Shown piece after piece: positions 1-52,490 of a DNA stretch of 52,490 bases. Origin of the DNA: Chloroflexota bacterium (GTDB lineage: Bacteria > Chloroflexota > Dehalococcoidia > Lucifugimonadales > GCA-2719675); assembly GCA_002719675.1 (NCBI GenBank), contig PBID01000005.1, positions 1 through 52,490 on the forward strand, read 5' to 3'. The notes below the pieces were generated by a model. That model saw nothing but the letters and a program-made list of their open reading frames with translations, had not been told where the DNA came from and made no database searches. Every line of letters begins with the position of its first letter. The first letter of the stretch is position 1. Made by a program: the position numbers and the translations under genes.

Positions 1-1
1 T

Positions 2-103
2 TGGAACGGATCTACAGATTTATCTAAGATATCAGGTAGACCAGTCAGAGTACGATTTGTAATGAACGATGCTGACATATATTCATTAAGATTTAAAAGT
101 TAG
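2..103 (+). CDS. 3' end of a beta-propeller glycosidase-like protein (partial)
   Basis: An open frame enters from the left window edge and ends at TAG 101-103, giving 33 residues. These residues match the C-terminus of the next gene almost exactly, including the stretches STDLSKISGRPVR and MNDADIYSLRF. The fragment is therefore the tail of a third tandem paralogue whose body lies outside the window. Its stop overlaps the AGGAG ribosome-binding site (102-106) of the next gene, so the two are probably co-transcribed. The near-identity holds at DNA level too, with only two substitutions between positions 10 and about 95, which is unusual beside the diverged third copy. Identity as a paralogue is certain; function is inferred only from the neighbours. 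Confidence 0.85.
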   Translation, partial: WNGSTDLSKISGRPVRVRFVMNDADIYSLRFKS

Positions 104-112
104 GAGTTTGTT

Positions 113-1594
113 TTGTCTGAAGTTTTACATTTAGAGAATAAAAGAGAATTATTTGTAGATTATTATTTGACTGATGATTTTGATGGGACAGCATTGAAAT
201 TACATCATCCTGCCCCTGCTGATATTGCAATTAAATATGATCAACCTTGGGAGACAGAATCAACATGTGCTTCTTTTTACACAACTGTTTTTCAAGACGG
301 TGATATTTTTCGAATGTATTATAGAGCTGATTCTAGATATGTTTGTTACGCAGAAAGTAAAGATGGAATTAATTGGGATAAACCTAATGTTTCTTTAATT
401 AAGCATGATAAATCAAAAAATAATAATATTATTTTGCCAGATTGTCAGATAGTATTTTCTCCGTTTTTGGATACAAAGCCTGGAGTTTCTCAAGAACAAA
501 AATATAAAGCTAATATGGAAAGGGCTGGTTTTAAACTAGATCCTTTGAAGAAAGGCCTTAATTTTTATTCATCAGCTGATGGGAAACAATTCATTCGAAT
601 TCAAGGTGATCCTGCTATTCCATGGACAATTCCTAATCATTTTGATTCTCAAAATGTCATATTTTGGTCTGAAGTTGAATCACAATATGTAATGTATGCC
701 AGATATATGGTTGGACCAGATGGAAAAACTATTGATAATGATCAATATATGTACAAGCTTGATTTATTGTCTAATTCTAAAGATAAATATAAAGCTTCTG
801 ATTTTCCTACATATATCAGATCAACTGTAAGGTCTACGTCACCAGATTTTGAAAACTGGTCAGAGTTTACACCAATGGAATACAGTGATACTGATTCCAT
901 CACACCATCTGCACAACTTTATACTAATTCCACAATTCCATATTTTAGAGCTAACCATATTTACTTATCGTTACCTGGTAGAATATTTTTTGGGAAAATT
1001 AAGGATCCAAAGATTATGTCCCGTGATACTGACAGCGAGGATTATGGAGATTGTTCTGACGGAGTGTTGATGACAACTCGTGCAGGAAGTAATCGGTATG
1101 ATTTTATATTCAGAGAAAGCTTATTTAGGCCTGGAATAGGGGATGAAAACTGGACTACAAGAAATAATTATCCAACACTTGGGATAATTCAGACAAGTAA
1201 GACAGAGATATCGATATTTGTACAACGTCGTTATGCACAACCAACCGCATATTTAGAGAGGATGACGTTGAGGTTAGATGGATTTGCATCATTGAATGCA
1301 GGTTATGACGAAGGTCAGATGATTACTAAGGCACTAGATTTCACAGGTAATAAGTTAGAGTTAAATTATTCTACGAGTGCAGCAGGTAGAATAAAGGTAG
1401 AGATATTGGATGAGTCGGGGACACCGTTAGAAGGATATGGAATAGATGATTGTGATGACTTAATAGGAGATGAGATATCAGGATATGTATCATGGCGAGG
1501 ATCTACAGATTTATCTAAGATATCAGGTAGACCAGTCAGAGTAAGATTTGTAATGAATGATGCTGACATATATTCATTAAGATTTGAAAATTAA
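113..1594 (+). CDS. Predicted beta-propeller glycosidase-like protein, copy 2
   Basis: A 493-residue protein starting at TTG 113, six bases after AGGAG (102-106). It has no signal peptide. Near residues 11-18 it carries RELFVDYYL, and at 79-88 YAESKDGINW, the 'AESxDGxxWxKP' blade motif seen in five-bladed propellers related to glycoside hydrolase families 32, 43, 62 and 68. Later blades repeat similar aromatic/Asp patterns (SSADGKQF, SPDFENW). The last 110 residues (from about LRLDGFASLNAG) look like a beta-sandwich end domain containing ELNYSTSA. The gene is homologous along its whole length to the next gene. Activity on a sugar polymer or oligosaccharide is inference; catalytic carboxylates cannot be assigned by eye. 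The last ~350 bases use more GTA/GCA/ACG/AGG codons than the rest and nearly match the upstream copy. Confidence 0.75.
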   Translation: MSEVLHLENKRELFVDYYLTDDFDGTALKLHHPAPADIAIKYDQPWETESTCASFYTTVFQDGDIFRMYYRADSRYVCYAESKDGINWDKPNVSLIKHDKSKNNNIILPDCQIVFSPFLDTKPGVSQEQKYKANMERAGFKLDPLKKGLNFYSSADGKQFIRIQGDPAIPWTIPNHFDSQNVIFWSEVESQYVMYARYMVGPDGKTIDNDQYMYKLDLLSNSKDKYKASDFPTYIRSTVRSTSPDFENWSEFTPMEYSDTDSITPSAQLYTNSTIPYFRANHIYLSLPGRIFFGKIKDPKIMSRDTDSEDYGDCSDGVLMTTRAGSNRYDFIFRESLFRPGIGDENWTTRNNYPTLGIIQTSKTEISIFVQRRYAQPTAYLERMTLRLDGFASLNAGYDEGQMITKALDFTGNKLELNYSTSAAGRIKVEILDESGTPLEGYGIDDCDDLIGDEISGYVSWRGSTDLSKISGRPVRVRFVMNDADIYSLRFEN

Positions 1595-1612
1595 TTTTCC
1601 AGGGGTTTTTTG

Positions 1613-3073
1613 ATGGGATCAATAACGATTGGTAATTTCAGGCAACTTTTTTTTGATGATTATTTTATTAAAGATATGCAGAATGTAAGCAGAAAATTAC
1701 ATTCTCCTGTTTTTCGTGAAATTGTTCTTTCTTCAGATTCACCTGCTGATAAAGCTAGTGCAATGTTTATGGTCGTGTTAAAAGATGATGGAAAATATAA
1801 AGCTTGGTATCGTTGTGATCATATTGGATCTCCGGAAGTTAGAAATCCAAGACATGCCGCTTATGCAGAAAGTAAAGATGGGATTCATTGGGAAAAACCA
1901 TCGTTAGGATTGTTTGAGATTAACGGATCAAAAGATAATAATCTAGTTTGGATGGGACCTGGTTCGAATCTTGCACCATTTATAGATTCAAATCCAAATG
2001 TTAGAGAAGATCAAAGATATAAGGCAATAATAAGGACGTCTAAAGCTGATCAACATCATCCAATAATTGGAACTTCAGGAGGTCTTGATGCAGCAGTGTA
2101 CGGTCTTGTTTCCCCAGATGGTATACACTGGAATTTAATTCAAGATACTCCAATTTTAACAGAAGGTCCATTTGATTCTTTTAATATTCCTTTTTGGGAT
2201 CCACTTATTCAAGAATATGTTATTTATACTAGGGGGATAGGTGGTGTAAAAGACTCGAATAGCCAAGAGGAAAATATTGATATTAAGTCTATTGAATATG
2301 GCAAAACAACGTGGGATTTTTTTGGAGGTGTTCGTTGGATTAGAAGATCAACTTCGAAAGATTTTATAAATTGGACTCCATTGCAAGATATTAATACAGG
2401 TGATACTCCATTTGAACATCTATATACCAATTCTTGTACTCCTTATCATAGAGCTCCAAATATTTATTTGATGTTTCCGTCCAGATATGTAATTGAACAT
2501 ACCCCAGACAATGATTGGATTCATGGAGAGGGAGTGAACGATATAGTTTTGATGTCTAGCAGAGATGGAATTAATTTTGACAGAACTTTTATGGAAGGTT
2601 TTATTAGGCCAGGTTTGGATATTGAGAATTGGCATGAACGGGGTATTTATATGGAAAAAGGTATCCTTCAGACTTCTGATAATGAAATGAGTATGTATTT
2701 AAGTGAACATATTAGATATCCTTCTTCAAGAATACGTAGATTAACTATTCGTACTGATGGATTTGTTTCTGTAAATTCTGGATTCTCAGGTGGTGAATTT
2801 ATTAGTCATGATTTCATTTTAGAAGGAGATCAATTAGAGTTAAATTATTCAACTTCTGCTTCAGGATATTTGAAAGCAGAATTACAAGATCTTGAAGGGA
2901 CACCTATCCCAGGATTTTCTATCCAAGAATGTCCTGAAAAGTTTGGTGATGAAATAGATGGAATTATTAAATGGAATAACAAAGAAAATCTTAGGGAATT
3001 ATTGGGTAAATCAGTCAGACTTAGGGTAGCTTTGAAAGATGCTGATTTGTTTTCCTTAAAATTTTTAAAATAA
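1613..3073 (+). CDS. Predicted beta-propeller glycosidase-like protein, copy 3
   Basis: A 486-residue protein and third member of the tandem family. ATG 1613 is preferred over the TTG immediately before it; CAGGGG (about 1599-1604) is the likely ribosome-binding site. It begins with QLFFDDYFI, where copy 2 has ELFVDYYLT. It has the blade motif AYAESKDGIHW at about residues 83-93, several further propeller-like repeats (SPDGIHW, SSRDGINF) and the same C-terminal sandwich motif ELNYSTSAS. Unlike the pair upstream, its DNA is clearly diverged, so this copy has escaped recent homogenisation. The 18-base gap to copy 2 suggests one transcript. No membrane segment or signal peptide is visible, so it is predicted cytoplasmic, acting on small imported carbohydrates or related compounds. 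Substrate is unknown. Confidence 0.75.
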   Translation: MGSITIGNFRQLFFDDYFIKDMQNVSRKLHSPVFREIVLSSDSPADKASAMFMVVLKDDGKYKAWYRCDHIGSPEVRNPRHAAYAESKDGIHWEKPSLGLFEINGSKDNNLVWMGPGSNLAPFIDSNPNVREDQRYKAIIRTSKADQHHPIIGTSGGLDAAVYGLVSPDGIHWNLIQDTPILTEGPFDSFNIPFWDPLIQEYVIYTRGIGGVKDSNSQEENIDIKSIEYGKTTWDFFGGVRWIRRSTSKDFINWTPLQDINTGDTPFEHLYTNSCTPYHRAPNIYLMFPSRYVIEHTPDNDWIHGEGVNDIVLMSSRDGINFDRTFMEGFIRPGLDIENWHERGIYMEKGILQTSDNEMSMYLSEHIRYPSSRIRRLTIRTDGFVSVNSGFSGGEFISHDFILEGDQLELNYSTSASGYLKAELQDLEGTPIPGFSIQECPEKFGDEIDGIIKWNNKENLRELLGKSVRLRVALKDADLFSLKFLK

Positions 3074-3145
3074 TTTATATACTTAAAATAGATTTTTATT
3101 CCTTGATGGAATTTGTATTTTTAAAGAATTTTCTACTTGGATGTG

Positions 3146-3304
3146 TTATTTGGATTGAATCTTCCAAAATCCAATGCCAGATAAAATACCGATAATCCCT
3201 GAGAATGTCATTGGAATGCCAACATCTCCACCAAAGTCTGGTAACCCCAAACCTAAACTAGCCAACCCAACTACTATCAACAAAATTGGAATAATCTTAC
3301 TCAT
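3146..3304 (-). CDS. Small predicted membrane protein (52 aa)
   Basis: An unlisted short ORF reading right to left, 52 residues starting MSKIIPILLIVVGLASLG and ending FWKIQSK. It has two hydrophobic stretches separated by a Gly/Asp/Pro-rich turn (LPDFGGDVGIP), so it should span the membrane twice. Two consecutive ATGs (3307 and 3304) follow CAGGAG; the second gives the better spacing of six bases. The ribosome-binding site, length and hydrophobic pattern support a real gene in an otherwise empty gap. I do not recognise a family. Confidence 0.6.
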   Translation of the reverse strand: MSKIIPILLIVVGLASLGLGLPDFGGDVGIPMTFSGIIGILSGIGFWKIQSK

Positions 3305-3307
3305 CAT

Positions 3308-3736
3308 AATCTCCTGAAAATTATTTTGAGGGAAATTTTATATGATTAGATGGAATATTTAAAGTAAATTAACAGGAAGTGGTACGAAGGTAGCTCAGCA
3401 ATTACTTGAAGCCTACTTCCTTGCGGATTAACATATTTCAGTTAAAAATTCAGCAAAAGTAATAACTGTCCAGCAGTCATAAGAGAACTACCAACGCACC
3501 ATAGATATATTATCATGCCCTTTTTGTTTTTCATGTCAGACATACTTAATGACACACTTCACTAAAACGTTAACAACAATCCTATACGATGGTAAACTAT
3601 TAGACTGAAAACGCTCACATATACGTCAGCCTACTACAGTTAATGGTAGTTGTTGAGATGATAAGTAAAATAGGTTTTTATACACTTTCATCGTAATATA
3701 TTAGGTGAGTTATTTTAAAGAACGGAGATTAAAATA
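3308..3736. other. Gap with little coding signal; one weak small ORF and a hairpin
   Basis: No convincing gene or RNA family is recognised. Seven bases AGGAAGT (3374-3380) can pair with ACTTCCT (3415-3421) around a 34-base loop containing a 'GTAGCTCAG' stretch that superficially resembles a tRNA D-arm. No acceptor, anticodon or T-arm follows. A minus-strand 33-codon ORF (3442-3543) is listed separately. The right edge holds the ribosome-binding site CGGAG (3723-3727) of the aminopeptidase gene. Confidence 0.5.
3442..3543 (-). CDS. Possible tiny membrane peptide (33 aa)
   Basis: This short minus-strand ORF would encode a peptide with a basic start (MSDMKNKKG) followed by a single hydrophobic span (MIIYLWCVGSSL...LLLLLNF). 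The 'positive-inside then hydrophobic' layout is typical of small single-span proteins. There is no good ribosome-binding site before the ATG. It could equally be chance in an AT-rich gap. Confidence 0.3.
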   Translation of the reverse strand: MSDMKNKKGMIIYLWCVGSSLMTAGQLLLLLNF

Positions 3737-6319
3737 TTGTCTAAGTTGAATATTCTACCTAAAGCTGTCATCCCCAATCATTATGATATTAGTTTAGATG
3801 TAGATTTTGATTCTTTTAAATTTGAAGGGTCTGAAGATATACAGATTGAAATTTTAAAGCCTGTGTCTGAGATTGTATTGAATAGTGTTGATTTAGAAAT
3901 TATTAATGTTAGTTTTTTATCTAATCAAGACTTGGATTTATCTAAACCTAAAATCACTTTAAATAATGAGTATTTGAAAATAGATTTTGGTCAACAAATT
4001 CCTGCTTGTACAGGTGTTTTGAAAATTGATTTTTGTGGAACTTTAAGTGATGATTTAAAAGGATTCTATAAGGCCTCTTATAAAGACGAAGATGATTCAG
4101 TAAAATATTTGGCGACAACTCAATTTGAAGCTACTGACGCTAGAAGAGCTTTCCCCTGTTGGGATGAACCAGCATTTAAAGCAACATTTAATTTATCTCT
4201 TTCTGTACCTAATGAATTTTCTGCAGTTTCGAATATGCAAATTGTTTCCGAAATAAAATCTCCTAAACCTAATACAAAAATAGTAAAATTTGAGAAAACA
4301 CCTCCTATGTCTACATATTATTTAGCATTCATAATTGGTGATCTTGGTTCAATTGAACGTGAAACAGAATTTGGTACTTTGATTAGAGTTTGGACAACTG
4401 CTGGTAAAGAGAAACAAGGAGAATATGCACTTGATGTTGCAGAAAAGTTATTGAAATTCTTCAACCAATATTTTGGAATAAAATATCCACTTCAGAAGTT
4501 AGACCATTTGGCAATACCAGATTTTGCTGCGGGAGCTATGGAAAATTGGGGAGCTATTACTTATCGAGAAAATGCTCTTCTTGTTGATCCTGAAAATAGT
4601 TCTGTAGCTACAAAACAGATTGTCGCATCAATTATTTCACACGAAATGGCCCATATGTGGTTCGGTGATTTAGTAACTATGTCATGGTGGAACGATTTAT
4701 GGCTAAATGAAAGTTTTGCTTCATGGATGGGTGATAAGGCTGTGGATAGCATTTTCCCTGAATGGAAAGTTTGGTCACAATTTGTATCTCAAGATACTAA
4801 TCAAGCATTACAACTTGATGGTTTGAAGAATTCTCATCCCATTAATCAAGAAGTAAATGACCCTTCTGAAATTGGCCAGCTTTTTGATGCTATTAGTTAT
4901 AGTAAAGGTGGTTCAGTACTGAGAATGTTGGAGACATTTTTAGGTGAAGAAACGTTTAGATTAGGTATAGTTGATTACTTAAATGAACATCAGTATTCAA
5001 ATGCAGAAGGAAAAGATTTATGGAGATCTTTGGACAAAGTTTCAGGTAAACCTGTATCAGAAATGATGGATAAATGGATTAATCAAACAGGTTATCCCGT
5101 TGTTGAAGTTGATGTTTCTAAGGCAGATAAAAATATAATTTCAATGAATCAAGAGAGATTTTTATATGAAAAAATCCTTGGAGGTGAAGATTCTGAGAAT
5201 ACAACTTGGGATATACCTATTTCAATAATCTCTTCAAAACAATCTTCACCAGAAACAGTTTTAATGAGAGAAAAAAGTTTAGATTTTAATTTTAAAAATT
5301 TTTCAAATTCTAACTGGTTTAAGTTAAATTCTGACCAAGCTTCGTTTATTCGTGTTAATTATCCAGAAGACGCTTTAAAACAGATTGAATCTGGGATTCT
5401 TTCTGGTAATTTGTCTGATATAGATCGTTTAGGAATACAAAATGATTGTTTTGCATTATCAGTTGCTGGCTATTTCCCAGGGTCTAGGTATTTGTCGTTG
5501 TTAAAGGCATATACTGATGAAACTGATGCTATAGTATGGTCTGATTTGGCTAGTAATTTAAATTCTATAAATTCCTTGTTAGAAGATACTGCTATTAATG
5601 AAGTATTTAATAAATATGCTTGTGATTTGTTTCAGAAAATAGGTGCTCATGTAGGCTGGGAACCAAAATCCACGGATGATCATTTGGATATTTTATTAAG
5701 AAGTATTGTTTTGGGACAACTTGGTGATTATGGCGATAAAAAAACAATTGAAAAAGGAATTACTTTATACGAAGATTTTAAAAATGATTTATCTTCTATT
5801 GATCCAAATATACGTAAAGTTGTATTAACACTTGCTGCTAAATCTGGTTCTAAGGATACATTCGATGAAATGTGGGATCTTTATGATAAAGAACTATTTG
5901 AAGAAGAAAAAACTAGAATTCTTTCTGCATTGACCTGTTTTAATCAGACAGATTTATTGTTAGATTTATTAGATCGTTCTTTAGATAAAGATAAAGTTAG
6001 ATTACATAATTGTATTGGAGTCGTTACTGGTGTATCTTTTAACCGGACAGGTAAAAAATTGGCTTGGGAATTTCTTAAGGATAATTGGAGTGAGTTTGAT
6101 AAAAGATATGGTAAGGGTGGATTTGGTTTAATGAGATTAGTTAGTATAACCAAGAGATTTTCAACCCAAAATGAATATGACGATGTTATGCAATTTTTTA
6201 AAAACAATCCTGTACCTGCAGCTGAAAGAACTGTTCGTCAGTCACTAGAAAAGATTAAAATTAACGTTGCATGGTTAGATAAAAATATTAAAGAAATCAA
6301 AAAACTTTTAGGTGACTAA
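3737..6319 (+). CDS. M1 family metallo-aminopeptidase
   Basis: An 860-residue zinc aminopeptidase that removes N-terminal residues from peptides, presumably in the cytoplasm since no signal peptide is visible. The substrate-binding motif GAMENWG lies near residue 265. The zinc site HEMAHMWFGD begins near residue 301, with the downstream glutamate in NESFASW about 19 residues later. The N-terminal beta domain (about 1-190) precedes the thermolysin-like catalytic domain, and residues from about 520 form the helical C-terminal domain, giving the standard length for the PepN/ERAP-type family. The start is TTG 3737, nine bases after CGGAG. The neighbouring glycerate kinase lies 28 bases downstream on the same strand. 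The family is certain; the exact subfamily and symbol are not. Confidence 0.95.
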   Translation: MSKLNILPKAVIPNHYDISLDVDFDSFKFEGSEDIQIEILKPVSEIVLNSVDLEIINVSFLSNQDLDLSKPKITLNNEYLKIDFGQQIPACTGVLKIDFCGTLSDDLKGFYKASYKDEDDSVKYLATTQFEATDARRAFPCWDEPAFKATFNLSLSVPNEFSAVSNMQIVSEIKSPKPNTKIVKFEKTPPMSTYYLAFIIGDLGSIERETEFGTLIRVWTTAGKEKQGEYALDVAEKLLKFFNQYFGIKYPLQKLDHLAIPDFAAGAMENWGAITYRENALLVDPENSSVATKQIVASIISHEMAHMWFGDLVTMSWWNDLWLNESFASWMGDKAVDSIFPEWKVWSQFVSQDTNQALQLDGLKNSHPINQEVNDPSEIGQLFDAISYSKGGSVLRMLETFLGEETFRLGIVDYLNEHQYSNAEGKDLWRSLDKVSGKPVSEMMDKWINQTGYPVVEVDVSKADKNIISMNQERFLYEKILGGEDSENTTWDIPISIISSKQSSPETVLMREKSLDFNFKNFSNSNWFKLNSDQASFIRVNYPEDALKQIESGILSGNLSDIDRLGIQNDCFALSVAGYFPGSRYLSLLKAYTDETDAIVWSDLASNLNSINSLLEDTAINEVFNKYACDLFQKIGAHVGWEPKSTDDHLDILLRSIVLGQLGDYGDKKTIEKGITLYEDFKNDLSSIDPNIRKVVLTLAAKSGSKDTFDEMWDLYDKELFEEEKTRILSALTCFNQTDLLLDLLDRSLDKDKVRLHNCIGVVTGVSFNRTGKKLAWEFLKDNWSEFDKRYGKGGFGLMRLVSITKRFSTQNEYDDVMQFFKNNPVPAAERTVRQSLEKIKINVAWLDKNIKEIKKLLGD

Positions 6320-6347
6320 TTGTTTATTTTTGTAAGTAGTAAAGAGT

Positions 6348-7502
6348 ATGAGTATTAAAGTTGTTATAGCTCCTCAAGAATTTAAAGGCAGTGTTTCTGC
6401 TGTTAAAGTTTCACAAGCAATGTCTGAAGGAGTTAAAAAAGTATTCCCTGATGCAGATATTACTATGATTCCTGTTGCTGATGGAGGTGATGGTACATTA
6501 AATACACTTGTTGAATCAACAGGAGGCAAGAAAATTTCTTCTGACGTAACTGGCCCTTTAGGACAGGTGATTTCATCTGAATGGGGAGCATTAGGTGATG
6601 GAGATACTGCTGTAATTGAAATGGCAAAAATTGCTGGATTGACATTAGTACCTGAAATTGATCGAAATCCTCTGTTAACTACTACTTTTGGTTTGGGTGA
6701 GATAGTAAAAGATGCTTTGGATAAAAATTTCAGAAAATTTATTATAGGTATTGGAGGAAGTGTCACCAATGATGCTGGTGCTGGAATGGCTCAAGCTTTA
6801 GGGGTTAGATTACTTGATTCTTTTGGGAATAATATTTCTTTTGGTGGTTCTGGATTAATAGATTTACAAAAAATAGAAATATCTGATAGAGATCCTAGAG
6901 TGAATGAATCCCAATTTTTAGTTGCTTGTGATGTCAATAATCCCTTGACAGGAGAAGAGGGAGCTTCTGCTGTATATGGTCCTCAAAAAGGTGCTACTCC
7001 TGAAATGGTAAAAACATTAGATGACGCGTTATTTAATTTTTCTCAAGTTGTGTCTAGAGATGTTGGAAAAGAAATCAATGATATTCCTGGTTCTGGTGCT
7101 GCTGGTGGTTTAGGAGGAGGGATTGTAGCATTATTAGATGGTCAATTAATTCCTGGTTCTAAAATAATATTGGATATGCTAGGAATTGAGAAAAAAATTA
7201 TTGATTCTGATTTGGTGATTACTGGAGAAGGCCAAACTGATTTTCAAACTATTTTTGACAAAGCTCCAATAAGTGTTTCTAAAATTGCAAAATCTTTAAG
7301 TATTCCTTGTATAGCTATTAGTGGTTCATTAGGTGAAGGTTTTGAATCTGTATATGCTGAGGGAATAGTATCAATTTCTTCAATTTTAAACAAACCAATG
7401 AATTTTGACGAAGCAATAATTCATTCTGAAGATTTAATTACTACCGCTACTGAACAAGCAATGAAATATTTAAAAATCGGGAAAAAATTAAATCTTGATT
7501 AA
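6348..7502 (+). CDS. Glycerate kinase (GlxK/GarK type)
   Basis: A 384-residue protein of the type 2 glycerate kinase family, which phosphorylates D-glycerate with ATP to 2- or 3-phosphoglycerate. Diagnostic stretches are APQEFKGS near residues 7-14, PVADGGDGT near 42-50, IGIGGSVTNDAGAGM near 131-145, and GSGAAGGLGGG near 249-259. The length matches the family. It follows the aminopeptidase gene closely and converges on the enolase-superfamily gene. It may channel glycerate from sugar-acid breakdown, consistent with the neighbouring sugar-acid dehydratase-like gene, but that link is inference. An ATG start is used with only a weak upstream purine run (AGTAAAGAG). Confidence 0.93.
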   Translation: MSIKVVIAPQEFKGSVSAVKVSQAMSEGVKKVFPDADITMIPVADGGDGTLNTLVESTGGKKISSDVTGPLGQVISSEWGALGDGDTAVIEMAKIAGLTLVPEIDRNPLLTTTFGLGEIVKDALDKNFRKFIIGIGGSVTNDAGAGMAQALGVRLLDSFGNNISFGGSGLIDLQKIEISDRDPRVNESQFLVACDVNNPLTGEEGASAVYGPQKGATPEMVKTLDDALFNFSQVVSRDVGKEINDIPGSGAAGGLGGGIVALLDGQLIPGSKIILDMLGIEKKIIDSDLVITGEGQTDFQTIFDKAPISVSKIAKSLSIPCIAISGSLGEGFESVYAEGIVSISSILNKPMNFDEAIIHSEDLITTATEQAMKYLKIGKKLNLD

Positions 7503-7515
7503 TTTTTTATAAAGG

Positions 7516-8691
7516 TTATCTAACTACATCTACGAAGTAGTTGCCTTCAATATATGGGAATTTTTCTGTAAGGTTGTCAGCTAGATTTACACCTAAACCA
7601 GGCCCTTCAATTGATATTGAGCCTGATTTTATAGGATATTCTTTGAGAATGTCCCATTGTAATGGACCTTGTACCATGCACATTTCAACAAATTGAGGAT
7701 TTAAAAGTGAAGATGCAAAATGAGCACTTGCAACAACCATTAGGCCGTTATGCCAACTATGAGGTATAACTTTAATTCCATTATTCTCAGCATATTTTGA
7801 TATTCTTAAACATTCTGTAATACCAGCTTCGCCAACATCAGGTTGGATGATGTCATATGCTTTTTTATCAATGTATGGCACAAATTGTGCGAGTGTAGTT
7901 AATTGTTCGCCTCCAGATATTGGCATCTCAACAGAAGCATTTAGTTTAATATATCCTTCAATATCATCTTTGTTAATTGGTTCTTCGAACCATAGAAAGC
8001 CTAGTTTTTCAAGCTCTTTAGCTATTTTGGAGGCTTGTTCAATATTTAAGTTGCAGTTTCCATCAACCATTAGATTCATTTTTTTACCGACCTCACTAGA
8101 AAGGTCTTTCATTAATCCGATAAATTTATCTGTTGTAACATTATCCCATGTCCATTTTGTACCAATTCTAACTTTTGTTGCTGAAAATCCCAAATCAATA
8201 TAACTTTTTGTTTCTTCTATAAGTTGATTAGGATCTTCTCTCCAATCATATCTAACTCCACTAGAAGCATATACTTTCATAGAATCTTTAGATTTTGGTG
8301 AAATTAATTTTGACACGGAGGTTTTATTGATTTTTGCTTTAAGGTCCCATATTGCACAATCTAAACCACCAACGGCAGAATCATGACCTCTTAGAAATGA
8401 ATTATTTTTATAATTAAAATGTTCGTGGGTAAAACCTACTGGATGTGGAAGGAATTCAATTTCACGGGGGTCTTTTCCAATTATTTCGGGAGCAAATTTA
8501 TCAATCCATATTTTAATAAACGATGGATTCCCATAAGCGCATGCTTCACCAATTCCTACCAAATCTGAATCTGTTGAAACAACTACTATAGCAACGTCAG
8601 CTTTTAATGTTTTTACGTTAAATGTTTTCCATTGATTTTCAATTTCATGAATTCTACTTAAACATATTGTTTCTATATTTGTGATTTTCAC
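7516..8691 (-). CDS. Mandelate racemase/muconate lactonizing-type enolase superfamily enzyme
   Basis: A 391-residue enolase-superfamily member that would abstract the proton alpha to a carboxylate of a sugar acid or similar compound using a magnesium ion. The N-terminal capping domain covers about residues 1-125 and the barrel follows. Visible features are the barrel lysine region KVRIG, the metal ligands in LMVDGN, WFEEPI and SGGEQL, and the catalytic-histidine region VIPHSWHNG, the pattern of the mandelate racemase subgroup. The start is GTG 8691 behind CAGGAG. It is 15 bases downstream of the RraA-like gene, so they probably form an operon. Substrate cannot be read from sequence; sugar-acid dehydratase is the likeliest role. 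Confidence 0.9.
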   Translation of the reverse strand: MKITNIETICLSRIHEIENQWKTFNVKTLKADVAIVVVSTDSDLVGIGEACAYGNPSFIKIWIDKFAPEIIGKDPREIEFLPHPVGFTHEHFNYKNNSFLRGHDSAVGGLDCAIWDLKAKINKTSVSKLISPKSKDSMKVYASSGVRYDWREDPNQLIEETKSYIDLGFSATKVRIGTKWTWDNVTTDKFIGLMKDLSSEVGKKMNLMVDGNCNLNIEQASKIAKELEKLGFLWFEEPINKDDIEGYIKLNASVEMPISGGEQLTTLAQFVPYIDKKAYDIIQPDVGEAGITECLRISKYAENNGIKVIPHSWHNGLMVVASAHFASSLLNPQFVEMCMVQGPLQWDILKEYPIKSGSISIEGPGLGVNLADNLTEKFPYIEGNYFVDVVR

Positions 8692-8706
8692 TTAAGGCTC
8701 CTGGTG

Positions 8707-9465
8707 TTAAGAATTTTGTTTTTTCCATATTTCGTATTCTTTTTCCCCTTCGTCATTTAAAGGATAATATTTAGAAATTTCTCCGCCATCTTCTAATTTT
8801 AATTTAGAAAAAATCTCCCATCCTTCATGTTTCTCAGTTTCTTCCAAAACTTTTTCCACCATAGATGTGGGTATGACAATAGGGCCGTCATCGTCAGCTA
8901 CAATAAAATCTCCTGGTAAAACTAAAGTTTCTCCGCATGCGATTGGGACATTGAAATCCCAAGGAAATAAATTTGTTTGTGATGCGAAATTCGGTGTAAC
9001 TCCTTTCGACCATACTGGGACTCCTGTTTTTTCTATTTCTTTGGAGTCTCTAACACAGCCATCGACAATGATCCCAATTCCTCCTTTAGCTTTGAAGTAA
9101 GTGCTTAGCATCTCTCCAATACATCCAGTTTTCATACTTCCTCTAGCGTCTACCACTAAGACATCACCAGGTTGAATCATATCTAATACTTTCCACAATG
9201 CTGAAGTATTTTCAGAATATTCTTGAGCTACACTTTTCTCATTATTTTGATTTGAGATATCCTTATTATTAGCAGAAGGTAACATATCTTCTCTTTTTGG
9301 CATAAATCTTAGAGTTACAGCTTTACCCGCAATTTTACTTCCAGGATTTCTAGATTTTGGACCTACTATAAAAGTACTTGTGATTCCAAATTGGTGTAAT
9401 ACTCCTGAGATAGTTGCTGTAGAGACAGCCTCAAGACGCTCGAAGATGTTTTTTGAGATGTTCAT
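8707..9465 (-). CDS. RraA-like / HMG-CHA aldolase family protein
   Basis: A 252-residue protein of the RraA family. These proteins are named for a regulator of RNase E, but many are oxaloacetate decarboxylases or 4-hydroxy-4-methyl-2-oxoglutarate-type aldolases. The metal and substrate motif GCIGEMLSTYFKAKG (about 122-137) and the following IIVDGCVRDSKEI (about 141-154) match the family's G-x-x-G-E and D-G-x-x-R-D signatures, which argues for a catalytic role. It is co-directional with the downstream enolase-superfamily gene, so a dehydratase followed by an aldolase is a plausible short catabolic pathway. A possible promoter lies 27 bases upstream (see 9493-9521). Length is normal for aldolase-type members. 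Confidence 0.9.
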   Translation of the reverse strand: MNISKNIFERLEAVSTATISGVLHQFGITSTFIVGPKSRNPGSKIAGKAVTLRFMPKREDMLPSANNKDISNQNNEKSVAQEYSENTSALWKVLDMIQPGDVLVVDARGSMKTGCIGEMLSTYFKAKGGIGIIVDGCVRDSKEIEKTGVPVWSKGVTPNFASQTNLFPWDFNVPIACGETLVLPGDFIVADDDGPIVIPTSMVEKVLEETEKHEGWEIFSKLKLEDGGEISKYYPLNDEGEKEYEIWKKQNS

Positions 9466-9492
9466 TTTTTATTCCATATTATTTTTTTGTAT

Positions 9493-9521
9493 ATTATACA
9501 TATGAAAATAAAATAGTTGAA
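9493..9521 (-). promoter_or_regulatory. Possible promoter of the RraA-like operon
   Basis: On the minus strand a perfect TATAAT (9498-9493) is preceded after 17 bases by TTCAAC (9521-9516). The -10 is ideal and the -35 weak. It sits 27 bases before the ATG of the RraA-like gene. Confidence 0.4.
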
Positions 9522-9591
9522 TATACTTATTACTTCAACATCTTTAGTGGGGAAAATTTATTAGTTAGGCAGGATCACTTAAAATTAATTC

Positions 9592-10110
9592 TTACAAAAG
9601 GATATCTTTAATGATGAAGCCAATTATCCAACCTACAATTATTATTGGTCCTGTAGCAAAAATCCAACCTTCAGTTTTGTTTCTAGGATTTCCTCTTAAA
9701 GAAACATAAATCATAAAAGAAAACAGTGCAATACTGATAATCCAAGTAGATAAAGATGTAACTCCTAGAAGCATTCCTACTAATATCGAACCGATTCCAA
9801 ATCCAGTAAAAATTGTAGGAATATATCTTGAAATATAGATCTCGCAAATCCCAAAAACGCCTTCATCTAATTCAATTAAAGTGTAACCAGTATCGTCCCA
9901 CCTTTTTTGGAAGGACAAGTTATTTTTTTTACACTCCTGTTGGCAAATTTCATCAGTCTCTTTACCATATTGTTCTGGTAATTCATTTACTTTTTTATTG
10001 CCTAGGATTTCAACTGGTTTCCCAAGGGATTTAGGGTATAAATTTTTAATTTGTTCTAATGTAGACTCAGAAATCTTTCCGGTTTTTGATAAGATGTAAA
10101 TGTATTGCAT
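9592..10110 (-). CDS. Conserved-looking membrane protein of unknown function
   Basis: A 172-residue protein I do not recognise. Residues 1-90 look soluble and contain two cysteines in ICQQEC and a third in FGICEI. The rest contains three hydrophobic segments (about 97-117, 119-137 and 150-170) separated by short polar turns, one of them RGNPRNKTEG. It would therefore sit in the membrane with a soluble N-terminal part. It stands alone between the RraA-like and fumarase genes, on the same strand as both. It could be a small regulatory or stress-related membrane protein; no function is assigned. Confidence 0.7.
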   Translation of the reverse strand: MQYIYILSKTGKISESTLEQIKNLYPKSLGKPVEILGNKKVNELPEQYGKETDEICQQECKKNNLSFQKRWDDTGYTLIELDEGVFGICEIYISRYIPTIFTGFGIGSILVGMLLGVTSLSTWIISIALFSFMIYVSLRGNPRNKTEGWIFATGPIIIVGWIIGFIIKDILL

Positions 10111-10196
10111 GAGAGTTTTAGCCTAAAGGGTTAAGATTTTTTTAATAGAATAGCTTACCATATTTTTTCAGATTTGTTATTAAATTCCAACTGTTA

Positions 10197-11609
10197 TTAT
10201 CCTAAGGAAACATTCGGAGCTGATTTAGGATCAGTCATAGATTCTGGATTTAATATTTTATCTAATTCTTGAGAAGAGAAATTTGTTTCTTTTAATGCAA
10301 TTTCTTTGATTGTCACATTTTCTAATTGAGCTTGTTTTGCAATGTAAGCAGATTTGTCATATCCAATATGAGGTACAAGTGTTGTTACAATAGCTAGGCC
10401 ATTTGTTACCATTTTAGGGCCGTTTTCTGTTGCTTTAATTCCATCAATACATTGATCAACCAAATTTTCACAAGAACTTGAAGCTAGCTCAATTGATTGC
10501 AGTAGATTATAGGCAACAACGGGCATCATCACATTAATTTCAAAATTTCCAGATTGTCCTGCAATAGATATAGTAGTATCGTTTCCAATTATTTGAGCTG
10601 CAACTTGGCATACGGATTCGGGTATAACTGGGTTGATTTTACCTGGCATAATTGAACTTCCTGGTTGCACCGCTGGTAACTCTATTTCATTTAATCCTGA
10701 TCTAGGTCCTGAACTTAACCATCTAATATCGTTAGAAATTTTCATCAACGCAACCGCTAAATTTTTTAAATTTCCACTACATGCCACAGCAGTATCTAGA
10801 GTGCTTTGAGCTTGGAAATGGTTATCAGTTTCAGAGATATTAATTTTTATCAATTTTGAAAGAAATTCACAAACATTTTTTGAAAAATCAGGATGAGTAT
10901 TTACACCAGTGCCTACAGCAGTACCGCCCAGAGCAATTTCAGACAACTCATTAACTGAATTAGAAATTCGTGAAGATGCACGTTGGATTTGTCCTGCATA
11001 TCCAAGAAATTCCTGCCCCAGTCTTATTGGAGTTGCATCTTGTAAATGTGTGCGACCGGTTTTTACTACATCCATAAATTTTTCAGATTTTTTTAATAGT
11101 GATTTATTAAGTTTTTCTAGGTTTGGTAAAAGATTATTAGTAATTGTAGATATTGCAGATAAATGGATTGCACTTGGGATAACGTCATTAGATGATTGCC
11201 CCATGTTCACATGATCGTTAGGATGAATTGGTTTCTTAGAACCTATTTCTCCATTTAATAACTCGATAGCTCTGTTAGAAATTACTTCATTCATATTCAT
11301 GTTAGAAGAGGTGCCGGAGCCAGTTTGGAAAATATCTAAGATAAATTGATCGTTCATTTTTCCTTCAATAATGTCTTCACAAGCAGAAACAATTGCATTC
11401 TTATGTTTTTCTTCTAATAGATCTAGTTTGAAATTTGCTTCAGCTGCTGACAATTTTATTTGAGCTAGAGCTTTTATAAATGAATCTTGAAATTTTAGAT
11501 CACTAATAGGAAAATTTTGAATTGCTCGCATAGTTTGTGCACCATAATATGAAGACGAAGGTACTTTTAATTCTCCCATAGAGTCGTTTTCAATTCGGTA
11601 TTCTTTCAT
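10197..11609 (-). CDS. fumC: Class II fumarate hydratase
   Basis: A 470-residue protein of the fumarase/aspartase superfamily that interconverts fumarate and L-malate in the citric acid cycle. Diagnostic motifs are TGSGTSSNMNMNEV (near 97-110), HPNDHVNMGQSSND (near 128-141), GRTHLQDATP (near 184-193) and the signature loop GSSIMPGKINPV (near 315-326). The HLQDATP form and overall length favour fumarase over aspartase, although the superfamily members are close and aspartate ammonia-lyase cannot be fully excluded. It is a single gene transcribed away from the threonine aldolase, with an AAGGGG ribosome-binding site upstream. Confidence 0.9.
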   Translation of the reverse strand: MKEYRIENDSMGELKVPSSSYYGAQTMRAIQNFPISDLKFQDSFIKALAQIKLSAAEANFKLDLLEEKHKNAIVSACEDIIEGKMNDQFILDIFQTGSGTSSNMNMNEVISNRAIELLNGEIGSKKPIHPNDHVNMGQSSNDVIPSAIHLSAISTITNNLLPNLEKLNKSLLKKSEKFMDVVKTGRTHLQDATPIRLGQEFLGYAGQIQRASSRISNSVNELSEIALGGTAVGTGVNTHPDFSKNVCEFLSKLIKINISETDNHFQAQSTLDTAVACSGNLKNLAVALMKISNDIRWLSSGPRSGLNEIELPAVQPGSSIMPGKINPVIPESVCQVAAQIIGNDTTISIAGQSGNFEINVMMPVVAYNLLQSIELASSSCENLVDQCIDGIKATENGPKMVTNGLAIVTTLVPHIGYDKSAYIAKQAQLENVTIKEIALKETNFSSQELDKILNPESMTDPKSAPNVSLG

Positions 11610-11714
11610 ATTGGTTTCTAACCCCTTATTGATATATAAAGTTATTCTCTAGAGTATCTATTGTTCATCTTTATTACTCATAATACAAGTGTTTTATAAA
11701 ATCTATTTAAAGTG

Positions 11715-11743
11715 TTGACACTTAAAATTTATAGATTCATAAT
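11715..11743 (+). promoter_or_regulatory. Near-consensus sigma-70 promoter for threonine aldolase
   Basis: A perfect TTGACA (11715-11720) is followed after exactly 17 bases by CATAAT (11738-11743), 38 bases before the ATG of the aldolase gene. It is the best promoter seen in the window. Confidence 0.75.
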
Positions 11744-11781
11744 CAATTAATTATTCGAATTCCTTCTTGGAGGTAAAATTA

Positions 11782-12813
11782 ATGCGTTTTGTTGATTTAC
11801 GTAGCGATACTAAAACTCTACCGACACCAGAAATGAGAGATGCTATTTTCAGTGCGGATTTAGGAGATGATTGTGCTGGTGAAGACGAGACAGTCAATCA
11901 ATTAGAAAATCTTGCGGCAAAAACCTTAGGTAAAGAAGCTGGAGTTTTGGTTTCTAGTGGGACACAGGGGAATTTAACTGCTCTTCTTTCACATTGCAAT
12001 AGAGGAGATGAAGTGTTGCTAGGTCGTCAATCTCATATTTTTAGAGCTGAAGCTATGGGAGCATCAGTTTTAGGTGGAATTGCTTTGATGCCTCTGAATG
12101 ATGATGAAGGATACATCCCTTTAACAGAAATAGAGAAATCAATTCGGGTTAATGATTCGAGATATCCAAATACAACATTACTAGCATTAGAAAACACACA
12201 TAATGGCTCTGGAGGGACACCACTTTCTAAATCATTTATTGATGATTGTGCTGATTTAGCACATTCTAAAGGTGTTTCACTTCATGTTGATGGTGCTCGT
12301 TTATTTAATGCATCAGTGGCTTTGAAAATTAGCCCTTCAGAATTGGTTGATTCTGTAGATTCAGTTACTTTTTGTTTGTCAAAAGGATTATCAGCACCTG
12401 TAGGATCTGTTTTGGTAGGTAATCAAGACTTTATATATAAAGCTCGAAGATGGAGAAAGATGTTAGGTTCTGCAATGAGACAAGCAGGGATTATCGCTGC
12501 TGCTGGAATTGTATCTTTGAATATGATGGTAGAGAGGTTAGAGCAAGACCATTTAAATGCAAAAAAACTTGCTGAAGGATTAAACAATATTAATGGAATT
12601 TCTATTAATCCTGAAAATTATAAAACTAATATGGTTTTTTGTACGGTAGATTATGGTAAGGGGGAGATATTAACTGAATCATTATCTAAAAGAGGTGTAC
12701 TTGTTGGGCATGTTGGGGATTCAGTATTGAGATTGGTGACACATCATGGTGTTGATGAAGATGATATAGATTATACTCTTAAAACAATTAAGAGTATTAT
12801 GTTTGATTTATAA
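11782..12813 (+). CDS. ltaE: Low-specificity L-threonine aldolase
   Basis: A 343-residue PLP enzyme of the threonine aldolase family that splits L-threonine or L-allo-threonine into glycine and acetaldehyde. It begins MRFVDLRSDTKTLPTPEM, the typical family opening, followed by GDDCAGEDETVNQLE and the glycine-rich SSGTQGNL. The PLP lysine is in FCLSKGLSAPVGS near residue 204, preceded by the aspartate in LHVDGAR. I chose ATG 11782 rather than the upstream in-frame TTG because that TTG is part of the TTGGAGG ribosome-binding site. A near-perfect promoter precedes it. The gene converges with rarA only a few bases after its stop. Confidence 0.93.
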   Translation: MRFVDLRSDTKTLPTPEMRDAIFSADLGDDCAGEDETVNQLENLAAKTLGKEAGVLVSSGTQGNLTALLSHCNRGDEVLLGRQSHIFRAEAMGASVLGGIALMPLNDDEGYIPLTEIEKSIRVNDSRYPNTTLLALENTHNGSGGTPLSKSFIDDCADLAHSKGVSLHVDGARLFNASVALKISPSELVDSVDSVTFCLSKGLSAPVGSVLVGNQDFIYKARRWRKMLGSAMRQAGIIAAAGIVSLNMMVERLEQDHLNAKKLAEGLNNINGISINPENYKTNMVFCTVDYGKGEILTESLSKRGVLVGHVGDSVLRLVTHHGVDEDDIDYTLKTIKSIMFDL

Positions 12814-12819
12814 TAATTT

Positions 12820-14097
12820 TTAGTCGTTAGTATTTTCTTCCGTAAAAAAAATTGTATCTTTTAGATTCTCAGGGAAATTGGAAATTTCATTTTTAAAATT
12901 TTTTTCGTTATGTGGGTAAATATAATTTTTTCCATAACCCATAGATTTTTCTAAATTTGTACCCGCATTTCTTAGATGTAAGGGAACAGGTTGGTTACCA
13001 GAAAACTTAACTTCTTTTAAGGCTGCATTTATGGATGATTTAGCTGAGTTATTTTTAGGTGCTTTTGATAGATATATTGTTGCGTGAGATAATGTATATT
13101 GGCTTTCAGGCATTCCAATTAATTGAACTGATTGCATTGCAGAAATAGCAATTAATAATGCATTTGAGTCAGCTATTCCAATATCTTCAGAAGCAAATAT
13201 CACCATTCGTCTTGCGATAAATATAGGATCCTCTCCAGAATAGATCATTCTTGCTAACCAATATAAAGAGGCATTTGTATCAGATGCTCGAAGTGATTTG
13301 ATGTAAGCTGAAATAGTTTGATAATGTTGATCACCAGTTTTATCATATCTTATTGTAGTGTTTTGTATAGAATTTTCTATTAGTTTTTTATTAATTGCTA
13401 TAGGAGAATTTTGTTTCTGTTTTTCTAAAGAATTTATTGTCATTTCTAAAGTGTTTAATGCAATTCTAGCGTCTCCTGAAGATACTTGAATTAAAAAATT
13501 AACAGATTCATTATCGATACTAATATTGTATTTACCAAGTCCGTTTTCATTTTGAATAGATGAACGAATAATTGATTTTAAATCTTCGTTTGTTAAGCTT
13601 TTCAATACAATTACTGTTACACGAGACAGCAATTGAGATACAATTTCAAATGATGGATTTTCAGTTGTTGCCCCAATTAAAATAACAGTTCCATCTTCAA
13701 CGTGAGATAAAATTTCTTGTTGCTGTGATTTATTAAATCTATGTATTTCATCAATAAAAATGATACTTCTTTGATTTCTCATTCCTAAATTTGTTTTTGC
13801 TTTAGAAATTATCTCTCTAATTTCTGATACTCCAGATCCAATAGCATTAAGTTTATAAAAAGATGCCTCTATTTCATTTGCAATTAAGTTTGCTAAGGTA
13901 GTTTTTCCAGTGCCTGGAGGTCCCCAAAGTATCATTGAAGGTATTTTCCCTGATTGAATTGATTTACGTAATGAAGAAGATTCACCTACAATATTTTGAT
14001 GTCCAATGAATTCTTTGAAATTTTTTGGACGCATCCTTGCAGCTAATGGAGCTATTGTTTTCAATTGTTCTTTACGATTATTGTCAAATAATGTCAT
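12820..14097 (-). CDS. rarA: RarA/MgsA replication-associated AAA+ ATPase
   Basis: A 425-residue AAA+ protein related to clamp-loader subunits that acts at stalled replication forks. Walker A is GPPGTGKTTL (59-68), Walker B and the adjoining signature is IIFIDEIHRFNKSQQ (112-126), and the sensor I region is ILIGATTENPSFE. The C-terminal half contains the RarA tetramerisation-type region (ARRMVIFASEDIG, PEAxYxLAxA-like). Length and motifs match bacterial RarA/MgsA closely. It lies 31 bases downstream of selA on the same strand, so the two may share a transcript. Its stop nearly abuts the convergent threonine aldolase gene. Confidence 0.95.
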   Translation of the reverse strand: MTLFDNNRKEQLKTIAPLAARMRPKNFKEFIGHQNIVGESSSLRKSIQSGKIPSMILWGPPGTGKTTLANLIANEIEASFYKLNAIGSGVSEIREIISKAKTNLGMRNQRSIIFIDEIHRFNKSQQQEILSHVEDGTVILIGATTENPSFEIVSQLLSRVTVIVLKSLTNEDLKSIIRSSIQNENGLGKYNISIDNESVNFLIQVSSGDARIALNTLEMTINSLEKQKQNSPIAINKKLIENSIQNTTIRYDKTGDQHYQTISAYIKSLRASDTNASLYWLARMIYSGEDPIFIARRMVIFASEDIGIADSNALLIAISAMQSVQLIGMPESQYTLSHATIYLSKAPKNNSAKSSINAALKEVKFSGNQPVPLHLRNAGTNLEKSMGYGKNYIYPHNEKNFKNEISNFPENLKDTIFFTEENTND

Positions 14098-14128
14098 ATT
14101 ATAAATATCTATTTTGAATGTGATGGAA

Positions 14129-15526
14129 TTAAATTATTGAATTTAAAGCGGATAAAATTATTTTGTCTTGTTTTGGAAATACAGTTCGTGCATCTAGAAG
14201 AACTTTTCTATTTTCTATTCTAGAAATGATTGGTATTTGATTTTTTCGTAATTTTCTTGAGATTTTATCGGCAGTTAAATTTTTTGTTTCCGGAATCGAT
14301 AAACAGAATGAAGGAATTAATTGACCAGGTAAACTTCCACCACCAATTGTTGATTGAGTTTCATGTATTTCAGTTTTAATTTTACATGTACTTTGCCATT
14401 TTTTTACTCGATTTAGAATTGAAGATTGTTTTTGTGAAATCATAATCCATATCGGTATTTTTTTGGTAACTTCATTTTTAATATAGTGAGTAAGTGTTGT
14501 TTGTAAAGATGACATTGTAAATTTGTCTATTCTCACAGCTCTTGCCATAGGGTTTTTTGAAATTTTATTTAACAGGTTCAAATTTCCAATAATTATTCCA
14601 GCTTGGGGACCTCCTAATAATTTATCTGCAGAAAATAAAACTAACGAGGCACCGTTTTTTATGCTTTCTTCGGGTGTAGGCTCATGTACTAATCCAAATG
14701 GCTCTGTGTCAATTAAACAGCCACTTCCAATATCATGAATTAACGGAATTTTATATGACTCAGCCAAAGAACAAATTTCATTTAGTGTAGGTTTATGAGT
14801 AAATCCAGTAATTTCAAAATTACTGGCGTGTACACTAATTATTGCTGCTGTGTTTTTGTTGATTGCTTTTTCATAATCTTTCAAATATGTTCTGTTTGTT
14901 GTGCCAATTTCTATCAATGAAGCACCTGTGCTTGATAAAATATCAGGGATTCTGAATCCTCCTCCAATTTCTACAGATTCACTACGTGAAATAATTACTT
15001 CTTTTCCTTCAGCTAAAGTAGAAAGAGTCAATATTAATGCAGCAGCATTATTATTCACTGTCAATGCTGATTCTGCACCCGTTATATTACATAAAAGAGA
15101 CGACAAATGTTTTTGTCTTGATCCTCTTTCTCCTTTAGATAAGTTATATTCTAGGGAGCTATAGTTATTTGCAATATCAACCATAGAATTTATAGCTTCT
15201 TTACTAAGAGTTGATCTTCCTAAATTAGTATGAAGAATGACACCTGTTGCATTGATAACATTTTGTGGGCCAAAATTTGTTTCTAGTTTAAGTTGCTCTT
15301 TTATTAGTTCAATTATATCCTCGAAATTTTTATTTAGGGGTAGATTTTTTTCAAGTGATTCAGATTTCAATTTAACGAGTTCTTTTTGGATCACTTTAGT
15401 TACATAGTCTCTAGACAGATCATCAGTGATTTTAACTATTTGGTTGTTTGACAGAATTCGTTCTACACTTGGTACTTTTCTGAATTCATTGTTCAATTTT
15501 ATTTGTTTTTTTGATTTTTTATTCAT
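14129..15526 (-). CDS. selA: L-seryl-tRNA(Sec) selenium transferase
   Basis: A 465-residue PLP enzyme that converts seryl-tRNA(Sec) to selenocysteyl-tRNA(Sec) using selenophosphate. The N-terminal helical domain includes KVPSVERILSN (17-27). The family motif INATGVILHTNLGR spans 91-104, with KGERGSR at 131-137. The PLP lysine is K302 in FSADKLLGGPQAG. Length and motifs match bacterial SelA. Its cognate tRNA gene is in this window at 25167-25264, about 10 kb away, which strongly supports a working selenocysteine pathway. selB and selD are not visible here. It is upstream of rarA on the same strand. The N-terminus is slightly lysine-rich but not unusual. Confidence 0.95.
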   Translation of the reverse strand: MNKKSKKQIKLNNEFRKVPSVERILSNNQIVKITDDLSRDYVTKVIQKELVKLKSESLEKNLPLNKNFEDIIELIKEQLKLETNFGPQNVINATGVILHTNLGRSTLSKEAINSMVDIANNYSSLEYNLSKGERGSRQKHLSSLLCNITGAESALTVNNNAAALILTLSTLAEGKEVIISRSESVEIGGGFRIPDILSSTGASLIEIGTTNRTYLKDYEKAINKNTAAIISVHASNFEITGFTHKPTLNEICSLAESYKIPLIHDIGSGCLIDTEPFGLVHEPTPEESIKNGASLVLFSADKLLGGPQAGIIIGNLNLLNKISKNPMARAVRIDKFTMSSLQTTLTHYIKNEVTKKIPIWIMISQKQSSILNRVKKWQSTCKIKTEIHETQSTIGGGSLPGQLIPSFCLSIPETKNLTADKISRKLRKNQIPIISRIENRKVLLDARTVFPKQDKIILSALNSII

Positions 15527-15739
15527 TCTAATTTTGTAATTACAATTTATTTATTTTATGATTGTATTTTCCATTTTTTATTTTCTGTTGTCTATCCCTT
15601 GTGTAAGAAGATGATAGTACCCTTTGTGCATTCGTTGTATTATAAGTATGACGTTTAAGTTTCTACAATAAAAGATATGTACTTTCATAGTTAATTCTGT
15701 TTTTACTAGCTAATAATTAAGAAATTTTTGGAGCGTAAA

Positions 15740-16717
15740 ATGAAAATATTACTTACAGTAGATAAAAGAGTTTCTGGTTTTGAACAAGATCTGGAATTTT
15801 TTGAAAAATTAAATTTGATGTTTCCAGAAATTCAGTTTGATGTTGCAGAGAGTATCGATCAAGAAAAAAGATCAATTGTTGATACTGATATTTACTATGG
15901 TTCTATTTCAAATGAAGTTTTTTTAGAATCTAGAAAATTAAAATGGATTCATTTACCAGGAACTGGGGTAGATAAAATTATTAAATCCATTCCAAGTTTA
16001 GGAGATTCTGATGTTGTTTTAACCAATTGTAGGGGACCTCATGCTGGACCAATGGCGAATCATGTTATGGGCATGATCTTATCTATAAGTCATAGATTAA
16101 ATGAACAATGGGATGATCAAAAAGAACATTTTTGGGATACAAATAAGTATATAGATTCATTTGAAGACCTTTCTGGAAAATCTATGGGAATTTTGGCTTT
16201 TGGAGATATCGGTAAAGCTGTTGCTAAAAGAGCTCATGCGTTTGGCATGAAAATTTATGCCGTTGATCTTCAGAGTATGGAAAAAATTCCTGAAGTCATA
16301 GATGTTTGGGGGTTAGATCAACTTGATAAGATGATCTCAATGGTGGATTGGTTTGTTGTGACTGCTCCATTTACTAAAGATACAAAAAATTTAATTGATA
16401 AAAAAAAGATTGGATTATTAAAGAAAACTTCAAATTTGGTTGTCATTTCTAGAGGTGGAATTGTAAATGAAGACGCATTAATTAATGCTTTAGAGAGTGA
16501 ATCAATAGCTGGTGCTGCTATCGATACGTTTTATGAAGAACCTCTGCCTAAGGATAGCCCTTTTTGGGATTTGAAAAATTGCTTAATTTCTCCACATGTT
16601 TCTGCGTCAGCGAAAGGAATGATTGAAGCAAGAAGGAATATATTTTTAGAAAATTTGAAAAGATACATAAATAAAGAATCTTTTTTATATGTCTGTGATA
16701 TAAAAGCTGGGTTTTAA
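15740..16717 (+). CDS. D-2-hydroxyacid dehydrogenase (NAD-dependent)
   Basis: A 325-residue member of the D-isomer-specific 2-hydroxyacid dehydrogenase family, which reduces 2-keto acids with NAD(P)H or runs the reverse reaction. The nucleotide-binding loop is GILAFGDIGKAVAKR (about 146-160), with the second glycine replaced by aspartate. The catalytic arginine lies in VVISRGGIVNEDAL, the glutamate in DTFYEEPLP and the histidine in LISPHVSAS. I start at ATG 15740 because the in-frame TTG further upstream is part of the TTGGAG ribosome-binding site. It is a single transcription unit between selA and coaE. Substrate is unknown; a glyoxylate/hydroxypyruvate reductase role would fit the glycerate kinase in the window. 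Confidence 0.9.
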   Translation: MKILLTVDKRVSGFEQDLEFFEKLNLMFPEIQFDVAESIDQEKRSIVDTDIYYGSISNEVFLESRKLKWIHLPGTGVDKIIKSIPSLGDSDVVLTNCRGPHAGPMANHVMGMILSISHRLNEQWDDQKEHFWDTNKYIDSFEDLSGKSMGILAFGDIGKAVAKRAHAFGMKIYAVDLQSMEKIPEVIDVWGLDQLDKMISMVDWFVVTAPFTKDTKNLIDKKKIGLLKKTSNLVVISRGGIVNEDALINALESESIAGAAIDTFYEEPLPKDSPFWDLKNCLISPHVSASAKGMIEARRNIFLENLKRYINKESFLYVCDIKAGF

Positions 16718-16916
16718 TTTTTACTGTAGATGAGTTATATATAATCTGATACTAATATACCGTATTCAATGTCAATTTCTTTAAGTATTTTTACAGAAAT
16801 TTTATTATTGAATCTGTATTGCTTTAAATTGTAAACATTTCGATATAAAATAATTTATCGGCTTTATTTATATTTGATTCAGTTAAAGTTGATTATTGAT
16901 CAAAAGGCATCATACT

Positions 16917-17531
16917 ATGATTACAATAGGAATTTCCGGATTCATTGGCACAGGAAAAAGTACAGTTTGTTCTTATTTAGTTGATATGGGTGCTGAATTA
17001 ATAGACGCTGATTCAATAGGTCATTCAATATATATCAATGGTTCAGAACCTTGGAAAGAAATTATCACCCACTTTGGACATGAAATTTTAGATAAAGATA
17101 AGCAGATTGATAGACAAAAATTATCAGAACTTGTGTTTAATAATTTTGATTCTTTGAAAAAACTAAATTCCATTGTTCATCCGCATTTAAAAAAAAATAT
17201 ATTGAATCAAATAAATAATTTTAGATCTAACAAATCTAAAGTTGTAGTTTTAGAGGCTGCAATGTTAATACAGGCAGGGTGGAGAAATTTAGTAGATGAA
17301 GTGTGGACAGTAACAAGTTTAAAAGATATAGTTTTAAGTAGAATAATTAATAGAGGTAATATGGATTTAAATCTTTATGAATCAATTCTTAAATCCCAAA
17401 ATTATTATATTAATGAAAAATCTGGTCAAGATACAATTTTTGATGTAATTATAGAAAATAATGACTCTATGGAAATTCTCAGAAGACAGGTTGTTTCTTT
17501 ATGGGAAACTAGAGTTTCAAAATCGAGGTAA
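16917..17531 (+). CDS. coaE: Dephospho-CoA kinase
   Basis: A 204-residue kinase that adds the 3'-phosphate to dephospho-CoA, the last step of coenzyme A synthesis. The P-loop GISGFIGTGKST begins at residue 4, followed by the family stretch LIDADSIGHSIY and by VVLEAAMLIQAGW. Length is normal. I start at ATG 16917, preceded by AAAAGG, rather than seven codons upstream. It is the first gene of a tight plus-strand run, with only two bases separating it from the MoxR-like gene. Two genes on comes a NudL-like hydrolase that would degrade CoA, a noteworthy pairing. Confidence 0.93.
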   Translation: MITIGISGFIGTGKSTVCSYLVDMGAELIDADSIGHSIYINGSEPWKEIITHFGHEILDKDKQIDRQKLSELVFNNFDSLKKLNSIVHPHLKKNILNQINNFRSNKSKVVVLEAAMLIQAGWRNLVDEVWTVTSLKDIVLSRIINRGNMDLNLYESILKSQNYYINEKSGQDTIFDVIIENNDSMEILRRQVVSLWETRVSKSR

Positions 17532-17533
17532 GT

Positions 17534-18418
17534 ATGGCAAGAGCAACACAAACACTTTATAACAGTTATATTATTGAAGAATATTTTTTAAAAGAGGAAC
17601 CATTTTATGTTCCAGTTGGTGATGAAATAGAGTTATTTACAGCTGCATATCATCAAAGGATTCCAATACTTTTTAAAGGTCCTACTGGTTGTGGTAAAAC
17701 TAGGTTTGTAGAATTTATGTCGTGGAAGTTAGGGACTAACTTGACCAAAGTAAATAAATCTGCAGATGACTCTTCGCAACAAAACATTCCTCTAGTTACG
17801 ATTGCTTGTCACGAAGATTTGACTGCTAGTGATCTGGTAGGTAGATATTTGCTTAAAGGTGATAGTACTGAATGGATTGATGGCCCTTTGACGAGAGCTG
17901 TAAAATCTGGGGGTATTTGTTATTTAGATGAAATAGTGGAAGCTCGAAAAGATACCACTGTATTGATTCATCCATTGACTGACCATCGTAGAGTTTTGCC
18001 TGTTGAAAAAAAAGGTGAAATCATAGAAGCTTCTGATAATTTTTTATTAGTCATGTCATATAATCCAGGATACCAGAGTGCTTTAAAAGATTTAAAACAT
18101 AGTACTAGACAACGATTTGTTTCTATTGAATTTAATCCTCCTGAACCTGAAATTGAGAAACAGATTATTCAGCATGAATCAGGAGTTGATTCTGGCATAG
18201 CTGAAAGCTTAGCTAAACTTGGAGAAAAGATCAGAAACCTTAAAGAGCAAGGATTAGAAGAAGGTGCTAGTACTCGTTTATTGATATATGCGGGGAAAAT
18301 GATTGCTCAAGGTATATCACCTAGAAGAGCTTGTCAAATTTCAGTTAACTGGGCAGTTACTGATGATTATCAACTTCAAAAAGCTATAGAAGAAGTCATT
18401 TGCTCAATTTTTGAATAA
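17534..18418 (+). CDS. MoxR-type AAA+ ATPase, CbbQ/NirQ/NorQ-like
   Basis: A 294-residue AAA+ ATPase. Walker A is GPTGCGKTRF (49-58) and Walker B ICYLDEIVEA (128-137). The loop LVGRYLLKG and the sensor region MSYNPGYQSALKDL (174-187) are typical of the CbbQ/NirQ/NorQ group. These ATPases work with a vWA partner (CbbO/NorD) to activate metalloenzymes such as Rubisco or nitric oxide reductase. The predicted partner is two genes downstream at 19084. No Rubisco or nitric oxide reductase gene is in the window, so the client is unknown. Starts at ATG two bases after coaE. Confidence 0.93.
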   Translation: MARATQTLYNSYIIEEYFLKEEPFYVPVGDEIELFTAAYHQRIPILFKGPTGCGKTRFVEFMSWKLGTNLTKVNKSADDSSQQNIPLVTIACHEDLTASDLVGRYLLKGDSTEWIDGPLTRAVKSGGICYLDEIVEARKDTTVLIHPLTDHRRVLPVEKKGEIIEASDNFLLVMSYNPGYQSALKDLKHSTRQRFVSIEFNPPEPEIEKQIIQHESGVDSGIAESLAKLGEKIRNLKEQGLEEGASTRLLIYAGKMIAQGISPRRACQISVNWAVTDDYQLQKAIEEVICSIFE

Positions 18419-18476
18419 TTATTTTTTGACAGTAGATTAAATATTGTTTCCAAAATAAGAATAGAGTATTAGTTTT

Positions 18477-19091
18477 ATGGAAAAGTCTAAAGTTATCCAG
18501 CAAAATGTTTCATATTTAGATAAATTATTTGAAAATTTAGACCAGAATTTTAAAGATCAAGATGATTTCCCAAAGTTAATTCCTGCTGCTGTACTTATTC
18601 TTTTATATGAAAAAAATAGTGAAATTTATGTAGTATTGACTAAACGATCAATGGATTTAAAAATTCACAAAGGAGAATTTTGTTTTCCAGGTGGAACACA
18701 AGAAAAAACAGATCAAAATTTGTGTGCCGCTGCTGTTCGTGAAGCAAAAGAAGAAATCGGGATAGATTTTGTTGACATGGACATTTTGGGCAGAATTCCT
18801 GGCTATGTAGCTACATCTAATCATTATATCGTAGGTTTTGTAGGTAAAGTACAAGACGATTATGAATATGAATTGAATCAAAAAGAAGTTAATTCTATTA
18901 TTCAAATTCCAATAAAATCTTTGGTCAGTTCATCTAGTCATAGATATGAATATATTCTCGACAAAAGTGATAAAATCAAAAAGATGTGTTGTTATGGATT
19001 TAGGGGAAATTATATTTTTGGAGCAACTGCTCTTTTATTATCTAATTTACTTAAAATAGTTCGGGTCACAGAGGGAAAAAGTTTTGAGTAG
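18477..19091 (+). CDS. Nudix hydrolase, NudL/CoA pyrophosphatase-like
   Basis: A 204-residue Nudix hydrolase. The Nudix box runs from GGTQEKTDQ to REAKEEIGID (about 72-96) and contains the REAxEEIG core. Just before it, LTKRSMDLKIHKGEFCFPGG matches the signature of the NudL/PCD1 group, which cleaves coenzyme A and its derivatives into 3',5'-ADP and phosphopantetheine. This makes CoA pyrophosphatase the best guess. The gene sits between the MoxR ATPase and its vWA partner and overlaps the latter by eight bases, so it is translationally tied to that system. Whether it has a functional link to the chaperone pair or to coaE is open. Confidence 0.88.
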   Translation: MEKSKVIQQNVSYLDKLFENLDQNFKDQDDFPKLIPAAVLILLYEKNSEIYVVLTKRSMDLKIHKGEFCFPGGTQEKTDQNLCAAAVREAKEEIGIDFVDMDILGRIPGYVATSNHYIVGFVGKVQDDYEYELNQKEVNSIIQIPIKSLVSSSSHRYEYILDKSDKIKKMCCYGFRGNYIFGATALLLSNLLKIVRVTEGKSFE

Positions 19092-22000
19092 TAATTTAAG
19101 ATTAGCAGAACAAATCAAAGAGAAATTAATTAACCAACCCGAAATATTGAATCAAGAATATTCGATTGCTTTTATGTTTATAAATCGATTAAACGATGAG
19201 GAAGTATTAAATTGTTGGTTACAAACTTCGTTAAAAATTTTGGATGGTTCTGGGCGCCAATGGGACTCAGCATTACAATTATTTAAATCTACTGAACCAG
19301 TGTATGAAATCATTGAAAGAGAACAATTTTTCAAATGGTTGAATTTTGGATTAGAATTGTCTGCAAAATCATCAAATATTTCAGCTACATATTTTTCATC
19401 TAGTGTCGAGTTTTTGACAAAATTTCGAGGTCAATTTCTTGAAGATTGGCAGGAATCAGGATCTAATTTGTTTAAAGGTTCTTTAGAGTCTGCTGATTTA
19501 ACATCTACCTATTATCAAAAAAGTTTCAAATTATTTGAAGTATTAACTATAGGTGAATTTAATATATTAATAGGTTTAATCGACAAAATTTCAATTAAAT
19601 CTGAAGATCTTGCTAGGGATTGTTTATTAAAGATTTTTGAAATATTTAAATTGCTACCATCTTCCAGAAAAAAATTCTTAGATTTAATGATAGCTTTGGA
19701 TTCAAATAATTTTAGATTTTTACATTCTCTTTTTTCAAATTCTAGATCTGTTTTTTTGAATATTAATGAAAATGACAGGGAACAATTTTTAGACTTTTTA
19801 ATATCTGTTTCAGATAGAGAAGATTTTAATTTCGAAACTTGCATGGAAGATTTTTCTAAATCACTGTATGAGATTCCACAACATTTTCATAGAATGATCA
19901 TTCAACTTTCATCCAAGTTGATTTCTAATGATCAATCTTTATTGCAAAATTTTTTATCTTCATCCCCATCGGTCTTAAATCTTATTTCGGAGATCCAATT
20001 TTCAGATTGGTTTAATAAAGGATTTTCAATTTTTAAGGAAAATCCTGAAGCAGGAATTGCTTTTTTTGGTTTAGAATCAGCATCTTCAAAGAAATTTCTC
20101 GATGAAATTTCTTCTAATGTTGATTTGAAAAATGTTTTAGATTTATTAAAAATGTATTGCCAAGCTTTGGGAGGCGAAGATGTTTCTGTTGAATCTTCTG
20201 ATAATTCCAATCAAGATAACATAGGTTGGGTTTCAACTGAAACCTCGTCTTCGTATGGTAATATGGTCTTTTTGCCATCTAGAATAGATACATTTCAATC
20301 TAAAATTGAAAATTTTTCTATGTTCAAAGTAGTAGCTACGCATCAAGTTGCTCATATAGAATATGGAAGTTTTAAGTTTGATTATTCTAAATCATCTAAT
20401 ATTTTTTCAAATTTGAGAGATCAAATTAAAATTGCAAATGACACAAAAAATGAACAAATTATTACAGATATGGAAAAATTCTTCAGCTTATTTTCAGAAA
20501 GACAACTTGCTTTAGATATTTTTACAATCGTAGAAGATTTTAGATTAGATAATAGAGTTTTGATTGAATATAAAGGGATTTCTAATTCATATAAAAATGT
20601 TCAATTGGATGCTCTGAAAAACAGACCAGAAATACGCTCTTTACCTCCTAGAGAATCGCTCGTTGAATTATTGCTAAGATATAGCTTGAATCAAAAGAAT
20701 AAACTCTATTCTTTGATTAAAAATGTTAGTGAAGCAAAAAATATAATAAGTATTTTGGATCAAATTAAGAACCCTAATGCAATTGTAGAAGATTCTTCAG
20801 AAGCTACTTTGAGAATTTATTCTGTAATTGCTTCTATTGATCAAAATGATAATGCAAGTCAGTGGCAGGATATATCTGATCAGCTTAATGAAGAACTTAC
20901 ATCCATTGACGACTCTGAAGTTTTTAAACAACTAAGTTCAGATCAAAACGATACGAGTGAAGAAAATGACTATGAAAAAATGCAAGATGTGGAATATAGA
21001 GGTGATTTTAAACCAGAAATTGGTCAATTAATTACAGATATTCAATCACAACTTGAGAATCCCCAAGAAGAAGATTCGGACAAAATTACCCAGGAAATGC
21101 TCCAGTCTGCTTTAGATAGAAATGCTGATATTCAAGGAGATGATTCTAATGATTTGTCTGAAGGATTGCAGACAATGATACAAAAATTGTCCATGGAAAT
21201 GATGAATCAAGAACAATTCGATAGTGATCCAAGCAAAAAATTCTCAGATCAATCTTCAAATCCTGATTTATCTGACAATGATCAATCTTTAGAAATTAAA
21301 GAAGAAGGATCTTTTTTATACGACGAATGGGATTTCAAAGTCGGAGATTTTCGAGTTGATTGGTGTCTAGTAAAAGAAAAATTAATATCAGAAGGAGACT
21401 CAGAATATTATGATCAAATATTGCATGAATATTCTTCAATGGTAACTAAGATTAAACGTCAATTTGAACAAATTACTCCTGAAATGTATCGTAAAGTTCG
21501 AAAATTAGATGATGGAGAAGAAATTGATATTGATGATGTAATTGAAGCGATGATTGATATTAAATCTGGAGTTGGGCCAAGCGAAAAATTATATTGGAAA
21601 AGGAATAAAGTTCAAAGAGACGTTGCTGTGTTGTTTCTTTTAGATACAAGTGCTTCAACAGCTGAAGCAATTTCTGATATTTCTACTTCTTATGCAGTAT
21701 CCGGTGGCACTGATGTTAATGTTTCAAGAAGTTCTTATAAACGAATCATAGATGTTGAAAAAGAAGCAGTAGTTTTATTGATTAATGCCATTGAATCTTT
21801 AGGTGATATTTATGGTATTTATGGGTTTTCTGGTTACGGTAGAGAAAATGTTGAATTTTATACAGTTAAAGATATTGATGAACCTTTTTCAGAAAAAATT
21901 AAAGGTAGAGTTGAAAGTATTTCTCCTTTGCATGCAACTAGGATGGGGCCTGCAATCCGTCACGCAACTACTAAATTAGATAAAGTTGATGCAAGAACCA

Positions 22001-22266
22001 AATTACTTTTTTTGATTAGTGATGGTCGGCCACAAGATAGAGGATATAGTAGGGAAGGAGTTGAAAAAGAATATGGTGTACATGATACAAAAATGGCTTT
22101 GGATGAAGCAAAAAATAAAAATATCAATGCTTTTTGTTTAACTGTTGATAAAACTGGACATGATTATTTGAAAACAATGTGTCAAGATATGGCCTATGAA
22201 GTTTTAGATGATATACATATATTGCCTGAGAGGTTGTTATATCTGTATAGACGATTGACAACATAG
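19084..22266 (+). CDS. Very large NorD/CbbO-like von Willebrand factor A protein
   Basis: A 1060-residue protein whose C-terminal quarter is a von Willebrand factor A domain. The metal-ion site DTSAS is at 854-858, followed by a threonine in LHATRMGP and the aspartate in LFLISDGRP. The stretch before the domain (about 790-850) resembles NorD/CbbO proteins. The first ~600 residues are helical, Ser/Phe-rich and have no family I recognise. Residues about 600-740 are strongly acidic and probably disordered. Usual NorD/CbbO proteins are much shorter, so the N-terminal extension is unusual. It starts at TTG 19084, overlapping the end of the Nudix gene. It is the predicted partner of the MoxR ATPase at 17534; the client enzyme is unknown. 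Confidence 0.85.
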   Translation: MSSNLRLAEQIKEKLINQPEILNQEYSIAFMFINRLNDEEVLNCWLQTSLKILDGSGRQWDSALQLFKSTEPVYEIIEREQFFKWLNFGLELSAKSSNISATYFSSSVEFLTKFRGQFLEDWQESGSNLFKGSLESADLTSTYYQKSFKLFEVLTIGEFNILIGLIDKISIKSEDLARDCLLKIFEIFKLLPSSRKKFLDLMIALDSNNFRFLHSLFSNSRSVFLNINENDREQFLDFLISVSDREDFNFETCMEDFSKSLYEIPQHFHRMIIQLSSKLISNDQSLLQNFLSSSPSVLNLISEIQFSDWFNKGFSIFKENPEAGIAFFGLESASSKKFLDEISSNVDLKNVLDLLKMYCQALGGEDVSVESSDNSNQDNIGWVSTETSSSYGNMVFLPSRIDTFQSKIENFSMFKVVATHQVAHIEYGSFKFDYSKSSNIFSNLRDQIKIANDTKNEQIITDMEKFFSLFSERQLALDIFTIVEDFRLDNRVLIEYKGISNSYKNVQLDALKNRPEIRSLPPRESLVELLLRYSLNQKNKLYSLIKNVSEAKNIISILDQIKNPNAIVEDSSEATLRIYSVIASIDQNDNASQWQDISDQLNEELTSIDDSEVFKQLSSDQNDTSEENDYEKMQDVEYRGDFKPEIGQLITDIQSQLENPQEEDSDKITQEMLQSALDRNADIQGDDSNDLSEGLQTMIQKLSMEMMNQEQFDSDPSKKFSDQSSNPDLSDNDQSLEIKEEGSFLYDEWDFKVGDFRVDWCLVKEKLISEGDSEYYDQILHEYSSMVTKIKRQFEQITPEMYRKVRKLDDGEEIDIDDVIEAMIDIKSGVGPSEKLYWKRNKVQRDVAVLFLLDTSASTAEAISDISTSYAVSGGTDVNVSRSSYKRIIDVEKEAVVLLINAIESLGDIYGIYGFSGYGRENVEFYTVKDIDEPFSEKIKGRVESISPLHATRMGPAIRHATTKLDKVDARTKLLFLISDGRPQDRGYSREGVEKEYGVHDTKMALDEAKNKNINAFCLTVDKTGHDYLKTMCQDMAYEVLDDIHILPERLLYLYRRLTT

Positions 22267-22297
22267 AGCATAAATTATTTAAATTTTGAGGTTTTTA

Positions 22298-23494
22298 ATG
22301 AAGGTTGCATATATACAGCCTATAGGTGGAGTTAGTGGAGATATGCTTTTAGCTTCTTTAATGCACCTTGGCTTGAATATTAGCCAGTTAAATGATGATT
22401 TGAATAAATTAGATTTAGGTGCGATTAAGATTAGCTCTACGCAAAATGTAGATTCAGGTTTTTCTGGTCTATTAGCTAAAGTTGAATATGAGAATAAAAA
22501 TTGGAGAGCTCAGAATTTTCAAGATTTCATTTCGATTGTTAAAAAATCTGTTTTAGATGAATCAGTTAAACAAAAAGCAATTGAAATATTCAACAAATTT
22601 GATAAAGCAGAAAACATTGCACACCATGGACAAGAATCTACTCAAAATCTACATGAATTAGGTACTTTAGATACTTTGATAGATGTCGTCGGTGTTGTTT
22701 TATGCTTAGAGCAATTAGAAGTTGAACAGATTTTTTCCTCAGCTTTGCCTATAAATATAGGTACTATATCAACTAGACATGGATTGATTCCAGCTACTTC
22801 CCCAGCTTCTTCTGCTTTGTTCACTGAATCAAATGTGCCAGTATTTCAGCCTAATATCTCTTCTGATATAAGAAGTGATGTAGGTGAAATTGTTACTCCT
22901 ACTGGAGCTGCAATATTAACCACTTTAGCTACTTTTGAGCAACCTACAATTAAAGTTAATGCTTTTGGGTATGGTTTTGGTCAAAAAAAAATAGATGGAT
23001 ATTTGAATGTTCTTACGACTTGGATTGGAACTATTGATATTGAAAAAAGCAAAAAAAATCAGTTAATTTTGATTGAAACAAATATAGATGATATGCCTTC
23101 TGAAGTTTTTGGATTTATTCAGGAAGGTTTATTTTCAATTGGAGTTAAAGATGTATGGACCAGTCCTATTTATATGAAAAAAAATCGTCCAGGAATTACT
23201 TTAAGTGTTTTGTTATCTAAAGACTTGGAGTCCCAAGTAATTGAAATGATATATAATGAGACAACTACTTTAGGATTAAGAATACAAACAGTTTTACGAG
23301 ATCAATTAGAGAGAGAAATAGTTTTAATTGAATCGAAATTTGGAAATATCAATGTGAAAGTAAAGTATATTGATGGTGTAGTAAAAAGTTTCCATCCTGA
23401 GTATGAAGATTGTAAATTAGCTGCTCAAAAATTTAATATTCCTTATCAAGAGGTATTTGATTCTGTAGTAAACCAAGCAAAAAAAAATTTTTAA
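22298..23494 (+). CDS. larC: LarC, nickel-pincer cofactor biosynthesis protein
   Basis: A 398-residue LarC/DUF111 protein, the enzyme that inserts nickel into the pincer nucleotide cofactor used by lactate racemase (LarA) and related racemases/epimerases. It opens AYIQPIGGVSGDMLLASL (the family's D/QxxxGxSGDM pattern). It contains the histidine-rich IAHHGQESTQNLHELGT and later IETNIDDMPSE (about 261-271) and STRHGLIPATSPA. It is one uninterrupted frame, whereas some lactobacilli make LarC through a programmed frameshift. I start at ATG 22298, since the upstream TTG lies in the TTGAGG ribosome-binding site. larA, larB and larE are not in the window. It follows the vWA gene by 31 bases. Confidence 0.92.
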   Translation: MKVAYIQPIGGVSGDMLLASLMHLGLNISQLNDDLNKLDLGAIKISSTQNVDSGFSGLLAKVEYENKNWRAQNFQDFISIVKKSVLDESVKQKAIEIFNKFDKAENIAHHGQESTQNLHELGTLDTLIDVVGVVLCLEQLEVEQIFSSALPINIGTISTRHGLIPATSPASSALFTESNVPVFQPNISSDIRSDVGEIVTPTGAAILTTLATFEQPTIKVNAFGYGFGQKKIDGYLNVLTTWIGTIDIEKSKKNQLILIETNIDDMPSEVFGFIQEGLFSIGVKDVWTSPIYMKKNRPGITLSVLLSKDLESQVIEMIYNETTTLGLRIQTVLRDQLEREIVLIESKFGNINVKVKYIDGVVKSFHPEYEDCKLAAQKFNIPYQEVFDSVVNQAKKNF

Positions 23495-23538
23495 ATGTAT
23501 ATCTAATTTATTTTAATTTTAGATTAAGTAATGGAAAA

Positions 23539-24717
23539 ATGGAAAATAATCAATACATATATATGGACCATGCCGCTACTACTTCAGTACATCCTGAAGT
23601 AGTAGAAGTAATGCAACCATATTTTTCAGAATATTACGGGAACCCTTCTGGCCTTTATAGTATGGCCCAAGAAGCTAGAAGTTCTATAGATCAATCCAGA
23701 AAAATAGTTTCTAATTTTCTAGGATGTAGACCAAGTGAAGTGATTTTTACTAGTGGAGGAACAGAATCAGATAATTTGGCGATTAAAGGCTCTGTTTTTG
23801 GGAATACATTTAATGGAAAACATATTTTAACAACTTCTATAGAGCATCATGCAGTTTTAAATTCATGTTACCAATTGGAACAGATGGGATTCGAGGTTGA
23901 ATATGTTAATCCTAATTCAGATGGATTGATTAATCCACAGGACATAGCTGATCGTATTAATGAAAAGACAGTTTTGGTTACTATTATGTTAGTTAATAAT
24001 GAGATTGGAACTATACAACCTATTTCAAAGATTTCTGAAATAATCAAACAAAAATCAAATGAATATGGACATGATGTAATTTTTCATACCGATGCTGTTC
24101 AAGCAATTGAATTTGAAGAAGTAGATGTTAAAAAACTTGGTGTGGATCTTTTAAGTATTTCAGCACATAAATTTGGTGGTCCCAAAGGTGTTGGAGTTTT
24201 ATATGTACGTAGAAATATACCATTTGAAGCTCTTCAAGTAGGTGGTGGTCAAGAAAGAGAAAGACGATCTGGCACAGAAAATGTTCCAGGCATTGTTGGT
24301 TTAGCTAAGGCAATTTCTTTACTTGATTATCGGAAACAATCAAGTAAAAAGCATTGTCGTTTTCTTAGAGACCGTTTGATTCAAGGGATAAGTAATAAAA
24401 TTCCTGACACAATACTAAATGGACATCCTACTATTAGAGTTGATAACAATGTGAATTTTTGTTTTGAAGGTATCGAAGGAGAGCCATTATTAGTTGGGCT
24501 TGATTTTTCTGGCATATTTGCTTCAAGTGGAAGCGCTTGTTCTTCAGGTTCTTTGGAACCTTCTCATGTTTTAACATCTATAGGGAGGTCTCCGCAACTC
24601 GCACAGAGTAGTTTACGCCTAACCATAGGGCACAATAATACTGAAAAAGAAGTGGATTTTGTGTTGGATAAATTGGTTGAACTGGTGTCTAAATTACGTA
24701 GTATGCCTACATTATGA
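23539..24717 (+). CDS. Cysteine desulfurase, NifS/IscS class
   Basis: A 392-residue PLP enzyme that takes sulfur (or selenium) from cysteine or selenocysteine. It opens YMDHAATTSVHPEV, with the PLP lysine K211 in SAHKFGGPKG and the catalytic cysteine C334 in the flexible loop SSGSACSSGS. That loop marks class I (NifS/IscS) rather than SufS. No iscU or iscA follows. Instead trxA and then the selenocysteine tRNA come next, so a role in supplying sulfur to cofactor or tRNA thiolation, or selenium to SelD, is plausible. Both are inference. It follows larC by 44 bases. Confidence 0.93.
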   Translation: MENNQYIYMDHAATTSVHPEVVEVMQPYFSEYYGNPSGLYSMAQEARSSIDQSRKIVSNFLGCRPSEVIFTSGGTESDNLAIKGSVFGNTFNGKHILTTSIEHHAVLNSCYQLEQMGFEVEYVNPNSDGLINPQDIADRINEKTVLVTIMLVNNEIGTIQPISKISEIIKQKSNEYGHDVIFHTDAVQAIEFEEVDVKKLGVDLLSISAHKFGGPKGVGVLYVRRNIPFEALQVGGGQERERRSGTENVPGIVGLAKAISLLDYRKQSSKKHCRFLRDRLIQGISNKIPDTILNGHPTIRVDNNVNFCFEGIEGEPLLVGLDFSGIFASSGSACSSGSLEPSHVLTSIGRSPQLAQSSLRLTIGHNNTEKEVDFVLDKLVELVSKLRSMPTL

Positions 24718-24748
24718 TTTTTATAATCACATGTTTTGATATTTTTTG

Positions 24749-24777
24749 ATGACAGTTTTTTGTATCTCGTTTACAAT
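24749..24777 (+). promoter_or_regulatory. Probable promoter of trxA
   Basis: ATGACA (24749-24754, five of six bases of the -35 consensus) lies 17 bases before TACAAT (24772-24777). The ATG of trxA is 34 bases further on, with an AGGAG ribosome-binding site between. Confidence 0.5.
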
Positions 24778-24811
24778 TTAAAACTAAACAAAAAATAATT
24801 AGGAGATATCA

Positions 24812-25144
24812 ATGGCTAATACTATTCCTGTTACTGACCAGACTTTTGAAGAGGAAGTTTTAAAATCTGACATTCCCGTGTTAGTCGATTTTTGGGCTGA
24901 ATGGTGTGGTCCATGTAAAATGATAGCTCCTATATTAGAGGAATTATCTACAGAATATGAAGGCAAGATCAAGATAGCCAAAGTAGATGTTGATTCTAAT
25001 GCTGAAAAAGCTGGTCAATATGGTGTTAGAGGTATTCCTACTTTATTAATATTTAAATCAGGTGAACCTGAACCAGCTGATCAGATTGTTGGTGCAGTAG
25101 CAAAGGCAACATTAAAAGCACGGATTGACAAAGTTCTATCTTGA
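24812..25144 (+). CDS. trxA: Thioredoxin
   Basis: A 110-residue classical thioredoxin, a general cytoplasmic disulfide reductant. The active site is WCGPC at residues 31-35, with the conserved cis-proline in RGIPTLLIF and the buried aspartate in VDFWAEWC. It starts at ATG behind AGGAGATATC. A promoter is visible upstream. It is followed 22 bases later by the selenocysteine tRNA gene; whether they share a transcript is not determinable. Confidence 0.97.
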   Translation: MANTIPVTDQTFEEEVLKSDIPVLVDFWAEWCGPCKMIAPILEELSTEYEGKIKIAKVDVDSNAEKAGQYGVRGIPTLLIFKSGEPEPADQIVGAVAKATLKARIDKVLS

Positions 25145-25166
25145 TTTTAAACATGTCTAAAATTTT

Positions 25167-25264
25167 GGGAGCGGATGAATTCCGGTGGGTTCTGCGGACT
25201 TCAAATCCGTTTGTGGCAGTCCTTCGACTGGCACGGTGGGTTCGACTCCCATGCGCTCCCGCCA
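25167..25264 (+). tRNA. selC: tRNA-Sec (anticodon TCA)
   Basis: A 98-base selenocysteine tRNA including encoded CCA. It has the diagnostic long D-stem (GAATTC/GGGTTC, six pairs with two G-U) closing a four-base CGGT loop. The anticodon loop is CTTCAAA with TCA at 25201-25203. A long variable arm (GTGGCAGTC/GACTGGCAC) and the TTCGACT T-loop follow. The acceptor pairs GGGAGCG with CGCTCCC. The eighth acceptor position reads G opposite G and the variable arm has one G opposite G, both departures from perfect pairing. selA at 14129-15526 is its partner enzyme. The discriminator base is G, as expected for this tRNA. Confidence 0.97.
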
Positions 25265-25282
25265 ACTAAACTATGGTGAAAA

Positions 25283-26560
25283 ATGAAGTTAGAAACTGCA
25301 TTTTCTATTGATACTTCAAGTATAAAATATGGTCCTGGTGTTAGTGAAGAAGCTGGATATGAATTAAATCGATTAGGCAGCAAAAGAGTTATGGTTTTGA
25401 CAGACCATAATGTTTCAAAAACTGAAATTTTCCAAAACATTATTGAATGTATTAAGAATAGTAAAATAGATATTTTTTTGTACGATAGTGTTCGTGTAGA
25501 ACCTACGGATGAATCCTTTAAGAATGCAATTAAATGTGCAGTAGAAGGTAGCTTTGATGGTTTCGTTGCGATTGGTGGTGGTTCAACTATAGATACTGCT
25601 AAAGCAGCTAACCTATATTCTACTTATCAGGATGATTTTTTAACATATGTTAATGCTCCTATAGGGGATGGTAAAAATATTCCAGGTCCACTTAAGCCAC
25701 TTGTGGCAATCCCAACAACTACAGGAACTGGTAGTGAAACGACTGGAATTTCGATATTCGACTTTTTAGAAATTAATGCAAAAACCGGTATTGCGCATAG
25801 ATATCTTAGGCCAAATGTTGGTTTAATTGATCCGAATGTTACTATGTCTTTGCCAAGTATGGTTGTAGCTTGCAGCGGATTAGATGTTTTGTGTCACGGA
25901 CTAGAATCATATACTGCATTGCCTTATAACAATCGAATAGCTCCTGAAGAACCGGGTTCTAGACCAAGTTATCAAGGTTCCAATCCAATTAGTGACGTAT
26001 GGGCTACTAAAGCTTTAGAGATTGTAGGGGAAAACATAATCTCTGCTGTGAATGATCCTTTAAATATAGAAGCTCGTTCGAATATGTTATTGGCATCTAC
26101 ATATGCAGGCGTTGGCTTTGGAAATGCTGGATGTCATTTACCTCATGGGATGTCATATCCAGTTTCTGGTATGGTTAATAAATTCACACCTCAAGGCTAT
26201 TTAACTGATGGTCCTATCATTCCTCATGGAATGTCCGTAGCTTTGAATGCACCTGCTGTGTTTAAATTCACAGCATCTTCTAACCCAGATAGGCATCTAA
26301 ACGCAGCTAGACTTCTTGGAGAAAAAGTCACTAAATTAGACAAAGATTATTCTGGAGAAATTTTAGCAAATACTGTAATAAACATTATGAGGAAAATAGG
26401 AATGCCTAACGGACTTAGGGCTGTTGGATATTCGGAGAAAGATGTTGATAAATTAGTTGAAGGTACATTACCTCAACATAGAGTGACAAAATTATGTCCA
26501 AATCCTTTTAATAAGGATGACTTGAACAGGATGTTTTTAGATGCTATGGATTTGTGGTAA
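25283..26560 (+). CDS. Iron-containing alcohol dehydrogenase, ADHFE1/hydroxyacid-oxoacid transhydrogenase-like
   Basis: A 425-residue group III (iron-dependent) alcohol dehydrogenase. The nucleotide-binding GGGSTIDTAKAA lies near residues 96-107. Family motifs TTTGTGSETTG (about 150-160), SGLDVLCHGLES (about 199-210, with metal ligands) and the histidine-containing PHGMSYPV and PHGMSVAL follow. The opening DTSSIKYGPGVSEEAG and the long inserts resemble mammalian ADHFE1, hydroxyacid-oxoacid transhydrogenase, which moves hydride between gamma-hydroxybutyrate and 2-oxoglutarate. Assignment to that subgroup is by recognition of sequence style and is less sure than the family. ATG start with GGTGA upstream, 18 bases after selC. 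Confidence 0.88.
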   Translation: MKLETAFSIDTSSIKYGPGVSEEAGYELNRLGSKRVMVLTDHNVSKTEIFQNIIECIKNSKIDIFLYDSVRVEPTDESFKNAIKCAVEGSFDGFVAIGGGSTIDTAKAANLYSTYQDDFLTYVNAPIGDGKNIPGPLKPLVAIPTTTGTGSETTGISIFDFLEINAKTGIAHRYLRPNVGLIDPNVTMSLPSMVVACSGLDVLCHGLESYTALPYNNRIAPEEPGSRPSYQGSNPISDVWATKALEIVGENIISAVNDPLNIEARSNMLLASTYAGVGFGNAGCHLPHGMSYPVSGMVNKFTPQGYLTDGPIIPHGMSVALNAPAVFKFTASSNPDRHLNAARLLGEKVTKLDKDYSGEILANTVINIMRKIGMPNGLRAVGYSEKDVDKLVEGTLPQHRVTKLCPNPFNKDDLNRMFLDAMDLW

Positions 26561-26662
26561 TTTGTTTTATTTTTTGGTTTATTAAATTAGCTTTTCTCGA
26601 ATCTTATTTAATAAACTGTTACAATTATGAAGTTTTTATAGGACTCAAAACGGAGGCTACAC

Positions 26663-27229
26663 TTGACCTATCTTAGTTCATTCATATGGATCAATATAAT
26701 TTTTGGTTTTTTGGTTTTACTTTCTTATATCGTTGGGATTTCACAATTCCCTGAATATCGTGAAGCTTTGTGGGGAGGTGTACAGGGTGGTTTAAGACAA
26801 AAATTTATTATTTCGATGCTTTTTGCAGCTTTAGGATATCTAATATTTTTTTTATTTATAGTTTATTTTTATATTTCAAATCAAGGTTGTTTCAAAGAAT
26901 TTAATTTCATTACAACATTTAATATTTCTCAAGGTTTAAATTTTTCTGTATTTATATTTTTGGTTTTTGCTGCAATTTGGATGCCAACATTGATATTGTA
27001 TCTGCAGTCCTCAAATTCCATTTTTTTATATGTATCTAATGCTTCTTTGTGGATTACAGCATTTGCTTCTATCTTGATGTTATTTTTCACTAGTTATGGA
27101 TTTGTAAACATCACCTCTGATTTAAAAGAGTCAATTTTTTCATACTTAACTTTATTAGGTCTAATTCAGATTGTTTCTCATTGTCTTATTTTAGATGGAA
27201 TTATTTTTGTAATAAAATTTACAAGATAA
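26663..27229 (+). CDS. Integral membrane protein of unknown function, five predicted spans
   Basis: A 188-residue, strongly hydrophobic protein I do not recognise. Predicted membrane spans lie near residues 8-27, 49-70, 90-114, 123-145 and 158-184. The first loop contains the only notable polar stretch, SQFPEYREALWGGVQGGLRQ. It starts at TTG 26663, clearly set by the CGGAGG ribosome-binding site six bases upstream. It is an isolated gene, converging on the EVE-domain gene. No transporter or enzyme motif is visible. Confidence 0.75.
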   Translation: MTYLSSFIWINIIFGFLVLLSYIVGISQFPEYREALWGGVQGGLRQKFIISMLFAALGYLIFFLFIVYFYISNQGCFKEFNFITTFNISQGLNFSVFIFLVFAAIWMPTLILYLQSSNSIFLYVSNASLWITAFASILMLFFTSYGFVNITSDLKESIFSYLTLLGLIQIVSHCLILDGIIFVIKFTR

Positions 27230-27254
27230 CTAAATAAATTTGATTATGCTATAT

Positions 27255-27722
27255 TTATTCAGTCATTGATAAAATTTCTACCCACTCTTTTTCAGTTACT
27301 GGTTGTACTGAAAGTCGAGAATTTTTAACTAGAATCATTTCATTCAAATCTTTATTATTTTTTATTTCTTTAAGAGGAATTGGTTTTTTTAATAATTTTT
27401 CTGCTTTTAAATCTACCATGAACCATTTTGGATTTTCAGGAGTACTTTTTGGATCATAATGTTTAGATTTTGGATCCCAGGCGGTAAAATCTGGATATCC
27501 TTCTTTGACAACTACGGCTGTGCCTACTATTTGAGAAGGATTAGAATTTGAATGATAGTATAAAACTTTGTCACCAATTTTCATTTCACTTTTAAGTATG
27601 TTTCTAGCTTGATAATTTCTTACCCCGTCCCATTCTGCTGTTTGGTTGGTTTCTGAAAGTAAATCAGAGAAGGAATAGTCGGATGGTTCTGATTTTACTA
27701 ACCAATAATTAATTTTTTTCAT
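27255..27722 (-). CDS. EVE domain protein (thymocyte nuclear protein 1-like)
   Basis: A 155-residue protein made of a single EVE domain, a PUA-like fold thought to read modified bases in DNA or RNA. Hallmarks are YWLVKSEPSDYSFSDL at residues 5-20, EWDGVRNYQARN (about 30-41), the Lys/Tyr pair in GDKVLYYHSNS and DPKSKHYDPKS. Length is that of the free-standing bacterial family. The ligand is unknown; EVE domains often appear in modification-dependent restriction, but no such genes are adjacent, so a housekeeping role is likelier. It is a single minus-strand gene between convergent and divergent neighbours. Confidence 0.93.
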   Translation of the reverse strand: MKKINYWLVKSEPSDYSFSDLLSETNQTAEWDGVRNYQARNILKSEMKIGDKVLYYHSNSNPSQIVGTAVVVKEGYPDFTAWDPKSKHYDPKSTPENPKWFMVDLKAEKLLKKPIPLKEIKNNKDLNEMILVKNSRLSVQPVTEKEWVEILSMTE

Positions 27723-27780
27723 ATTATCTTTCTTAGGTAATGATATATAATTTTAACAATACAATTATGTGAGTTAGATT

Positions 27781-29013
27781 ATGCATGTTAGATTACGTGT
27801 TGGAAATACAAAAAATGGATATTTATGGCCATCTTTAGATTTTGGTTCTTCTCAAATTGTTTCTGCAGAGGATCAAATATTTTTATTAGGACAAACTGGA
27901 TTGACATTAGATGCCAAAGGTTTTGTTGGTGAAAATGATATTCAATCTCAAGTAAATACTGCAATACAAAATGTATCAATTCTACTAGAAGAAATTGGTA
28001 GTAGTTTTAATGATGTTTGTATGATACATATTTATACGACTGATGCAAAATATTTCAATACTATTTATGAAGTTATCGGTCAAGTTTTCAATGAAATTTC
28101 TCCTGCAGTTAGTAATCTTGTAGTGAAACTTGCTGAACCTTATATTGATTTTGAAATTGATGTTTGGGCAGTTTTGCCGGATGAAGTTGAAAAAAATCAT
28201 CAAAGAAATTTTATGATAAATTCTGGTAGATTTATTCCTGATGAAGGAACTTGTGCTACCTCTAACATAGTTAAAGCAAATAATCATATTTTTTTATCTG
28301 GACAATCAGGTATTTCTTTAGATGGCAAAAGTTTTGTTGGTGAAAATGATATTGAATCTCAGGTAGAAAATGCTATGAAAAATACTGAAGAATTGTTGAC
28401 TTCAGTTGGAAGTAGCTTTAATGATATTTGTAAAATTACTCCTTATATTAGGGATCTGAAAACTAGACATTTAGTTTACCCATCTATATTTAAATTCCTT
28501 AAAAATACGTTGCCTGTATCAACAGGTATAATTGTTGAAGATTTTCCTTTGCCACAGATGGATTTTTCTATAGATATTTTTGCTAATACTCTTAACGATA
28601 CATATCAAAAACATGAAAGAGTTTTCCCGTCAGATCCTAATTTTATTTCGGATCCTAATTATAAATTAAGTAAAATTGTAGTAGCTGGAAAATTTATTTT
28701 TCTTCAAGGACAGACAGGCTTGAAGCTTGATGGAAGTGGTTTAGAAGGTATAGGTGATCCTGTTAGACAAGCTGAAGTAGCTATGCAAAATGTCATTGAA
28801 TTATTAAATCAAGTAGGTTCAGATGTGAATGATATTTGTAAAATCACACCTATTGTAACTGATATAAATCATAGGGAACTTGTTTATCCAGTGATTTCAA
28901 AATATTTAAAAGGTGTTAATCCGACATCAACTGGATTGGTTGTTAAATCCTTAGCTAGTCCTGAAATTGATTTTGAAATTGATGTTTTTGCTGTAAAATC
29001 AGATAGAAAGTAG
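27781..29013 (+). CDS. Triple RidA/YjgF-like domain protein
   Basis: A 410-residue protein consisting of three consecutive RidA-like domains of about 125-135 residues (roughly 1-135, 136-270 and 280-410). Each repeats an 'IFLxGQxG' strand (FLLGQTGL, FLSGQSGI, FLQGQTGL), a 'QxxxAMxN' helix and an 'IDFEIDV' or equivalent final strand. Ordinary RidA is one domain forming a trimer, so this looks like a covalent trimer. The arginine that binds the substrate carboxylate in active imine deaminases (in 'xVARLP') is absent. The equivalent positions read VVKLAEP, VEDFPLP and VKSLASP, so deaminase activity is unlikely. It heads a tight four-gene run with TIM-barrel and probable alpha/alpha-barrel proteins. 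Confidence 0.88.
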   Translation: MHVRLRVGNTKNGYLWPSLDFGSSQIVSAEDQIFLLGQTGLTLDAKGFVGENDIQSQVNTAIQNVSILLEEIGSSFNDVCMIHIYTTDAKYFNTIYEVIGQVFNEISPAVSNLVVKLAEPYIDFEIDVWAVLPDEVEKNHQRNFMINSGRFIPDEGTCATSNIVKANNHIFLSGQSGISLDGKSFVGENDIESQVENAMKNTEELLTSVGSSFNDICKITPYIRDLKTRHLVYPSIFKFLKNTLPVSTGIIVEDFPLPQMDFSIDIFANTLNDTYQKHERVFPSDPNFISDPNYKLSKIVVAGKFIFLQGQTGLKLDGSGLEGIGDPVRQAEVAMQNVIELLNQVGSDVNDICKITPIVTDINHRELVYPVISKYLKGVNPTSTGLVVKSLASPEIDFEIDVFAVKSDRK

Positions 29014-29020
29014 GAAATAT

Positions 29021-29890
29021 ATGAAAAATAATTTTGGAACCAAAAGACCAATTTCTTTACAGGCAAAAGCTGGTGAAAGACTAATTAAGCAATTTGAATT
29101 TGGTTCAGAATCTTCTTTGGCTGACGTTGAGCATCTTGATTCTTTAAAAAATTTAAAATATTTATTAACTAGTGCTCATGCGCCACAGGATTTAGGGGAG
29201 TTAAGATTGAATATTGCTTCTGAAGAAGATGATTACAGAGATTTTTCAATCTCAACAATGAATAATTTTATTGATTCAATTTCTGATTTTCCTAATGTAA
29301 GAAAAATTAATATGCATTTTCCTCCTAAGAGATGGCAAAAAATAACACAAACTAAAGGTCGTGTAGGCAATTATTCAATAATGATTGATTCTATAATTAA
29401 AATTGCATCTTATGCAGCTAAACATGACATTTTATTGGTATTGGAAAATTTAAATTCATATTGGTGGGACAATCAACTTTCTGATGGAGTTGATTTAAAT
29501 GAAGTAGATTGGGAAACCAAAGATGAAGCATTTGGAATGTCACCTGAAGAATGGATAAAAATTTGTGAAGATGTTTCTAGTGATAATGTAAAATTATGCT
29601 TAGACTCAAGTCATGTTTGTACTTATGCACATAGATTTCCTCCTGAACAACGTGAAGAAAGAGTGATGTCTTTTTTAAAAAAATCTGAATTGATTGATCA
29701 TGTTCATTGGAGTGATAATTATTTATTTGATTTAAGAGGTAGAAAAGATTCGCATTTATTGGTTGGAGATGGCTCTTTACCACTACAATTTCACAAAAAA
29801 ATTAAAAATCTTGACGCAACATTGTTGTTAGAACACTATTATGATGAAGCTGGACTTTTGAAAGAGTTGGATTATATAAAAAAAATATAG
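29021..29890 (+). CDS. Sugar phosphate isomerase/epimerase-like TIM barrel protein
   Basis: A 289-residue protein of the xylose isomerase-like/AP endonuclease 2 superfamily. Likely metal-site residues appear in order: the glutamate in LVLENLNSYWW, the aspartate and histidine in KLCLDSSHVC (about 190-199), the histidine in DHVHWSDNY and a late glutamate in LLLEHYYDEAG. This is the usual spacing for metal-dependent isomerases and epimerases. No DNA-repair specific features are seen, so a role on a sugar or cyclitol is favoured. It starts seven bases after the RidA-like gene and is followed by two further probable sugar-related genes, suggesting one catabolic operon. Substrate is unknown. Confidence 0.82.
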   Translation: MKNNFGTKRPISLQAKAGERLIKQFEFGSESSLADVEHLDSLKNLKYLLTSAHAPQDLGELRLNIASEEDDYRDFSISTMNNFIDSISDFPNVRKINMHFPPKRWQKITQTKGRVGNYSIMIDSIIKIASYAAKHDILLVLENLNSYWWDNQLSDGVDLNEVDWETKDEAFGMSPEEWIKICEDVSSDNVKLCLDSSHVCTYAHRFPPEQREERVMSFLKKSELIDHVHWSDNYLFDLRGRKDSHLLVGDGSLPLQFHKKIKNLDATLLLEHYYDEAGLLKELDYIKKI

Positions 29891-29918
29891 TTGGCAATTT
29901 ATTTTCAGGGAGAGCAAT

Positions 29919-31115
29919 TTGAATAATCAAACATCTCTATGGGCATATGCTTGGGATCTAGAGAGTGATGGTGTTGAAAATGTGTTAGAAAAATCAAAAG
30001 ATTTGGGAGTAAATGCTATTAGTTTAGCAAGCTCTTATCATAGTGGTTTTTTTATACATTCCCACAATACAAAACACAAAATGTATTTTGCTGAAGATGG
30101 AGTTGTATATTTCCATCCAGATATGAAATATTTTGAAGATACTAATATTAAACCAAAGATAGCTAAAATTTCAAAAATGAATGATTGGTTTGATATTGTT
30201 AGTGAAAAAATTTCAAAATATGACTTAGATTTATGGGCTTGGACTGTTTGTAATCATAATACTCGTTTGGGTCTACTTCATCCTGAAGCTGTTATAACAA
30301 ATGTCTTTGGTGACAAATATTACCATATGTTATGTCCTAGTAATCAAGAGGTACGCTCTTATGTAATTGGTTTAGCAAAAAATTTGTCAGAAAAATATTC
30401 CATTTCTGCTATACAGTTTGAAGCTTTGGGCTTTTGGGACCCTAGTGGAGATCTTTTAGGTTTAAACCATGGCCATCATCATGAAAGATATGGGACAGTT
30501 TTACGAGATGTAGAGACAATGTTAATGTCTCTATGTTTTTGTATATCATGTGCAAGACGTTCAGAAGCATTTGGTTTAGATTTAAACAAATTAAAAGAAC
30601 AAATTTTGGAACATCTTAATAAATTTTTTATTAGTGCCCCAATTGTAAATACATCTCTTCCTAGTTCTCTAAGAGAATTATATTCTGAAATTCCATTGCT
30701 AATAGAATTTGAAACTGTTCGCAGAAATATTGTTTCTAGTTTATGTGAAGAGATCAAAAATAAGTTATCTTCAAGTTCTAAATCTAAATTATTTCTGTTA
30801 GAGAAATTTGATCCTGAAGTAGCTAGATTTGTGGATGCTTTTTTCATTTCAGTTTATGGAAAAAATGCTACTGAAGCGTATGAGATTGTATTTGACGAAA
30901 AAAAACTCATTAATGGCCAATCAAATTTGTATGCTGGTGTTAATTTAGGGTTCAATTCGATTTTTGGTCCCGGTGAATTAGCTGATATTACAAATTCAGT
31001 AATTTCCGCTGGTGCTGATGGTGTTAATTATTATAATTATTCTGAATCTCCAAGACGTGCTTTGAATTGGCTTAAACCAGCAATAGATTCTTTAAAAAAT
31101 AATTTTGGTGTTTAA
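29919..31115 (+). CDS. Unrecognised protein, probable TIM-barrel enzyme
   Basis: A 398-residue cytoplasmic protein with no family I can name securely. Alternating strand/helix units such as VLEKSKDLGVNAISLAS, DLWAWTVCNHNTRLG, SAIQFEALGFWDP and ADGVNYYNYSES resemble barrel glycosidase-like proteins, with the carboxylate in QFEALGF and the late tyrosine pair as candidate active-site residues. A histidine cluster (NHGHHHERYG, about 186-195) and a cysteine pair in LCFCISC (about 207-213) could bind metal. It starts at TTG 29919 behind GGGAGAG, 28 bases after the isomerase-like gene, and is followed after four bases by the next gene. Function is inferred only as sugar-related. Confidence 0.65.
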   Translation: MNNQTSLWAYAWDLESDGVENVLEKSKDLGVNAISLASSYHSGFFIHSHNTKHKMYFAEDGVVYFHPDMKYFEDTNIKPKIAKISKMNDWFDIVSEKISKYDLDLWAWTVCNHNTRLGLLHPEAVITNVFGDKYYHMLCPSNQEVRSYVIGLAKNLSEKYSISAIQFEALGFWDPSGDLLGLNHGHHHERYGTVLRDVETMLMSLCFCISCARRSEAFGLDLNKLKEQILEHLNKFFISAPIVNTSLPSSLRELYSEIPLLIEFETVRRNIVSSLCEEIKNKLSSSSKSKLFLLEKFDPEVARFVDAFFISVYGKNATEAYEIVFDEKKLINGQSNLYAGVNLGFNSIFGPGELADITNSVISAGADGVNYYNYSESPRRALNWLKPAIDSLKNNFGV

Positions 31116-31119
31116 TTAA

Positions 31120-32178
31120 ATGGCAAATGAATTGCTAAAAAATAATCATAATTTCCAAGAATTTATGAATGCTCGCAATAAGGGAGCTAAATTCTTACTG
31201 GGAAAACAAAATCTTGATGGTAGTTATCCTGATCATCAAAAAGGAGCTGGAACTTATTGGGGTATACCATTGGCATTAATGAGCACAGGATATAATTTGC
31301 AAGCAAAAAAATTATTTGATTGGATTCGAAAAAATTCTGTCTTTTCGAATGGAGATATAGGAAAAACTCCTGAAAGTGATCGAGGATATAATTATCCATA
31401 TGAAAAAGCTTGGTTGATCGAAAGTGCTCATAGATTTGGACAATTTGACATTTCTAATATAGGAATGAATTTTTTAAGAAAATTTTGGGATAAAGAGACT
31501 GGAGGATTTTTTTCAGCTACTGATCCTGAAATCCTTCACAATAAATCAGATGTAAAAATGGATTTGTGGGTAACAAGTGGTTGTGCTAGAGCAGCTTTGT
31601 ATATGGGACAATTAGATATTGCTATAGGTGCAGCAAATTGGATGGAAAATTTGATGAAATTACAACCTAATTATCCTGATCAATTATATACAGTTTTTAC
31701 TAAGTCTAAAGGTCTAATTACAAATTCTGATGACTTAGTGGATGATGTAGACGATAAATTTAAATTCGGTGAAAATTTTAGATATATATTGAACAAAAAT
31801 TCTAAAGTAGATCAGAGTTTTTTTCATCCAGGAATTGCTGGAGGATTTTTATCTCTTTTGTATATGGCAACTTCTGAAGTTAAATGGTTGAATCTATCTA
31901 AAAAATATATGTTGCTAGCAGAAACAGCTAATGATTTCTTATTCAGTACACTTAGAGCTGGTAAAACAGGTTGGTGTGCTGCTTTATTATATTCAATTTC
32001 TGGCGAAGAAAAATATTATAAAATGGCATTTAGGATTGCTCAAAATATAATTAAATTACAGTCGAAAAATGGAAGTTGGAGTGGCGTTATCAAAAAGGAA
32101 AAAGAATCATCGTTAAATCTAACCGCTGAGATGGTAATTTGGTTGAACGAGATATATCAAATTATGAAAAAGAGATGA
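31120..32178 (+). CDS. Putative alpha/alpha-barrel (six-hairpin type) protein
   Basis: A 352-residue protein with repeated helical hairpins, seen from recurrent patterns such as GAKFLLGKQNLDGSYPDH (about 19-36), WLIESAHRFGQFD, GCARAALYMGQLDIAIGAANWM and WCAALLYSISGEEKYYKMA. This resembles six-hairpin glycosidases and prenyltransferase/squalene-cyclase-like toroids, especially the 'QxxDGSY/QSKNGSW' turns at the start and end. No signal peptide. It begins four bases after the preceding gene and is the last gene of the run that starts with the triple RidA-like protein. Whether it is an enzyme (for example a glycuronyl hydrolase or lyase) is not determinable here. Confidence 0.65.
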   Translation: MANELLKNNHNFQEFMNARNKGAKFLLGKQNLDGSYPDHQKGAGTYWGIPLALMSTGYNLQAKKLFDWIRKNSVFSNGDIGKTPESDRGYNYPYEKAWLIESAHRFGQFDISNIGMNFLRKFWDKETGGFFSATDPEILHNKSDVKMDLWVTSGCARAALYMGQLDIAIGAANWMENLMKLQPNYPDQLYTVFTKSKGLITNSDDLVDDVDDKFKFGENFRYILNKNSKVDQSFFHPGIAGGFLSLLYMATSEVKWLNLSKKYMLLAETANDFLFSTLRAGKTGWCAALLYSISGEEKYYKMAFRIAQNIIKLQSKNGSWSGVIKKEKESSLNLTAEMVIWLNEIYQIMKKR

Positions 32179-32201
32179 GAGATTCTTAGTTTTTTAGGAG
32201 T

Positions 32202-32327
32202 CTAAAAAAGTCTACCAAAAAATATTATTACTACGAAATATACGCAGATAAGTATTCCGATGCCAGGCAACAAAATCCCTAAAGCTCTTCCTAAGTATTT
32301 TTTTATTTGATTTAAAGTGTTATTCAT
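32202..32327 (-). CDS. Small single-span membrane protein (41 aa)
   Basis: A short minus-strand ORF encoding an amphipathic basic start (MNNTLNQIKKYLGRALG) and then one hydrophobic span (ILLPGIGILICVYFVVIIFFG). The layout is that of a genuine small membrane protein, but the ribosome-binding site is poor. It converges on the alpha/alpha-barrel gene. Confidence 0.45.
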   Translation of the reverse strand: MNNTLNQIKKYLGRALGILLPGIGILICVYFVVIIFFGRLF

Positions 32328-32497
32328 TTTGTATAGATATAAAAATTTGATTTAACAATAAAATGATACGGTAAAATTTTAATAAAATAAAGGTTAAATT
32401 TTGTAATAATTTTGTACCTTTTTGTAAATTGATATATTTTTATTTATTTTGCCGAGATTATTAATAGCTAATAAATTTATGCTATACTGATTTGTAT

Positions 32498-32571
32498 TGG
32501 GGATTAGTATAGTGGTAATACGTCAGATTCTGGTTCTGAAATCCGGGGTTCAAATCCTCGATCCCCAGCCA
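32498..32571 (+). tRNA. tRNA-Gln (anticodon CTG)
   Basis: A 74-base tRNA with encoded CCA. Acceptor TGGGGAT/ATCCCCA, anticodon stem TCAGA/TCTGA with loop TTCTGGT giving CTG at 32530-32532, and T-loop TTCAAAT. CTG reads CAG glutamine codons, and the acceptor start TGGGG is typical of tRNA-Gln. It is followed 14 bases later by tRNA-Glu. Confidence 0.95.
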
Positions 32572-32585
32572 ATTATTACATGCAT

Positions 32586-32662
32586 GGCGCGTTCGTCTAG
32601 CGGCCAAGGACACGGCCCTCTCAAGGCCGAGATCACGGGTTCGAATCCCGTACGCGCTACCA
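32586..32662 (+). tRNA. tRNA-Glu (anticodon CTC)
   Basis: A 77-base tRNA with encoded CCA. Acceptor GGCGCGT/ACGCGCT (first pair G-U), anticodon stem CGGCC/GGCCG with loop CTCTCAA giving CTC at 32620-32622, and T-arm CGGG-TTCGAAT-CCCG. CTC reads GAG glutamate codons. It is strikingly G+C-rich beside its AT-rich surroundings, as expected for tRNA. Its 3' end is four bases from the stop of the convergent aminotransferase gene. Confidence 0.95.
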
Positions 32663-32665
32663 ACT

Positions 32666-34000
32666 CTAGTTGACTATTCTTCTAAATGGTTCTTTCTTTG
32701 TGTCAGCGAGTAAGTATTTGTCTAAATCACCTTCTAAAGCTTTCATGATTACTCTAAAAGATTCTGCAGCAGCTATGCCAGTGATTTCTATGTCTTTTTC
32801 AGTATGATCAAGTGTTGCATTTAGTGAAGTTGGAGTAAATATACCTCTTTTTGCCATTTCTTGAATAAATAAAGTGTTAATATTTTGGGAAAGTTCTTGG
32901 TCATCAATCATAAACTGCAAAGTTGGATATGTATAAACTCCTTCAACCTTTGCAGCTATGCCAACTTCATCAATTGCATTGTTAATTGTTTTGATCAAAC
33001 TTTCACCAATTTGTTTAAATTTTTCTTTAGAATTTCTGTTAATTAACTCATTAATAGTAGTTATTGAAGCAATAAGTCCAATGTTGTCACTCCAGTATGA
33101 ACTAGAGATAAACATGTGGTTTGCAGGTTCCATTGCAGCAACAGATCCAACTACAGCTCCCATCGCGTAACCATTGGAGATTCCTTTAGCTAAGACAGTC
33201 ATATCTGGAGTAACACCAATATATTCCTGAGCTCCGCCTACAGCAATTCTCCACCCACAAGAAACTTCATCAAAAATTAATATGCATCCATGTTCTCTAG
33301 CTAATTTTTTTAGTTGAACTAAATATTCTTTGTCAGGTTCCTGTGACATCATAGGCTCTACAAAAATAGCAGCTATTTCATTTTTGTGTTGATTCAGTAG
33401 GTTTTTTACCATAGAAATATCTTCGTGAGCAAACGGAATAGCAGTACCTTTCAAAGATTTTGGGACTCCAATAGGCTCTACACCTGTTACGGGATATCCA
33501 CCAGTAATAGGATCTGCTAAATAGTTAGCAGCTTGATACCAATCATGCCAGCCGTGATAACCACTAAATAAGATTTTATCCCTTCCTGTTGTTCCTCTAG
33601 CAATTCTTGCGGCTAGTGCACAGGCTTCTCCGCCTCCTTTTGTATATCTCACCATTTCAGCACTAGGGATATTTTCTATCAAAAGTTCTGCCAGCGCTAC
33701 TTCCAAATCGCTATTAATAGTGAATAAACTTCCCTGATCTATTTGGGTTTTTACAGCTTGGTTAACTACGGGGTTTGAATGCCCAAGAATTATTGCTCCG
33801 TATGCATTTTTCCAATCTAAAAATGTATTGCCATCAATATCTATAAATCTAGCTCCACTAGAACTTTTTGCGTAGACAGGACTTACTCCTGATGCGTAAG
33901 AGCTAGCTCTTCTACTAGCAAGTTGCGTTTTTCCAGGAATTATTTCAGATGCCCTAGCATAAGTTTCCATGGATTTTTTAACTTTTGGATCAATGTACAT
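32666..34000 (-). CDS. Class III aminotransferase (glutamate-1-semialdehyde aminomutase-like)
   Basis: A 444-residue PLP enzyme of the class III aminotransferase family. The carboxylate pocket region PGKTQLASRR, the glycine-rich TKGGGEACALAARIAR (about 121-136), the aspartate in LIFDEVSCGWR (about 219-229) and the PLP lysine in VLAKGISNGY (about 251-260) are clear. It resembles HemL but departs at the N-terminus (HemL has PGGVNSPVR), so it is more likely a separate aminotransferase or aminomutase. It lies 24 bases downstream of an MDR dehydrogenase on the same strand, suggesting an alcohol/aldehyde then amino-transfer pair. Substrate is unknown. The neighbouring tRNA-Glu is probably coincidental. 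Confidence 0.9.
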   Translation of the reverse strand: MYIDPKVKKSMETYARASEIIPGKTQLASRRASSYASGVSPVYAKSSSGARFIDIDGNTFLDWKNAYGAIILGHSNPVVNQAVKTQIDQGSLFTINSDLEVALAELLIENIPSAEMVRYTKGGGEACALAARIARGTTGRDKILFSGYHGWHDWYQAANYLADPITGGYPVTGVEPIGVPKSLKGTAIPFAHEDISMVKNLLNQHKNEIAAIFVEPMMSQEPDKEYLVQLKKLAREHGCILIFDEVSCGWRIAVGGAQEYIGVTPDMTVLAKGISNGYAMGAVVGSVAAMEPANHMFISSSYWSDNIGLIASITTINELINRNSKEKFKQIGESLIKTINNAIDEVGIAAKVEGVYTYPTLQFMIDDQELSQNINTLFIQEMAKRGIFTPTSLNATLDHTEKDIEITGIAAAESFRVIMKALEGDLDKYLLADTKKEPFRRIVN

Positions 34001-34024
34001 ATTTTAGTCTCTCAATATTCTGGA

Positions 34025-35059
34025 CTATGTGTTCCATTTAAATATAACTCCAAGCATATTTTTGTTTCTCTCGAATGCCATATCATATGCTTGAGATATA
34101 TCAGTATAATCTAATCTATGAGTGATTAATTTTTTTGGTTCTAAATTACCATCTGACATAAGTGCTAAAACATAGTCACATAAATTATTCCAAGAGAATC
34201 TATCTCCTTTATCCTCATGACGTTCAGTTCTGCCGTGTGGATATAAATACGCGGATTCTCCATTTACTGCTACTAAATGGATTCCTTTTCCATAAAATGT
34301 ATCTAATTCTAAAGGATTAAAATCAAGTTTTTTTTCACCTCTACCTAATAAACTCACAATCGAAACTCTACCACCAGGTCGAACAATATCTACTGAAGTT
34401 TTATATGCTGGCCAAGGGTTTGCTGTTAATATTACAAGATCGACACCTTGTCTATTTGTGAATTCTTCTAATTTTAGATTTAAGTCTTTATCATCAGATA
34501 AGAATCCAGCATGAGCGCCCATTTTTTTTGCCATTTCAAGTCTGATTTCACTATTTGCTATAGCAATAGTTCTCGCTCCAAAAAGGGGACCAAGTGCAAT
34601 AGCACCTAAACCTAAAACACCCACTCCTATAATTGCAACATTTTCACCTGGAGTAAAGTTTGCTTTTCTATAACATTGTGCACTCAAAGTATATAAGTGG
34701 CAGAACACAGCATCTTCAGAATCTACGTTCTCTGGTACTTTTACAATAGAAGCATTTTGGTTGTAAATATATTCACTTTGGTGTTCAGCGCGAGTAACAA
34801 CCCTATCACCAATTTTTAAATTTTTTACATTTGAACCAATTTTTTCTATTCTACCTAAATTACTATCTCCAACTCCTCTTGGGTAGTGGTTCGCACCTGG
34901 TACAACTTCAGCACCTTCATAATTGCCTCTGTCAGTGCCAATTTTAAAAGCTGAAATTTCAGTTTTAATATACAAATCATCTGGGTTGAGATTCATATTG
35001 GGAGATTCAAGTGTTTCAATTCTTAAATCTTTTGGTCCACGTAGAATAGCTTTTTTCAT
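34025..35059 (-). CDS. MDR-family dehydrogenase lacking the usual catalytic zinc ligands
   Basis: A 344-residue medium-chain dehydrogenase/reductase. The Rossmann loop VAIIGVGVLGLGAI lies near 141-154. The region that in zinc alcohol dehydrogenases reads 'CGTD' is AFKIGTDRG here, and the 'GHE' zinc-ligand site is replaced by PRGVGDSNLG. The catalytic zinc is therefore probably absent, as in BchC-like, quinone-reductase-like and other zinc-free branches. A role in reducing or dehydrogenating a small alcohol or aldehyde remains possible, but by a different mechanism. It is the first gene of an apparent two-gene operon with the aminotransferase. ATG start, behind GGGGAAATTAAT. Confidence 0.88.
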   Translation of the reverse strand: MKKAILRGPKDLRIETLESPNMNLNPDDLYIKTEISAFKIGTDRGNYEGAEVVPGANHYPRGVGDSNLGRIEKIGSNVKNLKIGDRVVTRAEHQSEYIYNQNASIVKVPENVDSEDAVFCHLYTLSAQCYRKANFTPGENVAIIGVGVLGLGAIALGPLFGARTIAIANSEIRLEMAKKMGAHAGFLSDDKDLNLKLEEFTNRQGVDLVILTANPWPAYKTSVDIVRPGGRVSIVSLLGRGEKKLDFNPLELDTFYGKGIHLVAVNGESAYLYPHGRTERHEDKGDRFSWNNLCDYVLALMSDGNLEPKKLITHRLDYTDISQAYDMAFERNKNMLGVIFKWNT

Positions 35060-35441
35060 ATTAATTTCCCCGATAAGATGTATTTGATTTAGTATTGTTA
35101 AACATCATACTTTATCAAAGAAATCTGAACAAATAATTCATATATCAGTTTACCTTCTTATTTAAGGACATCTATCGCTGCTCAGCTATCTGAATCGTAT
35201 TTGGACATCATTTGCGTGGAAAAGATCTCCATACTTGTCGGGGTCTAGTGATTTTCGTTAAAATCTTCCTTAAAACTATATTGGAATGGTAAATGATTAT
35301 ATCTTAATCTGTAATTAAATAAGGATTTTTTAATTATAACTAATTAATTAGTTTAAGATTTCTCTAAAAGATCAAGACGTATTTCAAAATTGAATATAAA
35401 CTAATTGATATTTTTATATCAAGATTGTTTGGAGCAAAAAT
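35060..35441. other. Intergenic region with repeated AACTAATT half-sites
   Basis: No gene is visible in this divergent gap. A perfect 16-base palindrome AACTAATTAATTAGTT lies at 35338-35353. The half-site AACTAATT recurs at 35399-35406, followed at once by a small GATAT/ATATC hairpin (35407-35420) just before the protease start. These could be operator sites, although AT-rich DNA produces such palindromes readily. The stretch 35160-35260 is slightly less AT-rich and has short open frames on both strands, too short to call. Confidence 0.4.
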
Positions 35442-36677
35442 ATGAACTCTATTGCACTACTAATATTAATTTTTATTTCTCTTGAATTTATATTTAACAC
35501 TTTTGCAGCTATAATGAATTTAAAAAATTTACACTTAGTTGCTCCTGAACCTGTACGGGATGTTTTCACTAAATCTGAGTATAAGAAATCTCAAGAATAT
35601 CTAAGACATAATACAATTTTTGAATTGTTTACCGAATCTGTAAAATTTTTCATATTATTATTATTTTGGCTCACTGGTGGTTTCCAAGTTTTGGATAAAT
35701 ACGTTACAACTTTTGGAATGCCTGATATTTTGTCTGGATTGATATACATTGGACTGATACTTTCTGCATATATTTTGTTGGGCTTACTTTCATCAATCTA
35801 TTCAGTTTTTGTAATAGAGGAAAAGTTTGGTTTTAATAAGACTAAACCACTTTTATTTGTTTCTGATTTTTTAAAGACGATAATTTTATTTTTATTAATT
35901 GGAATGCCTATAATTTTTCTGATTTTATGGTTTTTTGAATATATGGGTAATTTAGCTTGGGTTTATTGTTGGGGATTAGTTGTCGTTACTTCAATATTTA
36001 TTCAAATTGTTGCGCCAATCTGGATTATGCCTTTATTTAATAAATTTACAAATTTACCTGATGGATCACTAAAAAATAAAATTTTTGAATATGCTAAAGA
36101 AGTTGGTTTTGAATTTAAGAATATTCAAATTATGGATGGCTCAAAAAGATCTTCAAAATCTAATGCTTTTTTTACAGGATTTGGTAAAAACAAAAAAATT
36201 GCTTTTTTCGATACCATGATGAAAGATCATCCTGAAGATGAAATAATTGCAGTTTTGGCGCATGAAATTGGTCATTATAAATTGAAGCATATTTTTAAAG
36301 CTACTCTATTAAGTATTGTTAATTCAGGGATCATTTTTTTGATGATGTCTTTAGTGATAAAAAGCCAGGTAATATTCGATGCATTTTACATAGAAAATAT
36401 ATCAATTTATGCAGGTTTCATAATTTTTGGAATTTTGTATTCTCCAATTTCATTGCTTACATCAATTTTTTCAAATTATTATTCTAGAAAAAACGAAATA
36501 AATGCTGATAAATGGAGTATTGAAACAACAGGATTAGTAGTTGAGTTATCTGAAGCACTCAAAAGATTAGCTAGAAATAATTTAGTTAATTTATCTCCTC
36601 ACCCTCTGTATGTTTTTTTAAATTACACACACCCGCCATTGATCCGGAGATTAGAGATAATTAAAAAAAATAGGTAA
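35442..36677 (+). CDS. M48 family CAAX prenyl protease 1-like (Ste24) metalloprotease
   Basis: A 411-residue membrane zinc protease. The catalytic LAHEIGHYKLKH (about 270-281) holds the HExxH site, and the third ligand is the glutamate in NEINADKWS (about 351-359). Several hydrophobic spans (about 3-25, 62-80, 95-125, 145-165, 175-200 and a pair near 290-345) place it in the membrane. KFGFNKTKPLLFVSDFLK is the typical Ste24 stretch. Family members clip prenylated or misfolded membrane proteins; in bacteria they probably act in membrane-protein quality control. ATG start behind TTGGAG. It is a single gene that converges on the zinc alcohol dehydrogenase. Confidence 0.93.
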   Translation: MNSIALLILIFISLEFIFNTFAAIMNLKNLHLVAPEPVRDVFTKSEYKKSQEYLRHNTIFELFTESVKFFILLLFWLTGGFQVLDKYVTTFGMPDILSGLIYIGLILSAYILLGLLSSIYSVFVIEEKFGFNKTKPLLFVSDFLKTIILFLLIGMPIIFLILWFFEYMGNLAWVYCWGLVVVTSIFIQIVAPIWIMPLFNKFTNLPDGSLKNKIFEYAKEVGFEFKNIQIMDGSKRSSKSNAFFTGFGKNKKIAFFDTMMKDHPEDEIIAVLAHEIGHYKLKHIFKATLLSIVNSGIIFLMMSLVIKSQVIFDAFYIENISIYAGFIIFGILYSPISLLTSIFSNYYSRKNEINADKWSIETTGLVVELSEALKRLARNNLVNLSPHPLYVFLNYTHPPLIRRLEIIKKNR

Positions 36678-36683
36678 AAATAT

Positions 36684-37700
36684 TTATAATTTCACTATCA
36701 TTTGAAGCTCATCGGTAGGGTTTTTTAAATTTTCAAATACCTTGGGGATTTCTTCTAATTGGATGTAACTTTTTTTAGGGAGCAGAATATCTAAATCAAC
36801 TTTTTTTGTTTCAATTAGTTTCATTGCAATTTTCCAATCTTCCGGGTGCGCCCCAAATGTAGATTGAATATTGATTTCTCTTGCTTGCCAGTCTATTGGT
36901 TTAAAAAACATATTATTCCAGGGCACTCCTACTAACATTACTTGACCGTTTCTTTTTGCTAAATTTAATGAGTCATTGAATGTTTCACCAATACATGCAC
37001 AATCATATACAATGTCTGGTCCCAAGCCATCACAAATTGACACCATTTCTTCGATAATGTTTGATTCATTTGGATCCAGAGTTTTAGTTGCTCCTAGGAG
37101 TTTTGCGGTTTTACGCCTGATTTTTGCTGGTTCTGAAACAATTATTTCTAAAGCTCCCGAAATTTTAGATACTTGAGTTACAAATAGTCCTATTGGTCCT
37201 GCACCAATTATCCCAATTTTATTTCCAATAGATAATTTTGATAATCTAATTGCTCTTACAGCAACCGCTAATGGTTCACATAGTGCAGCATGTTGATCAG
37301 AAACTGAATCAGGGATTTTCATTGGTTCCCATTCTTCCATGACGACGTATTCCGCATACGCTCTTAAGGGTTTTCCTTTGAAGCCATCTGTTCTAAAATT
37401 AAATCGAGGCAAAATAGCAAATCCAGCACCTTTACCTGGAGGTGGTGTACCTCCACCACCAACTACTCTGTCTTTGACTTTAAGTTTTGTAACATCTTTA
37501 CCGATTTCAACAATGGAGCCACAATATTCGTGCCCCATTACTGTTCCAATTGGTAATGCATCATACATATATGCATGTACATCAGTTCCACAGATTGCAC
37601 TGAAATTGACTTTAATTAAAACTTGTTTTGGGCCAGGTTTAGGTATGTCGATTTCTTCGATCAGTATTGTTTGATTACCTTTATAAACTGCTGCTTTCAT
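36684..37700 (-). CDS. Zinc-dependent alcohol dehydrogenase (threonine/sorbitol dehydrogenase-like)
   Basis: A 338-residue MDR dehydrogenase with the catalytic zinc site intact. The cysteine is in SAICGTDVHAY, the His-Glu in MGHEYCGSI, and the Rossmann loop is IGIIGAGPIGLFV. The structural-zinc lobe, normally four cysteines, is replaced by a Gly/Pro-rich loop (GGGGTPPPGKG), so that zinc is probably missing. I start at ATG 37700 (MKAAVYKGNQT, the canonical opening) rather than at an in-frame ATG at 37769. The longer form would overlap the upstream helicase-loader gene and lacks homology-like sequence; GGAAA precedes ATG 37700. Substrate is unknown. It sits 22 bases downstream of that gene but is probably functionally unrelated. 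Confidence 0.9.
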   Translation of the reverse strand: MKAAVYKGNQTILIEEIDIPKPGPKQVLIKVNFSAICGTDVHAYMYDALPIGTVMGHEYCGSIVEIGKDVTKLKVKDRVVGGGGTPPPGKGAGFAILPRFNFRTDGFKGKPLRAYAEYVVMEEWEPMKIPDSVSDQHAALCEPLAVAVRAIRLSKLSIGNKIGIIGAGPIGLFVTQVSKISGALEIIVSEPAKIRRKTAKLLGATKTLDPNESNIIEEMVSICDGLGPDIVYDCACIGETFNDSLNLAKRNGQVMLVGVPWNNMFFKPIDWQAREINIQSTFGAHPEDWKIAMKLIETKKVDLDILLPKKSYIQLEEIPKVFENLKNPTDELQMIVKL

Positions 37701-37722
37701 ATTAGTTTTCCGTTTCAATGGA

Positions 37723-39090
37723 TTATTTTTTAATTCCTGATCTACTTTTGTTTCTATAATCTGGGGCACGTATTTTGATGATTTGACTGACAGCAGGGTC
37801 TTGAACTCTTGAAGTAATTGGATCTAGTATGTCTTCAAATTCGAGCATCGATGTGATTATAGTAGGTAATTGTGCATTATGTCGGTAAACAATTATTTGA
37901 TAAAGTTTTTCGACAGCCCATTGACTACTTCTTTCTTTGCCTAAATCATCAAGTATCAACAAAGGTGTTTTTTTTACTGAGTCGAAACGATCTTCGTAGT
38001 TTATTTCACTTTTGGGATCAAATGCTTGTCTCAAATAATCTAATAATTCAGGTACAAATGTGAAAAACGGAGAGTCTCCTAATTCTATTCTTCTATTTGC
38101 GATAGAAATTGCTAAATGTGTTTTTCCTACACCTGTTTCTCCGTATAAAGTCAACCATCCTTCAGGATTTTCAGCATAAATTTTACAAGCTTTAAAGGCA
38201 GATTCGATCGTGTATCTTTGTTGTTTTGTTGCAAAATTTCCTTTTGAATTAAATTTTTCAAAAGTCATATTTTTTAGTAATTTTGGCTCTATATAACCCA
38301 AATCGAATTGGTTTTCTTGATTGTCGGTTTTGAAGGAGTAAATTTCACTAATATTATTTGATTGGAGACGAGAAAGAATTTGTTCATCAATATTGTTTAA
38401 ACCGCCATTGATAGTAAATATTGTTGGTAATTCAGCATTGAATCGATGTCCAATTACTTGTCTTAGTTTTTCTTCAGCCCAAGGGGAAGTATTATGGCTG
38501 CCAAGTTCGTCCAAAATTAGTATTTCTGCAGAATTAATTTGTTCAAAAATTTCACTGTATCCTAAATTGCTATTTGGATTAAAAGTTGACCTTAGGTGGT
38601 CTAAAAGATCAGGTACTCTCGTAAAAAAAACGATTTTACCATCTTCAATACACTTGTTTCCAATTGCTGCTGCAAGATGAGTTTTCCCACTTCCAGAAGG
38701 TCCTGTAAATACTAACCAACCATTTGGGCTTTCTGTAAACTTGAGTGAATCTTTGAATGCTTTATCAAAGTCTATAGAATTTTCTTTACTATTGTTGATT
38801 CCTTTAGGATTTGTATTATTGAAATTAGCTTTATGCAAATAACCTAGGTTACTGTATTTAAGTAATCGTTTTGTTCTTTCCAAGTTAATTTGAGCTTGTT
38901 GACAGTCACAAATAAATGGTTTCCCAAAGTTAGGGTGATCTATTGGTAAATCAATAGTTACCCAACCCTTACCACTGCAGTTTTCACATATATTTTCAGG
39001 TGTAATGTTATTGTTAATATTTGAAATTTTATTTTCTTTTGAAGTATTCCCCGTATCCAGTTTTTTCAGAATTTCCGAGAGTTCTTCCAT
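37723..39090 (-). CDS. Tandem-duplicated DnaI/DnaC-like helicase loader with zinc finger
   Basis: A 455-residue protein with two consecutive AAA+ ATPase domains of the DnaC/DnaI loader type. A four-cysteine zinc-finger-like element (C35, C38, C61 and C63) comes first. Domain 1 has Walker A GPSGSGKT (130-137) and Walker B ILILDE (190-195). Domain 2 has Walker A GETGVGKT (317-324) and Walker B LLILDD (377-382). The domains align throughout, sharing for example GKTHLA, VPDLLDHLR/VPELLDYLR and NAELPTI/NAQLPTI. Putative arginine fingers are R241 and R428. Known DnaI and DnaC proteins have one such domain. It starts at ATG behind AAGGA and overlaps the dnaD-like gene by 62 bases; dnaB lies just upstream, strongly supporting a primosome role. 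Confidence 0.9.
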   Translation of the reverse strand: MEELSEILKKLDTGNTSKENKISNINNNITPENICENCSGKGWVTIDLPIDHPNFGKPFICDCQQAQINLERTKRLLKYSNLGYLHKANFNNTNPKGINNSKENSIDFDKAFKDSLKFTESPNGWLVFTGPSGSGKTHLAAAIGNKCIEDGKIVFFTRVPDLLDHLRSTFNPNSNLGYSEIFEQINSAEILILDELGSHNTSPWAEEKLRQVIGHRFNAELPTIFTINGGLNNIDEQILSRLQSNNISEIYSFKTDNQENQFDLGYIEPKLLKNMTFEKFNSKGNFATKQQRYTIESAFKACKIYAENPEGWLTLYGETGVGKTHLAISIANRRIELGDSPFFTFVPELLDYLRQAFDPKSEINYEDRFDSVKKTPLLILDDLGKERSSQWAVEKLYQIIVYRHNAQLPTIITSMLEFEDILDPITSRVQDPAVSQIIKIRAPDYRNKSRSGIKK

Positions 39091-39670
39091 TGTTTTTTCC
39101 TTCTCTATACCATGTTTCTAAAATGGTGTGAATATATTTCCAATTTCTTTTATTTCGGGTTGCAGATTCTTTTACGGCGTCTACGATCCAATTGAATGGG
39201 AATTTATTTTCAGCCTGTATCAATTCGTCCACAATCATTGGATTTAGCATTCCTACGTTATCTTCATAAAGTTCAAAAATATTTTTTGGATTATTTTCAG
39301 ATATAACTGGATCATTAGTTTTTTCAAAAGTTTCCATATGAAAAACGGTTTTTGTTATTCCTGTTACTTTGTTAGTGTATATTTTTTGATTTATGAAGTC
39401 TTTCATAATGAGAACATCACAAATTTCTTTAAGTTTTTTAGTTGTTTGATCTTTTGTTAAAGAATTAGGTCCTAATAATTTTAAGGTTACTGGGTCATTC
39501 GAAATTTCATCGAATGAAAGTTCAAAAGTCTCTGTATTTAAGTTTTTTTTCTGATATATCAAATGGATAATTCTTAAAAAAATTTTTATTTCATTAATAT
39601 TATTTAAATTTTTAATAGATTTTTCTAGTACTCCACTGGAAATAGAAATTGTAAATTCATGTTTTTTCAT
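39029..39670 (-). CDS. DnaD-like primosome protein
   Basis: A 213-residue protein with a C-terminal DnaD/DnaB2-type domain. The motif WKYIHTILETWYREG near 174-188 corresponds to the 'YIxxILxxW' signature, preceded by FELYEDNVGMLNPMI. The N-terminal region (about 20-115) is compatible with a winged-helix replication domain. In Bacillus, DnaD helps load the replicative helicase with DnaB2 and DnaI. The position between dnaB and a DnaI-like loader supports the same role. It starts five bases after the dnaB stop and overlaps the loader gene. The N-terminal part has no strong motif. Confidence 0.85.
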   Translation of the reverse strand: MKKHEFTISISSGVLEKSIKNLNNINEIKIFLRIIHLIYQKKNLNTETFELSFDEISNDPVTLKLLGPNSLTKDQTTKKLKEICDVLIMKDFINQKIYTNKVTGITKTVFHMETFEKTNDPVISENNPKNIFELYEDNVGMLNPMIVDELIQAENKFPFNWIVDAVKESATRNKRNWKYIHTILETWYREGKNNGRTLGNSEKTGYGEYFKRK

Positions 39671-39675
39671 GGATA

Positions 39676-41058
39676 CTAAGTGATGCTTTCTGGCCGAGCA
39701 TCTAAGCTTTCAAAAGTAACTACATCGTTTCTGAAATACAATGGAATAGTACCTGTTGGTCCATTTCTATGTTTTGCTACTATAATTTCTGCAATATTGG
39801 CGGGATATTGGTCATTTGGATTTTTTCTTTCCCATTCAGATTCAGTAGTATATACGTCTTCTCTATATATAAAAGAAACAATATCAGCGTCTTGCTCGAT
39901 ACTTCCACTTTCTCTTAGATCTGATAGTATTGGACGATGAGATGGACGTTGTTCGACTGCTCTGCTTAATTGTGAGCATGCCAAAACAGGTACATTTAAA
40001 TCTCTAGCCATTCCTTTAAGTGATCTAGATATTTCTCCCATTTCTTGTACTCGATTTTCAGATTGTCGTGAATTTGCTCTTCCTCCCGTAATTAATTGAA
40101 GGTAATCAACAATAATCAAATCTATTCCAGATTCTGATTGCATCCTTTTAGCCTTGCCAATCATTTCACTGACAGATTGTATTGGTGTGTCATCAATATA
40201 AATTGGTAATTCTGATAATTGTCCTATGGTGTCTATTACTTTAGTTTCTTCGTCACTACTTATAAGGTTTATTCTTAAACGATGACTATCTACACCAGAT
40301 TGGCTGGATAGTAATCGCATAGCAATTTGTTCAGCACTCATTTCCAAACTGAATATCGCTACTTTTAGCCCTTTAAATGAAGCATTTTGGGCAATATTAA
40401 ATGCTAAAGTACTTTTACCTAGGCTAGGCCTTGCCGCAACAACTATCATATCTGATGGTTGTAAACCACCTCCAAAAATTTTATCTATGTCTGGGAATCC
40501 AGTTGGTATCGTAGACGAGATTTTTGAAGGATCAGAATCAAGTGAAGCTGTTTCTTCCATATACGCATCAAGTACAGATCTGATATGTACAAAATCACCC
40601 ACAGCACGCTCTGACCTAATGCTAAAAAGAAGTTTTTCAGCTTTATTTAATGATGATTCAACATCGGAAACTCCATTATATCCGATGTCTGCTATTTCAG
40701 TTGCAGTAGTGATTAATCTTCTCATAGTAGAAGTTTTTTGGACTATTTGTGCGTAGTGTTCAATATGAATTGAAGTAGGTACAGATTCAACTAAATATGC
40801 TAGATATTCTGTTCCTCCTATATCATCTAGAAGGTCATTAGAAGATAATTCATGAGATAATGTTACTTGGTTTATTGGTTCACTTTTTTCAAAGAGTGAA
40901 AGACATGAAAAATAACAAGATTTATTTTTTGAAATATAAAAATCTTCTGGTTTGACATAAGACGTGATTTTACTCAAAGAATCTGAGTCAATTAATATTG
41001 AACCTATAACAGCCTCTTCTGCTTCAGTATCAAAAGGCAATAATCGTTCTGCGTACAT
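39676..41058 (-). CDS. dnaB: Replicative DNA helicase
   Basis: A 460-residue DnaB-family helicase, the ring helicase that unwinds DNA ahead of the replisome. The N-terminal domain opens LPFDTEAEEAVIGSILID, and the RecA-like domain has Walker A ARPSLGKST (about 209-217), Walker B LIIVDYLQLI (about 317-326) and DLRESGSIEQDADIVSFIYR. No intein is present, a point worth noting since DnaB often carries one. It is the first of three co-directional replication genes, with the dnaD-like and loader genes following without gaps. Length is normal. Confidence 0.97.
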   Translation of the reverse strand: MYAERLLPFDTEAEEAVIGSILIDSDSLSKITSYVKPEDFYISKNKSCYFSCLSLFEKSEPINQVTLSHELSSNDLLDDIGGTEYLAYLVESVPTSIHIEHYAQIVQKTSTMRRLITTATEIADIGYNGVSDVESSLNKAEKLLFSIRSERAVGDFVHIRSVLDAYMEETASLDSDPSKISSTIPTGFPDIDKIFGGGLQPSDMIVVAARPSLGKSTLAFNIAQNASFKGLKVAIFSLEMSAEQIAMRLLSSQSGVDSHRLRINLISSDEETKVIDTIGQLSELPIYIDDTPIQSVSEMIGKAKRMQSESGIDLIIVDYLQLITGGRANSRQSENRVQEMGEISRSLKGMARDLNVPVLACSQLSRAVEQRPSHRPILSDLRESGSIEQDADIVSFIYREDVYTTESEWERKNPNDQYPANIAEIIVAKHRNGPTGTIPLYFRNDVVTFESLDARPESIT

Positions 41059-41111
41059 TTTTCTTCCTTAAGCATTTTTATACAATCAGATACTAAATTT
41101 TATTGTAAAAG

Positions 41112-41870
41112 TTATAAATTGAGTAATTTTATAGCATTTAGACCTAATATCTTTTTTTTGTCATCACGGGAAATATCTGCTGTGATAACTTTAGCAATTT
41201 GATTTCTATAATCCATAATGGGCATATCAGAACCAAATAAGAGTCTGTCTGAAAGTCCGTGATTAACTGCGTATGAGACTGCATTTAAGGGATTGCCAGA
41301 CCCGCATGTTTCTAACCAGATATTTGGAAGTTCTTTAGCAGTTTTAACAGAATCAAGTTCTGTTCCTCCACCAGCATGAGCTATAACCCATTTGATTTTA
41401 GGATAATCTTTAGTAAATTTTTCATATCTTTTTAACTGAGTTGTTCCAGGAGCATCAGTACCATATCTCCCATGACACATAATTGGAATTTCTTTTTGAT
41501 TTGCCCATTCAAAAATTGGTTTATATCCATCAGCATCGCTAGATTGACCATAATAATCAGGGTAAAGTTTTAAAAATTTAAAGTTTAGTTCGTCAAATGA
41601 TCTATCAAGTTCATATATACATTCCTCTGGGTAGTGAGGTGTAACAAAAGCTACTCCAATAAATCTGTCAGGATATGCTGAGACAAACCTATTATGAACC
41701 AAATTATTCGCCCAATTTGCATCACCAAACCATATGCAATTCATACAAGTTCTATCTACTCCAGTTATATCCATCTGTTTGATATAAACCTCAGGGTTAT
41801 CCGGGAAAGCCCTGTTTGTCCAATTTCCAGCGTGAGCATGGAAGTCAATTATTGGAGTAGATTCGATCAT
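41112..41870 (-). CDS. Amidohydrolase 2 family protein, metal site intact
   Basis: A 252-residue TIM-barrel amidohydrolase of the ACMSD/gamma-resorcylate decarboxylase-like group. The metal site is visible: the HxH in IIDFHAHAGNW (residues 11-13), the later histidine in PIMCHGRYG, the histidine in WVIAHAGGG and the aspartate in LLFGSDMPIMD. It is probably a decarboxylase or hydrolase on a small acid. Its ATG overlaps the stop of the upstream homologue (ATGA arrangement), so the two are translationally coupled. The partner has lost most metal ligands. Substrate is unknown. Confidence 0.88.
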   Translation of the reverse strand: MIESTPIIDFHAHAGNWTNRAFPDNPEVYIKQMDITGVDRTCMNCIWFGDANWANNLVHNRFVSAYPDRFIGVAFVTPHYPEECIYELDRSFDELNFKFLKLYPDYYGQSSDADGYKPIFEWANQKEIPIMCHGRYGTDAPGTTQLKRYEKFTKDYPKIKWVIAHAGGGTELDSVKTAKELPNIWLETCGSGNPLNAVSYAVNHGLSDRLLFGSDMPIMDYRNQIAKVITADISRDDKKKILGLNAIKLLNL

Positions 41871-42655
41871 GATACCTTGACTCCTGTTAATCTTTCAGTA
41901 TTTCCAGCACAAATATCTTTTAGGGAGGAATCACTTAAATCATTGTGATGTAAATTATAAAGTTGTGGGGACATTGGAGAATCAGGGAATCTTGATCCAA
42001 AAAGTATCCTTTGATCACCTATGGCATTTATTAATCTTTGAATTCCGTCAATTATTACCCATCGTGAAATTTCTACACTTATATTTGGTAACGAACGAAT
42101 TAATGGCATGATCCAAGGGAAATCTGCATATTTTATTTCTGAAATGATTACGTTTACATTTGGACGATTTTTTAGAGTGTCATGTAATTGTGTGGGGTCA
42201 ATATCTAGGGCGCCATGCCAATTTGTTTCATAATTTACTGGAATCCAAACAGCAATGTTTTCACTTTCAGCCCAGTCTAGCCATTCGCCAACAACCCATT
42301 CAGCGAAAGGGTAGTTATGAAGAGGAGGGAATATTCTGATTGTTTTTACATTAGCTGAATTTACGGATTTAGAGAAATCATCTATTTTGTCAAAAGTTGG
42401 GTTGGCACAAAATTGAGGAATAAGCCTGTCGTTATTACCGATTGTTTCGAGCAAGATTTGGTTTCCTTCAGTTGAATCATATGCTGCCCCATGAGGAGCA
42501 TATACCAATGCTTTCGTAACTCCGGTTCTATCCATTTCAGCGATTGTACCTTCTACAGTATCTACATTTACTCTTTTGTCATGCCTTCTTCCAAGTGCTG
42601 CATTCGCATCGAACACAGGAACATTTGGCATGAAATTAAGGTCTACTTTGCCCAT
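41867..42655 (-). CDS. Amidohydrolase-like protein with degenerate metal site
   Basis: A 262-residue protein that follows the same barrel plan as the next gene but lacks its metal residues. The HxH position reads FDANAALGRRH, the 'AHxGG' site reads ISEIKYADFP and the 'GSDxP' aspartate site reads FGSRFPDS. It may be a pseudoenzyme subunit of a mixed complex with the adjacent intact protein, with which its stop codon overlaps. Such pairings are known in general for paralogous enzymes; here it is inference. ATG start with GGGGGC upstream, a weak ribosome-binding site. Confidence 0.8.
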   Translation of the reverse strand: MGKVDLNFMPNVPVFDANAALGRRHDKRVNVDTVEGTIAEMDRTGVTKALVYAPHGAAYDSTEGNQILLETIGNNDRLIPQFCANPTFDKIDDFSKSVNSANVKTIRIFPPLHNYPFAEWVVGEWLDWAESENIAVWIPVNYETNWHGALDIDPTQLHDTLKNRPNVNVIISEIKYADFPWIMPLIRSLPNISVEISRWVIIDGIQRLINAIGDQRILFGSRFPDSPMSPQLYNLHHNDLSDSSLKDICAGNTERLTGVKVS

Positions 42656-42751
42656 TGTTTTGCCCCCAATAATAGTATTCGTGTTTTTGTCAATTTCATG
42701 GTGAGTTTAGCAATGGGATTGGTCTATGTCAACAGTAATATGATATAAATT

Positions 42752-42798
42752 AATTCGTAATATTCTGGGATTAAAATCCAACTAAATCGTTACGAATT
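42752..42798. other. Nested inverted repeat upstream of the amidohydrolase pair
   Basis: AATTCGTAA (42752-42760) and TTACGAATT (42790-42798) are perfect complements, enclosing a small hairpin GGATT/AATCC (42768-42772 and 42775-42779). It lies between the end of the lipoprotein gene and the start of the amidohydrolase genes. It could be an operator or an attenuating hairpin, but there is no T-run to call a terminator. Confidence 0.45.
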
Positions 42799-42841
42799 TA
42801 ATTGATTTCACTAATGTTATAATAGCTAAATTTTTAAAAAT

Positions 42842-43546
42842 TTATTGATCAATTTTTAAAGCTTCGAATTCAATTTCAAGTTGAATTAAATCTTTCACAC
42901 TGACAACTACAAATACTTTAGGAATTTTAATTTCAAAAAAATCGAATTTAAATTCTGTTTTTGCGATTCCTGTAAGCTTGTTGCCATCAAATTCGCTAGA
43001 AACATTCCAAGTAACTTCTTTCGAAATATTTTTTATGGTTAATATTCCAATTAGTTCAAAATCAATTTTTTCATTAAGAGGTGCAGGAAAAGGAAGATTA
43101 TTTATTTTTGTGATCTGGAAGGATGCAGTAGGGTAGGTGTTAGATTCAAGGGAATTTCTTTTTAAGTAATTATCTCTTCTATTTGAGTCACTTTTTAAAG
43201 AAAGCATATTTACTTCAAAATATGAATTTTGTTCAGTAGATATTTGGCCATTTTCAGATAATATAATTTTACCTTTAACATCCCTTGTAGAACCTATAGC
43301 ATCATTTGGAGAGGGTAAGTTAACTAACTGTTCATTAACAACATATCTAGCTATTGAGTTTTCATTACTTTTAATTACAAATTCAACAAATGTTAGTGGT
43401 TCATTGTTTTTTGAGGGTTTGATTTTTGTAGTTTTACTTGGGGGAATGTTAGTTTCTATTTCTGTTGTTTGGGGAGTATTTGATTTGCAAGAAAAAATTA
43501 ATAAAGCCAAGAGAGTAAAAAATATAAAACCTAATTTAGGGTTCAT
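42842..43546 (-). CDS. YceI-family lipoprotein
   Basis: A 234-residue secreted lipoprotein. I start at ATG 43546 because it places a signal peptide (GFIFFTLLALLIF) directly before the lipobox SC at residues 18-19, where the cysteine is lipid-modified. The longer frame runs into the G+C-rich structured element at about 43600 and would spoil the signal. The rest matches the YceI fold, a lipocalin-like beta barrel that binds isoprenoid-type lipids: for example SRDVKGKIILSENGQIS, YPTASFQITKI, and ELIGILTIKNISKEVTWNV. The ligand is unknown. Confidence 0.85.
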   Translation of the reverse strand: MNPKLGFIFFTLLALLIFSCKSNTPQTTEIETNIPPSKTTKIKPSKNNEPLTFVEFVIKSNENSIARYVVNEQLVNLPSPNDAIGSTRDVKGKIILSENGQISTEQNSYFEVNMLSLKSDSNRRDNYLKRNSLESNTYPTASFQITKINNLPFPAPLNEKIDFELIGILTIKNISKEVTWNVSSEFDGNKLTGIAKTEFKFDFFEIKIPKVFVVVSVKDLIQLEIEFEALKIDQ

Positions 43547-43597
43547 CAATAATCCTGCTTTATTTATAATAAAAAAACAACCAGTACTATAGATCCA

Positions 43598-43695
43598 ATG
43601 GCCCTCGATGACAGGCACCGAGGGCAGCTCAAGGAGGAACCAGTGTTGAAAGATCACCAATCATAAATGGAGCCAAATCATCCACTGGAGCCTGA
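43598..43695. other. G+C-rich, probably structured element of unknown identity
   Basis: This stretch is about half G+C in an AT-rich window. A perfect seven-pair hairpin GCCCTCG/CGAGGGC (43601-43607 and 43619-43625) is followed by a second possible helix CCAGTG/CACTGG (43640-43645 and 43683-43688). There is also a direct repeat of GGAGCC (43669-43674 and 43687-43692). On the plus strand it contains a 22-codon ORF (43598-43666) whose middle has AAGGAGG. It could be a small RNA, a leader or terminator, or a relic of foreign DNA. I match it to no RNA family I know. Confidence 0.5.
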
Positions 43696-43779
43696 AATAT
43701 ACCATATAATGATGTTGTGTGCAATAAAAAGGCTATATATTGCGTATAATACTTGGTTATTACATAAATAATTCATTAG

Positions 43780-43809
43780 TTGACTCATTTCATATTCTGT
43801 TGAGACAAT
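43780..43809 (+). promoter_or_regulatory. Probable promoter of the thioredoxin-like lipoprotein gene
   Basis: TTGACT (43780-43785) and GACAAT (43804-43809) are spaced by 18 bases, 32 bases before the GTG start of the lipoprotein gene at 43842. Confidence 0.5.
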
Positions 43810-43841
43810 TAATATTCGAATAAAATATTTTGGAGGATTTT

Positions 43842-44822
43842 GTGGTTTTAAATTTTTTGAAAGTGTATCAGGCCAACATACAGCAATTCACATATAAATT
43901 TTTATTAATTTTATCTATTGTGATTTCTCTGATTTTTATTTCATCATGCCAAAAAAAATCTGAAGTAACAACCTCAGATCTTGGTAACACATCAAAACAG
44001 GAAATGAACTCATCATCCGAGCAACTTTCAAGGAAAGTAAATGTAGTTATTGCTACTGTTGATATTGCTATTGGAAGAAATAGATTGACTTTTGGACTAA
44101 TTGATTCAGACAAGTCACCACTACGTGTCGAAAGTGTTAATGCAGATTACCTTTTTATGGACGCTCCCAAAATTGAAGTTTTAGTTGAAGATGAAGCTAA
44201 ATATATTCAATGGCCAGTAAGTAAATCAGGCGTATATGTTTCTAGGGTTAATTTTCAAAATCCTGGTATTTGGATGATTAGAATTAAAGGCGTGGATGAT
44301 CAAGGGAATCAATTTTTTGGAGAAAGCAGATTTAATGTTAAACCTAAAAGTTTTACACCAGCAATTGAGTCAAAAGTTCCTAAGAGTATAAATAAAACAT
44401 TGAATGATGTTAAAAACATTGCAGAAATTTCTTCTTCAATTGATCCTGATTTGAATTTATATAAATTGACTGTTTTAGATGCAATAAATAATGATTTTCC
44501 AACTTTAGTAGTTTTTGCAACCCCAAAATTTTGTATGACTCAGACTTGTGGCCCTCAGGTATCTATTGTTTCAAGTTTACGCGAAAAATATGCAGATAAA
44601 GTTAATTTTATTCATATAGAAATTTATGAAAATATTAATGAAATTGGTGGTGACATAGAAAAAGCAAAAATTTCTCCCATAGTTATGGAATGGGGGATAG
44701 TTAGCGAGCCATATACTTTTATAATAAAACGCAACGGACTGTTACATTCTAAGTTTGAGGGATATACTTCTGAACTTGAATTATCTGATGCCATATCTAG
44801 AGTTTTAAATTTTAGACAATGA
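43842..44822 (+). CDS. Lipoprotein with thioredoxin-like C-terminal domain
   Basis: A 326-residue exported lipoprotein. I start at GTG 43842, placed six bases after GGAGG, rather than the in-frame TTG before it. A hydrophobic signal (about residues 15-35) ends in the lipobox ISSC. Residues about 70-180 form a beta-rich domain, and the C-terminal ~120 residues look thioredoxin-like: TLVVFATPKFCMTQTCGPQ contains two cysteines five positions apart, and a later SEPYTFIIKRNG holds the cis-proline. The spacing CxxxxC differs from CxxC thioredoxins. A role in metal delivery or redox chemistry on the cell surface is plausible. Its stop overlaps the next gene's ATG. Confidence 0.8.
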   Translation: MVLNFLKVYQANIQQFTYKFLLILSIVISLIFISSCQKKSEVTTSDLGNTSKQEMNSSSEQLSRKVNVVIATVDIAIGRNRLTFGLIDSDKSPLRVESVNADYLFMDAPKIEVLVEDEAKYIQWPVSKSGVYVSRVNFQNPGIWMIRIKGVDDQGNQFFGESRFNVKPKSFTPAIESKVPKSINKTLNDVKNIAEISSSIDPDLNLYKLTVLDAINNDFPTLVVFATPKFCMTQTCGPQVSIVSSLREKYADKVNFIHIEIYENINEIGGDIEKAKISPIVMEWGIVSEPYTFIIKRNGLLHSKFEGYTSELELSDAISRVLNFRQ

Positions 44823-45352
44823 TTATTTTACAAAAATCTCTTGTGACATTTCTTTTTTGCTTATTTACGTTTCCTGTTTTAATTTTAAATAGTCAAGAGC
44901 CTTCTAGTTTAATAGTAAATTATAAGACTGATGATTTTGTACTTTTAGTGAGGACGTTGCCTCCTAAACCTATAGTAGGGACTAGTTATTTCAAATTAGA
45001 ATTATTTGATTCTGTTAATTACGCACCAATTCCCTCAGGAAAAATTAAGATATTAACCTCTAAAACAGAAGATTCGAATGAAAAATATCAAGTTTTAGCA
45101 ATCAAAGAAGCATCTGAATCAAAAGAGTATCATGCAAATGTTACGTTTGAAACTTTTGGTGACTGGAATCTTAGCTTTATTGTGGAGATAGATGGAGTTC
45201 AATATCCGGAGATAGGTTCAGAGATATATATTTCTCAGAAAGGTGTATCTAATATATCTTACGGAAATTATGTGTTTTTTGGAGTTTTGTTGACTATAAT
45301 CTCAATCATATATATTTTGATAAAAACATCTAAAAAAAGACAAAATAATTAG
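44819..45352 (+). CDS. Exported single-span protein, FixH/YtkA-like
   Basis: A 177-residue protein with an N-terminal signal-like segment (LVTFLFCLFTFPVLIL, about 8-23), an extracytoplasmic beta-rich domain (about 30-145) and a C-terminal membrane span (YVFFGVLLTIISIIYILI) ending in a basic tail KTSKKRQNN. The layout and the phrases VGTSYFKLELFD and VTFETFGDWNLSFIVEIDG resemble FixH/YtkA-like domains found near copper or oxidase maturation genes. The ATGA overlap with the lipoprotein gene indicates a shared transcript and probably a joint function. Homology is by pattern only. Confidence 0.7.
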   Translation: MIILQKSLVTFLFCLFTFPVLILNSQEPSSLIVNYKTDDFVLLVRTLPPKPIVGTSYFKLELFDSVNYAPIPSGKIKILTSKTEDSNEKYQVLAIKEASESKEYHANVTFETFGDWNLSFIVEIDGVQYPEIGSEIYISQKGVSNISYGNYVFFGVLLTIISIIYILIKTSKKRQNN

Positions 45353-45356
45353 AAAG

Positions 45357-45680
45357 TTAATCATTCATAGAAATGATTGTTAATATTCCGTTGTTGATGG
45401 TATACCTAATTGTCAATGGTTGGCTTGTTATTTGGTGATGACGTAGATGTGACGGAGTGAATCCTTTATAAATTTGTGGTTTAAGAATAATGATTTCTTC
45501 GTTTTCTTTTTGTATTTGTAATTCAGAAACATTTTTCAATGAATTTGATTCAAGGTAAATTACATGTCCACGAATTTCTTGGACTGATTGTTTAGGAATA
45601 CAAAATGTTAAGGCAATTATGGACAAAAATATTGCTAAAGGGATTTTTATTGTTGAATTTTTTTTTGCAACTAAAATCAA
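45357..45680 (-). CDS. Small exported protein of unknown function, GFTPSHLR motif
   Basis: A 107-residue protein with a basic start and a hydrophobic signal or anchor (IPLAIFLSIIALTFCI), then about 75 residues of likely beta structure. The motif YKGFTPSHLRHHQ followed by a 'QPLTIRYTINNGILTI' strand strongly resembles small conserved proteins I associate with Chloroflexota and Actinobacteria, function unknown. It starts at TTG 45680 behind GGAG. It converges on the FixH-like gene and is transcribed away from the vWA-like gene. Confidence 0.75.
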   Translation of the reverse strand: MILVAKKNSTIKIPLAIFLSIIALTFCIPKQSVQEIRGHVIYLESNSLKNVSELQIQKENEEIIILKPQIYKGFTPSHLRHHQITSQPLTIRYTINNGILTIISMND

Positions 45681-45794
45681 AAAATCTCCATTTATCTAAT
45701 TTAAATATCCCGTAAAAAATGACGTTTATATAAATTGTAACTCAATTATTTGGTTTACATCATTATATCCGTTAAAAGTAGTCCTACAGATCAA

Positions 45795-45822
45795 TTGACT
45801 TATTGTTCGATGTAAATATAAA
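45795..45822 (+). promoter_or_regulatory. Probable promoter of the exported vWA-like gene
   Basis: TTGACT (45795-45800) and TATAAA (45817-45822) are separated by 16 bases, 28 bases before the ATG at 45851. Confidence 0.5.
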
Positions 45823-45850
45823 TTATTTCTTATAAAGGTTTTATATTAGT

Positions 45851-48028
45851 ATGAAAATTTTCCGAACAATAAGTTTGTTTTTGCTCCTATTTGTTTCAAG
45901 TAGTTTTTTTATTTTCAATGAACAAGATGCTTATGCCGAGCAAAATTCTTTGCAAGGTTCTATATTTTTGTATAGTGGTCGTTTGGATATTGAGAATGAA
46001 TCTTTTGTTGAATTGTTAGATTCAGTAATTTTATATCTTTCCCTAACTGACTCATTAGACTTTATTGCTTTCGTCAATGGAGCTAATGCTAATGATTTCA
46101 TTGGGCCACATGCAAATTCATATGAAGAATTGGTTAAGTTTCACCAAATTGTATATGCAAGTTTAACTGATAATTCTGATTTAAATTCTAATGGATTGTT
46201 GAATTCTCTGGAGTCTTTAAATTCTATTTATCCAACACTTAATGAAATCAAAGGATCTAAAATATATCTATTGGATAGTAATTCTTTGTATACAGAAGAA
46301 GACCTTTCACAAATATATAAGTCAGATATTTATACAGATTTATTAGATAATCAAATACAAATTAATTTCATTAATTTTGGTGTTGATAACAACAGCAGCC
46401 AAGTTGTTGATGTTATTACAAAAGATTCTGGAGGAGAATATTTTCATCTTAAAGATTCAGATTCTATCTCAGTTTTTTTTCAAAGAATTTATGCTGAATC
46501 TTCACTCATTTTCAAGCAAAATGTTTTAGATAAGGATTTATCTTCTGATCAAGTAATGACAGCTGAATTCCACATTTTACCGGAAACTACAAATTTTTCA
46601 GTTGTTATATCAAATAGTAATATATCTGAGACATCTATTTTAATTGAAGATCCACTAGGTAAAAAAATTGTGATTTCACCGGGCCAATCAAATGAAAGTA
46701 TTGATTTTTTATGGACCGATAGAGTCAAATTACTAAATTTAAAAAATCCTAAATCAGGTATATGGAATCTAAAAGTTTCTGGTGCTAATGGATATTTGTC
46801 TATTTTAGATAAATTTGACCATAAATATTCTTTAATTTTAAGTTCAAATGATGTGATTCAATTGAACAAAGCTTCTTTAATAGTTGGAACTATTTTTGAT
46901 GATGAGATTCAAGTTGTTTCGCCAGAAGATTTTTCAGACACCAAAATGTTTTTAACTATTATTACACCTGATAATGTAGAGATTGTTGTTGAAATGCTTG
47001 ATGATGGATTAGCTAGAGATGAATCTAAATTGGATGGAAAATTCACTGCTTTATTGCCTCCATTTTCTTCACCTGGTCAATATAGATTGATTGGTGAAAT
47101 TAAATTTTCTGGATTGAATAATGTAATAAAATCTCAAAAAACTTTCAAAGTAACTACTTTTCCTAAGATTGATTTTAATAAAATTCTTTTACCACAAAAT
47201 TTTGAATTAAATAATAAATATAAAATTGCAGATGTATTCATAAATGTTTCAGGAGAGCCATATCCTATCTCAGAAAAATTATTGTCAGTTGAAAGCTCAT
47301 CTGATTTAAATATAGATCGAAGTCAAATAGAAATTATTTCTAAACCTGTCTATCATGGTGGTCCTGCTTGGGAATATGAACTATTTTTTACACCTAAAGA
47401 TTTTGGAATTATTACATTAAGTTTAAACATTGAAATGGTTTATTCAGATGTTCCAATGGTGTTTTCATCACCTGCTTTGATAGTTGAATTTTCTGAACCT
47501 ATTAAAATCACAAACGCTCCTGAATCTAGCAGTAACAATATTCCTAAAACAAAAGCTATCTCTTCTAAAGTAGATCAAACTTCAAACACAAATGTATTAG
47601 ATTCAAAAAGGATTTTAGAAACCGAAAAAGTTGATGGCCAAATCAGTCAAATCAATATCGTTTTATATATTTTGATTGCGATTATTTCACTATTGATTTT
47701 TTATTTTATAATTATAAATAGGCTAAGATCTCCTTTCGGATATTTGGTTGATAATGATGATTCTCCACTTGTTGATTTTAGATATATTCAACGCAGTTTG
47801 TTTAATAAAATCTTTTATAAAAATGTGGTTCATGGAAAAGATCTAGGCATTTCTGAAATAAATAATATTGTATTTAAATTTTCTAATAAAGGTGTCTTAA
47901 TTTCTCCAGCTTCTGAAGATGCTCAAATCAGAGTAAATAATCAACCGATAATTGATAAGGTACTTATATCAGAGAATAGTTGGATAGGTATTGGTGGAAA
48001 TTTATATTCTTTTAAGTTTAGTCTCTAA
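45851..48028 (+). CDS. Exported membrane-anchored vWA-like protein
   Basis: A 725-residue protein with a signal peptide (about 1-29, ending DAYA) and one C-terminal membrane span (IVLYILIAIISLLIFYFIIIN, near 598-620). Residues about 35-215 follow the alternating pattern of a vWA domain (SIFLYSGRLD, DFIAFVNGAN, KIYLLDSNSL, INFINFGVD). The DxSxS metal site is not preserved, so metal binding is unlikely. Beta-sandwich modules follow (about 230-560), including LDDGLARDESKLDGKFTALLP. The cytoplasmic tail (about 625-725) ends in a small beta domain with RVNNQPI and WIGIGGNLYSF, resembling an FHA-type fold. Function unknown; possibly a surface scaffold or sensor. Confidence 0.75.
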   Translation: MKIFRTISLFLLLFVSSSFFIFNEQDAYAEQNSLQGSIFLYSGRLDIENESFVELLDSVILYLSLTDSLDFIAFVNGANANDFIGPHANSYEELVKFHQIVYASLTDNSDLNSNGLLNSLESLNSIYPTLNEIKGSKIYLLDSNSLYTEEDLSQIYKSDIYTDLLDNQIQINFINFGVDNNSSQVVDVITKDSGGEYFHLKDSDSISVFFQRIYAESSLIFKQNVLDKDLSSDQVMTAEFHILPETTNFSVVISNSNISETSILIEDPLGKKIVISPGQSNESIDFLWTDRVKLLNLKNPKSGIWNLKVSGANGYLSILDKFDHKYSLILSSNDVIQLNKASLIVGTIFDDEIQVVSPEDFSDTKMFLTIITPDNVEIVVEMLDDGLARDESKLDGKFTALLPPFSSPGQYRLIGEIKFSGLNNVIKSQKTFKVTTFPKIDFNKILLPQNFELNNKYKIADVFINVSGEPYPISEKLLSVESSSDLNIDRSQIEIISKPVYHGGPAWEYELFFTPKDFGIITLSLNIEMVYSDVPMVFSSPALIVEFSEPIKITNAPESSSNNIPKTKAISSKVDQTSNTNVLDSKRILETEKVDGQISQINIVLYILIAIISLLIFYFIIINRLRSPFGYLVDNDDSPLVDFRYIQRSLFNKIFYKNVVHGKDLGISEINNIVFKFSNKGVLISPASEDAQIRVNNQPIIDKVLISENSWIGIGGNLYSFKFSL

Positions 48029-48042
48029 TATTTAGGAGTCTT

Positions 48043-48174
48043 ATGGATATTACTTCACTTATTAATGCTTATTTTTTTATAGTTTTTGTTTTGCTTTTTG
48101 TTTTAGCATTTTGTCTAATTTTTGTAATACTTAACTTACTACCTGAAATATTAAAGAAAAAGATTCGTAGTTGA
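48043..48174 (+). CDS. Small single-span membrane protein (43 aa)
   Basis: A short gene 14 bases after the vWA-like gene, with TTAGGAG ideally placed before ATG 48043. The peptide is MDITSLINAYF, then a long hydrophobic span, then a basic tail KKKIRS. Spacing, ribosome-binding site and topology all support a real co-transcribed membrane protein, possibly an accessory subunit to the upstream membrane protein. Confidence 0.65.
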   Translation: MDITSLINAYFFIVFVLLFVLAFCLIFVILNLLPEILKKKIRS

Positions 48175-48206
48175 AATTATAGAAGTGTAAATTAATATAA
48201 TTTGTT

Positions 48207-50612
48207 TCAAATATTTAATGCATCTAAACATGCATCTACTATTGTTTGAGTATCCAGCATATATTCTTCGTATAGTTGTTCTACTTCACCAGACTGTCCA
48301 AAATCATTAATTCCTAACGAGTATGTTTGTGAACCTAAGGCAGCACCTATCCATACTAAAGAATGTGGATGTGAATCAGTGATTGTAATCGATGGAACTT
48401 TGGTATTTATACCATCAAGTAATTTCAGTAATGGATTTGGAGAATCATCTGAATTTTGAAATTTGCTATGAACCCAATTTTGATATTTTTGGAATAGTAC
48501 CCCTGGGCCAGTGACATTAATGACATTTACATTAACTTTCCATTCTTCAAGAATTTTAGAAGCTTCTAGTACTTCAGGAATTATTGCACCACAACAAAAA
48601 ATATTTATTAAGTTGTCATTTGTTTCAGATCCGTTTTGAATAGAAGAATTTTTTAAAACATAAGCACCATCTATTACTTTTGAACGAAGTTTATCTTTTT
48701 CTGATGGGGCTTCAGGGAGAATGAATGTAGACTGATCGATAGCTTTTTTACTCAATCTAAGATATGTGGAACCTTGTCGCAGTTTAATTTTATTAAGTGA
48801 GTCTAATAAGATCCATTCTAATTCTTTCGCAAAACACGGTTCATACATTGAAATTCCTGGCAACTCAATTCCTATAGATGAAGATAAAATTGATTGGTGG
48901 GCGCCACCTTCACCACTTAATGAAATTCCGGATGGGGTTCCAACAAAAATGAATTGTGAATCAGAATATGTACCATAGAATAAGGCATCTAGACCTCTTC
49001 TAATAAAACAATCATAGATTGTTCCAATTGGGAATAAAATTTCGTTATGTCGTTCATACGAGAGGCCTAACTGTCCTAAAAGCATGAATAAATTATTTTC
49101 TGAAATACCTAATTCAATGTGTTTCCCTTTAGGGGAAGCTATCCATTGTAAAGGATCATTGTATTGGTCCTGAAATTGAGTTAAATCAGTGGCAGGAGAT
49201 GTTTGATTTGTTTCTTCAGATTTGTCCTGATTGTCATCCCATAATAATCCGTTTTTATTTGCAATCCAACCAGCGAGACTTGTAGAAGTAGCTACATCAG
49301 GACTTGTAGTAACAATTCTTTCTGAGAGTTCATGATTTGATCTTAGGATTTCTGTTAGTATCATTTGTAAATAATCTTGTGTGGAAATATCAAATTTTGG
49401 AAGAGGTCTATTTAATTCAGAGGGAATATCGATTGAATTGATCTGTGAGTTATTTTGAGGTTTTGTTTTTGTAAAAATTTTTGCTTTTTTATTACAGTGT
49501 GTACCAGCATCGGATGATTCATTAAATTTTGCCCAAATGTCGTCCTCTGGTATATTTAGTTTAATTCTTAGTTGTTCGATTTGTTCGGGGTTTAGTAGTG
49601 TTGAGTGGTTTCTTGGTAAACCTAAAATTGGTAAATTCCAGCCTTTGAATGTATAAGCAAATATTACTGTTGGTGAAGAAGTTTTTGTTGATTGGTCAAA
49701 TGCCTCTCTTAATTTATCAAAATCATGGCCACCTAAATTACGAAACATTGAATATAGATCAAGGTCATCATATGAATCAAGAAATTTTGTTAAATCTTTA
49801 GAATGTTTGAAACCATATGTTAACTCTTTTCTTAAATCGTTTTGGTCTAATCTAAGTAGGTATTGATATCTTTGGTTAGGCATTTCATCAATCCAGAGCT
49901 TCAGTAAATCTCCATTTCCGGATGCAAATGCACGCTCTAGTTGTGCCCCATACTTAGCATCAATAACATCCCATCCATTAGCAATGAACATATTTTTCCA
50001 ATCATTTGCTCGTACACCGGGGATTACTCTGTCTAGACTTTGTCTATTGAGGTCTACTATCCAAAGTACATCATTTAATGAAGCTATAGCAGGCTCCATG
50101 ATAGCCTCCCAAACTGAACCTTCATCTAATTCAGCATCTCCAAGTAAGCTTATGTATTTTGAATCTTTTGATTCGTATTCAAAATGACTTTCAAGGTATT
50201 TTTCAACTAGTGAAGCAAAATTAGGAGTTATAGGGCCAAGACCCACAGATCCTGTAGAAAAATCAACATTGTCAGGATCTTTTGTAACACTAGGGTAGGC
50301 TTGTAGTCCACCAAATGCTCTGAGTTGAGTTAGATATTTTTCATCTAGTTGATTGAGTAGATATTGTACCGCGTGAAAGACAGGAGCGGCATGAGGTTTA
50401 ATAGAAATTTTGTCGTGAGGTCCCATGAATTCAAAAAATAAATAAGTCATGATTGTAGTGACTGAAGCAGAAGAAGCTTGATGTCCTCCTAATTTTGGAG
50501 AACCTTTTTGGTATCTACCACGATTAGAATGATCAACCATTTTTATAGCTAACCATAATATGCGGTCTTGAATTTCTTCTAGTATTGAGTTATTTACAGG
50601 GGTAGTATTCAC
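48207..50612 (-). CDS. AceE-type (homodimeric pyruvate dehydrogenase E1-like) thiamine enzyme
   Basis: An 801-residue thiamine diphosphate enzyme resembling the homodimeric pyruvate dehydrogenase E1 (AceE) and transketolases. Hallmarks are GSPKLGGHQASSAS near 38-51, the thiamine-site GDAELDEGSVWEA (about 157-169) and NRQSLDRVIPG (about 188-198). Also present is LPRNHSTLLNPEQ. The C-terminal half holds HIELGISENNLFMLLGQLG and GEGGAHQSILSS, like the AceE central and C-terminal domains. It is shorter than typical AceE (~890), and no E2 or E3 gene is in the window, so it may act on another 2-oxo acid or as a transketolase. It starts at GTG 50612. Confidence 0.82.
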   Translation of the reverse strand: MNTTPVNNSILEEIQDRILWLAIKMVDHSNRGRYQKGSPKLGGHQASSASVTTIMTYLFFEFMGPHDKISIKPHAAPVFHAVQYLLNQLDEKYLTQLRAFGGLQAYPSVTKDPDNVDFSTGSVGLGPITPNFASLVEKYLESHFEYESKDSKYISLLGDAELDEGSVWEAIMEPAIASLNDVLWIVDLNRQSLDRVIPGVRANDWKNMFIANGWDVIDAKYGAQLERAFASGNGDLLKLWIDEMPNQRYQYLLRLDQNDLRKELTYGFKHSKDLTKFLDSYDDLDLYSMFRNLGGHDFDKLREAFDQSTKTSSPTVIFAYTFKGWNLPILGLPRNHSTLLNPEQIEQLRIKLNIPEDDIWAKFNESSDAGTHCNKKAKIFTKTKPQNNSQINSIDIPSELNRPLPKFDISTQDYLQMILTEILRSNHELSERIVTTSPDVATSTSLAGWIANKNGLLWDDNQDKSEETNQTSPATDLTQFQDQYNDPLQWIASPKGKHIELGISENNLFMLLGQLGLSYERHNEILFPIGTIYDCFIRRGLDALFYGTYSDSQFIFVGTPSGISLSGEGGAHQSILSSSIGIELPGISMYEPCFAKELEWILLDSLNKIKLRQGSTYLRLSKKAIDQSTFILPEAPSEKDKLRSKVIDGAYVLKNSSIQNGSETNDNLINIFCCGAIIPEVLEASKILEEWKVNVNVINVTGPGVLFQKYQNWVHSKFQNSDDSPNPLLKLLDGINTKVPSITITDSHPHSLVWIGAALGSQTYSLGINDFGQSGEVEQLYEEYMLDTQTIVDACLDALNI

Positions 50613-50726
50613 AACATAATTAAATAATAAGAATTTTATACATTATTCTTTAAATGAATAAATTTGTATAGATAAAACTTAGAGATTTAAATGTATAAAA
50701 TATTTATTTATAAAAATATTTATATC

Positions 50727-51815
50727 TTAGTTACGGTTATTGTTAGCTGTGTTAAGTAAAGCGTGATCAGCAATTACAATAGCTACCATAGCCTCCACAA
50801 TAGGTACAGCCCTAGGTAAGACACATGGGTCATGTCTGCCTTTACCTTTGAGTTCTACTATATTATGTTCGGAATCTACTGTTTTTTGGGAACGAATAAT
50901 TGTAGCCGTTGGTTTGAATGCTGCCCTCAAAATTATATCTTCTCCATTTGAGATTCCGCCTTGAACTCCACCCGAATGATTAGTTTTTGTTTTAATTTTA
51001 TTATCATCATTTACAAAAAATTCGTCATTATGTTCTGATCCAGTCATTTCTATTCCTGAAAAACCAGAACCAATTTCAAATCCCTTACATGCAGGAATTG
51101 AAAGAATAGCTTTTGCTAAATCTGCATCTAATTTGTCAAAAACAGGTTCCCCTAAACCTACAGGGACATTTTTTGCTACACATTCGATTATGCCACCAAG
51201 AGAATCTCCATTTTTTCTTGCCTCTTTGATTTTTTCAATCATTTTGTTAGCAATTTTATTATCAGGGCATCTAACAATATTAGACTCTATAGATTCGTGA
51301 TTGATAGATGAATTTGATATTTGTGCTTTTAAATCAGAAATTTGTTTAACAAATCCTAAAATTTCGGTATTGAATTTGGATGCTAACCATTGCTTGGCAA
51401 TTGCACCGCTAGCTACTCTAGCAATTGTTTCTCTTGCAGAAGCTCGTCCTCCACCTTTCCAATCTCTAATTCCATATTTTGCTTGGTATGTAAAATCAGC
51501 ATGTGAAGGTCGGAAAACATTTTTTAGATGATTATAGTCTTTTGAACGTTGATCTTTATTCCATATAAGCATTGAAATTGGCGCGCCAGTGGTTTTGCCG
51601 TCGAACAAACCAGACAAAATTTCTATGGAATCTTCTTCTTTTCTTTGAGTTGATATTTCACTTTGGCCTGGTTTACGTCGTTGTAGTTCAGATTGGATAT
51701 GTTCCACGTCAATCTTAAATAATGATGGAAAGCCATCTAATGTAACACCAATTGCTGGGCCATGTGATTCTCCCCAAGATGTAATTTTGAATTGTTTTCC
51801 AAATGTATTACCCAT
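50727..51815 (-). CDS. aroC: Chorismate synthase
   Basis: A 362-residue chorismate synthase, the last step of the shikimate pathway, needing reduced FMN. The family signature [18 protein letters not shown] (about 8-25) is followed by [17 protein letters not shown], by [14 protein letters not shown] and GGRASARET, and by the late [13 protein letters not shown] and [12 protein letters not shown]. All match AroC. Length is normal. ATG start. It is divergent from the MFS gene, with a 283-base gap holding a long hairpin. Confidence 0.97.
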
Positions 51816-51912
51816 TTAAAATGCTTTCCAAATATTTTATGATTATATAATTTCATGTTTGAAAACCAGAAATTATTATGTGATAATTAAGTGAGATTTT
51901 CTAGGACTTTTC

Positions 51913-51979
51913 GGGTCTGGATGAACACCTTTAGGTTCCTTTTTGTAAAAAAAATGAGTGCGACCTAAAATTCAGACCC
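51913..51979. repeat. Long two-block inverted repeat
   Basis: GGGTCTG (51913-51919) pairs with CAGACCC (51973-51979), and inside it TTTAGGT (51930-51936) pairs with ACCTAAA (51963-51969), giving 14 perfect pairs in two blocks with an uneven internal loop of ten against three bases. It lies between the divergent aroC and MFS genes. Confidence 0.6.
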
Positions 51980-52023
51980 ATTAATTATTTCGATGTTTAT
52001 TGATTTAAATATGTTTTTTTCAT

Positions 52024-52035
52024 TAAGTATACTTA
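52024..52035. promoter_or_regulatory. Perfect 12-base palindrome, possible operator of the MFS gene
   Basis: TAAGTATACTTA is an exact palindrome, 63 bases before the ATG of the transporter gene. Its position fits an operator for a dimeric repressor such as often controls drug exporters, but no regulator gene is visible and the sequence is AT-rich. Confidence 0.3.
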
Positions 52036-52098
52036 TTGTACACTAACTGATATGCTTAATCGATTCGTGTAATAGAGTGGTTTGTTTTGCCAATCATA

Positions 52099-52490
52099 AT
52101 GCGTAGAAAAGAAATTATATTGGATAAAAACAAGCCATTAAATTCAAATACTACTACTTCAAATAATTCTTTTAAAAAAATTTTATCTCGAAGTTTAGAA
52201 TCATTTTCACACAAGAATTATTTAATTTTATGGTTAAGTAAATTGTTTCTGATGTTTGGGGTTCAAATGCAAATGCTTGCGAGGGGATACCTTACTTATG
52301 ATTTGACTGAAAATCCTGGTTTGGTAGGTATAGTCATAGGTGGATCTGCAGTTCCGATGATGATTTTTTCATTGTTTGGTGGTGTCTTGTCCGATAGAAT
52401 CAACAAAAAGATATTGATTCAAGTTGGGCAAATTTCTTCAACATTTATAGCTATTGCAGTTGCAATTTTAATCATTAATGAAATGATCAT
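52099..52490 (+). CDS. MFS exporter, N-terminal part (cut by window end)
   Basis: A gene beginning at ATG 52099 with no in-frame stop before the window ends; 130 residues are visible. The first ~40 residues are polar and cytoplasmic. Then HKNYLILWLSKLFLMFGVQMQ, ARGYLTYDLT and GGVLSDRINKK match the first spans and the loop 2-3 signature of the EntS/MFS_3-type exporters. It is probably an efflux carrier for a small molecule, siderophore or drug. Start is tentative because no strong ribosome-binding site is visible. Confidence 0.8.
   Translation, partial: MRRKEIILDKNKPLNSNTTTSNNSFKKILSRSLESFSHKNYLILWLSKLFLMFGVQMQMLARGYLTYDLTENPGLVGIVIGGSAVPMMIFSLFGGVLSDRINKKILIQVGQISSTFIAIAVAILIINEMI

Follow-up and report, generated by a model that had tools for sequence, protein, structure and literature searches.

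The window (the whole stretch of 52,490 nucleotides of Chloroflexota DNA, contig PBID01000005.1, that we analysed) carries on its minus strand, at 37723..39090, an ATG-started gene of 455 amino acids whose product is very probably a helicase loader, a protein that would put the DNA-unwinding helicase in place as chromosome replication begins; the start methionine is common to most relatives' alignments with it. Directly upstream on the same strand lie two genes that a sequence-only reading of this DNA had already noted as neighbours: dnaB, the gene for the replicative helicase (39676..41058, 460 aa; TIGR00665 at 505 bits against a cut-off of 385), and a DnaD-domain gene (39029..39670, 213 aa; PF07261, TIGR01446 and phrog_186, “DnaD-like helicase loader”). 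The order is dnaB, dnaD-like, loader, and the end of the DnaD-domain gene overlaps the loader's start by 62 nt. On the other side, a downstream open reading frame (36684-37769, minus strand) looks, by reading of its sequence, like a zinc-type alcohol dehydrogenase; its listed GTG start overlaps the loader's end by 47 nt, and an ATG near 37700 is probably the true start.

The loader has two AAA+ domains in a single chain, the product of an internal duplication, as had been read from the sequence. When the protein is aligned with itself, residues 81-255 match residues 263-448 at 41% identity over 180 residues (E 5e-46), and Pfam finds PF01695 (IstB_IS21; 122 bits, cut-off 24.1) in two stretches. 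The first domain, D1, comprises residues 83-262 (38305..38844, minus strand), as delimited by self-alignment, Pfam and mapping onto DnaC; the second, D2, comprises residues 263-455 (37726..38304, minus strand), delimited on the same grounds, and is kept in orthologues that lack D1. The earlier reading had named near-identical DNA halves as the finding that would undo it; the only significant stretch that the two halves share as DNA is 76 bp at 71%. Because the halves are only 41% identical as protein, an assembly duplication is ruled out, and the architecture is the same in 145 loci.

Ahead of the two ATPases lies an N-terminal region, residues 1-82 (38845..39090, minus strand), which is kept in all aligned D1-less orthologues and is a putative helicase-binding domain with zinc-binding cysteines. 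The zinc-finger-like feature reported there is present as a CxxC...CxC cluster spanning C35-C63 (38902..38988, minus strand); across 48 relatives' sequences, C38, C61 and C63 are invariant and C35 is conserved in at least 90%. We infer that this cysteine-rich region is the part of the loader that binds DnaB.

Motif positions, all on the minus strand, were mapped through E. coli DnaC, with residues named as in PMC8213410, and counted over 145 fused proteins, 31 of them from the window's order and 24 of them named Anaerolineae-type ones. In D1, Walker A is GPSGSGKT (residues 130-137, 38680..38703; lysine in 144 of 145), Walker B (191-195, 38506..38520) ends in DE (LDE, 193-195) with E195 as the second acid, Sensor I is N228 (38407..38409), aligned to DnaC N203, and the arginine finger is R241 (38368..38370), aligned to DnaC R220 and an arginine in 133 of 145. 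D2 has GETGVGKT as Walker A (317-324, 38119..38142; lysine in all 145), a Walker B (378-382, 37945..37959) ending in DD (LDD, 380-382), the second acid being present in 140 of 145, an arginine finger at R428 (37807..37809; arginine in 143 of 145) and a Sensor II arginine, R446, in the motif APDYR (37753..37755). At its Sensor I position, M415 (37846..37848), the asparagine has been lost. Both domains thus possess the two Walker motifs and an arginine finger, and the earlier statement that each half has intact Walker motifs stands. Each domain has one sensor: D1 has N228 without Sensor II, and D2 has R446 without the Sensor I asparagine. In other words, Sensor I and Sensor II never occur together in one AAA+ domain of the window protein, a pattern in which relatives vary and which is not a criterion for exclusion. 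The pairing of N228 with S414, offered before as a sign of divided labour, was off by one: N228 and DnaC N203 align with M415.

To what family does such a protein belong? PHROGs matches it to phrog_50 and phrog_3277, both “DnaC-like helicase loader” and both in two stretches, and NCBIfam puts both halves in the DnaC/DnaI/IstB group. The equivalog models score below their cut-offs (DnaI, NF006505, 129.5 bits against 228; DnaC, NF005931, 107.2 against 357). The PRK08116 subfamily model (NF005992, a hypothetical protein; cut-off 189) gives 236 bits for the whole protein, a score summed over two domains at about 120 per half. By fold, the matches are DnaC (6qem), DnaI (2w58) and DnaC (3ecc), with TMt of 0.64-0.79. 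The loaders matched in the PDB by sequence or fold are DnaI, DnaC and IstB, and each spans one domain only. The AlphaFold model (pLDDT 81.5, pTM 0.50) supports the two folds, and its placement of the domains relative to each other is unreliable. Because it has two AAA+ domains per chain, we file the loader as a variant of the DnaC/DnaI class (AAA-CI, PF01695) and not as a plain member. No tandem, fused or two-AAA+ helicase loader turned up in the open-access literature searched; the sequences themselves are common in the databases, presumably under generic names.

The fused form is old and common to much of Chloroflexota, with one of its domains decaying. In a survey of relatives, a check that had been suggested from the outset, 48 of 58 other genomes of the window's order carry the fusion, five have the N-terminus and D2 only, three are fragmentary and two have no match; the fused form is found in most of the class, and in many Anaerolineae-type Chloroflexota as well. 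A wider set of 301 Chloroflexota genomes gave loader matches in 190, many of those outside Dehalococcoidia being single-domain. The best 80 loci from 84,980 species genomes are all fused, and their titles are Dehalococcoidia, SAR202, Anaerolineae, Caldilineae, Ardenticatenia and similar, apart from three titled as other phyla (L122, L127, L168); the title of L122 is probably wrong, since its match coordinates equal those of G250 in the window's own phylum. No fused form occurs among the phage and plasmid matches examined, and all 80 IMG/VR loci are single-domain.

Several loci depart from the common plan. In G041 the loader is split between overlapping frames (L068:2016-2744 and 2705-3445), one with the N-terminus and D1 and the other with D2, which is either an assembly frameshift or a genuine gene split; the fusion is intact in its congener G002 (L015). 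Two genomes have two full-length fused loaders each, G003 (contigs C15 and C25) and G035 (C33 and C256), possibly paralogues or contamination. Loaders of family f75 (L073, 982-2712; L074, 2005-3699; L075, 2011-3558), of 516-577 residues as open frames, have one AAA+ domain near the C-terminus and a long N-terminal extension. The G028 loader (L065:1799-3178) has two domains, both divergent (112-133 bits), and an uncertain place in the trees; its surroundings yielded no DnaD-like gene. In the genome from which the window comes, this loader stands alone, the sole other match being a distant AAA+ protein of DnaA length on contig C3.

The company that the gene keeps is much the same throughout. Of the 115 fused loci whose flank is long enough, 111 have dnaB upstream, and 109 of 141 have a DnaD-like gene there. 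A check had been proposed on whether the fusion is fixed together with DnaD; it is not tied to DnaD, for single-domain loaders of Chloroflexota share the operon and some fused loci have no detectable DnaD. As the single-domain loaders have these neighbours too, the operon either predates the fusion or is independent of it. In several Anaerolineae-type genomes, the dnaB upstream of the fused loader has an intein (PF14890) in its C-terminal domain (L150:1879-3894, L156:1708-4374 and L174:1536-4193, the last two also with a LAGLIDADG domain). An apparent fusion of DnaB with DnaD in L180 was dropped, its joint being a masked stretch.

DciA was absent from all 59 relatives searched. Across the 301 Chloroflexota genomes, the loader (at E < 1e-10) is found in 182, DciA in 95 and both in none, a statistic that ignores shared ancestry in a split that runs along many families. 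Two genomes of the window's order, G020 and G058, yielded neither loader nor DciA, which may reflect gaps in their assemblies or a third way of loading. The exclusion agrees with the domestication of dna[CI] and the loss of DciA in Chloroflexi that Brezellec et al. 2016 (PMC5109545) report. Could the gene nevertheless be a transposition helper ATPase like IstB, or part of a prophage, rather than a resident loader? PF01695 does bear IstB's name, and dna[CI] genes have a phage origin according to the same article. But no istA or phage genes adjoin the loader, whose neighbours are dnaD-like and dnaB; the operon with dnaB is conserved across the phylum; the gene occurs class-wide and excludes DciA; and the phage and plasmid relatives examined are all single-domain. 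We regard a transposition or prophage role as extremely improbable.

The two domains have not fared equally across relatives. Positions of the tetrad that contacts ssDNA are conserved in nearly all D1 and D2 of the 145 fused proteins. The Sensor I asparagine occurs in 64 D1 and only 16 D2; among single-domain loaders it occurs in 24 of 29 from Chloroflexota and 79 of 80 from viruses. Within the window's order, D1 keeps the second Walker B acid in 15 of 31 proteins (in the other 16 it is mostly replaced by glycine), Sensor I in two and Sensor II in none, and N228 itself is not conserved in the order. D2 of the same proteins has the Walker B acid in 30, Sensor I in none, Sensor II in 30 and the arginine finger in all 31. 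In the Anaerolineae-type proteins, D1 has Sensor I in 23 of 24 and Sensor II in all 24, and D2 has them in none and 11, respectively. The better-kept copy is therefore D2 in Dehalococcoidia and D1 in the Anaerolineae-type proteins. Comparison with the congener G001 gives D1 a dN/dS of 0.094 and D2 one of 0.032, so that both are constrained, D1 less so, and D1 evolves about three times as fast. The earlier idea that the two ATPases may have specialised gains support from Sensor II, lost in D1 and kept in D2 in this class, and none from the residues, N228 and S414, on which it was first based.

Could these differences be neutral drift, with both ATPases catalytically equal and the fusion merely tying subunits together? 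Both domains are under purifying selection (dN/dS < 0.1), and Walker A is nearly invariant in both, as such equality would have it. Yet Sensor II is lost from D1 and retained in D2 class-wide, with the opposite in the Anaerolineae-type proteins, the D1 Walker B acid is gone from half of the window's order (16/31), and D1 is the faster-evolving domain and has been lost about five times. Equal ATPases are, we think, improbable.

How did the two copies come about, and where did some of them go? In domain trees, D1 of Dehalococcoidia and of some other lineages forms a single clade (17 rows, support 99/99), and D2 of the class lies in a separate clade, within which the same-class D1-less proteins are nested at several places. 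At the D1-less junction, residue ~80 is joined to ~269, that is, one AAA+ unit is absent. On an independent DnaB tree, the absence of D1 takes five changes, three of which well-supported branches make unavoidable, and the grouping of all D1-less rows in one clade is rejected (p 6e-6). Because D1-less rows nest in the D2 clade and the DnaB tree needs five changes, the class, on the evidence of these trees, had D1 from its beginning, and about five separate deletions removed it, so that the N-terminus and D2 remained. Both the D1 clade and the position of the D1-less rows inside the D2 clade speak against repeated gains of D1. Whether Sensor I is regained when D1 is lost was also considered, with a mixed outcome: the f14 proteins have asparagine, and other D1-less ones have C, S, P, T or H. 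In the f14 loaders (L060, L061), D2 has full canonical motifs, including the Sensor I asparagine, regained or retained.

Deeper in the tree, there may have been two or more independent tandem duplications, one Dehalococcoidia-type and one Anaerolineae-type, and the polarity would then be reversed without any switch. In the free tree, Anaerolineae-type D1 lies closer to D2 of Dehalococcoidia than to their D1, and separate duplications would give intact copies that differ by group, as these do. However, the deep nodes are weak, the AU test rejects neither one clade of all D1 (p 0.287) nor the alternative topologies (p 0.246 and 0.337), and the well-supported D1 clade covers several lineages. We give independent duplications close to an even chance.

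What, then, might this protein do? The explanation that we think best, and probably right as a whole from what the sequences tell us, is that it would be a domesticated chromosomal loader of the DnaC/DnaI class for DnaB helicase, driven at its core by D2 and assisted by D1. The host would be a SAR202-type Dehalococcoidia bacterium whose PF01695 ATPase had its AAA+ domain duplicated in tandem long ago. The cysteine-rich N-terminus would bind DnaB, and both AAA+ domains would bind nucleotide and take part in a single AAA+ assembly, seated on the helicase, that grips ssDNA. In the window's class, D2, with its Sensor II and arginine finger preserved, would be the core motor, and D1 would serve as an auxiliary, able to bind ATP and ssDNA but with its hydrolysis relaxed or lost, like the non-hydrolysing subunits of clamp loaders and ORC; we consider this division of roles rather likely. 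DnaB binding, loading, the oligomer and the hydrolysing site are things that we infer.

Some caution about hydrolysis comes from DnaC itself. Its Walker A, Walker B, Sensor I, Sensor II and arginine finger are each needed for ATPase activity, and the same mutants are only partly reduced in loading (PMC8213410). Loading can therefore go ahead despite weak hydrolysis, and by that reasoning neither D1 nor D2 may match the turnover of DnaC. D2 may hydrolyse poorly or differently, because it has lost the Sensor I asparagine and N203A abolishes the ATPase of DnaC (PMC8213410); D1 may still be active in the window's genus, because the Walker B glutamate and Sensor I asparagine are kept there.

The shape of the assembly is a more tentative matter. 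A ring of three chains with alternating D1 and D2, the trimer of dimers of the earlier reading, is plausible, if somewhat short of an even bet. Its fuller version seems rather unlikely as a package: three chains would make a six-domain spiral on DnaB; D1 and D2, in alternation, would each hold ssDNA and ATP, but only one kind would hydrolyse, D1 being silent in Dehalococcoidia and D2 in the Anaerolineae-type proteins. Alternatively, six fused chains could stack a ring of D1 and a ring of D2 on DnaB, in the manner of p97 or ClpB, so that every DnaB subunit has its own N-terminal binding domain. Arginine fingers in both domains would suit two homotypic rings, nature has taken D1 out cleanly and left the rest in place, as it could a separate tier, and the Foldseek matches that span the full chain are two-tier p97-like ATPases. 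p97/Cdc48 do share two AAA+ domains per chain, but they belong to an unrelated clade and superpose poorly (TM 0.25-0.32, rmsd 14-21 Å); such alignments therefore reflect tandem topology only, and ssDNA-contact residues conserved in both domains fit one DNA-binding spiral at least equally well. A two-tier loader is a real, if minority, possibility.

Current models of helicase loading are built on loaders with a single AAA+ domain in homomeric rings or spirals (DnaC, DnaI). Here is a large phylum with two in one chain, where one domain degenerates, with opposite polarity between lineages, and where precise deletions recur. How many of a loader's ATPases must hydrolyse ATP, and what ratio of loader to helicase is required? 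The natural fusions and the natural deletions of D1 together offer a means to ask. If the fuller version of the alternating ring is true, a hetero-oligomer is built into the chain, a counterpart in nature of clamp loaders and ORC, and the loader reverts to a homomeric ring wherever D1 has been deleted.

Among known systems, the loader resembles E. coli DnaC (6qel/6qem) in its AAA+ fold, Walker A and B, arginine finger and ssDNA tetrad, all of which map on both domains. DnaC has a single AAA+ domain in 245 aa and lacks the CxxC...CxC cluster, whereas ours has two domains and the cluster, and lacks, relative to DnaC, the Sensor I asparagine in D2 and the Sensor II arginine in D1. The operon resembles dnaTC of E. 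coli, with a DnaD/T-type gene (DnaT being kin to DnaD) immediately upstream of the loader. The N-terminus of DnaI binds zinc. DnaI of Bacillus and Geobacillus (2w58, 4m4w) gives the best PDB sequence matches and, as here, has a DnaD partner; unlike our loader, it has a single AAA+ domain. A further precedent is the dna[CI] of Brezellec et al. 2016 (PMC5109545), a resident PF01695 gene that replaces DciA in Chloroflexi; their data set includes Dehalococcoides. The main text of that article makes no mention of tandem architecture, motif asymmetry or losses. The window gene and the dna[CI] of Chloroflexi very probably belong to the same gene family.
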